From NCBI RefSeq assembly GCF_019263745.1, contig NZ_CP077107.1:558001-622000 (forward strand): DNA of 64,000 bases, given 5' to 3'. A program made the translations under genes and the position numbers. Source of the stretch: Methanospirillum hungatei. Its GTDB lineage: Archaea > Halobacteriota > Methanomicrobia > Methanomicrobiales > Methanospirillaceae. Each line of letters begins with the position of its first letter. Positions within the stretch are counted from its first letter, which is position 1. Below, in pieces: positions 1 through 64,000 of the stretch. Below the pieces are notes generated by a model. The model did no database searches. It worked only from the letters and a program-made list of their open reading frames with translations, and was not told where the DNA came from.

Positions 1-92
1 AATTCGTAGAAGAACTCCCCAAAACGCTTTCAGGAAAGATTAAGCGTGGAGAATTGCGTGAACGTGAACTCCGGAGATACCAGGAGTCATAA
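1..92 (+). CDS. Acyl-/acetyl-CoA synthetase, C-terminal end (partial)
   Basis: The reading frame is open from base 3 to a TAA at 90-92 and gives the last 29 residues of a protein that starts left of the window. It contains ELPKTLSGKIKRGELRERE, the C-terminal signature of the ANL (adenylate-forming) superfamily. In that family the lysine in the SGKI motif is the catalytic lysine of the small lid domain that forms the acyl-adenylate. The tail is too short to tell acetyl-CoA synthetase from a medium-chain or aryl-CoA ligase. It was identified by motif only. Confidence 0.8.
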   Translation, partial: FVEELPKTLSGKIKRGELRERELRRYQES

Positions 93-204
93 TTTTTTTC
101 ACAATCAATTCCGAATCCTTATTATTGAAGAACACTAATCTGTATAAGCACGATTGTCCCTGATTACCAATGATCGTGTAGTATAGTAATATTGGTTTCA
201 TTGA

Positions 205-289
205 GCGAGGATCGCCGAGCCAGGTCAAAGGCGTTAGGTTCAGGGCCTAATCCCGTAGGGGTTCGCCGGTTCAAATCCGGCTCCTCGCA
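205..289 (+). tRNA. tRNA-Leu (anticodon CAG)
   Basis: This is a class II tRNA of 85 nt. The seven-base acceptor stem (205-211) pairs with 282-288, and the discriminator base is A289. The anticodon stem TTAGG/CCTAA encloses loop TTCAGGG, so the anticodon is CAG at 241-243. A long variable arm and the T arm with GTTCAAAT follow. CCA is not encoded. There is no intron. An AT-rich TATAGTAA at about 183-190 lies at promoter distance upstream. Size, variable arm and anticodon all agree with leucine. Confidence 0.96.
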
Positions 290-349
290 TTATAATTACA
301 TATTGTTCACTATTTTGTATTATTTTCACATATCAAAAACCAGTTGATA

Positions 350-2464
350 TTACGTCAGTGAATGAAACAGGTACACACCACTTGGAACAAACATTTCAAA
401 CCTTGCTCCGCTTCCAGGTTCACCAGTCTCCCTGATTGTTATTCTGGTAAGATTTAGAATTTCTTTTACAAGAAACATCCCAAGACCGGTATGTTTTCCA
501 AATCCTCTATCAAATATTCGTGATTTTACATCCAGAGAGATACCCACTCCATTGTCCTCCCAAACGATAACAAGTCCTAACTCAGTCTCATAAGTGGATA
601 TTTTTATTTCTGTTACATGTTCTCCATGTCTGATGGAATTATCAAGGAGATTATGAAAGACTTTTCCAAACATTGGATCTGCATAGATGAGAACATCCTG
701 AATATGCACCGTACATGAAATTGACGGAGGGAATGATGCATATGGTATGACAGAATCTAGTTCAATCCATTGAGGTTCCTGAGTCCCTAAGTCTTCATAC
801 ACCCGGGTGAATTCAATCTGGTTTTGAATTTCTTTTGTCGTAGATTTCATTTTACTCAGATATTCTGACAGAAGAGGATCGGTATTATCAATCTCAATGA
901 GGTCTAGATACCCGTAGATAATCGAAATTTTATTTAATATGTCATGTCGAGTAATGCTTGTAAGAAGACTGAGCTGACGGCTTATCCGGTGAAGATTTGA
1001 TGAATAATGTTTGAGCTCCTGAGCATGATGTTCCCGTTCTTTTTCATATTCTTTCCGCTCAGTGATATCAATAAGGAGGAGGAGAGTTGCTGACTGGTTA
1101 TTGAACTGAATCTTTCTCCCTTTCATGATCACCGTTTTTCGGATTCCTTCCTGTGTGAGAATTTCAATCTCATATACAGGAAATACACCAGAATTATTCT
1201 CATTGGAGAACGGGTGGTAGATAATATCTCTTGATTCTTCAGCTATAAGTTGAAAAACTGGCTTTCCGACCATAGATTCTGCGTTTTGTCCCAAAACATA
1301 TGTTGTTGCCGGATTAATGTATAATATTTCCTTATTGAGCCCATATACAATAATATAGTCAGGAAGGTTTTCAACAAGATCACGGAATTGTTTTTCACTA
1401 TTCAATAATTTACTCTGAGTCTTTTGAATCGTATCAAGCATTCCGTTGATTTCCTCTGCTAATTGTGAGAGTTCATCATTGCCAGAGATGAAGACAGGAT
1501 CAGTCGTAATTCCCGATTGCCCTATTTCAGAAACCTGAAATGCAATAGAACGCATTCTTTTTAAAACAATCTGATTTTGAAGAATAAGGTAACTGAGGGC
1601 TAGAAACAGACTACCCACAAAAATTATGATAAGAACTTGAATAGTGGTATTCAAACCCTGATGATAGATATTTCGAGGTTCTGTTATCTGAAGAACTAAT
1701 ATTTCTTTCCCATATATATCATACAAAAGAGAATATCCGGATATCAGATCTTCATTCTGCACCTGAATAAACCCTATTGACTGATTCCGATGCTTTCTAA
1801 TAGTAGAAACCAATTCTTTTGAGAGGGAGGGATCATCTATCTGTTTAAATGTAAGGCTTGGCCTTGTCAGATTTCTTAATCGGGATATCTCCTCTACATT
1901 AAGATATCTGCCCATTATGACAACTCCCTGGGCAGTTCCCGAATAATCAGAATATACAATCGGTTGTGACACTACAAGAAGAGGGCCTTCTGGAAGCATG
2001 ATAATCCCCTTCGTGACCGTATAAATATCTGACATATTCATGAGGGGGTTCGTATTATCTATTCGGTTTGAGAATAAAAGCGGGGGAGAGACCATCTCAT
2101 CACTCTGAAGATCATATGCACCAGCATAAACGATGTCTCCAGTTTTATTAGTAAAAACTATAAGATTTAAATTAAGATTTTCAAATGTTACCGGCTGAAG
2201 GTTTGAGGTTTTATATTGTGGATCATTTCCTTGTACATAATGAACAGTATCATCCCATGGCCCCCAGTCTGATGCTGTAGATGCCATATTAAGCAGTTCA
2301 TCATTTAATTTGTTGATCGTTTGAAGAAGGTCTTTTTCAAGATATTGTTTCTCCAGATCAGCATAACTGGTTAGTATGACAGAAGAAAAGAATATACTTA
2401 CCAGTATGAGAAAGATGGAAAGAATGGCAACAAAGAGTCCTATGGAAATTTTCTGTACATCCAC
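350..2464 (-). CDS. Membrane sensor histidine kinase (CHASE4-HAMP-PAS-HK)
   Basis: The 704-residue protein starts with a GTG codon. A TM helix (about 8-32) leads into an extracellular CHASE4-like domain (about 55-260, with SDWGPWDDTV near 65). A second TM (274-297), a HAMP region (298-350) and a PAS domain (355-470, ending DITERKEYE) follow. The H-box SITRHDILNKISIIYGYLD places the phospho-acceptor at His507 and is the form common in methanogens. N-box HNLLDNSIRHG (604-614), G1 DNGVGI (637-642) and G2 HTGLGMFL follow, so the kinase looks intact. No response regulator lies nearby, so its partner is elsewhere. Ligand unknown. Confidence 0.93.
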   Translation of the reverse strand: MDVQKISIGLFVAILSIFLILVSIFFSSVILTSYADLEKQYLEKDLLQTINKLNDELLNMASTASDWGPWDDTVHYVQGNDPQYKTSNLQPVTFENLNLNLIVFTNKTGDIVYAGAYDLQSDEMVSPPLLFSNRIDNTNPLMNMSDIYTVTKGIIMLPEGPLLVVSQPIVYSDYSGTAQGVVIMGRYLNVEEISRLRNLTRPSLTFKQIDDPSLSKELVSTIRKHRNQSIGFIQVQNEDLISGYSLLYDIYGKEILVLQITEPRNIYHQGLNTTIQVLIIIFVGSLFLALSYLILQNQIVLKRMRSIAFQVSEIGQSGITTDPVFISGNDELSQLAEEINGMLDTIQKTQSKLLNSEKQFRDLVENLPDYIIVYGLNKEILYINPATTYVLGQNAESMVGKPVFQLIAEESRDIIYHPFSNENNSGVFPVYEIEILTQEGIRKTVIMKGRKIQFNNQSATLLLLIDITERKEYEKEREHHAQELKHYSSNLHRISRQLSLLTSITRHDILNKISIIYGYLDLIEIDNTDPLLSEYLSKMKSTTKEIQNQIEFTRVYEDLGTQEPQWIELDSVIPYASFPPSISCTVHIQDVLIYADPMFGKVFHNLLDNSIRHGEHVTEIKISTYETELGLVIVWEDNGVGISLDVKSRIFDRGFGKHTGLGMFLVKEILNLTRITIRETGEPGSGARFEMFVPSGVYLFHSLT

Positions 2465-2915
2465 GCTTTTTTCTCACACTGCATTGATACAGGTTAAGAC
2501 TTTATTCAATTAGTACCTTTATACAACAATACGTTTTTTTAATCATGAGCAAGGCCTAAATCTTTACATTATTACAAACATGGCTGAGAAATCGAAGATT
2601 AGATTGGTCAGGAAATAGTTTATTTAAAAATCATATAACCATACTTAGTCGTAAAAATTATAATACTTATGAGTTAGACTAATTAATATTCAAGGAATAG
2701 TTATATTATTAATTATCTTTTTTAATCCAATAATAATTCAATATATCGTGTCTGGGATTGTGGATAAAATTGAAAGTTTATTCATTGCTTTTTCAAACCA
2801 TTCTGAGTTTGTCTAAGTGGAGTGTTGTCAATGCTCACTCCTATCAACCTGAGATAAAAAAAGAACAGCGGATTGGTTAATTTTTTTACATAAGAGAAAT
2901 AGAAAAAAAAATAAT
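2465..2915. other. AT-rich intergenic region, no gene seen
   Basis: This 451-bp stretch lies upstream of the histidine kinase and downstream of the secreted protein on the same strand. It is very AT-rich. It has a short inverted repeat GGAGTG/CACTCC near 2819-2842, just after the stop of the secreted-protein gene, which could serve as a 3' hairpin. No open frame with a start signal was found. Confidence 0.5.
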
Positions 2916-3863
2916 TCAAACAGTAGTGTTTACTGCTGAATCAGATTCTTCGGTAAGGTTCACTGTTGCTGCATCAGAAGGAACAACCATTTTAGGAGAT
3001 TTTACAAAGAGATCACCAAATGATTCGACTGCAGCTTCAAAAGGTTCAAGATCTTCAGCACTTACTGAACCATTGGCCTCATATGCTGCAAAGAATGTTT
3101 CTGCTTTTTGTAACAGATCTGCTTTTACCGTCTTAATATCTTCAAATGATACATCTGGATTGTCTGTTTCGGCTATAGCAAGGATATCATCAAATTCTGC
3201 AAATTTAGCCATTGCATCTTCTTTCTCTTTTACATCGCCTAAAACCGGATATGCATAAGACTCTTCAATAGCCTCAAGAAGTATTGAAGAAAGCCAGCTG
3301 TATGCAGTTTGAATAGTCATGACCTCATCGATATCATCATCAAGATCCCAAATGACCTCCGCCTTCTCAGTGGCAATATCAACTTCTTTTTCAAATGCGA
3401 CTACATCCTCAAGAACGACAGTATTGTTTGCTTCATATGAGGCAAACATCTTCTCTGCAGCAACACCCATAGCATCAGTTGCAGCTACCATCTCGTCATA
3501 AGCGACCTTCAGATCAGACGCTTTTTCAGAATTCAGATCAATAACCTTTTCAAATGCCGCATAATCTTCTACAAGTGACGCATACTCTTCGAGGAATTCC
3601 TGCTTCATCTGCTCATCTCCAGTAAGAAGATAATCAAACGCTTCCTCAGTGAGCATGAGTACTTTTTTGTGAATATCACCAAATGCACCAGATGCCTCAC
3701 CGGTTAACAGAGGTTCAGTTTGATTGAGGACTTCTTCAACCTGGGTTGTTACTGCTTCTGTTTCATCTACCAAAGCGGATTCATTCGTCTCCTCAGCAGC
3801 AAAAGCCACTGATGAGAACATAATCATGCACATCAGCATAATCAGAATACTCAATTTTTTCAT
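2916..3863 (-). CDS. Secreted acidic helical protein with internal duplication
   Basis: The 315-residue protein has a signal peptide (about 1-23, ending SVAFA-AEE) and a strongly acidic, Ala/Glu-rich helical body. Two related blocks are visible: AEKMFASYEANNTVVLEDVV (136-155) and AETFFAAYEANGSVSAEDLE (254-273), each ending a unit of about 90 residues. The stretch FDYLLTGDEQMKQEFLEEY (76-94) resembles the four-helix-bundle input domains of archaeal chemoreceptors and kinases, but no membrane anchor or signalling domain follows. It may be a free periplasmic binding or shielding protein. The enzyme function, if any, is unknown. It precedes the sensor kinase on the same strand, separated by 451 bp, so co-transcription is uncertain. 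Confidence 0.75.
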   Translation of the reverse strand: MKKLSILIMLMCMIMFSSVAFAAEETNESALVDETEAVTTQVEEVLNQTEPLLTGEASGAFGDIHKKVLMLTEEAFDYLLTGDEQMKQEFLEEYASLVEDYAAFEKVIDLNSEKASDLKVAYDEMVAATDAMGVAAEKMFASYEANNTVVLEDVVAFEKEVDIATEKAEVIWDLDDDIDEVMTIQTAYSWLSSILLEAIEESYAYPVLGDVKEKEDAMAKFAEFDDILAIAETDNPDVSFEDIKTVKADLLQKAETFFAAYEANGSVSAEDLEPFEAAVESFGDLFVKSPKMVVPSDAATVNLTEESDSAVNTTV

Positions 3864-4386
3864 AGATACACTCCAAATTTAAAGATGGAAAGATGAGCAT
3901 ATTAAATTATCGAATCATATGATACCAATTGTTTACCAGAAAAATTGTCAAAAAAAATAAAAAAACGTATGCAATTTAACCATGATTACTTAAAAAATTT
4001 AGTTTCAATTCAATTGAAATCATTTAAGGACAAAAACACAAATAATAACGTCTCTATTTCCGTGCAACTGTTACTATAAACAAACGGTTCTTATATACCA
4101 GATCAGCATCAGAAAATCCTTAAGTCCCATAGCCACTTTTATTGATTAGACATTTTTTCATTCTTGTCAAGTTCATTTCTCCGTTGTAAAATTTCCAGAT
4201 GTTCTTTTTCATGAAACGGTCCGGACAGGATAAATTCTGTCTAATATGATGTAAATCGGTTGGTGAAATACACAGTTTCACCAGATGCCTGATGCATTGA
4301 CAAACATACCGCCCGGAAGAAGAGCATCATATATCTTTTTAGAAAAAAGACTGAGATTTTCCAATAAAGACGAAATATTAAAACGA
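3864..4386. promoter_or_regulatory. Intergenic region with a perfect 17-bp palindrome
   Basis: This 523-bp AT-rich gap separates the secreted helical protein and the small Cys protein, both on the minus strand. It contains TTTCAATT-C-AATTGAAA (4003-4019), an exact palindrome around one base, 140 bp upstream of the secreted-protein start. Its form suits a dimeric regulator site, but distance and function are unproven. A 66-codon plus-strand frame at 4285-4485 overlaps the next gene and has no supporting features. Confidence 0.4.
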
Positions 4387-4722
4387 TTATTCAGAATATG
4401 GATCATCTGGCAAAACAGATTGGATTACTTTTTCGATTTTTATTATCTGTATAAGGGACAAATCTTCCGGGTAATATTGACCTGATCTAATACGATTTAT
4501 ATCATGTACATTTAATCGATATTCACATGCCCATTCCATCAGTACATCACGATCTGTTTTTCCTGACAACTGATATCGTCTTTTATAAGGGGAAACACAA
4601 TCAGGTCTGTTTTCATCAAACATATCGAAAAGACAGACAAATTCACCCATAATATTATAATCTCGTCCCCAGCACCCACAACATCCAAGATATTTACGGA
4701 ATTCTTTTATTTCCTTGTTCAT
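4387..4722 (-). CDS. Small cysteine-containing conserved-type protein, unknown function
   Basis: This 111-residue cytosolic protein has a cysteine cluster near its start (GCCGCWGRDYN, residues 13-23) and three further cysteines (30, 42, 66) that could bind metal. The C-terminal half, from about 55, reads like a small helical DNA-binding unit (SGKTDRDVLMEWACEYRLNV followed by HDINRIRSGQYYPEDLSLIQ), reminiscent of an XRE-type helix-turn-helix, but this is a guess. No ribosome-binding site is visible upstream of the ATG, so the message may be leaderless. No signal peptide or TM segment is present. Confidence 0.6.
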   Translation of the reverse strand: MNKEIKEFRKYLGCCGCWGRDYNIMGEFVCLFDMFDENRPDCVSPYKRRYQLSGKTDRDVLMEWACEYRLNVHDINRIRSGQYYPEDLSLIQIIKIEKVIQSVLPDDPYSE

Positions 4723-4870
4723 GATATGAACGGGGAGGAGTCATTTAAAAGATTTATTCAAACAGGGTGAAAGTGAAAAACTGAAAATACCTATGCTCAC
4801 GATACGATCAAATCAACTATCATATAATACTTTATGACAGCCAATAATATCCGAATGAGAAGGGATCCTC

Positions 4871-7030
4871 ATGCCCAGGAAACCAGATAAAACACTTTTT
4901 AATATATTAATTATTGTTCTCTTCTTCCTGATTTTCATGCCGGGAGTAACATCAGGAGCAGAGGATCCTGTTTATGTGGGAGTTTTACTTCCCTTAAGTG
5001 GTTCGGATGGACAAAACCTTCATGATGCATTACAACTTGCCAAGGAACAAATCAACGCTGGTGGAGGGATTGGTGGAAGACCACTTGAATTTATCCTGAG
5101 GGATACCCATACCGGGGATCTCATAACCTATGCGAAATATTTAGTAAAAGATCCCAGAATTAGGATTGTTATTGGACCACACACATCAGAAGAACTCTTT
5201 TTGATCTCAGATCTATTTGTCAAAAACCAGAAAGTTTTGATATCTCCTACTGCATCATCAGATGAGATATATCGTGCTTATGCTGGAACAGGCTATGTAT
5301 GGAGAACGATAGCTAATGATGGTGACATTACATCTGCGGTCATGCAACATATTAAAGCACATAATGGGGAAAAAGTAGCCGTCCTCACTATCAATAGTTC
5401 ATATGGGAAGACATTTTATGACTGGATACCATATTGGGCGATAGAAAACGGAATATCTATCACCGGAGTTGAAGATTATTCTGATCTTGAGGAAATCCCT
5501 GATGCGATAGAACATCTCATTTCACAAAATCCGGATTATCTGATTTTTGTCCACTCAGGCTCTGTAGTTGAGATTGGAACAGTTTTTCTCACGCTCAATG
5601 CCATGAATGCATCAACTCACCTATATTTCATCTATCCTGATGTTGATGAACAGGGGCAGATCTGGGAACGATTAGATCCCGGAACACTTGGATTTCTCCT
5701 GGCTACAGGTCTTTGGAAAACAGGTTCTGTTAGCATGATATCAACACAGCTCCCTGATGATACTCTTATGCTGATGTCAAAACCCTGGGCCACAGATTTT
5801 TCTCAGGAATATCATACAATATCTAATACCAGCCGGTCTGATTTTGTTCCTGAAGTTTATGATGCAGTCCTTGTTGCAGCAGCAGTTATGGCACGATTTA
5901 CAGCCTACCCAGATAAATCACCAGGGAATGCAGCAAAATCTATTCTAACCAATGAAACGGGAGATACATGTGATCGAAGTGAAACGGGTTTTCAATCAGC
6001 ATTCAATAAAATTCAGGGGGGAGAAATTCCCGTTATGACCGGGGTTACCGGCCCGCTTTCGTATCGGAAAGAAGGAGTAGACAGACAAGTACCCTGGTAT
6101 GAAACCTACCGTATCGAGGAAGGAAAGGTGATTGCCGATCCGATACCATACCAATTTCGTGAGAAATCAGGTTCAGGTATGGATCTGTCAGATACCCTTT
6201 CTGATACTACCCAACCAACTGATAAGGATCTCCCGACTGGTGATTACTGGGCAGTCATCGGTGCATTAACACGGGATTGGGTAAATTACCGGCATCAGGC
6301 TGATGCCCTGACCATGTATACCTATCTAAGAGAGAAGGGAGTTCCGGATGATCATATCATCTTGCTTGTGTTTGATGATATTCCTCAGGACCGCCTGAAT
6401 AAAAAACCCGGTGAAGTTTATCATACTCCAGGTGAAGAAGAGGTCCGTAAACAGGCGAATCCAGATTACATTGGAGAGAACGTCAATAAACAGATGCTCA
6501 TAGATATTCTCTCAGGGACCGGGATAGAAAATGATGAACCAATTTTACGTTCAAATGAAAATTCAACCGTTCTGATTTATCTTTCATCACATGGAGCTCC
6601 AGGAGGAAACCTGGTACTCGGTGATGGAGATGAACAGATTTCTGCTAAAGAGATTTCAACGGTATTAGATAATATGGCGAAAAATAAGAGATTCGGACGA
6701 ATGTTTGTAGTTCTAGAATCCTGTTTCAGTGGCGTTCTCGCATCGGACGTGAAAACTCCCAGAGTTCTGGTTCTGGCTGCTTCTGCTGAAGATGAAACCT
6801 CAAAATCCACAACATATGATTCTGAGCTATCAGCCTGGCTTTCAGACGAATTCACGAATGAATTAATCTCGCTTCTTCGGAGTTCTGATCGACCGTTTAC
6901 CCTCCGCCATCTCTATCAGCAACTTTATTACAATGTTCGTTCTTCTCATCCATCAATAACCAGAGGGAATGAATCATTGGACGTTCCGGTCCATCTGTTT
7001 TTTGGAGGAGATAACAATGCAGCATCCTGA
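4871..7030 (+). CDS. Secreted ligand-binding protein fused to a legumain-like C13 peptidase
   Basis: The 719-residue protein has a signal peptide (to about residue 30). Residues about 33-420 form a type-1 periplasmic binding domain of the Leu/Ile/Val-receptor kind (VGVLLPLSGSDGQNLHDALQ, INAGGGIGGRPLEFI). From about 457 the sequence switches to peptidase family C13: LREKGVPDDHIILLVFDDIP, then NPDYIGENV, then YLSSHG with His574, then VLESCFSG with Cys618. These match the catalytic dyad and spacing of legumain and GPI8. C13 enzymes cleave after Asn or Asp; substrate here is unknown. No C-terminal anchor is present. The stop overlaps the start of the next gene, which encodes a second binding protein. 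The fusion suggests ligand-controlled proteolysis outside the cell; that is inference. Confidence 0.88.
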   Translation: MPRKPDKTLFNILIIVLFFLIFMPGVTSGAEDPVYVGVLLPLSGSDGQNLHDALQLAKEQINAGGGIGGRPLEFILRDTHTGDLITYAKYLVKDPRIRIVIGPHTSEELFLISDLFVKNQKVLISPTASSDEIYRAYAGTGYVWRTIANDGDITSAVMQHIKAHNGEKVAVLTINSSYGKTFYDWIPYWAIENGISITGVEDYSDLEEIPDAIEHLISQNPDYLIFVHSGSVVEIGTVFLTLNAMNASTHLYFIYPDVDEQGQIWERLDPGTLGFLLATGLWKTGSVSMISTQLPDDTLMLMSKPWATDFSQEYHTISNTSRSDFVPEVYDAVLVAAAVMARFTAYPDKSPGNAAKSILTNETGDTCDRSETGFQSAFNKIQGGEIPVMTGVTGPLSYRKEGVDRQVPWYETYRIEEGKVIADPIPYQFREKSGSGMDLSDTLSDTTQPTDKDLPTGDYWAVIGALTRDWVNYRHQADALTMYTYLREKGVPDDHIILLVFDDIPQDRLNKKPGEVYHTPGEEEVRKQANPDYIGENVNKQMLIDILSGTGIENDEPILRSNENSTVLIYLSSHGAPGGNLVLGDGDEQISAKEISTVLDNMAKNKRFGRMFVVLESCFSGVLASDVKTPRVLVLAASAEDETSKSTTYDSELSAWLSDEFTNELISLLRSSDRPFTLRHLYQQLYYNVRSSHPSITRGNESLDVPVHLFFGGDNNAAS

Positions 7031-8264
7031 AAATCACAATCATTTATTGATTTATGCTCATTTACGTGATTATCCAAATAATTGTAAAAAACCAAAGGCA
7101 CATTTGGGGAATCTACAACAACCGAACATCCCTTTTGTTCTGTTCATAATTAGCTTGTTTTTCATCTGCATTCTCCAGACTCCTGCTTCAGCAGTTGAAA
7201 ACCAAACATTTACCTGTGGAATCATTCTTCCTTTGAGTGGAGAGATGAATGCTTCAGGAATCGCTCTCCTTCAGGGTATTGAAATTGCAACCGATGAGAT
7301 AAATAATAACGGAGGAGCAGCTGGTCATCAGATTTCTCTTCGTATCGCTGATGATGAAGGGTCTCCATCGAAGGCTTTAAGTCTATTTAATGAGATGAAA
7401 AACGATGGGATTCCTGCTGTTATCGGTTCATATTCTACCAGTATCACCCTTCCGATGGCAGAAGAGACCAAAAATTCAGAGGATATAATTCTCATCTCTC
7501 CCCGAGCAAATGGTGAACCACTGTATGGAATTTCACCACGGTTTTACCAGATAAATGCACCATTCTTCACTGTTACTCAATTTGTGTCTGACTGGCTGTC
7601 ATATACAGCGGAACGGGTTGCTATAATCTATATTGATGATGAATATGGAAGATCTGTTCTGAGCGGCCTTGAATCAGGTCTTAAGACACATTCGATCCCA
7701 ATTTCAGGATCATTCCCCATAACCAACGAAGATACAGATTTTTCTGGCATTTTCAATACAATACTTAACGATGCACCAGACTCCATTGTAATCAGTGTAT
7801 ATGATTCCAGACAGATTCCTATCATCAGAAATCTTTCCGATGCAGGTTACCGTGGTCAGGTGATATTGACAGAAACAGGGTATATCAATTTACTTGAAAA
7901 TGAGGAATCAGAATTTTTATCGATGTTTTCACTCTTTATGATCCCATCTCATTCCTATCTGGTTCCTGGAGAACGGACTGACAGGTTTGTGAAATCATTT
8001 AAGGACAGATTTGGTCAGGACCCTGAACGAACCATTGCCGGATATGGATATGATTCCATGATGGTTCTCGCATATGCGATCCGGCTTGGTTCAGAAAATG
8101 GAACTATTTCTGCCGATTCAATACAAAAAGGACTAGATGAATCCAGGTACTATGGTATTACCGGACCAAAAACGTTTGATTCGTACCATACCGTCCCTCC
8201 AGTCCTGGACCGCTGGTTTTTCAAAGACGACAAATTTATCCTGTTGATGACGTCACTGACCTGA
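7017..8264 (+). CDS. Secreted type-1 periplasmic ligand-binding protein
   Basis: The start chosen is ATG 7017, because GGAGGAG at 7004-7010 sits six bases before it and the gene then overlaps the upstream stop by 14 bp; an in-frame ATG at 6969 lacks such a site. The 415-residue product has an unusually long cytosolic lead before its hydrophobic segment (about residues 38-60), so the signal may act as an anchor. The body (CGIILPLSGEMNASGIALLQ, IDDEYGRSVLSGLE, TIAGYGYDSMMVLAYAI) is a Peripla_BP_6/LivJ-type domain. No permease or ATPase gene of a branched-chain amino-acid ABC system accompanies it. It is probably a sensory or accessory partner of the preceding ligand-binding-C13 protein. Confidence 0.88.
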   Translation: MQHPENHNHLLIYAHLRDYPNNCKKPKAHLGNLQQPNIPFVLFIISLFFICILQTPASAVENQTFTCGIILPLSGEMNASGIALLQGIEIATDEINNNGGAAGHQISLRIADDEGSPSKALSLFNEMKNDGIPAVIGSYSTSITLPMAEETKNSEDIILISPRANGEPLYGISPRFYQINAPFFTVTQFVSDWLSYTAERVAIIYIDDEYGRSVLSGLESGLKTHSIPISGSFPITNEDTDFSGIFNTILNDAPDSIVISVYDSRQIPIIRNLSDAGYRGQVILTETGYINLLENEESEFLSMFSLFMIPSHSYLVPGERTDRFVKSFKDRFGQDPERTIAGYGYDSMMVLAYAIRLGSENGTISADSIQKGLDESRYYGITGPKTFDSYHTVPPVLDRWFFKDDKFILLMTSLT

Positions 8265-8376
8265 AAAGACATGATCTGAAGGGGAAATCCGAAAAATTTT
8301 TGAAATTGAAGAAATCCAGAATTGGTATAAATTTATAGGATATACATCGATGAATTTGAATGTTTTTTCACAAAAT

Positions 8377-8949
8377 TTACCGATAAATACATTGTTTCCA
8401 ACAGCCATTGCCTTCCGGGTATCGTTCATGACAACGGCGGACACATTCTGGATCGCTCCCGTTTTCTATAGAGTTCCCTTTTAATTCTATGTATATACCC
8501 GTAAATGACGTAGTTGTCAGATTAATAGTATTCAAACCTGTATTGTCACTTTGAAATGATTTCAATCGCTCTCCTTCATAAAACTCAAGTGGTTTTGCCT
8601 TGATCGTGATATCTTTGTTTTCGCCGATTAGTGACAGATTTAAGATTTCAACCAATGATGTATTTTCATCTTCTGTACCGGAAAATAACAATACGGCATT
8701 AAGGGGATATGTCAATGTCTTCATGATATCGATCGGAACCAGAATACCATAATCCTTTTCTGATACATATAAATTCGGGACAATATCCCTCACAGTTAGC
8801 TCTATTATCTCGTCTGTTTCGTCTGTGATAGAGGCTTCGCCACCCTGTATGTAAGCTACATATGAAGGTGTTTCATCTGCAATACTGACTCCTGTCGTCA
8901 ATAGAGCCATGAGGAAGCAAATTAACCCTAAAGAGAAAAATCGATTCAT
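8377..8949 (-). CDS. Exported protein with C-terminal cysteine cluster, unknown function
   Basis: ATG 8949 is preferred over an upstream TTG at 8961. The product of 190 residues starts with a signal peptide (FFSLGLICFLMALLTTGVSI-ADE). The middle is beta-rich and Thr/Asn-rich without recognised motifs. The last 25 residues hold CVRRCHERYPEGNGCWKQC, four cysteines that could form two disulfides or a small metal site. It converges on the ligand-binding gene upstream and diverges from the C69 peptidase. No family was recognised. Confidence 0.7.
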   Translation of the reverse strand: MNRFFSLGLICFLMALLTTGVSIADETPSYVAYIQGGEASITDETDEIIELTVRDIVPNLYVSEKDYGILVPIDIMKTLTYPLNAVLLFSGTEDENTSLVEILNLSLIGENKDITIKAKPLEFYEGERLKSFQSDNTGLNTINLTTTSFTGIYIELKGNSIENGSDPECVRRCHERYPEGNGCWKQCIYR

Positions 8950-9090
8950 TATGTGAATCAAAGGTTTACATATTAATAGTTCTTTCGTTTAGGATTCCGT
9001 TTTTACAAGACTTTCGAAACGGACCTGACTGCATCAGATTCTAAAAAAGAAGAATATTGAATAGATAAGTATTTGGAAAGTACATTACAG

Positions 9091-10869
9091 ATGATGATCC
9101 CGGATAAAATTATACTCCTTCTCCTTCTTATCGCCGGATTTATTCAAATCTCATCCGGATGCACGATATTTGTTGTCACTCCCGGAGCAAGTGAAGATGG
9201 AAAAATGTATGTAGGTCACACCAATGACGGATATGGTCCGGGACTAGTTGGTCCAAGCCCGGATGAAGAATTCTCTAAATTGGTCTATATTCCCGCAAAG
9301 GACTATCCGAAAGGTGCGATGAGAACCGTCTCCTATGATACAAAATCAGGGGGAGATATTGCCGGAGAATGGACCAGGGGAATACTCCCGCCAACGGGAT
9401 TTATCCCGGAGATATCGCATACTCATGGCTATCTTGCTTCTGCATATGCGATAATGAATGAAGAGGGACTCATGTGTTCTGAAGCAACAGACTATGCAAA
9501 AACCAATCCGGAATATGATCCCAAAGGTAGGATCTTCTATAGCTCTGAACTCTCTAATATTGCCCTTGAACGGTGTAAAACACCACGTGAAGCAATATCC
9601 ACAGTTGCTGAACTTATCGATTCTTATGGATATTACGGGTATGGGGAAACCCTTGTCTTTGCTAATGGCACTGAAGCATGGATAATGGAGATGTGCGGAG
9701 CTCCGGATTGGACCGGCGGTATCTGGGCTGCACAAAAGGTAAAAGACGGAGAAGTCTTTGCCGGGGGAAACATCTTCCGGATAGGACCGATAGATCCAAC
9801 CAATCCAGACCAGATGATTTCAGAAAATGCGAAAGAAATTGCAGAACAAAACGGATGGACTGTTGAAGAAAACGGACGATTCAATTTTGCCAATACCTAT
9901 TCTGCCGGAGAATTCACCCACCCCTATCATACATTCGGGAGGATATGGAGTATCTATAACCGAATCGCTCCTTCTGCCAAAACTTCGGCAGTATTCTCGG
10001 ACTGGAAGGAAAAATCCTATCCGTTTTCCATTATCCCGGACCATCAATTAAATAAAACAGAGATATTCAGCCTGTTTCGTGATCATTACGAAGGAACAGA
10101 TTGGGATCTGACATCAGGAATTGCTGCAGGACCCTTTGGAGATCCGTATCGTGAACGGGGGCCGGTTGATGAACAGGAGGGCACAATCGCTGAGAGGATT
10201 GTTCCGGGTGCCTGGCCATACCCGGTATCAGCAATAACCTGTGGATATAGTTATATCTGTGAATCCGGAAAGAACCAGACCGCTCCGGTTCCCGGTATCT
10301 GCTGGTTCGGGTTTGCCCAGCCTTATGAAACCTGCTATATCCCGGTATTCCCAACAATAAGCGAACTTTCCGAGGTCTTTTACCAGGGGAACCGCTCCGT
10401 ATACGACCAGACATATGGATACTGGCCATTTTCCACCGTCACCAACTGGGCCAGGCTCAGGTATGATTCGATGATTCCTATTATCCGGGAAAAGCAAAAA
10501 GAGATAGAAACCAGGGAGATTGAGGATGTTTTAAACGTCTCGAAAAAGGGTCGGGAGATTATGAATTCTTCAGGGAAGGATGCGGCCCGAACATATCTGA
10601 CCGATTATACACGGGAAAATGCAGAACAGGTAATGAGAGACTGGTGGAATCTGTCAGATTCACTTATCATCAGGTATTCTAATGGAATGATCTGGGATCC
10701 GGTGGAAAAGGCAGATAGTCTTGCCGGGTACCCGGACTGGTGGTATAATATTTCCAGATACCAATACGGGCCACGGGTGTATGACATTTCCGGACTAGAA
10801 GAGATTTCCGGACTTCAATATGTGAATAGTACGATATATGAGTCGTCGGATTCATTTCCATGGAGATAA
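9091..10869 (+). CDS. Exported C69-family dipeptidase
   Basis: The frame is open from TTG 9073, but ATG 9091 gives a clean signal peptide (IILLLLLIAGFIQISSG) and is preferred. Cleavage exposes CTIFVVTPGASEDG, so the N-terminal cysteine can act as the nucleophile, as in family C69 (U34) dipeptidases of the Ntn-hydrolase fold. Supporting blocks are GHTNDGYG, the central YGYYGYGETLVFANGTEAWI and the GPIDPTNPDQM region. Its length of about 592 residues is normal for archaeal members. It probably releases amino acids from dipeptides outside the cell. It stands alone in its transcript. Confidence 0.9.
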   Translation: MMIPDKIILLLLLIAGFIQISSGCTIFVVTPGASEDGKMYVGHTNDGYGPGLVGPSPDEEFSKLVYIPAKDYPKGAMRTVSYDTKSGGDIAGEWTRGILPPTGFIPEISHTHGYLASAYAIMNEEGLMCSEATDYAKTNPEYDPKGRIFYSSELSNIALERCKTPREAISTVAELIDSYGYYGYGETLVFANGTEAWIMEMCGAPDWTGGIWAAQKVKDGEVFAGGNIFRIGPIDPTNPDQMISENAKEIAEQNGWTVEENGRFNFANTYSAGEFTHPYHTFGRIWSIYNRIAPSAKTSAVFSDWKEKSYPFSIIPDHQLNKTEIFSLFRDHYEGTDWDLTSGIAAGPFGDPYRERGPVDEQEGTIAERIVPGAWPYPVSAITCGYSYICESGKNQTAPVPGICWFGFAQPYETCYIPVFPTISELSEVFYQGNRSVYDQTYGYWPFSTVTNWARLRYDSMIPIIREKQKEIETREIEDVLNVSKKGREIMNSSGKDAARTYLTDYTRENAEQVMRDWWNLSDSLIIRYSNGMIWDPVEKADSLAGYPDWWYNISRYQYGPRVYDISGLEEISGLQYVNSTIYESSDSFPWR

Positions 10870-10958
10870 GATCTTCAGAAATATCAGCATTCATTCGTTC
10901 AAATGGTAAGAATAGTAATTAATAGGAAAATTTGATGATAAAATCGTTTGAGAATATT

Positions 10959-11996
10959 CTAAACAGGTTCGATATTCTCCTTACAATACGGACAGAATTT
11001 TGGAGTTTTTGCAAATCGAAGTTCTGTTCCACAGAACGGACAGATACACATTGAATTATGTACCGGTGGATGAGTGGAAGGTCTGGGTCCGGACTCTTTT
11101 GGCATAATCTCATTTCCACACTGAGGACAAAACCTGGTACCCGGCTGAATCGAGAAATTACAGCTAGGACACAAAACGGTGCCCTGATTTGACATAAGAT
11201 TCTGGTACATCTGAGGAAAAAGCACCATACCAGCCCCAATTCCGGCACCACCGGACGTACCAATAGATTCTGCCATTTTATCCATTGTCTCGAACTTTCG
11301 ATATTCAAAACCTCCCTGAGATCTGAATCGTTCAAACTTATAGAGATCTTCTTTATACTGTTCTTCAGTATCAACATTCTCAATATTCAAGGAAATGAGT
11401 TCCACTCCTCTCTGCTTCATTAAATCAGAAATATTGACCATTACCCTTGTTGAAGTCTTTTCCATCTGGGAAAAGACATCCATATACGTATATTTCGCAA
11501 ATTCCTGAATCAGTTTTTCATTTAAAAATCCTTTCAAATATTCATTCATCAGTGCCGTATTCAGAGAACTATCCCCCCCTACCACCTGGGTTAAAAACAA
11601 GACTGGGTCATCAATTCTAAACTGGAAATTACCATGTGACATCAATGGAATAGGGGCTTTAAATCCTTCAGCTGCTTTTACCATCGAACGGACACCCCAT
11701 CTACCGTTAAAAATTTTCCGGGAAACGAAGATTACATTAACTTTAAACGGTGTCTCCTTGTATCCAAGTAAGAAATTATAGGTCCGGGTAAGAAGAGGCA
11801 CATTTTGTGTGCTCAGTATATATCTGCCGGATTTGAAAACATCAAATAATTTTCCATCCCGTATGAAAATGGCGTATTCCCATTCTTTTACGACAAGTGA
11901 AGAACCCCACCGGATATTCTCATCAGGAAAACTAAAGAGCAGTTCTTCAGTCCCCGGGTCTTTCCATTCAATAACATTCGTATTCTGATTCATCAA
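10959..11996 (-). CDS. SPFH/Band-7 domain protein with two C-terminal zinc ribbons (YdjI-like)
   Basis: This 345-residue protein has no TM segment. Residues about 20-235 are an SPFH domain of the YdjI/virion-core type (VIEWKDPGTEELLFSFPDE, then SSLVVKEWEYAIFIRDGKLFD near 32-52). A Gly/Met linker follows, then two zinc ribbons, CPSCNFSIQPGTRFCPQCG and CPFCGTELRFAKTPKFCPYC. In bacteria such proteins scaffold membrane-stress responses with PspA. It is the last gene of a minus-strand four-gene operon and its start overlaps the stop of the previous gene (ATGA). The three upstream partners have no obvious named family, which makes the operon notable. Confidence 0.88.
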   Translation of the reverse strand: MMNQNTNVIEWKDPGTEELLFSFPDENIRWGSSLVVKEWEYAIFIRDGKLFDVFKSGRYILSTQNVPLLTRTYNFLLGYKETPFKVNVIFVSRKIFNGRWGVRSMVKAAEGFKAPIPLMSHGNFQFRIDDPVLFLTQVVGGDSSLNTALMNEYLKGFLNEKLIQEFAKYTYMDVFSQMEKTSTRVMVNISDLMKQRGVELISLNIENVDTEEQYKEDLYKFERFRSQGGFEYRKFETMDKMAESIGTSGGAGIGAGMVLFPQMYQNLMSNQGTVLCPSCNFSIQPGTRFCPQCGNEIMPKESGPRPSTHPPVHNSMCICPFCGTELRFAKTPKFCPYCKENIEPV

Positions 11997-12565
11997 ATAC
12001 CTCCATCCGGACTAATCCCACGGATTATCTCATCCCTGCAATCAAACAGGTTACTAAACTGGATAAGGCATGTTTCATACGTTTCCATACATTGAGAAAA
12101 ATTCTCCACGTTTCTCTGTTTTATCTCGGTTTTCATTGTTAGAGAAATATCTGATATTTTTTTTGACTGCTCAAAAAGAGAAGCATCATAGGTGATAAGT
12201 TTTGACAGATCTTCTGTATCTATCTTAATTGCCTGCCATATTGCAGAATATCCCTGTTTTGCATGTGAAATTTTATTCGCAAGAATATCTGTCTGAATAA
12301 TCGTCTGTTCCACGGATTTACCCAGGTTGAATTGGTCAGAATTGATAAGTTCTCTCTTACACCAGGTTAAATCATCAATAATCTTATGTAATTTCCGGAA
12401 TAATTTGTCTCTTATCTGAGCATCAATCTCTCTTCTGACATCTTTCTCTTTGTATCCCCGGTATAATGGAACGTACCTGGAAATGTATTCGATAAGCGAT
12501 CTATCATCATTCATTTTTGTGATAATTTCTTGAGCAGTATCCATTTTTTCCTCCATTAAAATCAT
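11993..12565 (-). CDS. Helical coiled-coil protein of the SPFH operon
   Basis: The product has 190 residues if ATG 12565 is used, or 183 from the ATG at 12544, which is preceded by GGAGG inside the frame; the second fits better. It is almost wholly helical and charged with heptad patterns (ISHAKQGYSAIWQAIKIDTE), with no signal peptide or TM helix. It might be a PspA-like or adaptor subunit, but no PspA signature is seen. It overlaps the SPFH gene by 4 bp, which suggests translational coupling. Confidence 0.72.
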   Translation of the reverse strand: MILMEEKMDTAQEIITKMNDDRSLIEYISRYVPLYRGYKEKDVRREIDAQIRDKLFRKLHKIIDDLTWCKRELINSDQFNLGKSVEQTIIQTDILANKISHAKQGYSAIWQAIKIDTEDLSKLITYDASLFEQSKKISDISLTMKTEIKQRNVENFSQCMETYETCLIQFSNLFDCRDEIIRGISPDGGI

Positions 12566-12589
12566 ACTCCTATACTGATGGTAATTCTA

Positions 12590-14191
12590 TCACATCGCAA
12601 GGTATTGTAATTTTGAGACATCACCAATTGAACGTGGTTTGAGGTCTCCGATGTCGAGATTTAATCGAAATTCATTACCCTGAAGTTCTCCGGGAATGAA
12701 AATAAGTCCGGTAATTTTCGGTGCACTCAGGCCAAATTTCCTGCTTATATCTGGATTTTTTTCGAGCATACTATGAATATAGAAATGAACCATCTTTTCA
12801 ACCTGTTTTTTTGATGTCAGAGGTGGTATTACCTTTTTATTACCCACAATTTTCAGGGAAGTAGACCGGGCAATCTCCTGCAAAATGTTATTTCCACAAC
12901 TAATAGATTTTTCAGTTGCGAAAAGACCGGATAAAATACCACCTAAAGATCCGATATTTGTGTCCTTGGAAAAAACATCCGTAAGCACACAAAAAGGCCT
13001 GCTGTTTAATGAATCCGGGTCGGTTGGAAAGGTGGAGGATACAAAAATCGTATCCCTCGTTTCACACCCCTTTTTATTCAGAAAAAAACCTGTTTTAAAA
13101 CTATATGGCAGGTCTATAACCCAGAAAGGAATCAGATATGAGCCTGTTCCCGGATGAAACCTGATCTTTCCCCGTCCGTTCTGTGATCTCCGAATCTTCT
13201 CAAACATTGAAAAAATCTGGTGATATCTTTCTGTGTCCTTGAATGTTCCTTTCCAGTATCCGGAATCATATTTTTCATGAGTTTGTAATTCCTTCATCAA
13301 TTTTTCTATTATGGCGAGGGTATTTAGCGGATCTCCGGATGGATCCTCATCAGATGCCAGAATCATCTTTTTAATTACCTTCGCTACGGTTAATTCCTTT
13401 AGAATTGCCTGACCCATCAATGCCAGGTTTCTTTCGGTTCCAAGTGTTTTATTCCCCTCTTCCAGTAAAACAATGCCCTCCTCGATGATTCTTTTCGCTT
13501 CAAAACAATTTCTGTTCATAAGAAAATGAACTGAAAGGGATATTTTACTCAATCCGGAAAAACGAAGATGTAATGATTTAAATTTTTCACTATTCTTCAT
13601 TGATTCTGAAGCGGTAAAATAATTAGATGCCATAAGTTCATACTTTTCAGGAGCATCTTTGGTAAATAGCCGGATATTATTAAGAATATAAGCAAAACAG
13701 AGAGAAAGAGAATCCATATCTTTTATGCATACACTATCCTCTTTATCAAAAATCAAGGGTTTTATTGAATTGATCTTCGCATTGAACTCAAAGACTTTAA
13801 CCGGATCATCCTGGGATAGAATATCAGAACTTGTTTTAAATGGGAGACTCATTAATGGTTGGGCCATAATTCTTTGAGCGTTAAAAAAAAGGTGAGAATA
13901 TTCTGATTCTATTGAAGGTTTGACATGAGTCGTGAAGATGGTATGTCGTGCTACCGGATCTACCTTTTCTGTTCCTGATAGTTCAAATCCGGTAGGAAGC
14001 GAAGTTTTTACCCATGCATATACCTGGCCCATTATCTGTTCAAGAAACGCATGTGCGTCTACCAGTTTTTGCGTCGTGCCACAACTAGAGCAGCGGATTA
14101 ATTCCAATTCTCTGTTTTGAATCTCTAGAGGTGCTCCACAATGATTACAACGGAGAGAAAGGGTTTTTTCAGTTTTTATCGCATTTATCAT
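12590..14191 (-). CDS. Zinc-ribbon protein of the SPFH operon, unknown function
   Basis: The 533-residue protein starts with a zinc ribbon (CNHCGAPLEIQNRELELIRC followed by SSCG, residues 15-37), the layout of YdjG-like proteins, but it lacks the TM helices of bacterial YdjG. The centre (about 150-330) is helical and the last 200 residues look alpha/beta. No catalytic motif was recognised. It lies between the TPR/zinc protein and the coiled-coil protein with gaps of 13 and 24 bp, so the genes form one transcript. Most likely a soluble partner of the SPFH scaffold; this rests on context. Confidence 0.75.
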   Translation of the reverse strand: MINAIKTEKTLSLRCNHCGAPLEIQNRELELIRCSSCGTTQKLVDAHAFLEQIMGQVYAWVKTSLPTGFELSGTEKVDPVARHTIFTTHVKPSIESEYSHLFFNAQRIMAQPLMSLPFKTSSDILSQDDPVKVFEFNAKINSIKPLIFDKEDSVCIKDMDSLSLCFAYILNNIRLFTKDAPEKYELMASNYFTASESMKNSEKFKSLHLRFSGLSKISLSVHFLMNRNCFEAKRIIEEGIVLLEEGNKTLGTERNLALMGQAILKELTVAKVIKKMILASDEDPSGDPLNTLAIIEKLMKELQTHEKYDSGYWKGTFKDTERYHQIFSMFEKIRRSQNGRGKIRFHPGTGSYLIPFWVIDLPYSFKTGFFLNKKGCETRDTIFVSSTFPTDPDSLNSRPFCVLTDVFSKDTNIGSLGGILSGLFATEKSISCGNNILQEIARSTSLKIVGNKKVIPPLTSKKQVEKMVHFYIHSMLEKNPDISRKFGLSAPKITGLIFIPGELQGNEFRLNLDIGDLKPRSIGDVSKLQYLAM

Positions 14192-14204
14192 TATGTAACT
14201 CCTT

Positions 14205-15143
14205 TCATTTCCTCATGATACTTTGAAGATGAGAAATTCGTGCATGTAATTCAGACTCAACCCGATGAATTTCCGTTAAAGCTTTGTTATGATATTCTAC
14301 TGCGATTTCATCTATTCGGTTTGTAATCGCGTAATAACATACCCTGCATGCAAAAACCGCCTGCTTATCAGGATGCACTGATTGTAACAATTCTTTTTTT
14401 TCATTTTTCAACTGATACTCTGATATCTGCGTTTTCATGGGTAAATAATGAATATTTTTCCCATAGATCTCACGTCCACAAAACCAGCATATGACGCCTT
14501 GTGAGATCTCATGGATCTTCTGGTTATTTGTCTGTTCATCTTCTTTTTGCCCGAGAAGACTTCTCCAGTGTGAGGCCATCTGGTAATGTTCGACAGATTT
14601 TTTCGGGTCGGTCCAAACGATATGTTCAGCAAGCAATTCTTCACTTATGGCATAGAGAAAGTACGAACGTTCAACCCCGTTTACGTATCTGTTTTCAAAA
14701 AGTTCAGGAATATTTAAGGCTCGATCACCAATTGTGTTCTGGAATCCATGTGCAACAGTCCGGATTTCTTCAATTATTGAAAAAACGTCCTCGTATTGGC
14801 CTTTTGAAAGTTTTTCAAACAATGTCAGTTCTTCTCCGGTTAAGGAACATTCATCAATCAACTCAGAGACCTGGATCTTTTTAAGCCCAAACTTAATTTC
14901 CGGAATCGTAACTCTCTCAAGGGATGCTTTTGATCTGATATACCGGTCAGGGTTTTTAAGGTCTGACTGAATAGTCATCAGAAGAGAAAGTGACTTGCAC
15001 AGGTATTCATCTTGAAAATTGCCTATTTTATTATATTTTTCCGATGCTTTCAGAAACGAATCATGGGCTTTTGCATATTCTCTCTGGTTTACATTACTAT
15101 ATCCAATTTCACGATAATCGTCAGCAGTTTTTAAAAACTTCAT
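14205..15143 (-). CDS. TPR-like protein with C-terminal zinc-binding motif, first gene of SPFH operon
   Basis: The 312-residue product begins with TPR-like helices (YREIGYSNVNQREYAKAHDS, residues 9-28). Near the C-terminus CWFCGREIYGKN and, about 45 residues later, FACRVCYYAI provide two CxxC pairs for one zinc site. A terminal helix follows. It has no export signal. It leads the operon TPR/Zn - ZnR533 - coiled coil - SPFH. Three of the four proteins carry Cys-pair zinc motifs, which suggests a shared assembly. No named family was recognised. Confidence 0.75.
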   Translation of the reverse strand: MKFLKTADDYREIGYSNVNQREYAKAHDSFLKASEKYNKIGNFQDEYLCKSLSLLMTIQSDLKNPDRYIRSKASLERVTIPEIKFGLKKIQVSELIDECSLTGEELTLFEKLSKGQYEDVFSIIEEIRTVAHGFQNTIGDRALNIPELFENRYVNGVERSYFLYAISEELLAEHIVWTDPKKSVEHYQMASHWRSLLGQKEDEQTNNQKIHEISQGVICWFCGREIYGKNIHYLPMKTQISEYQLKNEKKELLQSVHPDKQAVFACRVCYYAITNRIDEIAVEYHNKALTEIHRVESELHARISHLQSIMRK

Positions 15144-15600
15144 TTTATTGAAGATTATATGCCAATATTATTAAAGATACTTGTTTGAATTTAATTTAAA
15201 AAGACTTGATAATATAACAAAAATGAATCGTTTATACACAATATCATTCTACAAAAAACGAATATCACATAGGATAATCACGATGGACAATATACATGAA
15301 TTTTCTCATATATGGGACTACTGCGGTTTTTACCCGAGCAATTTTAGTTGTTGATTTATACTTCTGTACAGAGTATATGTGCTCATACAGAAAATCCAGG
15401 ATACTTCAAAGAACGAGAATTCCGTTCTTTACTGGAATGAGCAGGACATGAAAAGAGAGTTCTCAATCATCGAATATCTAAATAAATTTAATTCAACGGG
15501 ATAACCAGAATGATTTGGACGATAATTGACCCTGCGGTATTTTTATGTATACTCAAATCATCCATGTGTATTTATCCTCCTTAACGGCGTTGAGAGAATT
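15144..15600. other. Intergenic region with two hairpins
   Basis: This 457-bp region lies between the divergent SPFH operon and the DUF2202 gene. It has an exact 8-bp stem AAAGAACG/CGTTCTTT (15408-15415 with 15423-15430, 7-nt loop) and another inverted repeat TTCTGTA/TACAGAA (15362-15368 with 15386-15392). No protein frame looks real. The hairpins may belong to regulatory sites or an untranslated RNA; no function can be assigned. Confidence 0.45.
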
Positions 15601-16247
15601 ATGAAAAAAAATTACATCTTCCTTATTCTCATCCTTGTAACTCTTCTGATCATCATCCCTGCATCTGGTGTCGGACAGGGGTATAGAATTCAATTCCAGG
15701 GAAATCAGAATAGTATCCTTCCGGAACCACAAGACTATAATCTTTCAGATATCGAAAGATCAGATCTCCTCTTTATGCGGCAGGAAGAACAAATGGCCCA
15801 TGACCTCTACATGGTCTGGTATGAGAAGTATTCAATTCCTATCTTTAGGAATATCGCAGACGCCGAAACAAGCCATGCCAGTGAAGTTCAATTCCTCCTT
15901 GACAGATATCAGGTTCCTTCTGATATGATAGGAAACTTATCATATGGATATAATAATCCGGAGATTCAGGCACTGGCAGATGCCCTGGCAGTTGGGGGCG
16001 TATGAACACTTTCTATCTAAAAAGAAAGAATCCGGAGATTCAGGCACTGGCAGATGCCCTGGCAGAGCAGGGAGCACAATCGCTGACTGACGCACTCAAA
16101 GCAGGGGTAGCAATTGAAGAGACAGATATTGCAGATCTTGACAAGGCTATCGCAAATACCACCCGGCCGGATATAATCCAGGTATATACCAATCTCCGGA
16201 ACGGATCAGAGAATCACCTGAGTGCATTTACCAGCCAACTCTCTTAA
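15601..16247 (+). pseudogene. DUF2202 ferritin-like secreted protein, disrupted by 74-bp insertion
   Basis: Start ATG 15601 gives a signal peptide (FLILILVTLLIIIPASG), then the DUF2202 fold (SDLLFMRQEEQMAHDLYMVW, AETSHASEVQFLLDRY) whose Glu/His residues form a di-iron-like helical bundle. At 15955-15991 a 37-bp sequence encoding NPEIQALADALA occurs, and it occurs again at 16029-16065. The 74-bp period is not a multiple of three, so the frame ends at TGA about 16005. Removing one unit restores EIQALADALAEQGAQSLTDA and the rest to the TAA at 16247. The gene is therefore broken but repairable by recombination between the repeats. Confidence 0.85.
15955..16065 (+). repeat. 37-bp direct repeat pair flanking 37 bp of unrelated sequence
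   Basis: Copies at 15955-15991 and 16029-16065 are identical. They are separated by 37 bp (15992-16028) with no counterpart in the gene. The arrangement looks like a duplication with added filler inside the DUF2202 gene and causes the frameshift there. Confidence 0.93.
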
Positions 16248-16364
16248 AATTCTTTTTTCAGGGACTACACCGATGCGATGAAGGAAGACATGTGAACCAG
16301 GTGAACACTGAAAATAATGAACGATTTGAAATTGGGGAAAAAGAGATTTATGAGTTTTCCATTA

Positions 16365-16694
16365 TCACTCTTCGGTCATATCGTCAGGTTCCTCCCCATG
16401 ATCACAGAAATTATCCTCATCTAAATCGCTCCAGAGCGGACAGTCCGGACAACTGCAATGAAATCCTTTCAGACAGGTACCTGCAAGGGCATCTGCTTCT
16501 TCCTGTGTATCTTCATCGATCAGAGTCAAATTTCCTAAACTATCCGTGATTACCTTCTTCTCTTCGCTTTGTGTTGCAAGTAAGGGATCCTGGCATCCAT
16601 CTCTTCCGGAAGAGGGTGCAGCCAGAACAAATTCGCTAATCATACCAAAAAGGCACAAAACCTGGAAAAATGTCAAAAAGTATTTCGTAATCAT
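16365..16694 (-). CDS. Small exported Cys-rich acidic protein
   Basis: The 109-residue protein has a signal peptide (FLTFFQVLCLFGMISEFVLA-APS). The C-terminal third holds six cysteines in CLKGFHCSCPDCPLWSDLDE followed by DNFCDHG, next to an acidic tail. The spacing could bind metal or form disulfides; it contains no CxxCH haem site. Its ATG overlaps the stop of the DUF4405 gene by 4 bp, so the two are co-expressed and may form a membrane redox pair. No known family recognised. Confidence 0.72.
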   Translation of the reverse strand: MITKYFLTFFQVLCLFGMISEFVLAAPSSGRDGCQDPLLATQSEEKKVITDSLGNLTLIDEDTQEEADALAGTCLKGFHCSCPDCPLWSDLDEDNFCDHGEEPDDMTEE

Positions 16695-16957
16695 TGTTTA
16701 ACTCCTGATGAAATCAGATTACGGGCCATTCTCCGGATAAATCCTCGAAACTGGTATACATGAACCATTACCAGAACGGTCATAAGTAATCCTGACCAGT
16801 CATGGATCTCGGTAATGAGTAACACAGGAACCTGGCGATATGTCAGACCCAGAGCAGATATCAGACCGGGCCATTTCATAATACCGGTAACCACACAGAT
16901 GATGGTTGCAATAAGGAGGAGAAAACTGGTTAATCTGATGACTGTCTTTCTATTCAT
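16691..16957 (-). CDS. DUF4405-type small membrane protein
   Basis: ATG 16957 is chosen because GGAG lies 8 bases upstream and the protein then starts at MNRKTVIRLTSF; the frame is open further upstream without a start signal. The 88 residues hold two to three TM helices with a conserved-looking EIHDWSGLLM and MVHVYQFRGF. The His residues in these helices are the usual haem-b ligand candidates in DUF4405/cytochrome b561-like proteins. It is translationally coupled to the Cys-rich exported protein. Confidence 0.75.
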   Translation of the reverse strand: MNRKTVIRLTSFLLLIATIICVVTGIMKWPGLISALGLTYRQVPVLLITEIHDWSGLLMTVLVMVHVYQFRGFIRRMARNLISSGVKQ

Positions 16958-17242
16958 AATTCCGACTCCGCTTATCCCTACACGACTTACCTGAGCATCC
17001 GGATTCTTGACAATGAGAAACCCGGGAAAGCCGTATCTGAGGAGTATAGGAACAATGAATGATTGAGCATATAAAAAAGCACAATCATTCAGGTTCACCC
17101 TTTGAACCGGTTGGTTCAGGGGGTGAAAAAGACCCGGAAATGGACTGTTACACACAATCCCTTATCCCTTCTTAATGAAAAACTTAGAGTGCAAACACAA
17201 TACGTCTGATTTTGAATATATGTCTAATAATGCGGTATCACT

Positions 17243-19813
17243 ATGACACTTCCGGATATTGAGACCATACAAGGACTATCCAGTACCCAGGTATCAGACC
17301 GGATAAGGACATTTGGATATAACGAACTTCCGGAACACAAAAAAGACGGCATTATTGACATTCTTCTTGAGGTTTTCAAAGAGCCGATGTTCCTCCTTCT
17401 GGTAGCGAGTGGTCTTATCTACTTTTTCCTCGGCGATATCACTGAAGCCGTCATGCTGATGAGCTTTGTGCTGGTTATTATCGGAATTACGGTATACCAG
17501 GAGCGAAAGACTGAACGGGCTCTTGATGCACTCCGAAATCTCTCCAGTCCACGGGCTCTTGTCATCAGAGACGGTGAACAGAGACGGATTGCAGGACGGG
17601 AGGTTGTTCCGGGTGATATTCTCATCATTTCCGAAGGAGATAGGGTTCCTGCGGACGGGATTCTCCTCTCATCAAACAATATCACGGTTGATGAATCACT
17701 CCTCACCGGTGAATCGGTTCCGGTACGAAAGATTCCCTGGACTGAAGGACTGAAAGAGCAGGCTCCAGGAGGCGATGATCTGCCATACATATATTCAGGA
17801 ACCCTTGTGGTGCAGGGTCAGGCCCTTGCAGAAGTCAGAACCACCGGCTCAGGGACAGAGATGGGGAAGATAGGGATGGTTCTTCAGGAGGTCGGACGAG
17901 GCGATACCAGGCTGAAACTGGAGATATCCACGATGGTGAAGGTCATCGCCACATGCGGCCTTCTCCTGTGCCTTATCATCGTCATCATCTATGGAATTGG
18001 CCGGGGAGACTGGATATCAGGGCTTCTTGCAGGAATTACTCTTGCCATGGCAATTCTTCCGGAAGAGTTCCCGGTGGTTTTAACTGTTTTTCTCGCACTT
18101 GGTGCATGGAGAATCTCACAAAAGCAGGTGCTGACACGGCAGGTTCCTGCAATTGAAACCCTGGGCTCTGCATCAGTTCTGTGCGTAGACAAGACCGGAA
18201 CGCTCACCCTCAATAAAATGACCGTGCAATCCTTTTTTGCACACGATGAATTTTGTGACTATGATGGAGTTGGTGAAAATTCTGTTCCTGATTATTGTCA
18301 TGAATTGTCTGAATACGCTATTCTTGCCTGTAAAAAAGATCCCTTTGATCCCATGGAGAAAGCACTCGTTCAGCTTTCTGAAGGAGATTTTGGGAAAACA
18401 GAGCATATTCATAAAGACTGGAAGCTCATTACCGAATATCCCCTCTCATCTGAACTCCTGGCGATGTCAAATGTGTGGCAGTCTCCAGACGGCCATGAGT
18501 TTACCATTGCTGCCAAGGGAGCTCCGGAAGCGATTGGTGACCTATGTCATTTTTCAAAGCAGGAGCAGAAAAAACTCGCAAAACAGATAGATATCATGGC
18601 ATCACGGGGTCTTCGGATTCTTGGAGTTGCAAAGTCATCTTTTTCGCGTTCTGAACTCCCCAGTATCCAGCATGATTTTATATTCACTTTTCTTGGCCTG
18701 ATAGGATTTGCCGATCCGGTCAGACCGGAAATTTCTAAAGCGGTGAATGAATGCTATGCTGCAGGTATCAGGATCATCATGATTACAGGTGACTATCCCC
18801 GTACAGCCCAGAACATCGCAAACCAGATAGGGCTTATGAATGCTGATAATTACCTGATCGGAGCAGATTTGGACAGGTTATCAGATGAGGAACTCAAAGA
18901 ACGACTCAAAACTGCGACCCTCTTTGCACGAGCCGTTCCAGAGCAGAAACTGCGGATCGTCAATGCTCTCAAGGCAAATCATGAGGTTGTGGCTATGACC
19001 GGTGACGGGGTGAATGATGCTCCGGCCCTGAAATCTGCTGATATCGGTATTGCCATGGGAGGGAGGGGCACTGATGTTGCCAGGGAAGCTTCTTCCCTCG
19101 TCCTCCTTGATGATAATTTCACTTCTATCGTCTCTGCAGTTAGAATTGGACGAAGAATTTATGATAACCTCAAAAAGGCAATGGCTTATATCTTCTCTAT
19201 CCACATTCCAATCGCCGGAATGTCACTCATTCCCGTCCTTTTTGATATGCCACTTATTCTCATGCCCATGCATATCGTTTTCCTTGAACTCATCATCGAT
19301 CCAACTTGTTCAATTGTTTTTGAGGCAGAAAAGGAAGAACAGGATATCATGAACCGGCTGCCCCGATCTGCGGATGAACGGCTCTTTACACCAAAAACCC
19401 TCTTTCTCAGTCTGATGCAGGGATTTGTTGTCCTGGGTGTTGTGTTACTTGTGTATCTTCATTCCCTGATGAGCGGGCTTGGCGAGACAGAGGTTCGGAC
19501 CATGACCTTTATCACCATCGTACTTGCAAACCTGCTTCTTATCCTGACCAACCGGTCCTGGTCAGAGACGGTAATCTCCACGATTCGGACACCAAATAAG
19601 GCGATGGGATGGGTATTTTTCGGAACGATTAGCAGCCTTGTCCTGATCCTTACAGTACCGGCACTCCGGGATATCTTCAGGTTTTCCCTGATATCAGCCG
19701 AAGGAATTGTCACCTGTGTGTTAGCTGCCGGAGTAAGTGTGCTCTGGTTTGAGGCCTGGAAACTTTGGAACTTACGAAAAAATCAGACCTCCCATTATTT
19801 ACAGGGAATTTAA
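17243..19813 (+). CDS. P-type cation-transporting ATPase (P2-like)
   Basis: This 856-residue ATPase has an N-terminal cation-ATPase domain (LSSTQVSDRIRTFGYNELPE), the actuator TGES loop, M4 with ILPEEFPVVLTVF, the phosphorylation site DKTGTLT (Asp316), a KGAPE nucleotide-domain motif, and the hinge MTGDGVNDAPALK. No N-terminal metal-binding CxxC domain is present. M4 PEEFP differs from the PEGLP of Ca2+ pumps, so the ion cannot be named with certainty; Ca2+, Na+, Mn2+ or Mg2+ are all possible. It stands alone, 11 bp from a convergent pair of small secreted His/Gly-rich proteins, which makes a divalent-metal role attractive. Confidence 0.92.
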   Translation: MTLPDIETIQGLSSTQVSDRIRTFGYNELPEHKKDGIIDILLEVFKEPMFLLLVASGLIYFFLGDITEAVMLMSFVLVIIGITVYQERKTERALDALRNLSSPRALVIRDGEQRRIAGREVVPGDILIISEGDRVPADGILLSSNNITVDESLLTGESVPVRKIPWTEGLKEQAPGGDDLPYIYSGTLVVQGQALAEVRTTGSGTEMGKIGMVLQEVGRGDTRLKLEISTMVKVIATCGLLLCLIIVIIYGIGRGDWISGLLAGITLAMAILPEEFPVVLTVFLALGAWRISQKQVLTRQVPAIETLGSASVLCVDKTGTLTLNKMTVQSFFAHDEFCDYDGVGENSVPDYCHELSEYAILACKKDPFDPMEKALVQLSEGDFGKTEHIHKDWKLITEYPLSSELLAMSNVWQSPDGHEFTIAAKGAPEAIGDLCHFSKQEQKKLAKQIDIMASRGLRILGVAKSSFSRSELPSIQHDFIFTFLGLIGFADPVRPEISKAVNECYAAGIRIIMITGDYPRTAQNIANQIGLMNADNYLIGADLDRLSDEELKERLKTATLFARAVPEQKLRIVNALKANHEVVAMTGDGVNDAPALKSADIGIAMGGRGTDVAREASSLVLLDDNFTSIVSAVRIGRRIYDNLKKAMAYIFSIHIPIAGMSLIPVLFDMPLILMPMHIVFLELIIDPTCSIVFEAEKEEQDIMNRLPRSADERLFTPKTLFLSLMQGFVVLGVVLLVYLHSLMSGLGETEVRTMTFITIVLANLLLILTNRSWSETVISTIRTPNKAMGWVFFGTISSLVLILTVPALRDIFRFSLISAEGIVTCVLAAGVSVLWFEAWKLWNLRKNQTSHYLQGI

Positions 19814-19824
19814 AAAAAAGAAGA

Positions 19825-20157
19825 TCAGAACCGGTGGCCGTTCCCATGTCCGTGGGAACCTGAGCGTCCAGCATTACCAGATCCAGGCCCTGCATGATGA
19901 TGCATTCCGGTTCCATCAAGAGGACGCACCCCATTGTTCGGACAGTTTTCACGGATACAGGATCCATTCCCTGACCCAGATCCATATCCAGCCTGATCCT
20001 GACCATTCTGATTGGAAAGACCATACTGATACCCGGTACCATCCTGAGGTCCGGTCTTTCCTGCACCCGATACCGGGAGAATTATCAATAGAATGACCAG
20101 AACCGCAAGAAGTCCGATACCTGCCAGGGTCATCGTTCTTCGGTCCACTGTTCTCAC
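19825..20157 (-). CDS. Small secreted Gly/His-rich protein (second of a pair)
   Basis: The 110-residue product starts with GTG overlapping the stop of the upstream gene (GTGA). After a hydrophobic signal segment (LAGIGLLAVLVILLIILPVSG) it is low-complexity, rich in Gly, Asn, Gln and His. It contains CIRENCPNNGVRPLDGTG, related to the CPNNQTPPRDGTG of the upstream gene, and a His-rich tail (MHHHAGPGSG, SGSHGHGNGHRF). This could bind divalent metals outside the cell. No family was recognised. Confidence 0.72.
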   Translation of the reverse strand: MRTVDRRTMTLAGIGLLAVLVILLIILPVSGAGKTGPQDGTGYQYGLSNQNGQDQAGYGSGSGNGSCIRENCPNNGVRPLDGTGMHHHAGPGSGNAGRSGSHGHGNGHRF

Positions 20158-20393
20158 CTTTTATTCAGGTTTTTTCCGTACTGCAATCCAGTTCCATCAC
20201 GTGGAGGAGTCTGGTTGTTCGGGCAGTCTGCCTGTGGGCAATCCGGATTCGGACAGACGCCAGTTCCTGATGAACCATCGCCACTATGTAGCATAATACC
20301 ATTCCCATTTCCACCCTGTCCGGCTGCTGATACCGGAAAAGTGGCTCCCAGAGCGATAAGGCCCAGGATAAGGATTACGACAATTGCTTTCAT
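20154..20393 (-). CDS. Small secreted Cys/Gly-rich protein (first of a pair)
   Basis: ATG 20393 is chosen because AGGAGA precedes it at good spacing; the frame is open about ten codons further. The 79-residue protein has a signal peptide (IVVILILGLIALGATFPVSA-AGQ), then four cysteines in CPNPDCPQADCPNN and a DGTGLQYG tail shared with the downstream gene. The two appear to be tandem, diverged paralogues. Divergently upstream lies the HTH-FHA/kinase pair. Confidence 0.72.
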   Translation of the reverse strand: MKAIVVILILGLIALGATFPVSAAGQGGNGNGIMLHSGDGSSGTGVCPNPDCPQADCPNNQTPPRDGTGLQYGKNLNKR

Positions 20394-20452
20394 ATTTTTC
20401 TCCTGACCGCCTGAGCGGTGCATATACCCTCTTATGTTCCAGGAGAATATAT

Positions 20453-20500
20453 ATGGATAAAATAGGACTGGTTACCCCCCTGAACCTCAGGGTTGTATAG
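20453..20500 (+). CDS. Possible 15-residue leader peptide upstream of the HTH-FHA gene
   Basis: AGGAGAATATAT at 20441-20452 precedes ATG 20453, and almost the same sequence (AGGAGAATAT) precedes the start of the HTH-FHA gene. The frame encodes MDKIGLVTPLNLRVV and ends with TAG at 20498-20500. An inverted repeat lies inside the frame. The duplicated ribosome-binding region suggests either a true upstream peptide or a duplication of the start region. Coding status is unproven. Confidence 0.4.
   Translation: MDKIGLVTPLNLRVV
20478..20492. promoter_or_regulatory. Inverted repeat between the divergent secreted-protein and HTH-FHA genes
   Basis: CCCTGA-ACC-TCAGGG is an exact 6-bp inverted repeat with a 3-bp spacer. 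It lies in the divergent region 85 bp upstream of the small-secreted-protein start and 54 bp upstream of the regulator start. It could be an operator for the winged-helix regulator encoded next to it. This is inference from position and symmetry. Confidence 0.4.
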
Positions 20501-20545
20501 GGTAGACTTTGATAACCATAGCCTGCATATGAACTAGGAGAATAT

Positions 20546-21337
20546 ATGAATCCGGAAAGACCTGATGACCGGACTATCCTTACCAGCTCAGATCCTGAGT
20601 TTATATCAGAATTATCTGAGTACCTCGATGTTCTCGCAAGCCCCATCCGCCTTCATATCCTCTCATTTATCGGAACAAAACCCCGTACGGTCAGGCAGAT
20701 CTCACATGAGATTGCGACAAGTTATGAGAATACAAAAAAACACCTGACAAAACTACTTTCGCTTGGGATCATCAGAAAGGAGATCGGAGTATCAGATGAA
20801 CCAGTAAACCAGGGACAGCCGGTTTTTTATTATATGCTCGTCCCGGACGGTCTGAACCATGCTGCACACAATCTCACTATATTCAGCTCAGTAGCCGGAA
20901 AAAGTAATCCGGACCTATCAAAACAGGCAATAGCAGCACAAAACGGGCTGCACAATATTTTCCCCTCAGGCCCAGGACTTATTGTCATGAATGGTTCAGA
21001 GCAGGGAAGAACGATTGAACTGACCGGGACCATGTACCGGGTCGGAAGAATTGAAGAGGGATGGGACGGGATCGCTCCTGAACCGGCTGTTCTTCTGAAT
21101 GATGAGTACCGCTCAGTTAGCCGGGTATCACGGCCTCATGTATGGCTCAAAAAACAGGCAGGATTCTGGACATTAGCAGATGGAAACAGTAAAGGGGGAA
21201 CGTATGTGAATGGAAAACCAATCACTCATGATTTCGTGGTTTTGAAGGAAGGCGATAGAATAGAACTCTCACCCGGCACTCTTGGAGTGAACCTGACCTT
21301 TCATTCTGGAAAAAAAGATCTAAATCATAATTTATGA
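20546..21337 (+). CDS. ArsR-type winged-helix regulator fused to an FHA domain
   Basis: In this 263-residue protein residues about 15-110 form a winged helix (LDVLASPIRLHILSFIGTKP, VRQISHEIATSYENTKKHLT). Residues about 150-255 form a forkhead-associated domain: YRVGRIEEGWDGI, the phosphothreonine-binding block SRVSRPHVWLKK, and GNSKGGTYVNGKPI. FHA domains bind phosphothreonine, and the next gene, overlapping by 4 bp, encodes a Ser/Thr kinase. The pair therefore looks like a one-operon phospho-signalling switch acting directly on transcription. The start is ATG 20546 after AGGAGAATAT. Confidence 0.9.
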   Translation: MNPERPDDRTILTSSDPEFISELSEYLDVLASPIRLHILSFIGTKPRTVRQISHEIATSYENTKKHLTKLLSLGIIRKEIGVSDEPVNQGQPVFYYMLVPDGLNHAAHNLTIFSSVAGKSNPDLSKQAIAAQNGLHNIFPSGPGLIVMNGSEQGRTIELTGTMYRVGRIEEGWDGIAPEPAVLLNDEYRSVSRVSRPHVWLKKQAGFWTLADGNSKGGTYVNGKPITHDFVVLKEGDRIELSPGTLGVNLTFHSGKKDLNHNL

Positions 21338-22602
21338 AAACAACCATATTCCCAGCAGATAAATCTCAGAAAAGAATAAATTCCGTTACTCTGCTTCAGA
21401 TATTAAATCTGGCTCTCGCGATACTTTATCTTACCATAGAACTCTTCCTGGTATCTGTTCCCCAGTCACATGGTCATGGAGTCGGGATGGGGCATGGAGT
21501 TGGAAATACATTTACTTTCTCTCTTCCTTTGTTTTTGATCCTATTCCTACTTATGATCCTGTTTCATATTATTTCGGTTTTCCAGAATCGTCTTCAGGTC
21601 CGGTTCATCCTTGGAACAGGATTAGGTCAGGTTATCACAGCGACTCTGCTATCTGGCCTTCTTCTCTTTTCCCGTCAGTCTTTTAATCTTCTTAAGATTG
21701 AATATCCGTACACTAGTCTGATTCTCTTTTTCCTTACCGTCTCACTCATCCTTGGAGTGTATATGGTAATCGGAAAGGTAAGGAAAGAATATGGAAATGA
21801 GAGAGAAATGGATCGTAATATCTCTTCTTTTCCCCTTCCGAAAAACCGGTATAGGAACATAAGACCAATCGGAGAGGGTGGTGTTGGTACAATCTGGTAT
21901 GCAGAGCGTATCGGTGATGGAACGTCGGTGGTGGTAAAAGTCCCCCGAAAGGAGGACGAAATGACCGGTCTTTCATTTATGCAGGAGATCAGTATCTGGA
22001 AAGATCTAGAACATCCCCATATTGCAACGCTTCTTTCTGCAAATATCCTTCCCGTTCCGTACCTTGAGATAGAATATCTCCCTGGATCAGTTGCAGACCT
22101 GAAAACCCCGATCCCAGTCGAACAAGCAGTTCTGATTATTCAGGGTCTTGTATCCGCTCTTTTATATGCCCATGGCCGGGGAGTAACCCATTGTGATATT
22201 AAACCCACGAACATTCTTCTGACATATGAGGGGATACCAAAACTCACCGACTGGGGTCTTGCACGGTCAGGAAGAGACCGGTGGTCAGTATCAGGATTTT
22301 CTCCCACATATGCTGCACCAGAGCAGCGTCAGATGAATTCAGAATGTACCGCCACAACAGATATATGGCAGGTTGGGATGGTATGTGCCGAACTTATCAC
22401 TGGCAGACCGGAGATCCCATCAGGAACAGAACCCGTCTTTCAGACCGGAATAGGGAAGATATTGTTGTCAATTATACAGAGATGCCTGACTGCAGATCCA
22501 GCCGGACGGTATCAGTCGATCCAGGAACTTTCAGATGACATCGCATCCCTTTCCAGTATTTCTGTTGATAATTCTCTGGAAGTGGCAGCGACTGATAAGT
22601 AA
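21334..22602 (+). CDS. Four-TM Ser/Thr protein kinase with DWG motif
   Basis: The 422-residue protein has four TM helices (about 19-43, 60-83, 90-113, 126-147) ahead of a cytosolic eukaryotic-type kinase domain (172-405). The Gly loop is IGEGGVGTIWYA, the lysine K202, helix-C Glu218, catalytic loop HCDIKPTN (Asp288, Asn293). The metal-binding motif is DWG (306-308) where most kinases have DFG. The loop between TM1 and TM2 is SHGHGVGMGHGVG, a His/Gly-rich stretch that could bind metal. The sensor end therefore lies in the membrane. Its ATG overlaps the HTH-FHA stop (ATGA). Confidence 0.92.
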   Translation: MKTTIFPADKSQKRINSVTLLQILNLALAILYLTIELFLVSVPQSHGHGVGMGHGVGNTFTFSLPLFLILFLLMILFHIISVFQNRLQVRFILGTGLGQVITATLLSGLLLFSRQSFNLLKIEYPYTSLILFFLTVSLILGVYMVIGKVRKEYGNEREMDRNISSFPLPKNRYRNIRPIGEGGVGTIWYAERIGDGTSVVVKVPRKEDEMTGLSFMQEISIWKDLEHPHIATLLSANILPVPYLEIEYLPGSVADLKTPIPVEQAVLIIQGLVSALLYAHGRGVTHCDIKPTNILLTYEGIPKLTDWGLARSGRDRWSVSGFSPTYAAPEQRQMNSECTATTDIWQVGMVCAELITGRPEIPSGTEPVFQTGIGKILLSIIQRCLTADPAGRYQSIQELSDDIASLSSISVDNSLEVAATDK

Positions 22603-22730
22603 TCCTTTCTTCGTATTATTGTTCACCATCCATATAATTGTCAGTAATAATAATTCCATCTCCCATCATTTCCAGTAAAAAATCTCTCAAGCAATCCTTA
22701 TCTGGACTCATGGACAGGTGAAGAGGACTT

Positions 22731-23674
22731 TTATGAAAGAGAGAGATCCTCATCATGATCCTTGAAAATGGAAGGAGCCAGCACTTTTATCGCTTCTTCA
22801 TCGATAGATAATTGTACAGGGGTCCGGGTGACTTTCTCACCTCCCATGATCACGTATTTAAAAGGGTCCGTCACAATACAGGCGGATTGAACTTTAAATA
22901 ATCTTGACTCGGGAAATTTCAGATGTCGGCCGAGAATAAATCCAATCCAGAATTTGAGGCCCTGCCATTCGCTGTCAGTTTCCATTGCAAAAATTAACAG
23001 CGTTTTATTGTCGATATGTGCATCCGGTGTTATCTTTCTTGCCCCGTAAAAACTACCATTCGCAATAATTAATTGTCTGGTGTGGATAGTTTTGGTTTGA
23101 CCTGCTATCGTAATCGAACAACTGAATAACTCCTGTGATATTAGGTATCTTGTCTCATAGAGAAGATATGATATCATACCAAGATATCGTTTCAATCTTC
23201 GCGGTGTTGCTGAAATGATAGCATGTGAAAAACCAACCGTAGCGATATTTAAAAAATACTGGCCGTTTATGACCCCTATATCAACATCCACAACTTTCCC
23301 ACACGCAATTACTTCAATTGCTTTTTCTAGTGACATAGGAATACCCATCGAGCGGGCAAAATTATTTGCTGTTCCAAAGGGCAGAATACCTAATACAACG
23401 TCCTGATGAACAAACAGATCAATGACAGAATTGAATGTACCATCACCACCTCCTATGATGATGAGTCGATATCCATCAGAAATCACCTCTGAAACCACCT
23501 GTTTCAATCGTTCCGGTTTACGGACAGGATATGAAGCAACGATGTCTATACCATACTTGTGAAAAAGATCAAGAGCCTCAAAAAAAAGTTTTTCACCTTT
23601 TCGTGAATAGGTATTCACAATAAGAGCTGCTTTTTTATCTTTTTTTATAATATCTTCAAGATCATATTTATGAA
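22731..23674 (-). pseudogene. Diacylglycerol/lipid kinase-like gene, 5' end cut off by an IS
   Basis: The remaining 295-codon frame from GTG 23618 encodes a DAGK catalytic domain (YRLIIIGGGDGTFNSVIDLF, LGILPFGTANNFARSMGIP), typical of YegS/BmrU-like lipid kinases that phosphorylate lipid head groups. In frame upstream come KKAALIV and VHKYDLEDI, then a stop inside the IS. Joining across the IS with one copy of the 7-bp duplication TTATGAA restores ATG at 25304-25306 followed by IHKYDLEDIIKK. The insertion thus lies just after codon 2-4 and removes the start. The GTG form would lack the first beta strand, so it is probably inactive. Confidence 0.85.
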
Positions 23675-25295
23675 CCCTAACTTTTCTTAGTTAACCCAGT
23701 ATTGTAAGTTTCCTTCAAATATTTTTACCCTTTGTTTTGAAAAATATTCAATTTTTAAGGAGTTTAAAAAATGAACTTCTAGAACAGGGCAAAATATTTA
23801 TAATTCTACTAATAAATTAACACAGTGTATTTTAACCCAGTAGTAGGATATGAATATGATCCCTGATAAGGTGCGGCACACCCTTCAAAACTTGAAAAAA
23901 AATCTTCAACATAACGTAGAAATTCATCAAATCAAAGGTGGTTTTTATGTTTATCGCGCTTCAAGTGTGTATGATCCACAAACAAAAAAATCGAAAAAAA
24001 CGACACACTATATTGGATCCATAACTCGTGATGGTACGTTTAAACCCAAAAAAAATTCAGCCTCAAAAATAGTTTCAAACAGAGAAATATTTGAATATGC
24101 TAATGGGATGCTAGCCTATTCATACATCAAGGATCTTGAATCATTATTAGAAAAATATACTCCATATTTCAAGGAATTAGTCACTATGGCTATCGTAAAA
24201 GCCTTAGATCCTAAACCTCTCAGATTAATTGAATCACGATGGGAAAAGTTAGATTTATCCAATCAAATCAATGTCAAATTGTTGCCTAAACATTTAGGAG
24301 AGGTACTTCACCAAATCGGTTCTGAAGTTGGCTGGTGGTATGACTTATTTGCAGAATTAGCTTCAGACGACGATTTGATATTTTACGACTTAACTGCGAT
24401 TATTACTTATTCTGAATCAATAAAGTTAGCTGAAAAGGGATATAATGCAGACCATGATAAAAACGAACAAATTGGGGTTTCAATGGCATTCTCATCGAAT
24501 ACCGGTCTTCCAATCGGATGCGATGTCTCATATGGATCTATGAGAGATATAAAAACAATAAAAAATTTCTTAAATCGATTTAAAGACAACGATATTGGAT
24601 TAATTTTGGATCGGGGCTTCTCTTCGTATTCATTGTTGAATGAACTAAAAAAAAGAGGTATTCACTACCTTGTCCCATTAAAAAAGAATTCAAAATTCTT
24701 ACAAAAATCTAAAATAGTATGGGATGGAGGGTTTTTATATCGTAATAGAGGGATTTTGTGTACGTGTGTTAATAATCAATATGGTTACCTCTACCTTTAT
24801 ATGGATCCCTTATTGAAGGGGGAAAAAGAATCTACTTTACTAAAAAATTCACTTAAAAGAGGCCTGAATGTAGGTGAATATCAAAATAAATGCGAATTTT
24901 CGGGAATAATTCCAATATTATCTGACATTGCTAAACCTCCAGCAGAAATTTTTCTTTTATATAAAGAGAGGGAAGATGTGGAACTTGCATTTGATGCATT
25001 AAAAAACCCAATAGATTCAGATAAATCGTATTTGCAGTCGGAAGAAAGTGTTAGAGGTTATTTTTTCATATCATTATTGGCACTGAGGATATACTTTTCA
25101 GTTTTAAGAAAACTTCGCATATTAAACTTAAATCAGATTATCTCTGTAGAAGAAGTCTTTTTTGAACTTTCAAAAATTGAGATAATTCATGATGCACGTG
25201 GAACAAAAAGTTTTGCACAGATTCCTAAGAGAGCAACAAAAATACTCAGCCTCTTCACCGACCAAATACCTATGGGTTAAAATGCCGAGTTCAGG
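23675..25295 (+). mobile_element. 1621-bp insertion sequence, IS4-superfamily (IS1634-like), intact copy 1
   Basis: The element is bounded by direct repeats TTATGAA at 23668-23674 and 25296-25302 (7 bp). Imperfect terminal inverted repeats are CCCTAACT...TTAACCCA at the left and CCTGAACT...TTAACCCA at the right, read inward. It has one transposase gene and about 175 bp of non-coding left end. Copy 2 at 60009-63266 has the same ends, and its two transposase pieces match the intact product residue for residue, which indicates recent movement. The family name is tentative; the DDE architecture is clear. Confidence 0.93.
23850..25280 (+). CDS. IS4-superfamily (IS1634-like) DDE transposase
   Basis: This 476-residue transposase starts at ATG 23850 after an AGGAT site. 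DDE residues appear in IFYDLTAI (about residue 175), GLILDRGFSS (about 250) and EREDVELAFDALKN (about 380), with the helical insertion before the last Glu typical of IS4 relatives. The N-terminal part (IKGGFYVYRASSVYDPQTKK) resembles the IS1634 group. Full length. The same protein is encoded in two pieces by the second copy. Confidence 0.92.
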   Translation: MNMIPDKVRHTLQNLKKNLQHNVEIHQIKGGFYVYRASSVYDPQTKKSKKTTHYIGSITRDGTFKPKKNSASKIVSNREIFEYANGMLAYSYIKDLESLLEKYTPYFKELVTMAIVKALDPKPLRLIESRWEKLDLSNQINVKLLPKHLGEVLHQIGSEVGWWYDLFAELASDDDLIFYDLTAIITYSESIKLAEKGYNADHDKNEQIGVSMAFSSNTGLPIGCDVSYGSMRDIKTIKNFLNRFKDNDIGLILDRGFSSYSLLNELKKRGIHYLVPLKKNSKFLQKSKIVWDGGFLYRNRGILCTCVNNQYGYLYLYMDPLLKGEKESTLLKNSLKRGLNVGEYQNKCEFSGIIPILSDIAKPPAEIFLLYKEREDVELAFDALKNPIDSDKSYLQSEESVRGYFFISLLALRIYFSVLRKLRILNLNQIISVEEVFFELSKIEIIHDARGTKSFAQIPKRATKILSLFTDQIPMG

Positions 25296-25344
25296 TTATG
25301 AATCATAATATCAGTTGATAGTAAACAAAAAAAAGATGAAAACA

Positions 25345-25776
25345 TTAAATGTTTGATATTATAGCTGTTTTAATAATATCAGCAAGATAGTCTCCGGTAA
25401 GATTGGAAATTGCCGAAGCATTCAGTTCTGGCATTACCAGAATATCCTGTATGATGGCTTCCTGGTGTTGTAATGCAGTTAATGCCTTATCCCGGATTGG
25501 GATGATTTTTTCAGATACTTCAATAGATTGTAAGTGCTCAATCTCCCCTTTTACGATACCCTGATACCCTTCCAGGTTCAATCGTGCCGCGTCCCAGTCC
25601 TGTATCCTGACATTTTCATTGATCTGTGATATCCGGTTCACTATTTCGTTCTGAAATTCCTGAAGAGAACTTAAAAACGCGACATCATGTTGATTTATGA
25701 GAGATGTACATCCTGCCATAAATAATGAGCCGATAAGAACTATTACAACCATAAAAACGCAAAAAAAAATTCTCAT
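25345..25776 (-). CDS. Small lipoprotein, helical, unknown function
   Basis: ATG 25776 is preferred because GAGGAT lies four bases upstream; the frame is open 28 codons further without a site. The 143-residue protein has a signal segment and lipobox (LIGSLFMAGC), so it is probably lipid-anchored. The remainder is a charged helical bundle (EFQNEIVNRISQINENVRIQ, ALTALQHQEAIIQDI). No catalytic motif. It lies beyond the IS that displaced the lipid-kinase start. Confidence 0.7.
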   Translation of the reverse strand: MRIFFCVFMVVIVLIGSLFMAGCTSLINQHDVAFLSSLQEFQNEIVNRISQINENVRIQDWDAARLNLEGYQGIVKGEIEHLQSIEVSEKIIPIRDKALTALQHQEAIIQDILVMPELNASAISNLTGDYLADIIKTAIISNI

Positions 25777-25920
25777 TTTAATCCTCGTAGATGTAAGAAG
25801 AATTATTTTCATTGATTTGGTCATAAAGTTTACGATCGTGAACAATTTTTCACATCTCATTCAGCATATCGTACCAAGTTCACGATCACGTCAAAAGATC
25901 TCCTTAATGTCCACTCCTTT

Positions 25921-25962
25921 AGGTTTTAGAAAAACGAAGAAATAAAGAACGTCCTAAAACCT
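25921..25962. terminator. Inverted repeat in the 25.86-26.14 kb gap
   Basis: AGGTTTTAG (25921-25929) and CTAAAACCT (25954-25962) are an exact 9-bp inverted repeat around 24 bases of A-rich sequence. It lies between two minus-strand genes. It could be an end-of-transcript hairpin for the CDF gene or an operator; no T-tract follows on the minus strand. Confidence 0.35.
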
Positions 25963-26142
25963 CCACTTTGAATACACGCCATAGTTTAAGCCAATTTTAC
26001 AGGATTGGTGCAGATAGTTGGCATGAAACAAGATTCATACCATTTGACCAAACATAGGAGTGCTAGTGGTGCCATCATTAAAACCTCAATATGCATGTAT
26101 GATTGATTCTTTCAACGGGATCGATATTTTAGTGCAAAAAAA

Positions 26143-27078
26143 TTATTCAGGCACATTACATATCCCTGATTTTAACAGATGTTCCCCCGTATTGGGCTCT
26201 ACGTGAATCGTAATACATGCCCTTGGAAACTCCAGTTTCAGATCTCTTTCCAGGTGCTCGGTAAAATCATGAGACTGTTCCACGGTGATATCTTTATCTA
26301 AAACAAGATGCAGATCAATAAAAATCTCCGGACCTGCCCTCCGGGTTCGTAATCCATGGAAATTGACATATTCAGACTGATGTTCACAGATAATAGAAGT
26401 GATTCTGGATACTTCCTTTTCAGAAAGACGGAAATCAATCAAGTCTTTATATGATTTCATGGTCAGATCATATGCCGCCTTCATAATGACCAGAGCAACT
26501 CCTATTGCAACAATTGAATCCAGAAGATGAATACCTGTCAGCCATATGAGGAAAAGACCAGTCATTACTCCAATCGAGGTATAAATATCAGTCCGAAGAT
26601 GCCATGCATCACTCTCTAATGCAATCGACTCTGTTTTCTTTGCAATTTTCATGAGCCGGGTGGAGACAAACGTATTTACACCGGCTGAAATCCCCATGAC
26701 AGCAATACCTGCCCACATGAGCAGAGGGTTCATCGGTTCATAGGATGGCGTGAGAATTTTTTGGACCGCTTCATTGATGATAAGAATTGCGGCGATAAAA
26801 ATCAAAATCGCTTCAATCATTCCAGAAACAGATTCATACTTCCCATGTCCGAACTGGTGTTCTTCGTCTGGTGCCTCTCCGGATTTTCTCACCGAGAAAA
26901 AAGCTATAACTGAAGCCAGAAGATCCATCCCCGAATGAATCGCTTCAGAAATGATGCTCACCGATCCAAGAGCAAATCCGACAATGAACTTCATGATGAC
27001 AAGAACAGAATTAGAACATACCGAGAGAAGGGCAGTTTTTTCTTTCTCTTTATTGAGATTATAATTTTGAGATGTCAT
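26143..27078 (-). CDS. Cation diffusion facilitator (CDF) family metal efflux transporter
   Basis: The 311-residue protein has six predicted TM helices. The CDF metal sites appear as EAIHSGMDLLAS in TM2 and ESDAWHLRTDIYTS in TM5 (HxxxD pattern), and FGHGKYESVSGMIEA follows the cytoplasmic loop. A C-terminal ferredoxin-like domain (about 215-300, ACITIHVEP) completes the family layout. CDF proteins export Zn2+, Fe2+, Mn2+ or Co2+ by proton antiport; the HxxxD site favours Zn/Fe but does not decide. It is a single gene. Confidence 0.93.
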   Translation of the reverse strand: MTSQNYNLNKEKEKTALLSVCSNSVLVIMKFIVGFALGSVSIISEAIHSGMDLLASVIAFFSVRKSGEAPDEEHQFGHGKYESVSGMIEAILIFIAAILIINEAVQKILTPSYEPMNPLLMWAGIAVMGISAGVNTFVSTRLMKIAKKTESIALESDAWHLRTDIYTSIGVMTGLFLIWLTGIHLLDSIVAIGVALVIMKAAYDLTMKSYKDLIDFRLSEKEVSRITSIICEHQSEYVNFHGLRTRRAGPEIFIDLHLVLDKDITVEQSHDFTEHLERDLKLEFPRACITIHVEPNTGEHLLKSGICNVPE

Positions 27079-27418
27079 GGATTATCGATAATAAGTTGAA
27101 AAATACCTGAAATAGTGAGATGTTTTTTTATAAGCGATTGGTGTACCGTATGAGGTTGGTTTTGTAAGAATCAGGTATAATAAAGGACTTTTTAAGGCCT
27201 GCATTTCTCTAACACATTATAATTTATGCAAAAAAACATGTGATTGAAGAGATTCTGACATGATAGTATAATATCTTTTTTTTATGACATTTCAAAAAAG
27301 ATCATATCATGGGTATGAACTACGACAGACAGAGAGGATTGGATTTAGTCTCACATTACATGGAAATTACCACACCTACCACCGGAAAGAGAGGGCAGGA
27401 GGTGTGACTCCGTAAGCG
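27079..27418. other. Intergenic region with a hairpin after kup
   Basis: This 340-bp region is between kup and the CDF gene, both on the minus strand. CACACCT (27371-27377) and AGGTGTG (27400-27406) form a 7-bp inverted repeat that begins 13 bases downstream of the kup stop, consistent with a 3' hairpin. The rest is AT-rich and should hold the CDF promoter. No gene seen. Confidence 0.45.
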
Positions 27419-29230
27419 TTACATGATAAACCGGGTAATAACTCCATGTATCTTCTCTGACGGAAGTGCATAAAACTGCACAAAGGGAGGAGATACCTTT
27501 TTAATTATTCCAAACAGGTTCCAGATCATCTTGTCACTCATGATATTTTCAATCCCGTAGAAAATCGTCTTTTCATTAATTCCATGCTCACGGAGGAGTG
27601 ATTCAACATCAAGAAACTCCAGGTAACCAGTTTCGATACTAAAAAATGACAGTCCTTTCTCGATCTCCTGCTGAAAATAGGTACTGATTCCAAAGGGATG
27701 ATTTGTCATACGGATGGAGACGAAAATATTCGACTCATACAGGATATTATTCTGAAAAAAGATGGTCCCAATGTAGGGAGAGACATATTTAAGATCAGAT
27801 GTAAAGTACAACGCAGCGCCAGGAATTTTACATACCGATTCGTACAACTCGTTATACCTCTCGGCAAACCGGTTATAGGGAATGGGTTTCAGAGTTGTAT
27901 AGAGCTTTTTCTGTCCGGTGATGAAGATCACGATGATCGCGAATGGAACACCTGCAAGGATAACCGACCAGTAACCTCCATGAGGAAGTTTTGTCAATGA
28001 TGCGAAAAGGAAGGTTGTATCTATGAGCAGTAAGAGTGACATAATCCCAACTTTCACACTATCTTTTTTCTTATAGAAGATGAGGAGGAGCATAAGGGCA
28101 GATATGGTCATATTTCCAGTAACGGCAAGTCCATACGCAGCTCCCAGATGTTCTGAAGACTGAAATGTGATCATGACCAGAAGCACGGAGATCAGGAGCA
28201 GCCAATTGACAGTATCTATGTAGATTTGCGATTGCATAGAGGAAGAGGTGAAATCAATCTTCATCTTCGGAATGATCCGGGTTGTCATCCCTTGGTACAC
28301 GATGGAGAACATCCCACTTATCATCGCCTGTGACGCAATTATGGTCGCACATACACTGAGCAGGAGGAATGGGATATACAGAATGCCGATTTGCGTTGAA
28401 ACCATGGAAAAGAGGACCGACCCCATGGACCCATGTTCGAGTACAAATGCTCCCTGTCCGAGATAACTGAGCATAAGAGCTGGAAAAACGATATACCAGG
28501 CTTTCATTATAGGTTCACGACCAAGATGGCCCATATCAGCATAGAGTGCTTCTCCGCCGGTAATACATAAAACAACTGCAGATAATACAAGAAGTGAGAT
28601 AATTCCATGTTCCAAAAGGAATTCAAGAGCATAATGCGGGCTTAAGGCAAGCAGTATCTGTGGATTGTGGATGATTGCAATACAACCGGTTATAGACAAT
28701 AAAAAGAACCAGAGCAGCATTACCGGGCCAAACATCCATGAGATCTGTTCTGTTCCCCGACGCTGGATACTAAACAGACTGATAGCGATTACTGCTGCAA
28801 TACCGATAAGAATCATCCCGGGAAGATTCTCAAGCCCAGGGACAAATGCTATTCCTTCAACTGCCGAAAGAATACTTATCGCCGGTGTAATAACGCCATC
28901 ACCCATAAACAGGCAGATGCCGATAATTGCAAGAAATGATATGGGAGGGACCAGGGATGATTCTTTCAGATGCGATAATAATACCTCTTTTAAGACGATT
29001 GTCCCCCCTTCACCCTTGCTACTTACACTCATGGCAAGCCAGACATACTGAATCGTGATAACAAAAAATAAACTCCAGAATATCAGAGAAAGAATGCCAA
29101 AAATATTCTGTTCTGATGGTTTTATAACAAGGAGAATGATACTTATTGTGTATATTGGACTGGTCCCGATATCTCCGAATACCAGGCCCAATGATTTTAT
29201 TACCCGGGAATCAGCCAGGTGAGAAAACAT
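27419..29230 (-). CDS. kup: Kup-type potassium uptake transporter
   Basis: This 603-residue integral membrane protein begins with the KUP signature SLGLVFGDIGTSPIYTISI. About 12 TM helices follow, with conserved blocks GEGGTIVLKEVLLSHL, FLMGDGVITPAISILSAVEG and TGGEALYADMGHLGREPI. The cytoplasmic C-terminal domain is present. KUP/HAK/KT proteins import K+ with H+ at low to moderate affinity. It sits 3 kb from kdpABCD, so this stretch carries both constitutive and high-affinity potassium uptake. Full length. Confidence 0.96.
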   Translation of the reverse strand: MFSHLADSRVIKSLGLVFGDIGTSPIYTISIILLVIKPSEQNIFGILSLIFWSLFFVITIQYVWLAMSVSSKGEGGTIVLKEVLLSHLKESSLVPPISFLAIIGICLFMGDGVITPAISILSAVEGIAFVPGLENLPGMILIGIAAVIAISLFSIQRRGTEQISWMFGPVMLLWFFLLSITGCIAIIHNPQILLALSPHYALEFLLEHGIISLLVLSAVVLCITGGEALYADMGHLGREPIMKAWYIVFPALMLSYLGQGAFVLEHGSMGSVLFSMVSTQIGILYIPFLLLSVCATIIASQAMISGMFSIVYQGMTTRIIPKMKIDFTSSSMQSQIYIDTVNWLLLISVLLVMITFQSSEHLGAAYGLAVTGNMTISALMLLLIFYKKKDSVKVGIMSLLLLIDTTFLFASLTKLPHGGYWSVILAGVPFAIIVIFITGQKKLYTTLKPIPYNRFAERYNELYESVCKIPGAALYFTSDLKYVSPYIGTIFFQNNILYESNIFVSIRMTNHPFGISTYFQQEIEKGLSFFSIETGYLEFLDVESLLREHGINEKTIFYGIENIMSDKMIWNLFGIIKKVSPPFVQFYALPSEKIHGVITRFIM

Positions 29231-29302
29231 AAGTTATCCTTTCCATAGGGACGTTATATGGTTTCTGGTTTTTCAAAATGAATGGATAAGAGTTATTTTT
29301 CA

Positions 29303-30289
29303 TCAAACGGTATCAAAGTACACAGCACCTTCTCCTATCCGGGATGAATGGACATCGATGTTAAACCAGCCACCTTCTCCCCATTCTGTCCCGATACTAT
29401 TCTTCCCGATGAAAAACTCTCCTTCTTCATCAGCACCCCATCCAACCAGGATGACCGCATGATTGGTCTCATCACTCTCTTCTTCGCTGTAAAAGATCCC
29501 TCCACTGTACTCATCAAAGGCATCGTCATCATCAACACCAACGCCAATCGGTCCTTTCAGATAGATGGCGGCTTTTAACTCTTCAACGGTAGGGAGTGAT
29601 ACTTCAGCATCATCAGATTCAGTAGTTGCGTTGACATAGGCCCATTTTCCTGCTGTAAACCGCTCTAATCCGGAAAGGTTTTTGCATGCGTCTGAAATTT
29701 CATCATAGGGGTAATTCTGTTCCAGCACCGTTCCCACAAGGCCATCCGGACCAGGAGTATCTACAAGATAAGGCATTGCGGTCTCAAAATCCCCTCCATC
29801 ACAGCCGTCATCATCATGGTCACAGGATAAGAGGTATTGTTCGGAGAGATCGATGTTCAGATTTGGATTATCCTCTAATATCTTCACATGGGATTCCAGA
29901 ATTCCGATGACTGCATGAGCCCAGCAGCTTCCACATTCTTCACCCTGGTCCTTTACCGGTGTGGTCCAGTCCCCGTTATTATCTCTCCAGTCAAAGAATT
30001 CCGGAAGGTCGGTCGGGACAGTAATCGGTAGGGTTTCCTTAGCTATTGTAGTGTTCACCGGTTTACTTTTCAGGCTCCGTATCTTCTCCTTCTGTTCAAT
30101 AGTCAGGTTTGAGAGAGGGATATTTCCCGATGTCCACTTATGGGAGAGCGTCGGAATGGAGGCGGGATCTTCAAGATAGGTGTCGGAATCAACCTCATAA
30201 TCAGATGCTGAAACAGAAAATACAGCACAAAGACCCAGAATCAATACGAGGATACATAATTGCAGGAGAAATCGTGATTGGGGTGACAT
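29303..30289 (-). CDS. Exported papain-like (C1A) cysteine peptidase
   Basis: The 328-residue pre-protein has a signal peptide (FLLQLCILVLILGLCAVFSV-SASD). A pro-like segment (30-95) leads to the mature domain starting PEFFDWRDNNGDWTTPVKDQ. The active-site motif is CGSCWAH (nucleophile Cys122), then NHAVILVGWG (catalytic His about 277), then GKNSIGTEWGEGGWF (Asn about 297). The oxyanion Gln is in VKDQG. All catalytic residues of family C1A are therefore present. It is divergent from kdpA. Substrate unknown. Confidence 0.94.
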   Translation of the reverse strand: MSPQSRFLLQLCILVLILGLCAVFSVSASDYEVDSDTYLEDPASIPTLSHKWTSGNIPLSNLTIEQKEKIRSLKSKPVNTTIAKETLPITVPTDLPEFFDWRDNNGDWTTPVKDQGEECGSCWAHAVIGILESHVKILEDNPNLNIDLSEQYLLSCDHDDDGCDGGDFETAMPYLVDTPGPDGLVGTVLEQNYPYDEISDACKNLSGLERFTAGKWAYVNATTESDDAEVSLPTVEELKAAIYLKGPIGVGVDDDDAFDEYSGGIFYSEEESDETNHAVILVGWGADEEGEFFIGKNSIGTEWGEGGWFNIDVHSSRIGEGAVYFDTV

Positions 30290-30410
30290 ACTGTGGTATG
30301 TGATGGGGGAATGGATATTTCTTCGCTCGAACGAAGAGAATGACTGTTCTACTCATACAGGATACATTCCCTTACTTTCCCCTAAATATCTCCTCTTACG
30401 AGAACCCTGA

Positions 30411-30425
30411 ATACCTATATACTAA
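30411..30425 (+). promoter_or_regulatory. Candidate archaeal TATA box for kdpABCD
   Basis: ATACCTATATACTAA lies about 40 bases upstream of the kdpA ATG. Transcription starting some 25 bases downstream of the box would leave a leader of about 20 nt with GTGAG before the ATG. Assigned from spacing and composition only. Confidence 0.45.
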
Positions 30426-30461
30426 TGACCCCTAATCCCTTTCCAACAAGTGAGTATACAT

Positions 30462-32165
30462 ATGTCCCCCCAACCCATTCCCGATCTTTTCATTATCGGG
30501 GTATTTCTTATATCCCTCACAATTATAGCATTCTTTTTCGGAACCTACCTATACCATGTCTTTTCTGGCAGATATGCAAACACATTTGCAGGACAAATTG
30601 AACGGTGGATATACAAACTGACCGGAACAGATGATGAAAACGAACAGACCTGGCGTGAATATGCACGTGATCTTCTCATATTCAACCTGGCCGGAGGAGT
30701 TCTCCTTTTCATACTTCTCGAAACCCAGGGTGTGCTACCGATAAATGTACAGGGCTTTGGACCAGTTGAACCCCTGGTTGCATTCAATACTGCAGCCAGT
30801 TTCATGACCAATACGAACTGGCAGACGTATACCGGTGAGGTGACTCTATCATACCTCTCGCAGATGGCAGGCCTTACCGTGCAGAACTTTCTTTCCGCAG
30901 CGACAGGAATATGTGTTGCCATCGCGGTAATGCGTGGATTTGCCAGGAAAGAGACTTCAAAATTAGGAATCTTCTGGGTCGATTTAACCAGAACAATTAT
31001 CTATATCCTCCTCCCCCTGGCTTGTATCTTTACAGTACTTCTCGTATCTCAGGGAGTTATCCAGAATTTTGATCCTTATGTTCAGACAACCGGATATGGA
31101 ACTGCTCCAGGTCAGCTCATCCCCATGGGTCCGGTTGCATCACAGGAGGCAATCAAGGAACTGGGAACAAACGGCGGAGGATTTTTCAACGCAAATTCAG
31201 CGAATCCATTTGAAAACCCTACTGCTCTGACAAATCTTTTGGAAATATTTTTGATTCTTCTTATTCCAGCCTCCCTTCCGTTTGTTTTTGGCAGGTTTTT
31301 ACAGAAGAAACGAGAGGGATATACTCTCTACGCGGTTATGATTCTGCTCTTTGTAATCTCTCTTGTTATTCTGTACGAGAGTGAATTCCTCGGCAATCCG
31401 GAGACAACTGCACTAGGAGTGAGTGGAGCCCCCATGGAGGGGAAAGAAGTCAGATTCGGCCTCGGAGGATCGGTTCTTTTTGCCGCAGCAACGACCGCCA
31501 CCTCATGCGGAGCCGTAAACACCATGCATGATTCTTTGACTCCCCTGGCTGGAATGATACCGCTTGTGCTCATCCTTCTTGGTGAAATCGTGTATGGAGG
31601 AGTCGGATCCGGATTTTATTCAATTATCGGTTTTGTTATCATTGCGGTATTTATTGCCGGACTTATGATTGGGAGAACACCCGAGTATCTTGGGAAGAAG
31701 ATTGGCATCTTTGAAATGAAGATGGCGATTACTGCAATCCTTACCAGTGGAGTAATCGTCCTCATTATGACTGCACTATCCCTTGTAATTCCGGGAGGGA
31801 TTATGTCAATGCAGGATCCTGGGCCACATGGATTTTCAGAATTATTGTACGCGTGGGCATCCATGGCAAACAACAATGGGTCAGCATTTGCCGGGTTTGA
31901 TGCCGCAAAAACCTTTTACCTGGTTTTCGGATCCGTCGCCATGATTCTTGGCAGATTTATCCCCATGATTGCCCTTCTCGCCCTGGCTGGATCAGTTGCC
32001 GGGAAAAAGACCCTCCAGGCTGGTCCGGGGACTCTACCAACAGATACTCCCTCCTTTGTGCTCTGGATAATCATGGTCATCCTCATCGTCGGAGTCCTGA
32101 CATTTTTCCCGTTCCTTGCTCTCGGGCCGGTGGCGGTATGGTTTATTCTCACAGGAGGGCTCTAG
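30462..32165 (+). CDS. kdpA: Potassium-transporting ATPase subunit A
   Basis: ATG 30462 is chosen over an in-frame GTG at 30450. The 567-residue product has about ten TM helices and the K+ selectivity-filter blocks FNTAASFMTNTNWQTYTGEV, KELGTNGGGFFNANSANPFE, ATTATSCGAVNTMHDSLTPL and ASMANNNGSAFAGF. KdpA is the channel-like K+-binding subunit of the KdpFABC pump used at very low external potassium. kdpB starts immediately after the stop. No kdpF frame was found upstream. Confidence 0.97.
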   Translation: MSPQPIPDLFIIGVFLISLTIIAFFFGTYLYHVFSGRYANTFAGQIERWIYKLTGTDDENEQTWREYARDLLIFNLAGGVLLFILLETQGVLPINVQGFGPVEPLVAFNTAASFMTNTNWQTYTGEVTLSYLSQMAGLTVQNFLSAATGICVAIAVMRGFARKETSKLGIFWVDLTRTIIYILLPLACIFTVLLVSQGVIQNFDPYVQTTGYGTAPGQLIPMGPVASQEAIKELGTNGGGFFNANSANPFENPTALTNLLEIFLILLIPASLPFVFGRFLQKKREGYTLYAVMILLFVISLVILYESEFLGNPETTALGVSGAPMEGKEVRFGLGGSVLFAAATTATSCGAVNTMHDSLTPLAGMIPLVLILLGEIVYGGVGSGFYSIIGFVIIAVFIAGLMIGRTPEYLGKKIGIFEMKMAITAILTSGVIVLIMTALSLVIPGGIMSMQDPGPHGFSELLYAWASMANNNGSAFAGFDAAKTFYLVFGSVAMILGRFIPMIALLALAGSVAGKKTLQAGPGTLPTDTPSFVLWIIMVILIVGVLTFFPFLALGPVAVWFILTGGL

Positions 32166-34232
32166 ATGACCAGAAAAAGAGTATCTGCAGTCAGTTCGTT
32201 TGATCCCCTCCTTGTCAGGGAGGCACTATGGCGGGCGGTTAAAAAACTCAATCCTTATGAGCAGAAGGATAATCTGGTCATGCTCCTCGTGGAAATAGGG
32301 AGTATTATTACCACGTTCATTTGTATTCTGTCACTTCTCGGTTTTGGGAGTGAGTCAGGACTCTTTGTTGGCCTCATCACATTCTGGCTCTGGATAACGG
32401 TATTGTTTTCTAACTTTGCAGAAGCACTCTCGGAGGGACGGGGAAAAGCCAGAGCATCATCACTTCGGCAGTCAAAAGGAACAGTAATGGCGTATAAAGT
32501 AACTGAACCGAAATTTGATGCTCCAGGATCCTCTATCTCATCTGATGAACTCATGCCCGGTGATCTGGTACGAATTCAGGCCGGTGAGACAATCCCGGCT
32601 GACGGTGAAGTGGTTATTGGAGCAGCTCTGGTGAATGAATCAACCGTAACAGGAGAATCTGCCCCCGTTATCAGGCAGTCAGGAGGCGATCGAAGTGCAG
32701 TGACCGGAGGAACACTGGTTACGGCAAATGAAATCATCATCAGAGCAACCTCCAAACCAGGAGAGTCAGTTCTTGACCAGATGATTGCAATGGTTGAAGG
32801 AGCAAAGCGGAGGAGAACCCCGAATGAAATTGCCCTGAATATCCTTCTCATCTCGTTAACCCTGCTCTTTCTCCTTGTAGTCATTACCCTTCAGCCAGTA
32901 TCCGCTTTTAGTGCCAGCATGACCGGCACAGGTTCACCTCTCTCTATTACTGTTCTGGTAGCACTTTTTGTCTGTCTGGCCCCGACAACCATTGCAGCTC
33001 TCCTCCCGGCAATTGGTATTGCAGGCATGGACAAACTCTTTCGGAGAAATGTTATCCCTCTTTCAGGAAGGGCTATAGAATCTGCAGGAGATGTCACTGT
33101 TCTCCTCCTTGATAAGACTGGAACGATAACCTATGGAGACCGACAGGCGGTTGAATTCATACCGGTTGATGGAATAAACCAGAAGGATCTGATAATTGCA
33201 GCTGCATTTGCCTCCTCTGCTGATGAAACCCCGGAAGGAAGAAGTATCATCACGCTTGCTGGAAACCTTTTACCAGAAGGGCTACCGGATGCTACTGGCA
33301 CCAGATTTATCCCATTTTCTGCTCATACCAGAACAAGCGGGGCAGAATTAGGAGATAATCTCTGGCTGAAAGGAGCCTCTGATGCGATCTCCCAGCATGT
33401 TGAACAAAACGGAGGGATAATTCCGGATGATATCAGTCTGAAAGTAACCCGGATAGCATCATCAGGAGGAACACCACTCGTAGTCTGCAGGAACAATCAG
33501 GTTCTTGGTGTCATTCATCTGAAGGACGTTTTAAAGACCGGTATCAGGGAGCGATTTGTAGATCTCCGGAGAATTGGTATCCAGACGATTATGATAACCG
33601 GAGATAATGCCCTTACTGCTGCTGCCATCGCTGCTGAAGCTGGAGTTGATGATTATCTTGCCAGTGCCAAACCTGATGACAAACTGCGTCTTATCAGAAA
33701 GTATCAGGATGAAGGTGCAATGGTAGCCATGACCGGAGACGGAACCAATGATGCTCCGGCTCTTGCCCAGGCGGATGTAGCTGTCGCGATGAATAACGGG
33801 ACCCAGGCTGCACGTGAAGCAGCTAATATCATCGACCTTGACAGTGATCCCACGAAACTTCTTGATATTGTCCAGATCGGAAAGGAGATACTAATGACCA
33901 GGGGAGCACTGACCACATTTTCCATAGCAAATGATATCGCCAAGTATTTTGCCATTATTCCCGCTGCACTTGCAGGAATCTATCCAAGTCTTGCAGCTCT
34001 CAATATTATGCATCTTTCAAGTCCTGAATCTGCTATTTTATCAGCCGTGACATTTAATGCAATTATCATTCCTCTTCTGATTCCTCTTGCAATCCGGGGA
34101 GTCAGGTACCGATCTATTCCAGCCTCAAAACTTTTCACATCCAACCTTGTTATCTACGGATTTGGAGGAGTGCTGGTTCCGTTTGTCGGGATTAAACTTC
34201 TTGATCTGATTATCACCGGAGTGATGCAATGA
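32166..34232 (+). CDS. kdpB: Potassium-transporting ATPase subunit B (P-type)
   Basis: The start codon follows the kdpA stop directly, with GGAGGG upstream. The 688-residue P1A-type ATPase has the actuator TGES ([20 protein letters not shown]), phosphorylation motif [20 protein letters not shown] in the nucleotide domain, and the hinge [20 protein letters not shown]. The C-terminal TM bundle is complete. It hydrolyses ATP to power K+ uptake through KdpA. It overlaps kdpC by 4 bp. Confidence 0.97.
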
Positions 34233-34807
34233 CCTGGTATCGAATCTTCATCCGGGCTTTTCTGTTTCTCGGAATATTTACGATACTTTTGGGAATCGGA
34301 TATCCTCTTCTTGTAACAGGGGTTACATCCGTTTTATTCCCATTCCAGAGTCATGGCAGTCTGATCTCAGATGATTCCGGAGATATTGTGGGATCTGAAC
34401 TCATCGGAATGGAGTTTTCCGGACCGCTCTACTTTGAGGGAAGACCTTCAGAAGTCAATCCCGGTACATCCTTCATCCTTCTTTCCGGAGGAACAAATTA
34501 TGGACCGTCAAATCCCCAGCTCTTTTCCATAATCCAAGAACGAATGAACGAATGGAGAGCCAGAGGGGTTACCGGAGATATTCCTTCAGACCTTATCATG
34601 GCATCAGCCAGCGATGTAGATCCCCACCTCACTGTTGATTCAGCACTTGTTCAGGTGCCTTCAGTTGCACATGCCAGAAATCTCTCTCCGGATCAGGTAC
34701 AAGCCCTTGTCCTTCAACATAGTATACAAGACAGGGTTTTTTCGGATCCCTATGTGAATGTCTTTCTCCTGAACCGGGCACTAGATCAGGAAGCACTGGA
34801 GGAATGA
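34229..34807 (+). CDS. kdpC: Potassium-transporting ATPase subunit C
   Basis: This 192-residue protein has one N-terminal TM helix (about 8-32) and a soluble domain with the family blocks [27 protein letters not shown] and [20 protein letters not shown]. The C-terminal VFLLNRALD is usual. KdpC stabilises the KdpAB pump. GGAG precedes its ATG; its start overlaps kdpB (ATGA) and its end overlaps kdpD. Confidence 0.96.
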
Positions 34808-34809
34808 AA

Positions 34810-36747
34810 ATGGAGAGAGAAGAGAATGAGCGTCCGGATCCTCAGGATCTTCTCACCTTTGCAGAATATGAAGAGAGTAAAAAAAGCAGAGGGTCTCTTA
34901 TTATTTACCTTGGATATGCAGCCGGTGTTGGAAAGACCTACTCTATGCTTTCTGATGGTATTCATGCAAGGGAAGAAGGCACAGAAATTGTTATCGGGTA
35001 TGTCGAGACCCATAATCGTCCTGAAACGGATGTATTAGCCGAACGCTTAGAGGCAATTTCCTGCTGGATCCAGCAGTATCGCGGAATCTCTCTTCGTGAA
35101 CCGGATGTAGACCTGATCATCCAAAGAAAGCCTGATGTAGTTCTCATTGATGAACTGGCCCACACGAATGCACCCGGTTCACGTCATACCTATCGGTACC
35201 AGGATATCGAAGATATCTTACAAGCAGGAATTTCTGTCTGGACCACCCTGAATATTCAGCATATCGAAAGTCTGAACGAAAAGGTATCCCTGATTACAAA
35301 AGTTCCAATCAAAGAGACGGTTCCGGACACGTTTGTTGCGAAGGCCGATGAAATAAGAGTTATTGATATCTCTCCTGAAGGTCTAATTAAACGGCTTCTT
35401 GAAGGGAAAGTGTATGTTCCAGATCTGGCAGTTCAGGCAGTGAACCGGTTCTTTGCCAAAGAAAACCTGCTTGCCCTCCGGCAGTTTTCACTCAGGTACA
35501 CAGCACAATATTCAGATATACGGATGATGCGGCTCATAAAAACGAAGAGTTCGTCAGATAACTGGCCGGCATCAGAACGAATTCTGGTCCCCATCCGTCC
35601 GGGTCCGAATGCTGAAAATCTTATTCGGGCGGGTTACCGGTTGGCATACCGGCTTGATGCTGAATGGACTGTTATCTCTGTTATCGAAGAGAAAGACACA
35701 GATCTTCCTCCTCAGGAAGAAAAATGGCTCATTTCAGCACTTGACACGGCACGAAGACTGGGAGCCACCATCATCAGGTACCGGGGAGATGATGTGGCAG
35801 CGGATATCATCAGATATGCAAAAAGAAATCATATCACGACGATTCTCATGGGCAAACCAAAGGGATTTAATGTCCTGTTCTCACCAGTATACCGGATTAT
35901 AAGAGGGGCAAGGGGAATTGATATTATCCTGAATGATTCCAGAGAAAATGATAAACCAATTCCAATCCCGCGTCAAATAGGAGTCCGGATTAAAGAAGAG
36001 TACATTTCAGGAGTTATTCTTATAGGCATTATTACCTGTGTAAATTATCTTCTGACCGGGATCATCAGTTCAGATAACCAGATGATCATCCAGCTTATTC
36101 CGGTTATTATTATTTCATTGTTATTCCGGAGAGATGTTGCACTAGTGGTTGCAACAGTTAGCATACTCATTTTTGATTTTGCATTTGTATTGCCCTATTA
36201 TACCTTTGCGATAACAGACTGGGAGTACTTCATCTCATTTGTTGGATATGTGGTTATTGCTCTGATAATCAGTACACTTGCGACACGGCTTCGACATATT
36301 GTCCCCCAGATTTGGAAGAGTGAAGCCCAGATTGAGGCAATCGGAACTCTTTCACAGGCTCTTGCTGACAGCACAGACCGGAAAGAAGTATTTTCATCGC
36401 TCATTGAACATATCAGTCGTATAGGTCCTGGTCGATATGCCATATTTACTGCTGGTAAAACCGGGGTAGTTATTCTGGCTCAGCATGGAGATATTGATTT
36501 GACAGAAAAAGAATCTTCGATTGCCTGGTGGGTACTGGTTCATGGACAGTCTGCAGGGAGAAGTACTGACACTCTTGCAGGAGGAGATGGATACTTCCTG
36601 CCAATAAAAGGAAACCAGCAAACTTTTGGAGTGATAGGATTCTGGTTTGATAATCCGGAGGAGATGCTTAGTGCAGATAATAAAGAGATATATGACTCAA
36701 TTGCATCACTTGGAGCATTAGCACTGGAACGGGTAAAAATTAAGTGA
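34810..36747 (+). CDS. kdpD: KdpD-type sensor without histidine-kinase core
   Basis: ATG 34810 lies six bases after GGAGGA; an ATG at 34804 is also in frame. The 645-residue protein has the KdpD N-terminal domain with Walker A GYAAGVGKTYSML and VVLIDELAHTNAPGSRH. A USP domain (about 250-370), four TM helices of the DUF4118 region (about 400-500) and a GAF domain follow, and the protein stops there. No H-box or ATPase domain follows, and no kdpE is nearby. Truncated KdpD forms are known in archaea and some bacteria, so this may be a native architecture that uses another kinase or acts directly on the pump. Confidence 0.93.
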   Translation: MEREENERPDPQDLLTFAEYEESKKSRGSLIIYLGYAAGVGKTYSMLSDGIHAREEGTEIVIGYVETHNRPETDVLAERLEAISCWIQQYRGISLREPDVDLIIQRKPDVVLIDELAHTNAPGSRHTYRYQDIEDILQAGISVWTTLNIQHIESLNEKVSLITKVPIKETVPDTFVAKADEIRVIDISPEGLIKRLLEGKVYVPDLAVQAVNRFFAKENLLALRQFSLRYTAQYSDIRMMRLIKTKSSSDNWPASERILVPIRPGPNAENLIRAGYRLAYRLDAEWTVISVIEEKDTDLPPQEEKWLISALDTARRLGATIIRYRGDDVAADIIRYAKRNHITTILMGKPKGFNVLFSPVYRIIRGARGIDIILNDSRENDKPIPIPRQIGVRIKEEYISGVILIGIITCVNYLLTGIISSDNQMIIQLIPVIIISLLFRRDVALVVATVSILIFDFAFVLPYYTFAITDWEYFISFVGYVVIALIISTLATRLRHIVPQIWKSEAQIEAIGTLSQALADSTDRKEVFSSLIEHISRIGPGRYAIFTAGKTGVVILAQHGDIDLTEKESSIAWWVLVHGQSAGRSTDTLAGGDGYFLPIKGNQQTFGVIGFWFDNPEEMLSADNKEIYDSIASLGALALERVKIK

Positions 36748-36790
36748 ATTATTCGTTTATAGTTCCTTTGAGTTGGCATTTAATTATTAA

Positions 36791-36949
36791 AACCCTCAAT
36801 TCAAAGGATGTGATACTTGTAGAAAAACCATTAATGAAATATTCGCAAGTATTAAAGAAGTACTAGAACTTTGCTATAATAATACACCATTAGATATCCT
36901 AAATAATTTTGTCAGATTTCGTAAAGGTGAATTTGTACAGGGTGCATAA
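36791..36949 (+). pseudogene. HicB antitoxin remnant (C-terminal part)
   Basis: The frame reads NPQFKGCDTCRKTINEIFAS, then IKEVLELCYNNTPLDILNN, and ends at TAA 36947-36949. The pattern P-x-F-x-G-C-x-T-x-x-x-T-x-x-E...IxExLEL is the HicB core. A TAA lies just before it and no start codon is available, so the N-terminal half is missing. Its stop overlaps the ATG of the HicA remnant (TAATG), the usual tight coupling of hicBA in this orientation. Confidence 0.7.
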
Positions 36950-37160
36950 TGTTTACAACTATAAAAGGGAAAAAAATTTATCTCATTTCTCAATTCTCTA
37001 AATTATACTTTCAGACAATATGGATCTCATGAACAGATGATATCTAAAGGTAGAAGATACACAACCATAATGGTTCATACAGGTGAGTCCATACCCTAAG
37101 AGCTATTTCTAAAAAATATTCGGGATGATCTTGAAAGAACACTCGAAGAATTCAACCATG
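36949..37160 (+). pseudogene. HicA toxin remnant (frameshift and internal stop)
   Basis: ATG 36949 starts MFTTIKGKK. After a run of seven A bases the HicA sequence continues one frame over: FISFLNSLNYTFRQYGSHEQ, then MISKGRRYTTIMVHTGESIP, with the GSH motif of the catalytic His and the R/V-H block of HicA mRNA interferases. One extra A explains the shift. A TAA at 37097-37099 then interrupts before ELFLKNIRDDLERTLEEF, the usual C-terminal helix. The gene is thus doubly broken. Confidence 0.72.
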
Positions 37161-38237
37161 ACTTCGATGATAATACAGGAAGAACAAAACGATTTACTAC
37201 CCTAATATTTTTTTTCTTAAAACTCCTGGTTTATTACCTTTCTTCCCCAGATATAAAAAAACCACTGTTCTCTTCTCATTCCAGTCCCGAATCATCCCTC
37301 ATCCCAGTCAGTTCACCTGATAATCCTCTTTCCCAACACATGAGGAGATCCATATCGGTTCCTGAATACTGGTCATTCCCCCCCTTATAGAAAATCAGTA
37401 TCAATTAATGAGACCAAACACTCTCAAAAATAAATCTATTAAAGAACATTACGAGCCATTCCAATACCCTTACTTGGTTCCGGAAGTACGAATAATAAAA
37501 TATAATACATCTGGTAACCAATTGATTTAAGCGGTTATAGTTTGTATTTCATGTACTAAATAAATTAGTCATAAAATCTGAGCTCCGGGCTGATTCCTCG
37601 GTCCTTTGATGAATACAAATTATTCCGCCTTTATTCTTAAAAACGCTCTTTCTTCTCGTTTTGTATGAAATAATTTATTCCAGCGACATTTTGTTTATCT
37701 CGTACTATTACATGAAAGTGAAAAGACCATGAATGGAATGAAGTGCCAGGTTATGAAATTAAAAAAACCGGAACGATTCCTCTATTTTCCATAGCAATAA
37801 CTCCTTTATGTCCTGAAAATCACTTTTGGAGAGATAGTAATTGGGCGAAGAAATACAATATCCAATCAGAATGAGTATCCGAAGTTGAGACAATGAGGTA
37901 GAATCATCCATGAAGGAAGAACTCGGGAAATCCTTCATGAATTCGGGTTGATTCTACACTCATCACGACAAATATGTGCCCGGTTGTGTGATTACGGGCA
38001 ATATTATATCACATTAAAGATACAAAAATCTACTGATATACCCAACTGGTTTTTAACATAATTGGTGGAAAGAGACACCTTGAGTTCAACATTTTATTTT
38101 AATAATGTTAATAATTGAAGAAATTTAATTATTTTTTCTACGCGACATTATTCCATTAACTCTAATATGTCAATTAAAACCGATCTTAAGATTCAAAAAA
38201 AGATTGTACCGAAAAAATACTATATCAGAATAGAACG
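37161..38237. other. Gene-poor decay region
   Basis: About 1.1 kb without a convincing gene. A 40-codon frame at 37408-37530 has no ribosome-binding site or recognisable family. Short frame fragments around 37880-38060 could be remnants of coding sequence, but none could be identified. A strong hairpin is listed separately. Together with the HicBA remnants to the left and the frameshifted gene to the right, the stretch looks like former accessory DNA. Confidence 0.5.
37894..37962. repeat. Long imperfect hairpin
   Basis: TGAG+GTAGAATCA (37894-37906) pairs with TGATTCTAC+A+CTCA (37949-37962), 13 bp with one bulged A. Inside it ATGAAGGA (37910-37917) pairs exactly with TCCTTCAT (37931-37938). 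The structure of 69 nt could be a non-coding RNA, a terminator or the core of a decayed mobile element. No T-tract follows directly on either strand. Confidence 0.6.
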
Positions 38238-38432
38238 TTATCGAATAAACGTAAATGCAGATTTCGGCTCTTTACAGATAGGACAACGCCATGTATTCGG
38301 GAGATCTTCAAAAGACGTCCCCGGAGGTATATTCTGAGTCGGATCGCCCTTATCCGGATAATAATACCACCTACAAGGATCACATCGCCATATCCCTTCT
38401 ATTTTTGTTGTACTGGATACTACCCGTTTCAT
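38238..38432 (-). CDS. Rubredoxin-like protein
   Basis: ATG 38432 has AGGTGA at good spacing; a GTG four codons upstream is less likely. The 64-residue protein has the rubredoxin iron site CDPCRWYYYPDKGDPTQNIP and WRCPICKEPKSAF, with the typical aromatic and PGTSFEDLP positions. Rubredoxins carry single electrons, in methanogens often to oxygen-detoxifying flavoproteins. The N-terminal extension of about 15 residues is slightly long. It stands alone. Confidence 0.92.
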   Translation of the reverse strand: MKRVVSSTTKIEGIWRCDPCRWYYYPDKGDPTQNIPPGTSFEDLPNTWRCPICKEPKSAFTFIR

Positions 38433-38444
38433 ATCTTCTTTCAC

Positions 38445-38814
38445 CTAAAGATAGTGGATGATTATACAACTCCACATATTAAGACCAATTTCTTAGTCAT
38501 TATTAGTATAACACTTTTCTCTTGTGAAAAAATGAGAAAAAAAGGTAATTAAATTATAAAAACAATCTCAAAAATCTTTTCACCAAGAATACGAGCCCTT
38601 TACTGATGATTCTTATCCAACATTAGAATGGGAATTTTTTTCTGGTATTTTCATGAAAATCCTGAAACTTTCATTTTCCATATATCTCAATATTAGTTAA
38701 TACAATTGATCACCAAATGTAATTGGGCTAAAATCGAATCATTCAATATCTTAAAAAACAATCTTTGGTAATCGGAGTTATCTCATGTCATTCCACTGAT
38801 GGTTTCACTCAATT
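38445..38814. other. AT-rich intergenic region, nothing recognised
   Basis: The 370 bp between the rubredoxin start and the EVE-like remnant hold no frame with a start signal and no clear repeat. It should contain the promoters for both neighbours. Confidence 0.5.
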
Positions 38815-39275
38815 ATGACATATTGGCTTACAATCGGAACATGGGAAGGGTGGAACACCCTTACCCACAATGGAATCCTGGAAATTCCTAAAAGAGATAA
38901 AAAAAGATTTGAAAAAATTAAAAATGGTGATAAAGTTCTTTTTTCACCAAACTGGATTTTAGACCAGAAGGTTTGCTTCTCCCAGTGGTTGTAGGATCTG
39001 CAATCGTGAAACAAGTAATCCAAAGAACCCCACCAGAGGAAATTACGATTACTCGTGCTTGGGAAATGCTTGAGCCCTGTCGGTGTCAGATGAAAAATAT
39101 TTATGAATTTTCAACGCCGGTTCCATTATATCCACTCGTACAGGAACTACAATTTATTGGGAATAAGAAACGATGGACGATTTATTTAACTCATGCATTA
39201 CAGGAAATTTTAGAAAAAGACTATAATTTCATAGTTTCTAAACAAACACGTCATCCAATTCAAAAGACTCAGTAA
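38815..39275 (+). pseudogene. EVE/PUA-like domain protein, single-base frameshift
   Basis: ATG 38815 starts MTYWLTIGTWEGWNTLTHNG and continues to NGDKVLFS. At the T6 run near 38938-38945 the homologous sequence moves to another frame: FTKLDFRPEGLLLPVVVGSA, IVKQVIQRTPPE and onward to TAA 39273-39275. One missing T explains it. The sequence MTYWL...NGDKVLF...VGSAIVK has the layout of EVE/PUA-like modules, which bind modified bases in DNA or RNA and occur near restriction and defence genes. A sequencing error in the homopolymer cannot be excluded. Confidence 0.65.
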
Positions 39276-39452
39276 CCTACCAAATAGTACATGTGATCTC
39301 ATAAAATAGTAATCAGCTTCTTTTGTCTCTTTCCCAGAGGGATTTTCCTCAACCAGGTAAGATTTTTAAGAAGAAAGACACAAGGCTGGTGGTCCTTTCC
39401 GGTTATTACTCCGGAAAGGAAAAAAGCATTTGTACGAAAAATGTTAGGATGA

Positions 39453-40697
39453 TTACTCATCCTTGAATATGTTGATATAAATAGAGTCAGTTCCGGTTGC
39501 ATCAAGCCGGGCACGCTCTGCCTTCTCCTCAACAAATGCGTGGATTGGCGGGGTCATATCCATACCCGGAGTGTGCTTGAACTGCTTTTCAATCTCAACC
39601 TGTTGTGAATGCATGAAGAGAGCATTGCGAATATCCATGGAACAGAGTTCTTCACACTGACCACAGTTGATACAGGAGTCAGAAATGTGTGCAAATCTGA
39701 TCAGATGGAACATGAAACCTGGTGGAAGCTGACCTGGAGTGATGTACCATGGCTTCTTGGTTGAACATTCAACACAGTAACAGATGGGACAATTCTCAAC
39801 ACAGGCGTAACACTTGATACACTTTGAGGTCTCATTCATCAGGAGTTTTAAGCGTTCTTTGCCCTTTCCAAGTGCAGTAAAGTCTTTTTCACGCCACTCG
39901 TCACCGAGCTTGAGCATGGCCTTCTCGACCTTACCACGGATTTCAATACCCTTTGGATCGGCTGCTGCAACTTCAACAGCACCTTTTGCCTGTGCATCGG
40001 AGAGGAGCTTTGCACCCTTCTCTGAACAGACTTCAACAAAGGTTGCCTTTCCTGCCTTGTCTCCGATGACTCCCCAGTTCCCACATGCAAGGTCTGCCTG
40101 GCGGGGGATTTTCATCTTACAGCGACGGCAGTTGGACCGCCGACCGAATCCTTCTTCTTCAAGTTCATCAATCTTGATGCCCTTGTGTCCGCCTTCGTAC
40201 TCAATGATAAACTGACCCTTGTCGATCTCTTCCTTATGGACGGTATCAGGGTTGACCCCGAACTTTTCAGAGATCATCTTCCGGGCACTCACCGGGCTTA
40301 CCGAACCACCACAGTTGACACCAATCATGACAATATTGTCAAGATTTATCTGGTTTCTCTTTGCAAGCTCGTAAAAGGCCATGACGTCACAACCCTTGCA
40401 GGTTACGGCGATCTTCATGCCCTTTGCACCGTCGGCATAGTTCTTTAAGATCTTTGGAAGCAGGAGGGTTCCACAGTGTAGGGATCCTGCAGTGGATGCA
40501 ACTTCTGCCGGATCGGTGATGAATGCCGGGACTGCATCATAGATATCCTGGCCTTTTCTGACGGCAAGGACAGCGTCTACAAATTTATTTTCCAGTGCAT
40601 ATTTCAGGAGTGCAGTGACTGCTCCACCACATTCTCCCTTATCGAGGATATCTTTGTCTTTTGCCCAGACATAGCTCATATCGCCTTTTGCTGCCAT
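39453..40697 (-). CDS. fdhB: F420-dependent formate dehydrogenase, beta subunit
   Basis: The 414-residue protein belongs to the FrhB/FdhB family that binds FAD and reduces coenzyme F420. Family blocks are ILDKGECGGAVTALLKYALE near the start and SNCRRCKMKIPRQADLACGN in the middle. Two ferredoxin-like 4Fe-4S motifs lie at about 290-350: CIKCYACVENCPICYCVEC and CINCGQCEELCSMDI. Electrons from formate pass through these clusters to F420. It lies 2 bp downstream of fdhA in one operon. Confidence 0.97.
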   Translation of the reverse strand: MAAKGDMSYVWAKDKDILDKGECGGAVTALLKYALENKFVDAVLAVRKGQDIYDAVPAFITDPAEVASTAGSLHCGTLLLPKILKNYADGAKGMKIAVTCKGCDVMAFYELAKRNQINLDNIVMIGVNCGGSVSPVSARKMISEKFGVNPDTVHKEEIDKGQFIIEYEGGHKGIKIDELEEEGFGRRSNCRRCKMKIPRQADLACGNWGVIGDKAGKATFVEVCSEKGAKLLSDAQAKGAVEVAAADPKGIEIRGKVEKAMLKLGDEWREKDFTALGKGKERLKLLMNETSKCIKCYACVENCPICYCVECSTKKPWYITPGQLPPGFMFHLIRFAHISDSCINCGQCEELCSMDIRNALFMHSQQVEIEKQFKHTPGMDMTPPIHAFVEEKAERARLDATGTDSIYINIFKDE

Positions 40698-40699
40698 GT

Positions 40700-42766
40700 T
40701 CAGGCCTCCTGAATCTTCTCAACCCGAACCGCACAAGCCTTGGACTCTGGGATCTTGGCAATGGGGTCGAGGGCGTTGATGGTCAAAACGTTTGCTGCAC
40801 ATTCGACGTAGTGGAATGGAATGAACATAACACCTGGCTTGATATCATCAGTGACACGTGCAGTGATGGTGATCTCACCACGACGGGTTTTTGCCTTGAC
40901 CATTTCCTTGTCTGCTATTCCGAGTTTCTTTGCGTCGCCGGTGTTAATCTCAATCCATCCGGTTGGCTCTTCACGTTCAAGATCTACAGACCGGCGGGTC
41001 ATAGTTCCTGTGTGCCATTGCCAGATGGAACGTCCGGTGGTCAGGACATATGGATATTCTTCATCCGGAACTTCCTGAGGCCACTTGAATGGAATTCCGG
41101 TCATGAGACCTTTGCCGTCTGGCATTCCAAACTTTTCTCCGTGAAGAATCGGAGTTCCTGGGTGTTCCTTGGTCGGACATGGCCAGTGGAGTGCTTCTGG
41201 TCTGTTGAGGCGCTCATAGGTCATTCCTGCGTAGGAAGGAGTGAAACTTGCCATCTCGTTAAATACTTCTTCTGAAGTCTTCCATGGGAACTGGGCTCCA
41301 TATCCCATCTTTTCTGCGATGGATGCGATGATCTCCCAGTCACCTTTTGCCTCTCCTGGTGGATCCTGTGCTTTTCTCCACATCTGGACACGGCGTTCGG
41401 TTGAGGTCTGTGTTCCGTCCTTCTCTGCATAACAGGCTGCCGGAAGAACAACATCAGCAAACTCGGCGGTCTCGTTCAGGAAGATATCCTGGACAACAAG
41501 GAAGTCAAGAGTCTTGAGTGCATGCTCGACGTGGGTCAGGTCTGGATCAGAGATCATCGGGTTCTCACCCATGATATACAGACATTTGATCTCGCCTGGC
41601 TTGTCGGTCAGAACGTTCATCAGGGTAGTGACTTCGTACCCGTTCTCACCTTTTGCAATGCCATCAGGGAATTTCCATCCGTCAGCGAACTTCTTCTGGG
41701 CTGCTTCGTCGATAACTTTCTGGTATGCAGTATAGACAACCGGCAGACATCCCATGTCACAGGCACCCTGTACATTGTTCTGTCCACGAAGTGCATTCAC
41801 ACCGGTTCCAGCACGTCCGAGGTTTCCGGTCAGCATCTGCAGGTTACCACAGGACTTGACATTGTCAACACCAGTTGTGTGCTGGGTAATACCCATGGAG
41901 TAGAGAATTGCACTTGCACCTGATTTTGCAAACCATTCTGCTGCAGTCTTGATCTTGTCAACCGGTACACCGGTAACTGATGAGACATTCTCAAGGCTGT
42001 ACTCATCCTTCATGACCTCTTTCTTGAGTTCATCAAAACCGTTACAGCGCTTTTCAATGAATTCCTTGTTTTCCCAGCCGTTCTTGATGATCTCCTGCAT
42101 CATACCATTCATGAGACAGACATCAGTTCCGGATCTGAACTGCAGGAACAGGTCTGCCTGTTTTCCGGTTGCGGTCAGACGTGGGTCGGCATAGATGAAC
42201 TTGGCACCTTTTGCCTTTGCCTGCATGACACGGCGTCCGATAAGCGGGTGGCATTCAAAGGTGTTTGAACCAATGATAAAGACACACTTTGAATCGGCAA
42301 TGTCACCGATGGAGTTGGTCATTGCACCGGATCCAAAGATGTTTGCAAGACCTGCAACCGTGGATGCATGGCAGAGACGGGCACAGTGATCAATGTGCTT
42401 GGTCTTGAGGACACCACGGGCAAACTTCATCATGGCGTAGTTGTCTTCATTTGAGACACGTGCTGATGCAAGACACATACATTCATCGGGGTTGTAGGAT
42501 TTGAACTTCTCTGCAATGAGCTTGAGTGCTTCATCCCAGGTTGCTTCTACAAACTTTCCATCCTTCTTAATCAGTGGTTTTGTCAGACGGTCAGGAGCGT
42601 TGACGAATTCATGGGCATAGGTCCCTTTCGGGCATACCTTTCCTTCGTTCACCGGAGAGCGGTGGTAGGGAGCAGTCCCCACAACCTTTCCGTCCTTTAC
42701 CACGAGGTTAAAAGAACAGCCGGTACCGCAGTACGGGCATGTAGTCTGGACATACTTGAGATCCAT
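40700..42766 (-). CDS. fdhA: F420-dependent formate dehydrogenase, alpha (catalytic) subunit
   Basis: This 688-residue molybdopterin (Mo or W) enzyme oxidises formate to CO2. The N-terminal 4Fe-4S site is CPYCGTGC (Cys10, 13, 17) with VCPKG (Cys45). The active-site region is IDHCARLCHASTVAGL, with Cys132 at the position held by selenocysteine in E. coli FdhF, followed by His133. The dinucleotide-binding domain (about 570-688) includes LTTGRSIWQWHTGTMTRRS. GAGG lies seven bases before the ATG. Formate dehydrogenase supplies reduced F420 for methanogenesis. Confidence 0.97.
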   Translation of the reverse strand: MDLKYVQTTCPYCGTGCSFNLVVKDGKVVGTAPYHRSPVNEGKVCPKGTYAHEFVNAPDRLTKPLIKKDGKFVEATWDEALKLIAEKFKSYNPDECMCLASARVSNEDNYAMMKFARGVLKTKHIDHCARLCHASTVAGLANIFGSGAMTNSIGDIADSKCVFIIGSNTFECHPLIGRRVMQAKAKGAKFIYADPRLTATGKQADLFLQFRSGTDVCLMNGMMQEIIKNGWENKEFIEKRCNGFDELKKEVMKDEYSLENVSSVTGVPVDKIKTAAEWFAKSGASAILYSMGITQHTTGVDNVKSCGNLQMLTGNLGRAGTGVNALRGQNNVQGACDMGCLPVVYTAYQKVIDEAAQKKFADGWKFPDGIAKGENGYEVTTLMNVLTDKPGEIKCLYIMGENPMISDPDLTHVEHALKTLDFLVVQDIFLNETAEFADVVLPAACYAEKDGTQTSTERRVQMWRKAQDPPGEAKGDWEIIASIAEKMGYGAQFPWKTSEEVFNEMASFTPSYAGMTYERLNRPEALHWPCPTKEHPGTPILHGEKFGMPDGKGLMTGIPFKWPQEVPDEEYPYVLTTGRSIWQWHTGTMTRRSVDLEREEPTGWIEINTGDAKKLGIADKEMVKAKTRRGEITITARVTDDIKPGVMFIPFHYVECAANVLTINALDPIAKIPESKACAVRVEKIQEA

Positions 42767-43181
42767 TTCGATTCCTCAGTGATATAACAAAGTCTATAGC
42801 AGCTGATATAATAGTTGTGAAAAAATTCCGATAAATGGTGATTAGGAGTGGACATTGACTGCAATAATTTATTTTTAATGGTGAACCGATCTGAGCTAAG
42901 AACCAAATACTTGAAAAATTAGTGAAATATTGAGGAATTATGCAATAATAATCCTTTAAAAAAGTTAAATGAAATTGTTATACTAACTGAAGCCTTCGGC
43001 TGGTATTGATACATTGTTTTCATACCATTCAGGATCAATGGATGTATGCTCCTTTAAGAAATTTCCTGGGCGAGAAAATTCTGATATCTGATGTAACTAC
43101 TATGGTATCCAGATAGGAAGGCAATTCCAACCATATAGGGAAACGAAAAGGCTTTCTTCAACCTAGGTTTATAATTCAAGT
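42767..43181. promoter_or_regulatory. Divergent promoter region of fdhAB and a flavodoxin-family gene
   Basis: The 415-bp region contains on the minus strand ACTATTATATC (42805-42815), a plausible TATA box about 40-50 bases before fdhA. Further right lie a short AGCC/GGCT stem in GAAGCCTTCGGCTGG (about 42988) and an imperfect inverted repeat GATACATTG with CAATGGATGTATG (about 43006-43050). These may be regulatory. No gene was found. Confidence 0.4.
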
Positions 43182-43736
43182 ATGAAAATTGTTGGAATAA
43201 CTTCAAGTCCACGAAAAAGCGGGAACACTCAGAGACTGGTAGAGCATATACTTACTGGAGCACAGGAAGCTGGGGCGAAGACAGAATTGATACGTCTCTG
43301 TGACTTCGACATTCAACCATGTACCGGTTGTGATGTATGCAAAAAAGACGGAGAATGCATAATACAGGATGATATGGAAGAAATATATCAGAAAATAAAG
43401 GAATCAGATATTGTTGTATTTGGCTCTCCGATATACTGGTTTAGATTAAGTGCTCAGGCTTATCCATTTATCGACCGGATATATGGCCATTTTACTCCTG
43501 ATTTCTCCTGTGATATGCCGAAAGGGAAAAAAATTGTTGTTGCCCTGACATGTGGCGGTGAGGATATTGAGGATATGAATACGACCAATGATTACCTGAA
43601 AAAAGTCTTCCAATACATAGGGTTTGTTGATGCAGGGTTTATCTGGCAAAATAATTGTAACAAACCTGATGATCTTTCCAATTATCCGGAGAAGATCATG
43701 GAGGCAAAACAATTGGGAAAATCTTTGGTTCCATAA
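43182..43736 (+). CDS. Flavodoxin-like FMN-dependent reductase (iron-sulfur flavoprotein type)
   Basis: The 184-residue protein starts with the FMN phosphate loop MKIVGITSSPRKSGNTQRLV. CTGCDVCKKDGECII (about 48-62) provides a Cys cluster like the 4Fe-4S motif of archaeal iron-sulfur flavoproteins. DDMEEIYQKIKESDIVVFGS, PIYWFRLSAQAYPFIDR and CGGEDIEDMNTT complete the NADPH-dependent FMN reductase fold. Such proteins serve in electron transfer or oxidant removal. It is divergent from fdhAB and adjoins the ars island. Confidence 0.88.
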   Translation: MKIVGITSSPRKSGNTQRLVEHILTGAQEAGAKTELIRLCDFDIQPCTGCDVCKKDGECIIQDDMEEIYQKIKESDIVVFGSPIYWFRLSAQAYPFIDRIYGHFTPDFSCDMPKGKKIVVALTCGGEDIEDMNTTNDYLKKVFQYIGFVDAGFIWQNNCNKPDDLSNYPEKIMEAKQLGKSLVP

Positions 43737-43876
43737 AATAAGTTTACAACATCCTAATTTTTTGCTATTCATTAGAACAACTACACATATAATAAATTAG
43801 GGTCTATCACCCATATAGAACCGAGAAATTGACCTGAATGAATTTTTTTCCGAAGTTATTCAATTGTCTTTTCTTC

Positions 43877-44554
43877 CTAAATACCTGAAATGACTCTGCA
43901 CGTTGACTGATCTACCAGTTGAGAGCACTTTTCCCATAACTCTCTATTGACACCTTTCAGAGCAGCAAGCAGTTCTACCAAATGAATAATACCTGCCTTC
44001 TCCTTATCACACGTTTTCCCGAACCGGGGAGCACGACAATTATGACAGATAGAAAGAGCAAACCGGTTCATCGCCTCCATATCTAATTGCTGCCCGTTCA
44101 GCTCATGTGCTGCAGCATCCGTCGAACCACATGGGGAACCACGAAGCGGGTGACACCAGACCACCCGTTCTTTGTCCAGTATCAGATAGAAAACCGGCCT
44201 GCCGAAACCTTTTGCATACTCGTTTATCTGCCAGAACTTCGTGTTCGGAAGAAGCGAGCACATTGTCTCCGGACCGATAACAGCCGGGTTTATCTCCCTT
44301 GCCTGATTAATGAATCCAGGGCCCAGATTCACCCCGAGAAGAATGGGAACACCGGTTTTCACAAGTTCCATTGCAATATCAGGATGCCGAATATACGAGA
44401 TGTAGAGATCACAGGGAGGAATAGTAAGATCAATCTCATCAACTACCGGTGAAGAGGGAAAAGGGAGGAGGATCCACTCGGTTGGAAACCTTCTCCGAAT
44501 CTGCTCAAAGGCCCGTTCTCCATATTGACCATCACTCACAATTCCAATCTTCAC
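43877..44554 (-). CDS. DUF166 family protein
   Basis: GTG 44554 is preferred, starting VKIGIVSDGQYGERAFEQIR; the frame also allows a TTG at 44587. The 225-residue protein shows the DUF166 blocks CDLYISYIRHPDIAMELV, WCHPLRGSPCGSTDAAAHEL and CHNCRAPRFGKTCDKEKAG. DUF166 is found mainly in methanogens and its function is not established. The Cys pattern suggests a metal site. It follows arsC on the same strand after about 50 bp. Confidence 0.8.
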   Translation of the reverse strand: MKIGIVSDGQYGERAFEQIRRRFPTEWILLPFPSSPVVDEIDLTIPPCDLYISYIRHPDIAMELVKTGVPILLGVNLGPGFINQAREINPAVIGPETMCSLLPNTKFWQINEYAKGFGRPVFYLILDKERVVWCHPLRGSPCGSTDAAAHELNGQQLDMEAMNRFALSICHNCRAPRFGKTCDKEKAGIIHLVELLAALKGVNRELWEKCSQLVDQSTCRVISGI

Positions 44555-44606
44555 AACTATCAGGATATCATTTGCAGGGAATTTCAATAAAGTTTGAGAT
44601 AGAGAA

Positions 44607-45038
44607 TTACCAAGCCAGAGCTCCGCAGGGGTTTACATTCTCGTCAATCCACTGTGTAATCTCATCCCGTACAATCCGGAATATTGCTAATTGCTCTTCA
44701 TCAGAACCCATAGATAAGGATGGATCAGTAAATCCCTGGTGGATGGTTCTCCTCGCTCCAGGAAATAACGGGCAGACTGCTTTTGCTCCATCACAAACCG
44801 TCACAACGATATCGATATCAGTATCAAAAAATTCCAGGAGAGGCTTTGAACGTTGACCTGATATATCAATGCCGATTTCTCTCATTACTTCAATGGCGAG
44901 AGGATGGACTCTGGTTACTTCTGTCCCTGCGCTATATCCAATATACCGATCTCCATACCGGTCCATGAGATATCCCTCTGCTATCTGTGACCGGGCAGAG
45001 TTATGGGTACAAATAAACAAAACGGTCAGATTATTCAT
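44607..45038 (-). CDS. arsC: Arsenate reductase, low-molecular-weight phosphatase type
   Basis: ATG 45038 starts MNNLTVLFICTHNSARSQIA; the phosphatase P-loop CTHNSARS holds nucleophile Cys10. Further conserved parts are YIGYSAGTEVTRVHPLAIEV, DIVVTVCDGAKAVCPLFPGA (the second and third redox cysteines of thioredoxin-coupled ArsC) and the C-terminal domain GFTDPS. The enzyme reduces arsenate to arsenite. It is divergent from arsR1, starting 115 bp away, so one regulator site could serve both. Confidence 0.94.
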   Translation of the reverse strand: MNNLTVLFICTHNSARSQIAEGYLMDRYGDRYIGYSAGTEVTRVHPLAIEVMREIGIDISGQRSKPLLEFFDTDIDIVVTVCDGAKAVCPLFPGARRTIHQGFTDPSLSMGSDEEQLAIFRIVRDEITQWIDENVNPCGALAW

Positions 45039-45152
45039 GATATGAGTATTCTTAAGTGAACCTTTAATCGGATGATGGTTTTTACTATATTCTCTATAGA
45101 TATCATAATTCATCGAAATATTGAACTTCTCATCAGGGAGATAAGATATACG

Positions 45153-45563
45153 ATGAAAAAGGCCGCTTGCAGCACGAATTGTGTGGATTCTGCAATTCCA
45201 GCCAAAATACCCCCTGAAGTTCTTGAACCTTTGATGACCATCGGTGGTCTGGAAGGATTATCGAACCGGATCATGCCCCGTAATGCGGTTTTACAAAACG
45301 TCTCTCTCTTTAAAGCTCTCTCTGACCCATTCCGAATAAAGATCCTTTCCATGCTTTCAGTCCAGCCTCTTTGTGTCTGTATTATACGGGAGTTGCTTGA
45401 GATATCAGATACCAGGCTATCGTATCACCTGAAAAAATTAAGCTCAATGGGACTGATCGAAGGATCATCACAGGGAAATTGGATTATTTATGAACTTACT
45501 GATCTCGGAGCAAAAGCATTGTCCCTTTGTTCTGAAGAGAAGAAAAATATTAAAAAGAAATAA
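45153..45563 (+). CDS. arsR: ArsR-family transcriptional regulator 1
   Basis: ATG 45153 (AKKA start preceded by GGGAG) gives 136 residues. The winged helix is VSLFKALSDPFRIKILSMLS through ISDTRLSYHLKKLSSMGLIE. The metal-sensing site is PLCVCIIRELL, with the CVC pair of arsenite-sensing ArsR repressors. An N-terminal Cys pair (CSTNC) could add a ligand. It should repress in the absence of As(III). It is divergent from arsC. Confidence 0.92.
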   Translation: MKKAACSTNCVDSAIPAKIPPEVLEPLMTIGGLEGLSNRIMPRNAVLQNVSLFKALSDPFRIKILSMLSVQPLCVCIIRELLEISDTRLSYHLKKLSSMGLIEGSSQGNWIIYELTDLGAKALSLCSEEKKNIKKK

Positions 45564-45610
45564 TAGTTCAGATACTTTATTTTGATATATTGTCCAAAAT
45601 ATGAGCACAG

Positions 45611-45997
45611 ATGAGAAGGTTACTATTTTTCCTTTTTATTAGTTTTTTACTATCCGTTCCAATATTAGCAGAAATCCCTGGAGAAAATGTATTAGGAACA
45701 GACCCTCTTATACTTCCAAATATTGCGAAATTCTATTTGGAGCCGGATTCTTATGTGGGAAATATTGTAAGCATAAAGGGAATTGTTTCGGCATCATACC
45801 CAAAGGAACACAGGTTCATTCTTTCCGATTCAATAGGCTGCGTAACCTGCTCGGCTGTAAGAAAAAATTCTGAAATCCTTCCTGTCACCTTTTCAGGAAA
45901 AATTCCTGACAAAAGAGAGATCGTATTAGTGGTAGGAAAACTGATCCGGGGAGAAGGCGATACTTTTTCAATCAATGCTACATCGGTGAAAATGTAA
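45611..45997 (+). CDS. Secreted OB-fold-like protein of the ars island
   Basis: The 128-residue protein has a signal peptide (LLFFLFISFLLSVPILA-EIP). The body reads like a small OB-fold (YVGNIVSIKGIVSASYPKEH, RFILSDSIGCVTC, REIVLVVGKLIRGEGDTFSI), with the CxxC pair CVTC facing the exterior. It resembles periplasmic OB proteins that accompany thiol redox systems. It ends convergent with the next gene, overlapping it by 30 bp. Exact role unknown. Confidence 0.75.
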   Translation: MRRLLFFLFISFLLSVPILAEIPGENVLGTDPLILPNIAKFYLEPDSYVGNIVSIKGIVSASYPKEHRFILSDSIGCVTCSAVRKNSEILPVTFSGKIPDKREIVLVVGKLIRGEGDTFSINATSVKM

Positions 45998-46201
45998 ATT
46001 TTTTAAGTCATTCCAGCCTTTAGCAATACATATCAGGCCGAGAATGATAAACACCATTGAATGAAAACCATAAACCATAGTTTCAGAACCATAATCTCCG
46101 GCAAAAATCCGCATCCAGAAAAATGGACAGACTATTCCAAAAAGAGCAAATATTATCCCAAGTTTTACCAGACTATTGGCCTGCTGTATCGTTTCAGACA
46201 T
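45968..46201 (-). CDS. Small two-TM membrane protein
   Basis: The 77-residue protein has two TM helices (LGIIFALFGIVCPFFWMRIF and FHSMVFIILGLICIAKGW). There is no motif of a known family. The 3' end overlaps that of the OB-fold protein by 30 bp tail to tail. It lies downstream of the thioredoxin-like gene on the same strand with a gap of 67 bp, so the two may be co-transcribed. Confidence 0.65.
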   Translation of the reverse strand: MSETIQQANSLVKLGIIFALFGIVCPFFWMRIFAGDYGSETMVYGFHSMVFIILGLICIAKGWNDLKNLHFHRCSID

Positions 46202-46268
46202 CTTTCCCCTTATTCCAATAAGAAATAGTTACCGTTCTACACGGATATTCATAGGAAATTTTATTGTA

Positions 46269-46769
46269 TCATTTTCCGGAAAAGAGTCTCGTTATCCAGG
46301 AGAGAAATCCGGGAATTGTTTGGGTGTTTCTCTTTTCCTGATACCATGTGGTGAGTGTTTCTGTATACGACGCAATGTCAAAAGAACCTACCAGAACAAC
46401 ATCCCCTATGAAAACCGCTGGATAATGGATATTGACATTATCGTTAAATTTCGTCTTATACTCGGTAAACATGGAACTATTGGCAGAACTATTGTAAAGA
46501 TCGTGGTATAAAACAGTAATATCCGGGTTTTTAACAGTAAATCCATTCAGAAACTCAACTGCTTCCTGACATGATCCACAATGAGTATTATAGAAAAACT
46601 GAATCGGAAATGGGGATGAAGAAAGGTTAGTCGTATTATTCATCGTAGCAAGAAGCTGATCTCCTGGGATCTCTGTACTGTCCTGAAGAAATACTGATGC
46701 TGATCCAACCTGAATGAATAAGATGGCGACGGTAAGAAGACTATATATCAACAATTTTTGAACTACCAT
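46269..46769 (-). CDS. Exported thioredoxin-like protein
   Basis: ATG 46769 has AGAGGT just upstream. The 166-residue product has a signal peptide (LLIYSLLTVAILFIQVGSAS) and a thioredoxin fold with active site PIQFFYNTHCGSCQEAVEFL (CGSC) and the cis-Pro region YPAVFIGDVVLVGS. It is a likely periplasmic thiol oxidoreductase. It sits divergently upstream of arsR2, within the ars island, and may serve the redox chain with ArsF or ArsG. Confidence 0.85.
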   Translation of the reverse strand: MVVQKLLIYSLLTVAILFIQVGSASVFLQDSTEIPGDQLLATMNNTTNLSSSPFPIQFFYNTHCGSCQEAVEFLNGFTVKNPDITVLYHDLYNSSANSSMFTEYKTKFNDNVNIHYPAVFIGDVVLVGSFDIASYTETLTTWYQEKRNTQTIPGFLSWITRLFSGK

Positions 46770-46963
46770 AATACCTCTGATTATCATACATTGAAATTTC
46801 AGATAATACCTACTAAATAAATGAGCATTACAGCTCTGATTGAAACTCTCATATAAGTTGCACTACTATATGGTGTATTTACTACTCAAATGCATAGTAA
46901 AGGATTCGTCTTTATCCTGGATTTCATACTGCCCGAATGAGCGATACTTTTTTCCTCCATGTG

Positions 46964-46983
46964 ATTTCATATATCTTTGAAAT
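46964..46983. promoter_or_regulatory. Candidate ArsR operator upstream of arsR2
   Basis: ATTTCA-TATATCTT-TGAAAT is an exact 6-bp inverted repeat ending three bases before the arsR2 ATG. ArsR-family dimers bind TTCA...TGAA-type palindromes. Occupation would block the gene's own start, which suits autorepression. Confidence 0.5.
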
Positions 46984-46985
46984 AG

Positions 46986-47399
46986 ATGCCCCGTCGAACA
47001 TCCCAATCCAAACCATGCCCATGTGACGAAGAATTTCCTGATATACCGGAAGATATCAGATTAGGTGTCCAGTCCCGGGGAGGGATGCAAGCAATATGTA
47101 GTTCAACTCCGAAATATGAACAACTCACCAGTCAGGCAAAAATCCATCATGCTCTTAGTGATTTTATTCGATTGAAAGTACTTCATCTTCTTGCAGTTCA
47201 AACACTCTGTGTCTGTCTCGTTAAAAACTGTTTAAACATTGCCGATTCGAAACTCTCTTATCACCTGAATATTTTAAAAGGTGCCGGCCTCATTATACAA
47301 GAGCCACAAGGTAACTGGATTCGGTACTCTCTTTCAGAAACAGGCAGATTTTTTATCAGTTTTCATACCATGATCGAACATTCCGAATATCCCCGGTAG
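46986..47399 (+). CDS. arsR: ArsR-family transcriptional regulator 2
   Basis: The 137-residue regulator is a diverged paralogue of ArsR1. The winged helix spans SQAKIHHALSDFIRLKVLHL through SKLSYHLNILKGAGLI. The arsenite site TLCVCLVKNCL includes the CVC pair. An N-terminal cluster CPCDEEF could provide further thiols. It lies 63 bp before acr3, in the same direction. It probably controls acr3-arsF-arsG. Confidence 0.92.
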   Translation: MPRRTSQSKPCPCDEEFPDIPEDIRLGVQSRGGMQAICSSTPKYEQLTSQAKIHHALSDFIRLKVLHLLAVQTLCVCLVKNCLNIADSKLSYHLNILKGAGLIIQEPQGNWIRYSLSETGRFFISFHTMIEHSEYPR

Positions 47400-47428
47400 C
47401 AGAGAGAGAGGTATATGTACTAATGAAG

Positions 47429-47444
47429 TTCAAATGATTTTGAA
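47429..47444. promoter_or_regulatory. Candidate ArsR operator upstream of acr3
   Basis: TTCAAA-TGAT-TTTGAA is an exact inverted repeat 18 bases before the acr3 start. It has the same TTCA/TGAA half sites as the one before arsR2. A second small repeat ATCAC-AATC-GTGAT overlaps at 47444-47457. Confidence 0.5.
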
Positions 47445-47462
47445 TCACAATCGTGATATGTT

Positions 47463-48677
47463 ATGAACGCTTCACAAGAAAAATCTACGATTTCACCAAA
47501 ACAGTCAAAAGGTCTGGGTTTTTTTGAAAAATATCTGACGGTTTGGGTTTTGGTCTGTATCGCTCTCGGAATACTTCTCGGCAGATATGCTCCGAATGTC
47601 TCAACTTATCTTGACAGTTTGTCAATATACATTGGAGAAGCGCCCATAATTTCAATTCCGATAGCACTTTGCCTGTTTTTTATGATGTATCCTATCATGG
47701 TCAAGATAGATTTTTCTGAAGTGCTAAAAGCGGGAAAGAACATTAAACCCGTCAGTCTGACACTTTTCGTGAACTGGGCAATCAAGCCGTTCACCATGTA
47801 TATTATCGCCACGTTTTTTCTGGGATATGTATTTCTTCAATTCATCGGCCCGGATGCAATAGACCTTGTGAAAATGCCATTCGGAGTGGATCTTCCAGTT
47901 GGTACCACATATGGGGATGGAACTATCGTGATGGAAAACGGGGTGAAAATGCTAGAAATCCCATTATGGAGGAGTTATCTCGCCGGATGCATTCTTCTTG
48001 GAATTGCTCCCTGCACAGCGATGGTTCTCGTCTGGGGATATCTTGCAAAAGGAAATGATGGCCATACGCTTGTTATGGTTGCGATAAACTCCTTATCCAT
48101 GCTGGTATTATATGGTCCGCTGGGGGGTTTTTTCCTGGGAGTTGGACAACTTCCGGTTCCATGGGAAGCATTAGCATTATCTATTGCAATTTATGTTGCC
48201 CTTCCCCTCATAGCCGGATACATATCCAGAATTCTCATTATTCGCTATAAGGGAGAGGAGTGGTTTAAAACGAAATTCATCCACTACCTTACCCCGGTAA
48301 CGATCATTGCGCTATTAGTTACATTAATCCTCCTCTTCAGCTTTAAAGGGGAGGTTATCCTGAATGATCCCCTTACGATTCTCTGGATTGCAATCCCGCT
48401 ATTCATCCAGACAGTTCTCATATTTTCGTTGGGTTATATCCTCTCGAAAACCTGGAAATTTACGTATGAGGATGCTGCTCCCTCTGCCATGATTGGAGCA
48501 TCAAACCATTTTGAGGTTGCAATTGCAACGGCAACGATCCTTTTTGGAATTTCTTCCGGTGCAGCTCTTGCAACCGTTGTCGGAGTTCTTATAGAAGTTC
48601 CGACCATGCTTATGCTCGTAAAGATCTGTCTTCGGACCAAAGGATGGTTCCCCGTAAAAAAGCAAAATTTGGCATAA
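47463..48677 (+). CDS. acr3: Arsenite efflux permease ACR3
   Basis: This 404-residue protein has ten TM helices. The ACR3 hallmarks are [20 protein letters not shown] in TM2, [10 protein letters not shown], the translocation cysteine motif [20 protein letters not shown], and [20 protein letters not shown] near TM9. ACR3 exports As(III) (and sometimes Sb(III)) using the proton gradient. It follows arsR2 and two candidate operator palindromes. Full length; the loop with [18 protein letters not shown] between TM4 and TM5 is a feature of the longer ACR3 subgroup. Confidence 0.96.
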
Positions 48678-48798
48678 TTCTCCAGGTTTTTTTATTTTTA
48701 ATGATAAAGTAGTTCAAGAAAGTTTGTAATACTTTGAACTAGAATCTATAGTGAATTGATGTCACATTTGTGATTATCGCCAATGTGGAGATTTCTGA

Positions 48799-49287
48799 AT
48801 GAGAAAAACAGATCATCTTAAGATAATCGGAGCACTCATTTTATGTGCCCTGTTTCTGACTCTCTTTGCTGGATGCACCGGAACCAATTCAGGCAATGAA
48901 TCGCAGATGAAGAGTGAAGTACCTTCATCGTCAGCATTACCAGATATCACTAAGGTAGAACTCTACCATTTTCATGGAAATCAGCAATGTTATTCCTGTG
49001 TGACCTTGGGAGATATGGCTGAAAAGGTTGTGAATACCTATTATCCTGATGAACTTGCATCAGGAAAACTGGTATTTGGTCATATAAATGCTGAAGATCC
49101 ACAAAATCGAGAACTGGCAGAAAAGTATGAAGTGGTGTCTTCATCCCTGATGATCGGAGTATCCACGAAAGATTCTTTCACGAAGCAGGATCTTGTTGGT
49201 GCATGGTATAAAATTGGGGATGAGAATGAATATACCACCTATTTGACTGGAATTCTGGACCCATTCCTGAAAGGTGAAACATCTTGA
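48799..49287 (+). CDS. arsF: Thioredoxin-fold lipoprotein, ArsF family
   Basis: The 162-residue protein has a signal and lipobox (CALFLTLFAGC) so it is membrane-anchored outside. The thioredoxin-like domain has VELYHFHGNQQCYSCVTLGD (CYSC) and VFGHINAEDPQNRELAEKY. This is the ArsF pattern of the ArsEFG system, known from Shewanella, where ArsE/ArsF assist reduction of aromatic pentavalent arsenicals before export by ArsG. The stop overlaps the start of arsG by 4 bp. Confidence 0.85.
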   Translation: MRKTDHLKIIGALILCALFLTLFAGCTGTNSGNESQMKSEVPSSSALPDITKVELYHFHGNQQCYSCVTLGDMAEKVVNTYYPDELASGKLVFGHINAEDPQNRELAEKYEVVSSSLMIGVSTKDSFTKQDLVGAWYKIGDENEYTTYLTGILDPFLKGETS

Positions 49288-50015
49288 GCGATCTGATGTC
49301 ATTTATGGAGGCAATGGGAAGTAGTGATATTCCCCTTGTCGCCGCTTTTTTCATCGGTCTTATGATGGCTATCAGTCCCTGTCCCCTGGCCACGAATATT
49401 ACTGCCATTGCATACATTTCACGAAACCTCTCATCCGGCAAGCACACGTTCCTTGTTGGATGTTTATACACCCTGGGAAGATCGCTCGTATATATGGCGA
49501 TAGCTGCTCTCATTGTTCTGGGCGGCCTGAAAGTTCAGTCAATATCACTTTTCCTTCAGCAATATGGCGATCTCCTGCTTGGACCGATCCTCCTGATTTG
49601 TGGAATATTAATGCTTGAGATTATTCCCATCAGTATGAAATTCGAACATGAAGGTCTTTTAAATTTAAAAGAAAAACTCTCAAAAAAATTTATTGAGAAA
49701 GGATTTTTCGGAAGTTTCCTCTTAGGTATTTTATTTGCTTTAAGTTTCTGTCCGTTTAGCGCCGTCCTTTTTTTCGGTATGCTGGTCCCACTAGCCCTTA
49801 GTGCCCAGGATCCAATTGGCGTCCCCCTCGTGTTCGGAATAGCAACCGGACTTCCGGTGATCATCTTTGCAGCCCTTCTTTCTACGGGTGTTGGCCGGTG
49901 TGGAGCGATGATGAACAAAGTTCAGGTTGCTGAAAAATGGTTCAGACGGATTGTTGCGGTACTCTTCATCTTCATCGGTGCATACTATACCCTTAATGTG
50001 TATCTTCTGGGATAA
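49284..50015 (+). CDS. arsG: ArsG-type aromatic arsenical efflux permease (CcdA/DsbD-like)
   Basis: The start used is TTG 49284, with GGTGA upstream and overlap with the arsF stop; ATG 49296 is an alternative. The 243-residue protein has six TM helices of the CcdA/DsbD kind. It has MMAISPCPLATNITAIAYIS in TM1 and SFCPFSAVLFFGML in TM4, the Cys-Pro pairs seen in ArsG. The gene is complete and ends 22 bp before an IS66-family element. There is no separate arsE; the exported thioredoxin-like protein at 46.3 kb might substitute. Confidence 0.87.
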   Translation: MSDLMSFMEAMGSSDIPLVAAFFIGLMMAISPCPLATNITAIAYISRNLSSGKHTFLVGCLYTLGRSLVYMAIAALIVLGGLKVQSISLFLQQYGDLLLGPILLICGILMLEIIPISMKFEHEGLLNLKEKLSKKFIEKGFFGSFLLGILFALSFCPFSAVLFFGMLVPLALSAQDPIGVPLVFGIATGLPVIIFAALLSTGVGRCGAMMNKVQVAEKWFRRIVAVLFIFIGAYYTLNVYLLG

Positions 50016-50037
50016 TGATTGAATTCTTAAAAAAAAT

Positions 50038-51666
50038 GTAACTATTCAGTCGGCTTAGGCTAATGCAAGATTTTGAGAGAGTAACGACTCTCCACTAATA
50101 TCTTTGGTTCTATTTGGTGACCATGGAAAATTATGAAATGCTGAAACAATTCCTTCAATAACATTAATTCCATTTTTTCTTATAGTTGAGATGTAACTTC
50201 TGATCAGAGCAATCGCACTGGCTGTATCGAAGCTTCTAAATCCACCTGATATTTTCATTTTTACCTTCATCATACGAATATCTCTCTCGGCCTGATTATT
50301 GTCGAATGGAACGAGAGGATCATTTATAAATCTCAACACACTCTCTCTCCACTCTTTTAGCCTTTCGAGTAAGTTTCGTACAAATCCCTTTTTCTTCCTG
50401 CCCCTTTTTACTTCATCTACAACCGGTGGAGGATTTTCATCCAGTCCTATCTGTATCAATTCATCGTATGACTCCATCAGACTGGTACGAATGATTGGAG
50501 GAATAGGAACCCCAACTCCATGAAATATCTCTTTGTTTTCTTTTGCCCCTAATAATAACTCAATAAGATCATAAGGCCATTTTTGAGAGGTTTCTTCTTC
50601 AACCCGGATGAGTTCTCGGATAATATGAGCACAACAAAAACTGTGTTCGCAGGAATAGGAAAGATAAGGACCCCAGAAATCATGAACACTAATCCCATGA
50701 AATTCAGGAAGGATTCCAATATTATCCATTCCTTCTTTACCTCTTTTTCTCTGAAGGGAATAATGAGTTAGGTTAGGAGTACAGGTCACATGAAGCCAAT
50801 GAAGTTTTCCTTCTACTCTGACTCCAGTTTCATCATTATGGATTACGGGCTCATTTTGAAGAACGTTTACAATATCATCCTTAAATGATTGTAATTTCTT
50901 CGCTAGATTGTGAGTTAAATTTACGATTGTTCCAGGACTAACAGAAAAACCGAAAAGAACTGAGCAGATTTCAGTTACTCGTTCATAAGGGATTAATTGA
51001 TGATGAGAAAAATAGGTCAGATAAGATTTGACTCTGGATCCATATTGAACTGGATGTGTAACATCTTCGGGAAAATCCCCTGATGTTTTTAAACCACAAT
51101 GAGGACAGCAGATAGTGAAAGACTGATGTTCTGTTATCTCGATTGTGGGAGGAGGGGGAAGATCAAAAACCTGTCTTTTTTCAATGCCGAGTATTTTTCC
51201 AGAAACAAGGCTATGTCCACATTTGGAGCATTCATGAGGTTTATGATATTCGATATGATCTGGATGAGGACTCTGCCTTAAGGTTGTCCCTTTATGGCCG
51301 GGTTGACCTCCCGGATATTTCTTTCGAGAATCTGATTTATTTCGATTCTTTTTAGCATACCCATCAGAAGATGGTGGTTTTCCGCTATTTCGACTATTGA
51401 GGTTTAGCCTGGATTCGAGTTCTTTGACTCTGGATTCTAATTGATCAATTCTTTCATGTAGGTGAACAATATATGCAATTACTTCAGGAGGACATTCAAG
51501 TATTTTGGCTTTGAGTTCTTCTGGAAAGTCCATTTGATAATTTAACGTTAATAGTCATTATAAAAAGATCTTTCGGTAAAAATGAATTTTTAGAAGAAGA
51601 GGACTAATATTAGAGTAGGTTTTCAGATGGACGGGATAAGGGCGCTGAGACCGGCTGAATAGTTAC
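50038..51666 (-). mobile_element. IS66-family insertion sequence, copy A (1629 bp)
   Basis: The ends are GTAACTATTCAGTCGG (left) and, inverted, GTAACTATTCAGCCGG (right). Length is identical to copy B (60977-62605) and the encoded transposases are identical. The flanking 8 bases differ (AAAAAAAT at the left, AAATTTTT at the right), so there is no target duplication, unlike copy B. That points to a deletion or recombination after insertion; the neighbouring STAND gene ends exactly at this border. Confidence 0.94.
50055..51533 (-). CDS. IS66-family transposase
   Basis: The 492-residue protein has an N-terminal coiled coil (HERIDQLESRVKELESRLN), a GKPPSSDGY/GGQPGHKGTTL segment and a zinc finger (CSKCG...CCPHCG). 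The DDE domain shows VIHNDETGVRV, ISVHDFWGPYLSY and NNQAERDIRMMKVKMKISGG. No tnpA/tnpB accessory frames are present, so it is the single-gene ISBst12-like kind of IS66. Identical to the copy B product. Confidence 0.95.
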   Translation of the reverse strand: MDFPEELKAKILECPPEVIAYIVHLHERIDQLESRVKELESRLNLNSRNSGKPPSSDGYAKKNRNKSDSRKKYPGGQPGHKGTTLRQSPHPDHIEYHKPHECSKCGHSLVSGKILGIEKRQVFDLPPPPTIEITEHQSFTICCPHCGLKTSGDFPEDVTHPVQYGSRVKSYLTYFSHHQLIPYERVTEICSVLFGFSVSPGTIVNLTHNLAKKLQSFKDDIVNVLQNEPVIHNDETGVRVEGKLHWLHVTCTPNLTHYSLQRKRGKEGMDNIGILPEFHGISVHDFWGPYLSYSCEHSFCCAHIIRELIRVEEETSQKWPYDLIELLLGAKENKEIFHGVGVPIPPIIRTSLMESYDELIQIGLDENPPPVVDEVKRGRKKKGFVRNLLERLKEWRESVLRFINDPLVPFDNNQAERDIRMMKVKMKISGGFRSFDTASAIALIRSYISTIRKNGINVIEGIVSAFHNFPWSPNRTKDISGESLLSQNLALA

Positions 51667-54600
51667 AAATTTTTTACAATTTCTCTATGTTCAGTTTCAT
51701 TTTCAGTATCAAAAAGAATACTCTCTACATGGGGTAAAATATCATTAATTGGTATATCTAATTCGCTTTTTAATAATAAGGATAAATATAAATTTCTTAC
51801 ATCCAGATAGGGCACAATATGTTTAGTAATAAACCATTCTGCAAGAATTAAGGCTTTTTCGGGACTCCAATTAAATGTGACCGAAATTAATAATTTCGCG
51901 GCATATAAATCAGAATTTTTTTCTACATATTCATGCATAACGGAAATAATATTGATAAAAAAAATTGTCCTTTCTTCTCTTTGTTCAGGATCAATTTTAT
52001 TAATAATATCTAGCCATTTAATCCAATTATTTAATTGGTAATCCTTACGAAAACCAATACCTAATGAAGTTTCAAATGTCTTACGGAGATATTGTAGTGA
52101 CTTTAGCTGATTTTTAATTATCGCACATATTTCAGAATAATCATAGAATTCGTGGATCCTTTGATTTGTATCATAATATTTCTCGGGACGTGATAAAAAA
52201 GATTCTTCAATTAAATTTACTTTATTGTTGCACCATTTTTTATCACCGCTATGTTTATAAATAATTTTTATTATATTTTCCCAGACTAAAGATGGCCAAT
52301 ATTTTTCGTTATCGGGCTTTTCCCATTCTTTGTCAAGTAGTAAATATAATACTTTTATTCCATTTTTATGGTTAACCACTGAATCTACAAAAAATTCAAA
52401 AAACTCTTTTTGACATTGATGAATAAAGTATCCATTTTTTATTCTACGATTGAGTGAAAAATTTTGATAATAAAATCCTAAAATGGGGATAATTAATTCT
52501 GATATTTGTTCAGGAGGCAATTCTTTATTTATATCTCCCATCACAGAAATATAACTCAGTGTATATATATGTCTTTTAAAGAGAAAAAACAATATTTCCT
52601 CTTCATTTTCATTTGATATATTCAATTCCAAGGGTTGATAATCATATCCTAGCAAAAATTGAATTTTATTATACCGAATAAAACTCTCAAATTCAGAAAA
52701 TGGGTTAGAAAAATTCAAAAAATTAATATTTTCTGGACATTGGACATGTTTTAAATATTTCTGTGCAAAAGTTTCGTCTTTTTTAATTTTTAAGGCATTA
52801 TACAAAAAATAAATTATTCTCTCTGCATTAAACTGTTCATTTTCTGGAAATAAATAACTATCACCAATAACATCCTTTACTTTCTCTAAAAAATACTCTG
52901 CTTCTTCTAAATTATTAATTAATATACAAAAATCTGAACTCCAAATGTTGAGATTAAATACAATATCTTTATTAAGAGATGAGGAAATTTTATTAATTTC
53001 ATTATTGATGATTTTTACATCTTCCCATTTGTTTAGTTCAATTAAGGATATTCCTACTATAAAGAGTAATTTTTGCTGAAATTTTATTATATTTTCAGTT
53101 GATAAATCATGGGATTCATTAAGGTTAATTTGTTTACAATTTCGGATTAATTTTATTATTTCATCTATAGTTCGAAAATATGGGGCCGATGAAGCCCATG
53201 TAAGTAATGTATCTGGAGAATATTTCTGGAAATTATTATAGGTTTCTGAAGAAATTAATATATCATATGGTTCAGATAACTCAAATATTAATTTAGATAT
53301 TTGAAAACTGATATGATTTAGCGTTTTTGTTAGTTTTATTCCTTTTATCTGTTCAATCTGTAATTCATTTCCAGAAATGAGATGCTCTATACATATTTCT
53401 GGATGTTCTTGTAAATGGTGAAAAAGGAGAGGAAAATATGAAATGTCTTCTAAATAGGATTTTCTTTGTTCATATTCACTTCCAATTAACATCAGACGAA
53501 TAAATCTGTGATAGTTATTTAAAATTTTTGCCGAATCTAAAGCAAAAATAATATCATTCTTAATTTCTCGGATCGCTCGGAAATTTAAAAATTGCTCTCT
53601 GAAATATGATGCCGTGCTTATTTCAATAACTTTTTGATATTCTTTTGCATTAAATAGATGAAAAATTATATCCCAAGAATGAATTGATGTTTTAGGTTCT
53701 TGAGATGCTTGATTTGCTAAAATTTTTTGAAAATAAATTGATTGTGATTCATCAATTATTCCAGACTCGATTTCTGAGGTTTTTTTAATTATGAATGAAC
53801 GAAAACTGTTATGAAAGAAAAACCAAAAACCTGACTCCCCGACTTTAAAATAATGGGAAAAGGTCCTTCTTAATTTAGATATACTTTTTCTATCATACCA
53901 AGTATTAAACCATTTTAGATCAATTCCTGATTTACATCGTGCGATTAAACCTAATAGTTTGATCAGATCAAAATCATCTTTCAGTTCATCCCAATAGGAT
54001 TCATATTGTTTTTCAATATTCCCTGAAAAGGGATTTGTCTTATTTAAAATATTAGATATTTCTTCATTGTCTTCCGTTTCCAGAATTTTGTTCAATAAAT
54101 AAATTAATGATAGTGGATGACCATTGGAGAGTAAAAAAATCTTGTTAATTTGATCTATCTCTAAAGGAATTTGAATAGGTGAATTTTTAATAATATTTCT
54201 AACTTCTTCGAGATTTAGGGATGGCATTTCAATTATTCGTTTATCTCGAATTTCTGATTTAACGGCACTTGGAAAAATTTCGTCGGTTTGGCTTCCAAGA
54301 ATAAAAATAATCCCATCAGGGATTTTGTTTGGGTCAGGAAGATCATTTAAAAGAGAATATTCTGGATGTTGTTCGCGAGAAATATGATCTAGTCCATCGA
54401 TTAAAAAAATAGTTTTTCTTTGATTTTTTTTCCATTCTTCGTGCAAGTACTGCATTTGGTTGTAAAACCGTTTCAGAAGAATGGTTCTATCAAATGAACT
54501 TACACTACCTCCAGAAGAAAATCCCTCATGATCAAGTTGCAGTGATATATCATGAAGAAAATTTTTAGATTCTCCTCTAAGATTGACAGGTTCATATGAA

Positions 54601-55571
54601 TTTGGTATATATGAATAATATTTTATAACTAATTCCGATCGATTTTTTAAAAATTGAGTTAAGAAGGTAGATTTCCCGGAACCGGGTGTTCCAATAAGTC
54701 CTATGTATCCTTTATTGATATTGTTAATTAAATTGTCAAAATCAGTGTATAAATTATGGTTTTTTTGGTATAATCTTTCATTTATTGGAAATAAATGCTG
54801 GTTAATTAAATCATTTCTACTTTCCCATCCAATTATGATTAAAAATTCTTTTAAACTATATTCTATAGTTTTACTTGGATCAGCAACCAAATCAATTAAT
54901 TTTTTTGAGATATTATTTATATCGTCTATTGTTGAAAATCTATCTTTTTCAGGTAATTCTTCAAAATTTGGAATATTATAACCAAATTCTAATGAACAAT
55001 CTTTTACAAAATTAATAAACTCTTCAATAGTTTCAAGTTTAGAAGATTCATAAAATTTTTGAAATGCAAAATCCCATTCATCAGGAATCTGAAATCTAAA
55101 TTCTGGAGACGAATTATGAATTTTGTTCCATATTTGGGCGATAAAACTAGCAAAATGTAACCTGTCAGGATTGTTTTTTTTACATGAATTTATTTTATCA
55201 TTGGTCGATGGATAATTTCGATGAATAAAATGAACACAAATTTTTTTACTTGGAAATTTATTCTTTAATCGTTTCCAACCATCTGCTAGTTGGGCAATAT
55301 AGCAAGGATTACCATCAATAGGAGAAATGAATTTATTATATGTAATGGAAGAAGGATATTCACTCCATTTTATTTGATATGCGTCAATTCGGTTAATTGA
55401 TAAAATTTGAAAATCATCTACTCGCCCTGCATCTGGATCAGCAATTTTTATTGATACTAGATTTCCGGCTTTTATTGCTGTAATTATCTTTATTGCTGCT
55501 ATTTCATATTGAGGTTTATAGCCAATTATCGCATTTCTTTCACCTTTTGATGGAGGGGGTTCGGATGGCAT
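51663..55571 (-). CDS. STAND NTPase with N-terminal PD-(D/E)xK-like domain, Avs-like, 3' truncated
   Basis: The protein of 1302 residues starts with GYKPQYEIAAIKIITAI and PDAGRVDDFQILSINRIDAY, leading to QIKWS. The D53...Q66-x-K68 pattern is like the nuclease domains of Avs and other antiphage STAND proteins. The NTPase core has Walker A GLIGTPGSGKSTFLTQ (291-306) and Walker B KTIFLIDGLDHIS (386-398). The long C-terminal part is helical-repeat-like, as in sensor regions. The last codons (KNL, then TAA) use bases of the IS66 end, so the natural C-terminus is lost. The gene is far more AT-rich than its neighbours, a sign of transfer. Antiviral role is inferred. Confidence 0.85.
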   Translation of the reverse strand: MPSEPPPSKGERNAIIGYKPQYEIAAIKIITAIKAGNLVSIKIADPDAGRVDDFQILSINRIDAYQIKWSEYPSSITYNKFISPIDGNPCYIAQLADGWKRLKNKFPSKKICVHFIHRNYPSTNDKINSCKKNNPDRLHFASFIAQIWNKIHNSSPEFRFQIPDEWDFAFQKFYESSKLETIEEFINFVKDCSLEFGYNIPNFEELPEKDRFSTIDDINNISKKLIDLVADPSKTIEYSLKEFLIIIGWESRNDLINQHLFPINERLYQKNHNLYTDFDNLINNINKGYIGLIGTPGSGKSTFLTQFLKNRSELVIKYYSYIPNSYEPVNLRGESKNFLHDISLQLDHEGFSSGGSVSSFDRTILLKRFYNQMQYLHEEWKKNQRKTIFLIDGLDHISREQHPEYSLLNDLPDPNKIPDGIIFILGSQTDEIFPSAVKSEIRDKRIIEMPSLNLEEVRNIIKNSPIQIPLEIDQINKIFLLSNGHPLSLIYLLNKILETEDNEEISNILNKTNPFSGNIEKQYESYWDELKDDFDLIKLLGLIARCKSGIDLKWFNTWYDRKSISKLRRTFSHYFKVGESGFWFFFHNSFRSFIIKKTSEIESGIIDESQSIYFQKILANQASQEPKTSIHSWDIIFHLFNAKEYQKVIEISTASYFREQFLNFRAIREIKNDIIFALDSAKILNNYHRFIRLMLIGSEYEQRKSYLEDISYFPLLFHHLQEHPEICIEHLISGNELQIEQIKGIKLTKTLNHISFQISKLIFELSEPYDILISSETYNNFQKYSPDTLLTWASSAPYFRTIDEIIKLIRNCKQINLNESHDLSTENIIKFQQKLLFIVGISLIELNKWEDVKIINNEINKISSSLNKDIVFNLNIWSSDFCILINNLEEAEYFLEKVKDVIGDSYLFPENEQFNAERIIYFLYNALKIKKDETFAQKYLKHVQCPENINFLNFSNPFSEFESFIRYNKIQFLLGYDYQPLELNISNENEEEILFFLFKRHIYTLSYISVMGDINKELPPEQISELIIPILGFYYQNFSLNRRIKNGYFIHQCQKEFFEFFVDSVVNHKNGIKVLYLLLDKEWEKPDNEKYWPSLVWENIIKIIYKHSGDKKWCNNKVNLIEESFLSRPEKYYDTNQRIHEFYDYSEICAIIKNQLKSLQYLRKTFETSLGIGFRKDYQLNNWIKWLDIINKIDPEQREERTIFFINIISVMHEYVEKNSDLYAAKLLISVTFNWSPEKALILAEWFITKHIVPYLDVRNLYLSLLLKSELDIPINDILPHVESILFDTENETEHREIVKNL

Positions 55572-55865
55572 TTATTAATTCTTAATTTTTTATCATGTAA
55601 TGATTTTCTTTTTGCATTTTGTATGAAATATTTTTTATATATTATTATAATTCAATGTTGAAAAAAATTTTTGTTTCTATTATCGAGATATACTTATTTG
55701 CAAAAATCTTTAGTTGATTGAAAGTACACAAAAGTTTCATTAGCGAAGTAAATTTGATAATAAAGATTAATTCTTGAAAAATTAAAGAAAATAATTCTAA
55801 TATTTAAAAATTCAGAAATTTGTGAACATTCAATTAAATTATCAGTTCGATTCTTCTCCCTCCCC
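55572..55865. other. AT-rich upstream region of the STAND gene
   Basis: About 290 bp of very AT-rich sequence lies between the STAND start and the end of the replicon-type operon. No gene or clear repeat was found. Base composition changes sharply near 55850, marking the border between the STAND region and the GC-richer replicon block. Confidence 0.5.
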
Positions 55866-56021
55866 CTATTCCATCCCCATCACCTCACCATCCTCCCCCA
55901 CCCGGACCAGACTGAGCACCCTCCGGCTCTCCCGGATGTACCTGATCCAAATCCCGGCAGTTCCGATACAACTCACCACCGAAATCCCAAGAGAAATTCC
56001 TGAAAGAATTATCTCAATCAC
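55866..56021 (-). CDS. Possible 51-residue single-TM protein
   Basis: GTG 56021 overlaps the stop of the upstream secreted-protein gene by 8 bp. The frame encodes MIEIILSGISLGISVVSCIG, then TAGIWIRYIRESRRV and an acidic tail, ending TAG at 55866-55868. The one TM helix followed by Arg residues fits a small membrane protein. It is the last frame of the operon and has no homologue that I recognise. Confidence 0.5.
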   Translation of the reverse strand: MIEIILSGISLGISVVSCIGTAGIWIRYIRESRRVLSLVRVGEDGEVMGME

Positions 56022-56559
56022 CGAGCACCATCCGTTCGGTCACGTTCATCATTCCTCCGACATCAGACCCAAACCGCACCGTTCGGTTCCCATCATCAGA
56101 TTCTGCCCTCGTAAGCAAAAGCCCGGATCCGTTCACCTGAAATCTGGCTCCTAACACATCACTCAGTTCCCGTGACGAAACATACCTTCCCCCGGAAAAA
56201 AGGCCGGATGCTACAATCTCACTCCGTCCAACTGTCACATTTCCCGGAAGAGTAAACATACACCGGGAAGCTTCATCAGATGAATTCGAACCACGATCTG
56301 AATACTCGTCAATCCCCATCGGTCCGGATGATTCCTGCGAGGTGAACACCTCCACCGAATCACCAAGATGAAGAATTCGCATGAGCGAGGAGAGATCGGT
56401 TGTGAAAAAACTCCCGGAATAATGTTCATCTTGACCCTGAACAGACGAAGAAACCCAGGTTGCTCCGTCACACTGAATCGAAGACGAGATCTCATCGGCA
56501 AATCCTACCGGGCTGAGCAGAAAGAGGATGATGAATCCGGAAAAGAATAACCGGTTCAT
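56014..56559 (-). CDS. Secreted protein of the replicon operon, unknown function
   Basis: The 181-residue protein has a signal peptide (LFFSGFIILFLLSPVGFA-DEI) and a Ser/Gly/Asp-rich beta-type body (CDGATWVSSSVQGQDEHYSG, EIVASGLFSGGRYVSSRELS). It has two cysteines and no TM anchor of its own. It follows the 190-residue gene after 17 bp and is overlapped by a small TM frame. Possible surface or virion protein of the element; not recognised. Confidence 0.68.
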   Translation of the reverse strand: MNRLFFSGFIILFLLSPVGFADEISSSIQCDGATWVSSSVQGQDEHYSGSFFTTDLSSLMRILHLGDSVEVFTSQESSGPMGIDEYSDRGSNSSDEASRCMFTLPGNVTVGRSEIVASGLFSGGRYVSSRELSDVLGARFQVNGSGLLLTRAESDDGNRTVRFGSDVGGMMNVTERMVLGD

Positions 56560-56576
56560 ATATGCTCCGAAGAGAA

Positions 56577-57149
56577 TCAGGCCAGAGCACCCACGGTATC
56601 TGCCCAGGTCTCAATAGTGGTCAGAATACTGTCGGACTCATAGCTGGAAACAGAGATCCTGTCCCGTTTGAATGCGACGTTGAAGAGTTCTCCATTTGCA
56701 GCATGACATTTGAGCGTCACACTATACCCGTCATCTGAACTGTCATGAGATGCAGTTCCGCCCATCGCAGTACTCAGTACGGTGTTCGCAAGGATTGTTG
56801 AGATATTCGTATCAAAACCACCAGAACTTGGGGCTTTGACAGAGATTCGTCCCACCTGTTTTCCCTCATTGTTCTCATACACAACTGTTCCGGAATAATA
56901 TTCCGAGCCCTTCATAATCGCCGGATTGGTCTCTCCGCCTGATTCATAGCTCGTGCATCCCCACGGATTATCGGCGAGGATATCACCGATGATAGTATTC
57001 ATTGCATCCTTACTGGCAAACGGAGTAGCAAGTACCCGTTCTGCACTTTTGACAACTGATTTTGACACAAAATCTGCCATATTCGACGTACCCCTGCCGT
57101 GTGCACACCGGCACAATGAGATTGAGAGGAGAATAATATAGGATTTCAT
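56577..57149 (-). CDS. Unknown protein of the replicon operon, possibly exported
   Basis: ATG 57149 follows GGAG and gives 190 residues with a short hydrophobic start (YIILLSISLCRC). An internal ATG at 57080 (MADFVSKSVVKSAERVL) would give a cytosolic protein of 167 residues; I cannot decide. The body is Ser/Gly/Thr-rich with three cysteines (positions about 65, 153 and at the start) and no known motif. It lies between the 127-residue gene and the secreted protein. Confidence 0.65.
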   Translation of the reverse strand: MKSYIILLSISLCRCAHGRGTSNMADFVSKSVVKSAERVLATPFASKDAMNTIIGDILADNPWGCTSYESGGETNPAIMKGSEYYSGTVVYENNEGKQVGRISVKAPSSGGFDTNISTILANTVLSTAMGGTASHDSSDDGYSVTLKCHAANGELFNVAFKRDRISVSSYESDSILTTIETWADTVGALA

Positions 57150-57207
57150 CCACTCTCCAAATCATTAGAGTATCAAACCTGTTCTGCCGATTCAGGGCAG
57201 GAAAAGA

Positions 57208-57591
57208 TCAATTGATAGCATCCCCTCCGGATAGTTGCCTTGGTTCCCTGACGAGAAATACCGGGGCTTTGCGATGTTCTCCGGACAGTACTTTTCGAAC
57301 CCGGTCTGCAGGTGTAACATAAATCATGTTTCCAATCGTCAGGTAAAATCCCCGACGACTTACTGACAAAGTAGCAGTACCACATTGGTTCATCGTTTCG
57401 GATACATACACCGGGGAATCTCCTAGACCGAAAATAACCACATGCACGCCATTCAGGCTGATATCAAACATCCCTGACCCGTCAATCACAACCCGGAGAT
57501 TCTCTTTGGCAAGAAACATACGTCCGGATTTTTCAAACGAACGGTTCCGTAGATCAGGAGCCGGCTTTTCTGATATTACAACAAATTTCAT
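57208..57591 (-). CDS. Unknown 127-residue protein of the replicon operon
   Basis: ATG 57591 overlaps the stop of the upstream 56-codon gene by 4 bp; a GTG at 57612 is in frame but less likely. The protein is soluble and beta-rich (FDISLNGVHVVIFGLGDSPV, TATLSVSRRGFYLTIGNMIY), with no known motif. It could be a small DNA- or protein-binding accessory of the replication protein. Confidence 0.65.
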   Translation of the reverse strand: MKFVVISEKPAPDLRNRSFEKSGRMFLAKENLRVVIDGSGMFDISLNGVHVVIFGLGDSPVYVSETMNQCGTATLSVSRRGFYLTIGNMIYVTPADRVRKVLSGEHRKAPVFLVREPRQLSGGDAIN

Positions 57592-57758
57592 TTTTCTTCT
57601 TCCAGTGGACACTTTTTGAGATATGATGGCATCTGGTTTCCCAGGGCACAGAATCTTCTTCTGGTAATCACGTTCGGATCATTCTTATTCTGAAAATTGT
57701 GCCAGACAAGATACGGACATTTTTTGATCCGGCAGTCATCAGTAACAGGCCGTTTCAT
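57588..57758 (-). CDS. 56-residue Cys-containing protein directly after the replication gene
   Basis: ATG 57758 overlaps the replication-gene stop (ATGA) and the frame stops at TGA 57588-57590, itself overlapping the next ATG. The product MKRPVTDDCRIKKCPYLVWH, then RRRFCALGNQMPSYLKKCPLE, has four cysteines (CxxxxCP, then FC and CP), a pattern that could bind zinc. The double 4-bp overlap is strong support for translation. It is small enough to be missed by length filters. Confidence 0.75.
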   Translation of the reverse strand: MKRPVTDDCRIKKCPYLVWHNFQNKNDPNVITRRRFCALGNQMPSYLKKCPLEEEK

Positions 57759-60008
57759 TCCGGATTCTCCCTCGTGTTCCTGGCAGATTCACGCTTGTAA
57801 CAGGACTCACACAAACCGATATGCGACTCACGATCAATCCAGGCAACCGGAAGAATATCACAAAGAGAGCACCGTCCCCCGGTCTCTCTTCGTACCATCG
57901 AACTGGTCTGAATTACACCGGGAAGGGTAACAAGACGGGCAACATGACTGCTCACCGCCCGATGATAACATGCTTCACAGAGCATAATCGGCGGATTATT
58001 CTGCCCTTTTCGCATCTTCTGTGTATACATCGTGGGTTTCCGGCCACACACAGCACACCGTTCCTGTGACGGCCATCCGGTCAGATGCACAAACTCATGA
58101 GGATCGATCTGTGAAATCTGCAGTACCGCTGGAATGCTGCACTGTGCTGCAGGGATCCGCTCAAATTCAGGCGTTGGTTTTGAAATCTCTCGATTATCAG
58201 AAGAGAGAAGGGAATCGTGTTCTGCAACCCTGAATTCACAGAGAGTATCATCCACAGAGAGCGGAGAAGAGTGCTCTCCCCCCGTGAGTTCTCCTTCTGC
58301 AGCATACAAAGAAAGATCTCTAAGTGATGATGGATGTACTGTATTTAGAAGAATATTCGCGCTGCTTTCATCTGCTGCAGGTGCAGCACTCCTGCAGAAA
58401 TGACCCTCTTTTTTCCGCACTGCTTCCACACAGGAGCCATCATCCGGTGAGGAGTCAGGCTGCTGACCAGCCCCTTCTTCCGCTGAAACAGAACCGGGAT
58501 CAAAAGTCTCTTCTGACTGAGCCGTATCACCAGATCCATCTTCTTTCTCCTTCCGAGAGCCTGCATCACCGCCCTCAGGTCCGGGATCTCTAAAATCCTC
58601 ATCCACGGCAGGATCATCTTTACGGAGGGTAACCGTTCCACGAGTGAGCCAGGACTCATAGAGTTGCTGGTCCCAGGTGAATACCTTGAGCCGTCGCGAA
58701 ACCGTCTGACCATTCTCTCCGCTGGTGATCGCCCGTTCATAATACGAGATCGCCGGACATTTTTCTAAAAGACCGGAATACACACTTCCCCGTGACTGGT
58801 ATCCGTTCAACAATTTGTAAATTGATGAATTTGACCATCCGGTTATCCGTTGCAGATCAGGGACCGTCATCTCCGTGAGATTGAGTGCCTGGATGGCAGT
58901 GATGAGAGAAGCTTCCCGTTTGGTCAGTTTTGTCTCCTGACCACCGGTATCCCCGTTCAGGGCATCAAAAAGCTGTGCTGCAGCAGAAAAATCTTCTTTT
59001 GTCGCAACCACACACGGCGTCCCATCTACTACTGACCGCTCCCGCTGAAACTGGTTCAGCACGGCAAAAGTCTTGATTAGATCAAGAAGCATATCCGGAT
59101 TTCTTCGGTTCGCAGCAGAATTGAATCGAATTTGTTTGGCAAACGGAATCGTGACCCAGGACGGGGTAATCGTCCGCCAGATCTGCCTGATAACCCTGAC
59201 CTCTTTTCGAATCTTCGTATGTGTCGCAGGAATCCGGGAAGCTTCATCAAGTGCCCGTTCAAGCACCCGCTTGTCTAGTTCTTCACTATCATCAATCCAG
59301 CAGGTAAGCATCCGGTTAAACACCTGGTCATCACCGGCCCCTTCGACCTTCGTAATCCACCATACACACCGTTCCGGGATGATGCAGGTCATACCAGTTC
59401 GTTCCTTGCTCACCGTCCGGTACCTGAACGGACGCTGAAAAGATGACGTAACCCCCTTCAGAATCTCCTGCATCTGGTCTGAAAGACTCACATCATCAAG
59501 GGCGATTATCGATCCCGGTTTCAGATCATTGATGTAAAAGAGTGCTTTATCACTCATCCTGCCGTCAATCCGCAGTTCATCCGGGACAAGACTGAGCATC
59601 GTATCAATCGTATGGGACTTTCCTTTCCCTGACTCCCCGGTAATAGAGACATGAAGTCCCTTGGAATTTATCACCGCCCGGGATGCAAGCGACATGATAA
59701 GACAGGTTGCAACAACCCTGTCCCCTTCATGCTCTTTGGAAAATTCATCAAGGATATACCTGATAGGATCAGTCGTCTGGAGCACATGCTCAGCCTCGGC
59801 CTTTATCTTCTCATCGCGTCTATCAGGACAAATTCGCCCCTCAGCCAGGACCTTCTCCCTTATCCGGTCTTTTGAAAGCTTGGAAAGACGTTCCCCTATA
59901 TCCGGTTTTCCGTCAAATCGTTCCTTGAGCTCTTTCCATCGCTGGGTTCCTCCTCCGCAGGAATCATGATGACATCCTGCAAAAACACCGCCCGAACCAA
60001 ATTGTATA
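57755..60008 (-). pseudogene. PrimPol-helicase replication protein, 3' part after the IS
   Basis: This is the downstream piece of a gene interrupted at 60008 by the second 1621-bp IS. From the border it reads TIQFGSGGVFAGCHHDSCGG, then the helicase-like ATPase with Walker A VSITGESGKGKSHTIDTM and Walker B GSIIALDDVSLSDQ, a winged-helix stretch (LTEMTVPDLQRITGWSNSSI), an acidic low-complexity linker, and two C-terminal zinc modules (CAVCGRKP...CEACYH, CSLCDILP...CESCYK). The first ATG in this piece is 59785. Excising the IS plus one TTGTATA joins it in frame to the piece at 63267-64000. Confidence 0.88.
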
Positions 60009-60183
60009 CCCTAACTTTTCTTAGTTAACCCAGTATTGTAAGTTTCCTTCAAATATTTTTACCCTTTGTTTTGAAAAATATTCAATTTTTAAGGAGTTTA
60101 AAAAATGAACTTCTAGAACAGGGCAAAATATTTATAATTCTACTAATAAATTAACACAGTGTATTTTAACCCAGTAGTAGGAT

Positions 60184-60976
60184 ATGAATATGATCCCTGA
60201 TAAGGTGCGGCACACCCTTCAAAACTTGAAAAAAAATCTTCAACATAACGTAGAAATTCATCAAATCAAAGGTGGTTTTTATGTTTATCGCGCTTCAAGT
60301 GTGTATGATCCACAAACAAAAAAATCGAAAAAAACGACACACTATATTGGATCCATAACTCGTGATGGTACGTTTAAACCCAAAAAAAATTCAGCCTCAA
60401 AAATAGTTTCAAACAGAGAAATATTTGAATATGCTAATGGGATGCTAGCCTATTCATACATCAAGGATCTTGAATCATTATTAGAAAAATATACTCCATA
60501 TTTCAAGGAATTAGTCACTATGGCTATCGTAAAAGCCTTAGATCCTAAACCTCTCAGATTAATTGAATCACGATGGGAAAAGTTAGATTTATCCAATCAA
60601 ATCAATGTCAAATTGTTGCCTAAACATTTAGGAGAGGTACTTCACCAAATCGGTTCTGAAGTTGGCTGGTGGTATGACTTATTTGCAGAATTAGCTTCAG
60701 ACGACGATTTGATATTTTACGACTTAACTGCGATTATTACTTATTCTGAATCAATAAAGTTAGCTGAAAAGGGATATAATGCAGACCATGATAAAAACGA
60801 ACAAATTGGGGTTTCAATGGCATTCTCATCGAATACCGGTCTTCCAATCGGATGCGATGTCTCATATGGATCTATGAGAGATATAAAAACAATAAAAAAT
60901 TTCTTAAATCGATTTAAAGACAACGATATTGGATTAATTTTGGATCGGGGCTTCTCTTCGTATTCATTGTTGAATG
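60184..60976 (+). pseudogene. 5' part of split IS4-superfamily transposase
   Basis: The first about 264 residues match the intact transposase exactly. The frame then runs into the IS66 end and stops at 61020. The split comes just after GLILDRGFSSYSLLN, so the second catalytic Asp is kept but the Glu is lost. It can move only if the intact copy supplies transposase. Confidence 0.93.
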
Positions 60977-62605
60977 GTAACTATTCAGCCGGTCTCAGCG
61001 CCCTTATCCCGTCCATCTGAAAACCTACTCTAATATTAGTCCTCTTCTTCTAAAAATTCATTTTTACCGAAAGATCTTTTTATAATGACTATTAACGTTA
61101 AATTATCAAATGGACTTTCCAGAAGAACTCAAAGCCAAAATACTTGAATGTCCTCCTGAAGTAATTGCATATATTGTTCACCTACATGAAAGAATTGATC
61201 AATTAGAATCCAGAGTCAAAGAACTCGAATCCAGGCTAAACCTCAATAGTCGAAATAGCGGAAAACCACCATCTTCTGATGGGTATGCTAAAAAGAATCG
61301 AAATAAATCAGATTCTCGAAAGAAATATCCGGGAGGTCAACCCGGCCATAAAGGGACAACCTTAAGGCAGAGTCCTCATCCAGATCATATCGAATATCAT
61401 AAACCTCATGAATGCTCCAAATGTGGACATAGCCTTGTTTCTGGAAAAATACTCGGCATTGAAAAAAGACAGGTTTTTGATCTTCCCCCTCCTCCCACAA
61501 TCGAGATAACAGAACATCAGTCTTTCACTATCTGCTGTCCTCATTGTGGTTTAAAAACATCAGGGGATTTTCCCGAAGATGTTACACATCCAGTTCAATA
61601 TGGATCCAGAGTCAAATCTTATCTGACCTATTTTTCTCATCATCAATTAATCCCTTATGAACGAGTAACTGAAATCTGCTCAGTTCTTTTCGGTTTTTCT
61701 GTTAGTCCTGGAACAATCGTAAATTTAACTCACAATCTAGCGAAGAAATTACAATCATTTAAGGATGATATTGTAAACGTTCTTCAAAATGAGCCCGTAA
61801 TCCATAATGATGAAACTGGAGTCAGAGTAGAAGGAAAACTTCATTGGCTTCATGTGACCTGTACTCCTAACCTAACTCATTATTCCCTTCAGAGAAAAAG
61901 AGGTAAAGAAGGAATGGATAATATTGGAATCCTTCCTGAATTTCATGGGATTAGTGTTCATGATTTCTGGGGTCCTTATCTTTCCTATTCCTGCGAACAC
62001 AGTTTTTGTTGTGCTCATATTATCCGAGAACTCATCCGGGTTGAAGAAGAAACCTCTCAAAAATGGCCTTATGATCTTATTGAGTTATTATTAGGGGCAA
62101 AAGAAAACAAAGAGATATTTCATGGAGTTGGGGTTCCTATTCCTCCAATCATTCGTACCAGTCTGATGGAGTCATACGATGAATTGATACAGATAGGACT
62201 GGATGAAAATCCTCCACCGGTTGTAGATGAAGTAAAAAGGGGCAGGAAGAAAAAGGGATTTGTACGAAACTTACTCGAAAGGCTAAAAGAGTGGAGAGAG
62301 AGTGTGTTGAGATTTATAAATGATCCTCTCGTTCCATTCGACAATAATCAGGCCGAGAGAGATATTCGTATGATGAAGGTAAAAATGAAAATATCAGGTG
62401 GATTTAGAAGCTTCGATACAGCCAGTGCGATTGCTCTGATCAGAAGTTACATCTCAACTATAAGAAAAAATGGAATTAATGTTATTGAAGGAATTGTTTC
62501 AGCATTTCATAATTTTCCATGGTCACCAAATAGAACCAAAGATATTAGTGGAGAGTCGTTACTCTCTCAAAATCTTGCATTAGCCTAAGCCGACTGAATA
62601 GTTAC
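60977..62605 (+). mobile_element. IS66-family insertion sequence, copy B (1629 bp), nested
   Basis: The ends are GTAACTATTCAGCCGG and, inverted, GTAACTATTCAGTCGG. The target duplication GTTGAATG stands at 60969-60976 and 62606-62613; 8 bp is standard for IS66. The encoded transposase is identical to copy A. Insertion in the other IS came after that IS entered the replication gene. Confidence 0.95.
61110..62588 (+). CDS. IS66-family transposase (copy B)
   Basis: The 492-residue product is identical to that of copy A. Zinc finger, DDE residues (HNDETG, HDFWGPY, NNQAERDIRM) and coiled-coil start are all intact. Both copies are presumably active. Confidence 0.95.
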   Translation: MDFPEELKAKILECPPEVIAYIVHLHERIDQLESRVKELESRLNLNSRNSGKPPSSDGYAKKNRNKSDSRKKYPGGQPGHKGTTLRQSPHPDHIEYHKPHECSKCGHSLVSGKILGIEKRQVFDLPPPPTIEITEHQSFTICCPHCGLKTSGDFPEDVTHPVQYGSRVKSYLTYFSHHQLIPYERVTEICSVLFGFSVSPGTIVNLTHNLAKKLQSFKDDIVNVLQNEPVIHNDETGVRVEGKLHWLHVTCTPNLTHYSLQRKRGKEGMDNIGILPEFHGISVHDFWGPYLSYSCEHSFCCAHIIRELIRVEEETSQKWPYDLIELLLGAKENKEIFHGVGVPIPPIIRTSLMESYDELIQIGLDENPPPVVDEVKRGRKKKGFVRNLLERLKEWRESVLRFINDPLVPFDNNQAERDIRMMKVKMKISGGFRSFDTASAIALIRSYISTIRKNGINVIEGIVSAFHNFPWSPNRTKDISGESLLSQNLALA

Positions 62606-62613
62606 GTTGAATG

Positions 62614-63251
62614 AACTAAAAAAAAGAGGTATTCACTACCTTGTCCCATTAAAAAAGAATTCAAAATTCTTACAAAAATCTAAAATAGTATGGGATGGAG
62701 GGTTTTTATATCGTAATAGAGGGATTTTGTGTACGTGTGTTAATAATCAATATGGTTACCTCTACCTTTATATGGATCCCTTATTGAAGGGGGAAAAAGA
62801 ATCTACTTTACTAAAAAATTCACTTAAAAGAGGCCTGAATGTAGGTGAATATCAAAATAAATGCGAATTTTCGGGAATAATTCCAATATTATCTGACATT
62901 GCTAAACCTCCAGCAGAAATTTTTCTTTTATATAAAGAGAGGGAAGATGTGGAACTTGCATTTGATGCATTAAAAAACCCAATAGATTCAGATAAATCGT
63001 ATTTGCAGTCGGAAGAAAGTGTTAGAGGTTATTTTTTCATATCATTATTGGCACTGAGGATATACTTTTCAGTTTTAAGAAAACTTCGCATATTAAACTT
63101 AAATCAGATTATCTCTGTAGAAGAAGTCTTTTTTGAACTTTCAAAAATTGAGATAATTCATGATGCACGTGGAACAAAAAGTTTTGCACAGATTCCTAAG
63201 AGAGCAACAAAAATACTCAGCCTCTTCACCGACCAAATACCTATGGGTTAA
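62614..63251 (+). pseudogene. 3' part of split IS4-superfamily transposase
   Basis: The frame continues the transposase from ELKKRGIHYLVPLKKNSKFL to the normal C-terminus (FTDQIPMG). The part holds the catalytic Glu (EDVELAFDAL). It follows the duplicated GTTGAATG left by the IS66 insertion. No start signal of its own. Confidence 0.92.
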
Positions 63252-63266
63252 AATGCCGAGTTCAGG

Positions 63267-64000
63267 TTGTATAGTATATGCCCCATCCTGGTGAGCATCT
63301 GAAAACGGACACCGGTCAAGGACATAGAGTGTGCCATCATGGAACGGTTTTTCCTCATACCCGATACCATGACCGAAAAGCCATGCACCAAGATCATCAA
63401 CCTGACCACCGGTCCCAGCTGAAGATGGCACATCTGGAATAGTATCCGGATAGAGCGAAGCAAGTCTGAAAAGATCCGGTTCCAAAACTCCTTCTATCTG
63501 GTCAGGAAGACTGATGATATCTGAAAACCGGTATGGTCGTTCAGGAGTATTGTCACCTTTTCGTGACATCGTGCCGTACAGCTTCCAGATACGTGCAGCG
63601 TTAAAATTCGCCACATCAACCGAACACTGTTCATCAGAAAACCGGATATGGAGGGATTCGAGACATCCCTTTACCAGATCCCGTGATTTCACATCATTTG
63701 GAAGATCAATTCTGTACAGGAGATGTGCCCCGTTTCCAGAATCGGCAATAATAGGTTCAGGCCATCCAATAGAAGTAAGATACCCTGCTATTTCCAGAGC
63801 CTTTGCACGTGCAGCCTCATGTTCTTCATCTGATGACGACACCCCGGATGGCCGGGCCGGATCAATATCAATCGGGAGCCATCGTCTCCGGATGATATCC
63901 TGGTCAGCAGTTGTAGCATCCTTCTTGGTAAGACGCATCAGGATCCGGTTGGCCCTTCGTGCAAGCAGGGCCGGTTTCATCTCATTCAGGGTGATATAAA
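63267..64000 (-). pseudogene. PrimPol-helicase replication protein, 5' part (runs off the window)
   Basis: The frame is open through the right edge; ATG 63980 is available but ITLNEMKPALLARRANRIL is open upstream, so the true start lies outside. The archaeo-eukaryotic primase signatures are WLPIDIDPARPSG (metal-binding DxD), IIADSGNGAHLLYRIDLP (the sGNGxH motif) and VDVANFNAARIWKLYGTMSR. A Cys/His region follows at CPFSDAHQDGAYTIQ, where the IS cuts. Such PrimPol-helicase fusions replicate plasmids, viruses and integrative elements. Over 990 codons of the original gene are in the window. Confidence 0.87.

What the first reader, a model, noticed from the sequence alone, without database searches (positions are those of the whole stretch)
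4871..8264. Ligand-binding domain fused to a legumain-like peptidase, with a stand-alone binding twin
The 719-residue protein joins a LivJ-type binding domain to a C13 peptidase with both catalytic residues (His574 in SSHG, Cys618 in ESCFSG) and legumain-like flanking blocks. The next gene overlaps it and encodes a second binding protein. No ABC permease genes are present. Seen directly: domain order, motifs, overlap. Inference: a ligand-gated extracellular protease, possibly for nutrient sensing, surface-protein processing or self-recognition.
Basis: partly seen in the sequence, partly recalled or inferred. Interest (0 to 1): 0.72.

Follow-up and report, generated by a model that had tools for sequence, protein, structure and literature searches.

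The report
Sensor-fused legumain protease with binding-protein partner
A methanogen carries a surface enzyme that joins a small-molecule-binding domain to a protease of the human legumain type, made together with a second binding protein; the same fusion occurs across many bacteria and archaea, often next to such a partner gene, and I found no description of it, so it looks like a widespread unstudied way of coupling chemical sensing to protein cutting.

Summary
P1 (4871-7030) is a LivJ-type ligand-binding domain (LBD) fused to a peptidase C13 (Pfam 4e-46) with intact His/Cys and the legumain-type NYRH motif. P2 (start 7017, not 6969; 14-nt overlap, Shine-Dalgarno inside P1) is a second binding protein, only 24% identical to P1's domain.

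It is not a one-genome curiosity. All 80 best loci from a scan of 85,000 genomes encode C13 behind this LBD, complete or partial: Methanomicrobiales, Bacteroidota, Myxococcota, Treponema, Actinomycetota. Of 60 fusion genes with both flanks readable, 38 lie beside a same-strand Bmp/PnrA-family binding protein, usually overlapping, in either order. Methanospirillum uses a LivJ-type partner instead; its close homologues occur only in the six surveyed genomes with this fusion, always adjacent. Elsewhere in this genome such an LBD is fused directly to a Bmp domain. The genome has no LivH/M-type permease, which argues against uptake. In 11 Bacteroidales/Treponema loci MACPF (perforin-like) genes stand upstream.

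Best reading: a membrane-tethered, ligand-regulated Asn/Asp-specific protease with a co-receptor. Architecture, pairing and active-site residues are shown; ligand, gating and substrate are inferred. Self-recognition is unsupported.

The parts
4871..7030 (+). P1: LBD-C13 fusion gene, 719 aa
   Evidence: ORF; Pfam; AlphaFold2 model mean pLDDT 85.6, pTM 0.83
4871..4957 (+). P1 N-terminal hydrophobic signal sequence (helix 7-21; no lipobox), residues 1-29
   Evidence: sequence itself; helix and low pLDDT at 22-29 in the model. Cleavage after TSGA is inference
4967..6160 (+). P1 type I periplasmic-binding (LivJ/HAAT-like) domain, residues 33 to about 430
   Evidence: Peripla_BP_6 / ANF_receptor; profile vs PDB amino-acid-binding proteins 3.8e-25; Foldseek
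6176..6238 (+). low-confidence linker between LBD and C13 (residues 436-456; pLDDT < 50 at 441-452)
   Evidence: variable in alignment
6248..6952 (+). P1 peptidase C13 (legumain/GPI8) domain, residues 460-694
   Evidence: Pfam PF01650 4.1e-46; legumain and GPI8 by phmmer about 4e-29; Foldseek E 3e-20
6284..6295 (+). NYRH 472-475, legumain-type motif (contains the counterpart of legumain S1 residues Arg44-His45)
   Evidence: 78/78 invariant in fusions; aligned to legumain NYRHQADA
6590..6592 (+). catalytic His574
   Evidence: 78/78; aligned to legumain TDHG and GPI8 TGHG
6722..6724 (+). catalytic Cys618
   Evidence: 77/78; aligned to legumain EACESG
7004..7008 (+). GGAGG Shine-Dalgarno for P2, within the last codons of P1
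   Evidence: sequence; similar in the other Methanospirillum-type loci
7017..8264 (+).
   Evidence: Pfam PF13458 1e-39; alignment A2; close homologues only beside the fusion in 6 genomes

Best explanation
P1 and P2 are the two parts of an extracytoplasmic sensor-protease. P1 carries a LivJ-type Venus-flytrap domain followed by a catalytically intact C13 cysteine protease that should cut after Asn (or Asp). P2, or in most relatives a Bmp/PnrA-family protein, is a second Venus-flytrap protein made from the same operon that acts as co-receptor or regulatory subunit. Proposed working: a small ligand (probably an amino acid or relative in the LBD; a nucleoside-like one in Bmp partners) closes the flytrap(s), which changes the heterodimer and opens or closes access to the C13 active site, so that nearby cell-surface proteins are cut in response to the ligand. 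Shown: architecture, active-site residues, membrane tethering or export signals, conserved pairing, direct LBD-Bmp fusion, absence of the matching permease. Inferred: heterodimer, ligand identity, gating, substrate.
For: C13 with complete active site and legumain-type S1 residues: NYRH 78/78, HG 78/78, C 77/78, E/D616 78/78, S644 78/78. Same LBD-C13 order in all 80 best loci, spanning archaea and several bacterial phyla, grouped by phylum in the tree, so long-standing selection keeps sensor and protease in one chain. Partner: Bmp gene adjacent and same strand in 38 of 60 fusions with >=1.2 kb on both sides, downstream in archaea and upstream in most bacteria, mostly overlapping. Pfam Bmp 8e-41 (archaeal) and 2e-33 (deltaproteobacterial). 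Fusion and Bmp distance matrices correlate r=0.876 (45 pairs), 0.818 within Bacteroidales/Treponema, 0/1000 permutations each. LBD-Bmp single-chain proteins in this genome and about seven other Methanomicrobiales, whose two halves are both closest to the two genes of the Methanocalculus LBD-C13/Bmp operon (53% and 52%). P2-type partner: close homologues (E<1e-199) only in G000, G002, G003, G007, G009, G017, each beside the fusion; next best hit 1e-44. LBD conserved positions (S106, A128, S130, D150, Y178) line up with amino-acid-binding proteins, incl. Brucella LBP solved with Leu. No BPD_transp_2 permease in the genome although it has 8 LivJ-type matches.
Against: No ligand, substrate or regulation has been measured. 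22 of 60 fusions with readable flanks have no Bmp neighbour; two of these have the LivJ partner, the rest (many Myxococcota) have none recognised, so the partner is not strictly required. The genome scan used the full fusion as query, which favours fusions over stand-alone C13. Related sequences are not independent, so the adjacency and the distance correlation partly reflect common descent. The domain-domain arrangement was predicted for P1 alone; the heterodimer was not modelled.
Confidence: 0.5

Rival explanations
1. Surface-protein transamidase like GPI8: the C13 domain cuts a sorting signal after Asn/Asp and transfers the protein onto an amine nucleophile; the flytrap domains hold that acceptor or the substrate rather than sense a signal.
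For: C13 scores equally against legumain and GPI8 (104.8 vs 104.6 bits); the residue before the catalytic His is Gly in 61/78 fusions as in GPI8 TGHG, Ser here, and not Asp as in legumain TDHG; the proteins are tethered to the membrane; some legumains ligate (PMC8600085).
Against: No conserved C-terminal sorting signal or anchored substrate family was identified; no GPI-like lipid is expected; LBD resembles free amino-acid binders.
Confidence: 0.14
2. Activator of neighbouring effector proteins: the sensor-protease cuts and switches on secreted proteins encoded beside it (MACPF pore-formers in Bacteroidales/Treponema; small secreted proteins in Methanospirillum). In these bacteria it would work like a miniature ligand-triggered perforin cascade.
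For: MACPF genes upstream on the same strand in 11 loci, order MACPF - lipoprotein - Bmp - fusion. In Methanospirillum a family of about 200-aa secreted proteins (window 8377-8961) lies beside the pair in G000, G003 (its only copy in that genome), G007 and G009.
Against: MACPF proteins are absent from the archaeal and most other loci; the small secreted family has up to 10 copies in other genomes of the genus; no cleavage site was tested.
Confidence: 0.15
3. Nutrient scavenging: the protease releases amino acids or peptides that the attached and partner binding proteins pass to an ABC importer.
For: Both binding domains are of transporter-associated families.
Against: No LivH/M-class permease in the whole genome, none seen beside the gene; a binding domain covalently tied to a protease in all lineages is unusual for transport.
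Confidence: 0.08
4. The LBD is only a folding, inhibitory or substrate-docking module that no longer binds a ligand, and the pair is a constitutive protease plus chaperone-like subunit.
For: LBD is divergent from transport proteins (E about 1e-22 here) and the Methanospirillum branch is long, 1.35; the partner family can be swapped.
Against: Pocket-type positions D150, Y178, S106 are among the best conserved in the LBD.
Confidence: 0.13

Closest known systems
Legumain / asparaginyl endopeptidase (MEROPS C13, human LGMN)
   Same: C13 fold (Foldseek TM 0.87-0.89), catalytic His/Cys, NYRHQAD motif, acidic residue two before Cys, conserved Ser
   Different: No C-terminal prodomain; an N-terminal ligand-binding domain instead; Ser or Gly where legumain has Asp before the catalytic His; prokaryotic and membrane-tethered or exported
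GPI8/PIG-K, catalytic subunit of GPI transamidase
   Same: Equal sequence score; Gly before catalytic His in most fusions
   Different: GPI8 works in a multi-subunit ER complex on GPI lipids; no such partners here; GPI8 has no flytrap domain
LivJ/HAAT amino-acid-binding proteins
   Same: Type I flytrap fold; closest PDB profile hits are Leu- and amino-acid-binding proteins
   Different: Fused to a protease; no LivHM permease in the genome
Bmp/PnrA (BmpA) nucleoside-binding lipoproteins
   Same: Partner in most relatives passes Pfam Bmp at 8e-41; lipoprotein in bacteria
   Different: Encoded with a protease rather than with an ABC permease; in Methanospirillum replaced by P2
Flytrap-enzyme receptors (e.g. 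natriuretic peptide receptor guanylyl cyclase, ANF_receptor domain)
   Same: Extracellular type I flytrap fused to an enzyme, ligand-driven dimer logic (established knowledge); ANF_receptor matches P1 and P2
   Different: The enzyme here is an extracytoplasmic protease; no transmembrane signalling domain

Membership tests
Peptidase C13 (Pfam PF01650) | Profile match above curated cut-off | tested here: met
   158.1 bits vs cut-off 22.8
Peptidase C13 (Pfam PF01650) | Catalytic His and Cys present | tested here: met
   H574 78/78, C618 77/78
Legumain (asparaginyl endopeptidase) | S1 pocket residues (Arg-His, acidic residue before Cys, Ser, Asp) | tested here: met
   R474-H475 78/78, E616 (E/D 78/78), S644 78/78, D659 (D 45, N 33); residue roles from established knowledge
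Legumain (asparaginyl endopeptidase) | Asp before the catalytic His | tested here: not met
   Ser573 here; Gly 61, Ser 15, Asp 2 of 78
Legumain (asparaginyl endopeptidase) | C-terminal autoinhibitory prodomain | tested here: not met
   P1 ends 25 residues after the C13 match
Legumain (asparaginyl endopeptidase) | Cleavage after Asn | not testable with these tools
   needs enzyme assay
GPI transamidase subunit GPI8 | Part of GPI transamidase complex acting on GPI lipids | not tested
   no search for the other subunits was made; GPI8 is eukaryotic by established knowledge
HAAT/LivJ ABC-transporter substrate-binding protein | Type I flytrap domain of PF13458 | tested here: met
   P1 1.4e-22, P2 1e-39
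HAAT/LivJ ABC-transporter substrate-binding protein | Cognate LivH/LivM permease (BPD_transp_2) in the genome | tested here: not met
   0 matches in own genome, control positive in 12 of 14
Known anti-phage defence system | Match to PADLOC models | tested here: not met
   0 hits for fusion, P2, Bmp, MACPF and lipoprotein examples
Ligand-gated sensor-protease | Protease activity changes on ligand binding | not testable with these tools
   needs biochemistry

The most novel reading that the evidence does not exclude
LBD-C13 plus a partner flytrap protein is an ancient, widespread class of prokaryotic receptor-protease in which two different small-molecule sensors jointly control a legumain-type protease at the cell surface; in gut Bacteroidales and Treponema this receptor triggers neighbouring MACPF pore-forming proteins, a ligand-triggered protease-to-perforin cascade analogous in logic to complement.
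Probability: 0.12. Interest if true: 0.93.

Novelty: new variant of a known kind. Interest (0 to 1): 0.7.

Why it matters
Legumain and GPI8 are central eukaryotic enzymes with little-studied prokaryotic kin. Here a legumain-type protease is, across archaea and several bacterial phyla, built into a sensor protein and often paired with a second sensor. If the ligand control is real, it would be a new way for cells to turn a chemical signal directly into cutting of surface proteins, without passing through the cytoplasm. It is directly testable: both proteins are exportable and soluble domains are easy to design, homologues occur in cultured organisms (Methanospirillum stamsii, Methanocalculus taiwanensis, Paraprevotella xylaniphila), and the substrate specificity is predicted.

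Tried and rejected
Literature: searches for legumain with archaea, prokaryotes, periplasmic binding, GPI transamidase, Methanospirillum, MACPF and Bmp terms found no paper describing this fusion or pair in the held open-access library; subscription papers are not held. PADLOC and NCBIfam have no matching named family for the fusion. The neighbouring C69 dipeptidase (9073-10869) was considered as a third member and rejected: no relative of it lies beside the fusion in any of the 26 other Methanomicrobiales loci examined. Flank partners of fusions without Bmp (Myxococcota and others) were scanned: caspase C14, subtilase, YHYH, TonB receptor, aconitase and others, no recurring family. The P2 model is low confidence (pLDDT 69.7), so no fold search was run on it. 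Equating a conserved Asp of the second LBD lobe with LivJ Glu226 was dropped, because two alignments place it differently (D257 vs D269).

Full report
WHAT IS THERE. The window lies in a one-contig 3,393,136-bp genome. Its nearest named fusion relative is Methanospirillum stamsii, and same-genus genome G002 has 3,544,738 bp, which from memory is the size of M. hungatei JF-1. P1 (4871-7030) encodes a Peripla_BP_6/ANF_receptor domain followed by Peptidase_C13 at 4.1e-46. It is the only C13 gene in the genome. AlphaFold2 with 18 relatives gives pLDDT 85.6 and pTM 0.83, with a poorly ordered linker at 441-452. Foldseek finds legumain (E 3e-20) and amino-acid-binding proteins (E 1e-18) in the two halves. 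P2 overlaps P1. In the other five Methanospirillum-type loci P2 also begins within a few bases of the P1 stop, an arrangement that suggests translational coupling. P1's and P2's binding domains share only 24% identity.

THE PROTEASE LOOKS ACTIVE AND ASX-TYPE. In 78 aligned fusions NYRH, the catalytic H-G and a Ser at 644 are invariant, the residue two before Cys is always acidic, and Cys618 is missing only in L088, whose C13 match is split and degenerate there. From established knowledge Arg44, His45, Glu187, Ser215/216 and Asp231 shape legumain's Asn pocket; their counterparts are kept, with Asp231 replaced by Asn in 33 of 78. The residue before His is Gly or Ser, as in GPI8 (Gly), not Asp as in legumain. 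There is no C-terminal prodomain.

THE FUSION IS WIDESPREAD. Among 101 related genomes 20 have a C13 match; the strong ones (E < 1e-40) sit in open frames of 670-760 aa that carry the LBD, except a Methanoregula locus (L035) where only the last part of the LBD remains. In 247 genomes of the phylum, strong C13 hits were confined to the same order. A scan of 85,000 genomes gave 306 relatives; all 80 kept loci encode C13 behind this LBD, complete or partial. They come from Methanomicrobiales, Bacteroidales, Treponema, Myxococcota, Bdellovibrionota, Actinomycetota and a few uncertain bins. In the tree the labels cluster by phylum (6 changes, least possible 5), with the Methanospirillum type on a long branch inside the archaeal group. 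The scan was seeded with the full fusion, so it says nothing about how many stand-alone C13 genes exist.

THE PARTNER. Clustering neighbours revealed a protein of about 340 aa beside the fusion. Archaeal and deltaproteobacterial examples are Pfam Bmp (8e-41, 2e-33); a Bacteroidales example misses the Pfam threshold but joins the same BLAST cluster. With a profile built from these, 38 of 60 fusion genes with at least 1.2 kb on each side have a same-strand Bmp gene within 500 nt, mostly overlapping. It lies downstream in archaea and upstream in most bacteria, so the pairing survived at least one rearrangement. Genomes such as G020, G029 and G049 hold only one or two such Bmp genes, so chance adjacency would be well under 1%. 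Fusion and Bmp distances correlate at r = 0.876 over 45 pairs and 0.818 within Bacteroidales/Treponema, as expected of genes inherited together.

TWO OBSERVATIONS TIE METHANOSPIRILLUM IN. First, its only Bmp domain sits in a 732-aa protein behind an LBD of the C13-fusion type. Both halves are closest to the two genes of the Methanocalculus LBD-C13/Bmp operon (53% and 52% identity), and similar LBD-Bmp chains occur in about seven other genomes. So LBD and Bmp can be one molecule. Second, P2's close homologues (E < 1e-199) occur only in the six surveyed genomes that have the Methanospirillum-type fusion, always adjacent; the next hit drops to 1e-44. Methanospirillum thus keeps the fusion-plus-flytrap rule but with a LivJ-type partner.

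LOCATION AND UPTAKE. Bacterial fusions and Bmp partners mostly carry lipoprotein signals; Methanoregula-type archaeal ones have N-terminal membrane helices; the window protein has a signal-like helix without lipobox. The genome has 8 LivJ-type matches but no BPD_transp_2 permease, so these proteins are unlikely to feed a known LivHM importer.

NEIGHBOURHOODS. In 11 Bacteroidales/Treponema loci MACPF genes lie upstream on the same strand, often with a further lipoprotein between them and Bmp. In Methanospirillum a small secreted protein family lies beside the pair in four of six genomes; in G003 that is its only copy. These are the best substrate candidates, nothing more.

HOW IT PROBABLY WORKS. 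The economical model is a surface heterodimer of flytraps controlling a legumain-type protease. Supported: fusion, active site, partner, location. Inferred: amino-acid-type ligand (S106, A128-S130, D150 and Y178 align with Leu-binding proteins), gating and substrate. The main rivals are a GPI8-like transamidase, an activator of neighbouring effectors, a non-sensing protease, and, least likely, nutrient uptake. No paper describing the arrangement was found in the held library.

Noticed in passing
L134:5299-7497 (own genome C1:2729298-2731493): A 732-aa LBD-Bmp fusion without C13; similar chains in G017, G006 (partial), G074, G086, G068, G061 and G099. Looks like the C13 segment dropped out of an LBD-C13/Bmp operon, or the reverse.
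   Followed up: partly
window 8377-8961 (-): Family of about 200-aa secreted proteins, 8 copies in this genome, found only in this genus in a 21-genome search; beside the P1-P2 pair in 4 of 6 genomes and also near another orphan LivJ-type gene (L137). Possible substrate or third component.
   Followed up: partly
L112, L115, L119, L123, L128, L131, L132 and others, upstream of the fusion: MACPF (perforin-like) genes in series upstream of Bmp and the fusion in Bacteroidales and Treponema, with a lipoprotein family (cluster c2) that Pfam does not recognise.
   Followed up: partly
own genome C1: 8 PF13458 matches: This methanogen has several LivJ-type binding proteins but no LivH/M-class permease at all, so all are orphans with some non-transport role or an unknown transporter.
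   Followed up: partly
L089:8127-9767 and L087:5105-5824: In two bacterial loci without Bmp the gene overlapping the fusion is itself a protease (caspase-like C14; subtilase S8).
   Followed up: no
L035, L074: Decayed copies: the Methanoregula locus L035 lacks most of the LBD, and L074 has the LBD split by frameshift, so the system is lost in places.
   Followed up: partly
G061:C1:170881-173082: A 763-aa frame with two consecutive matches to the P2-type binding domain, a possible tandem flytrap protein.
   Followed up: no
window 9073-10869 (+): Family C69 dipeptidase downstream, not conserved beside the pair in relatives.
   Followed up: partly
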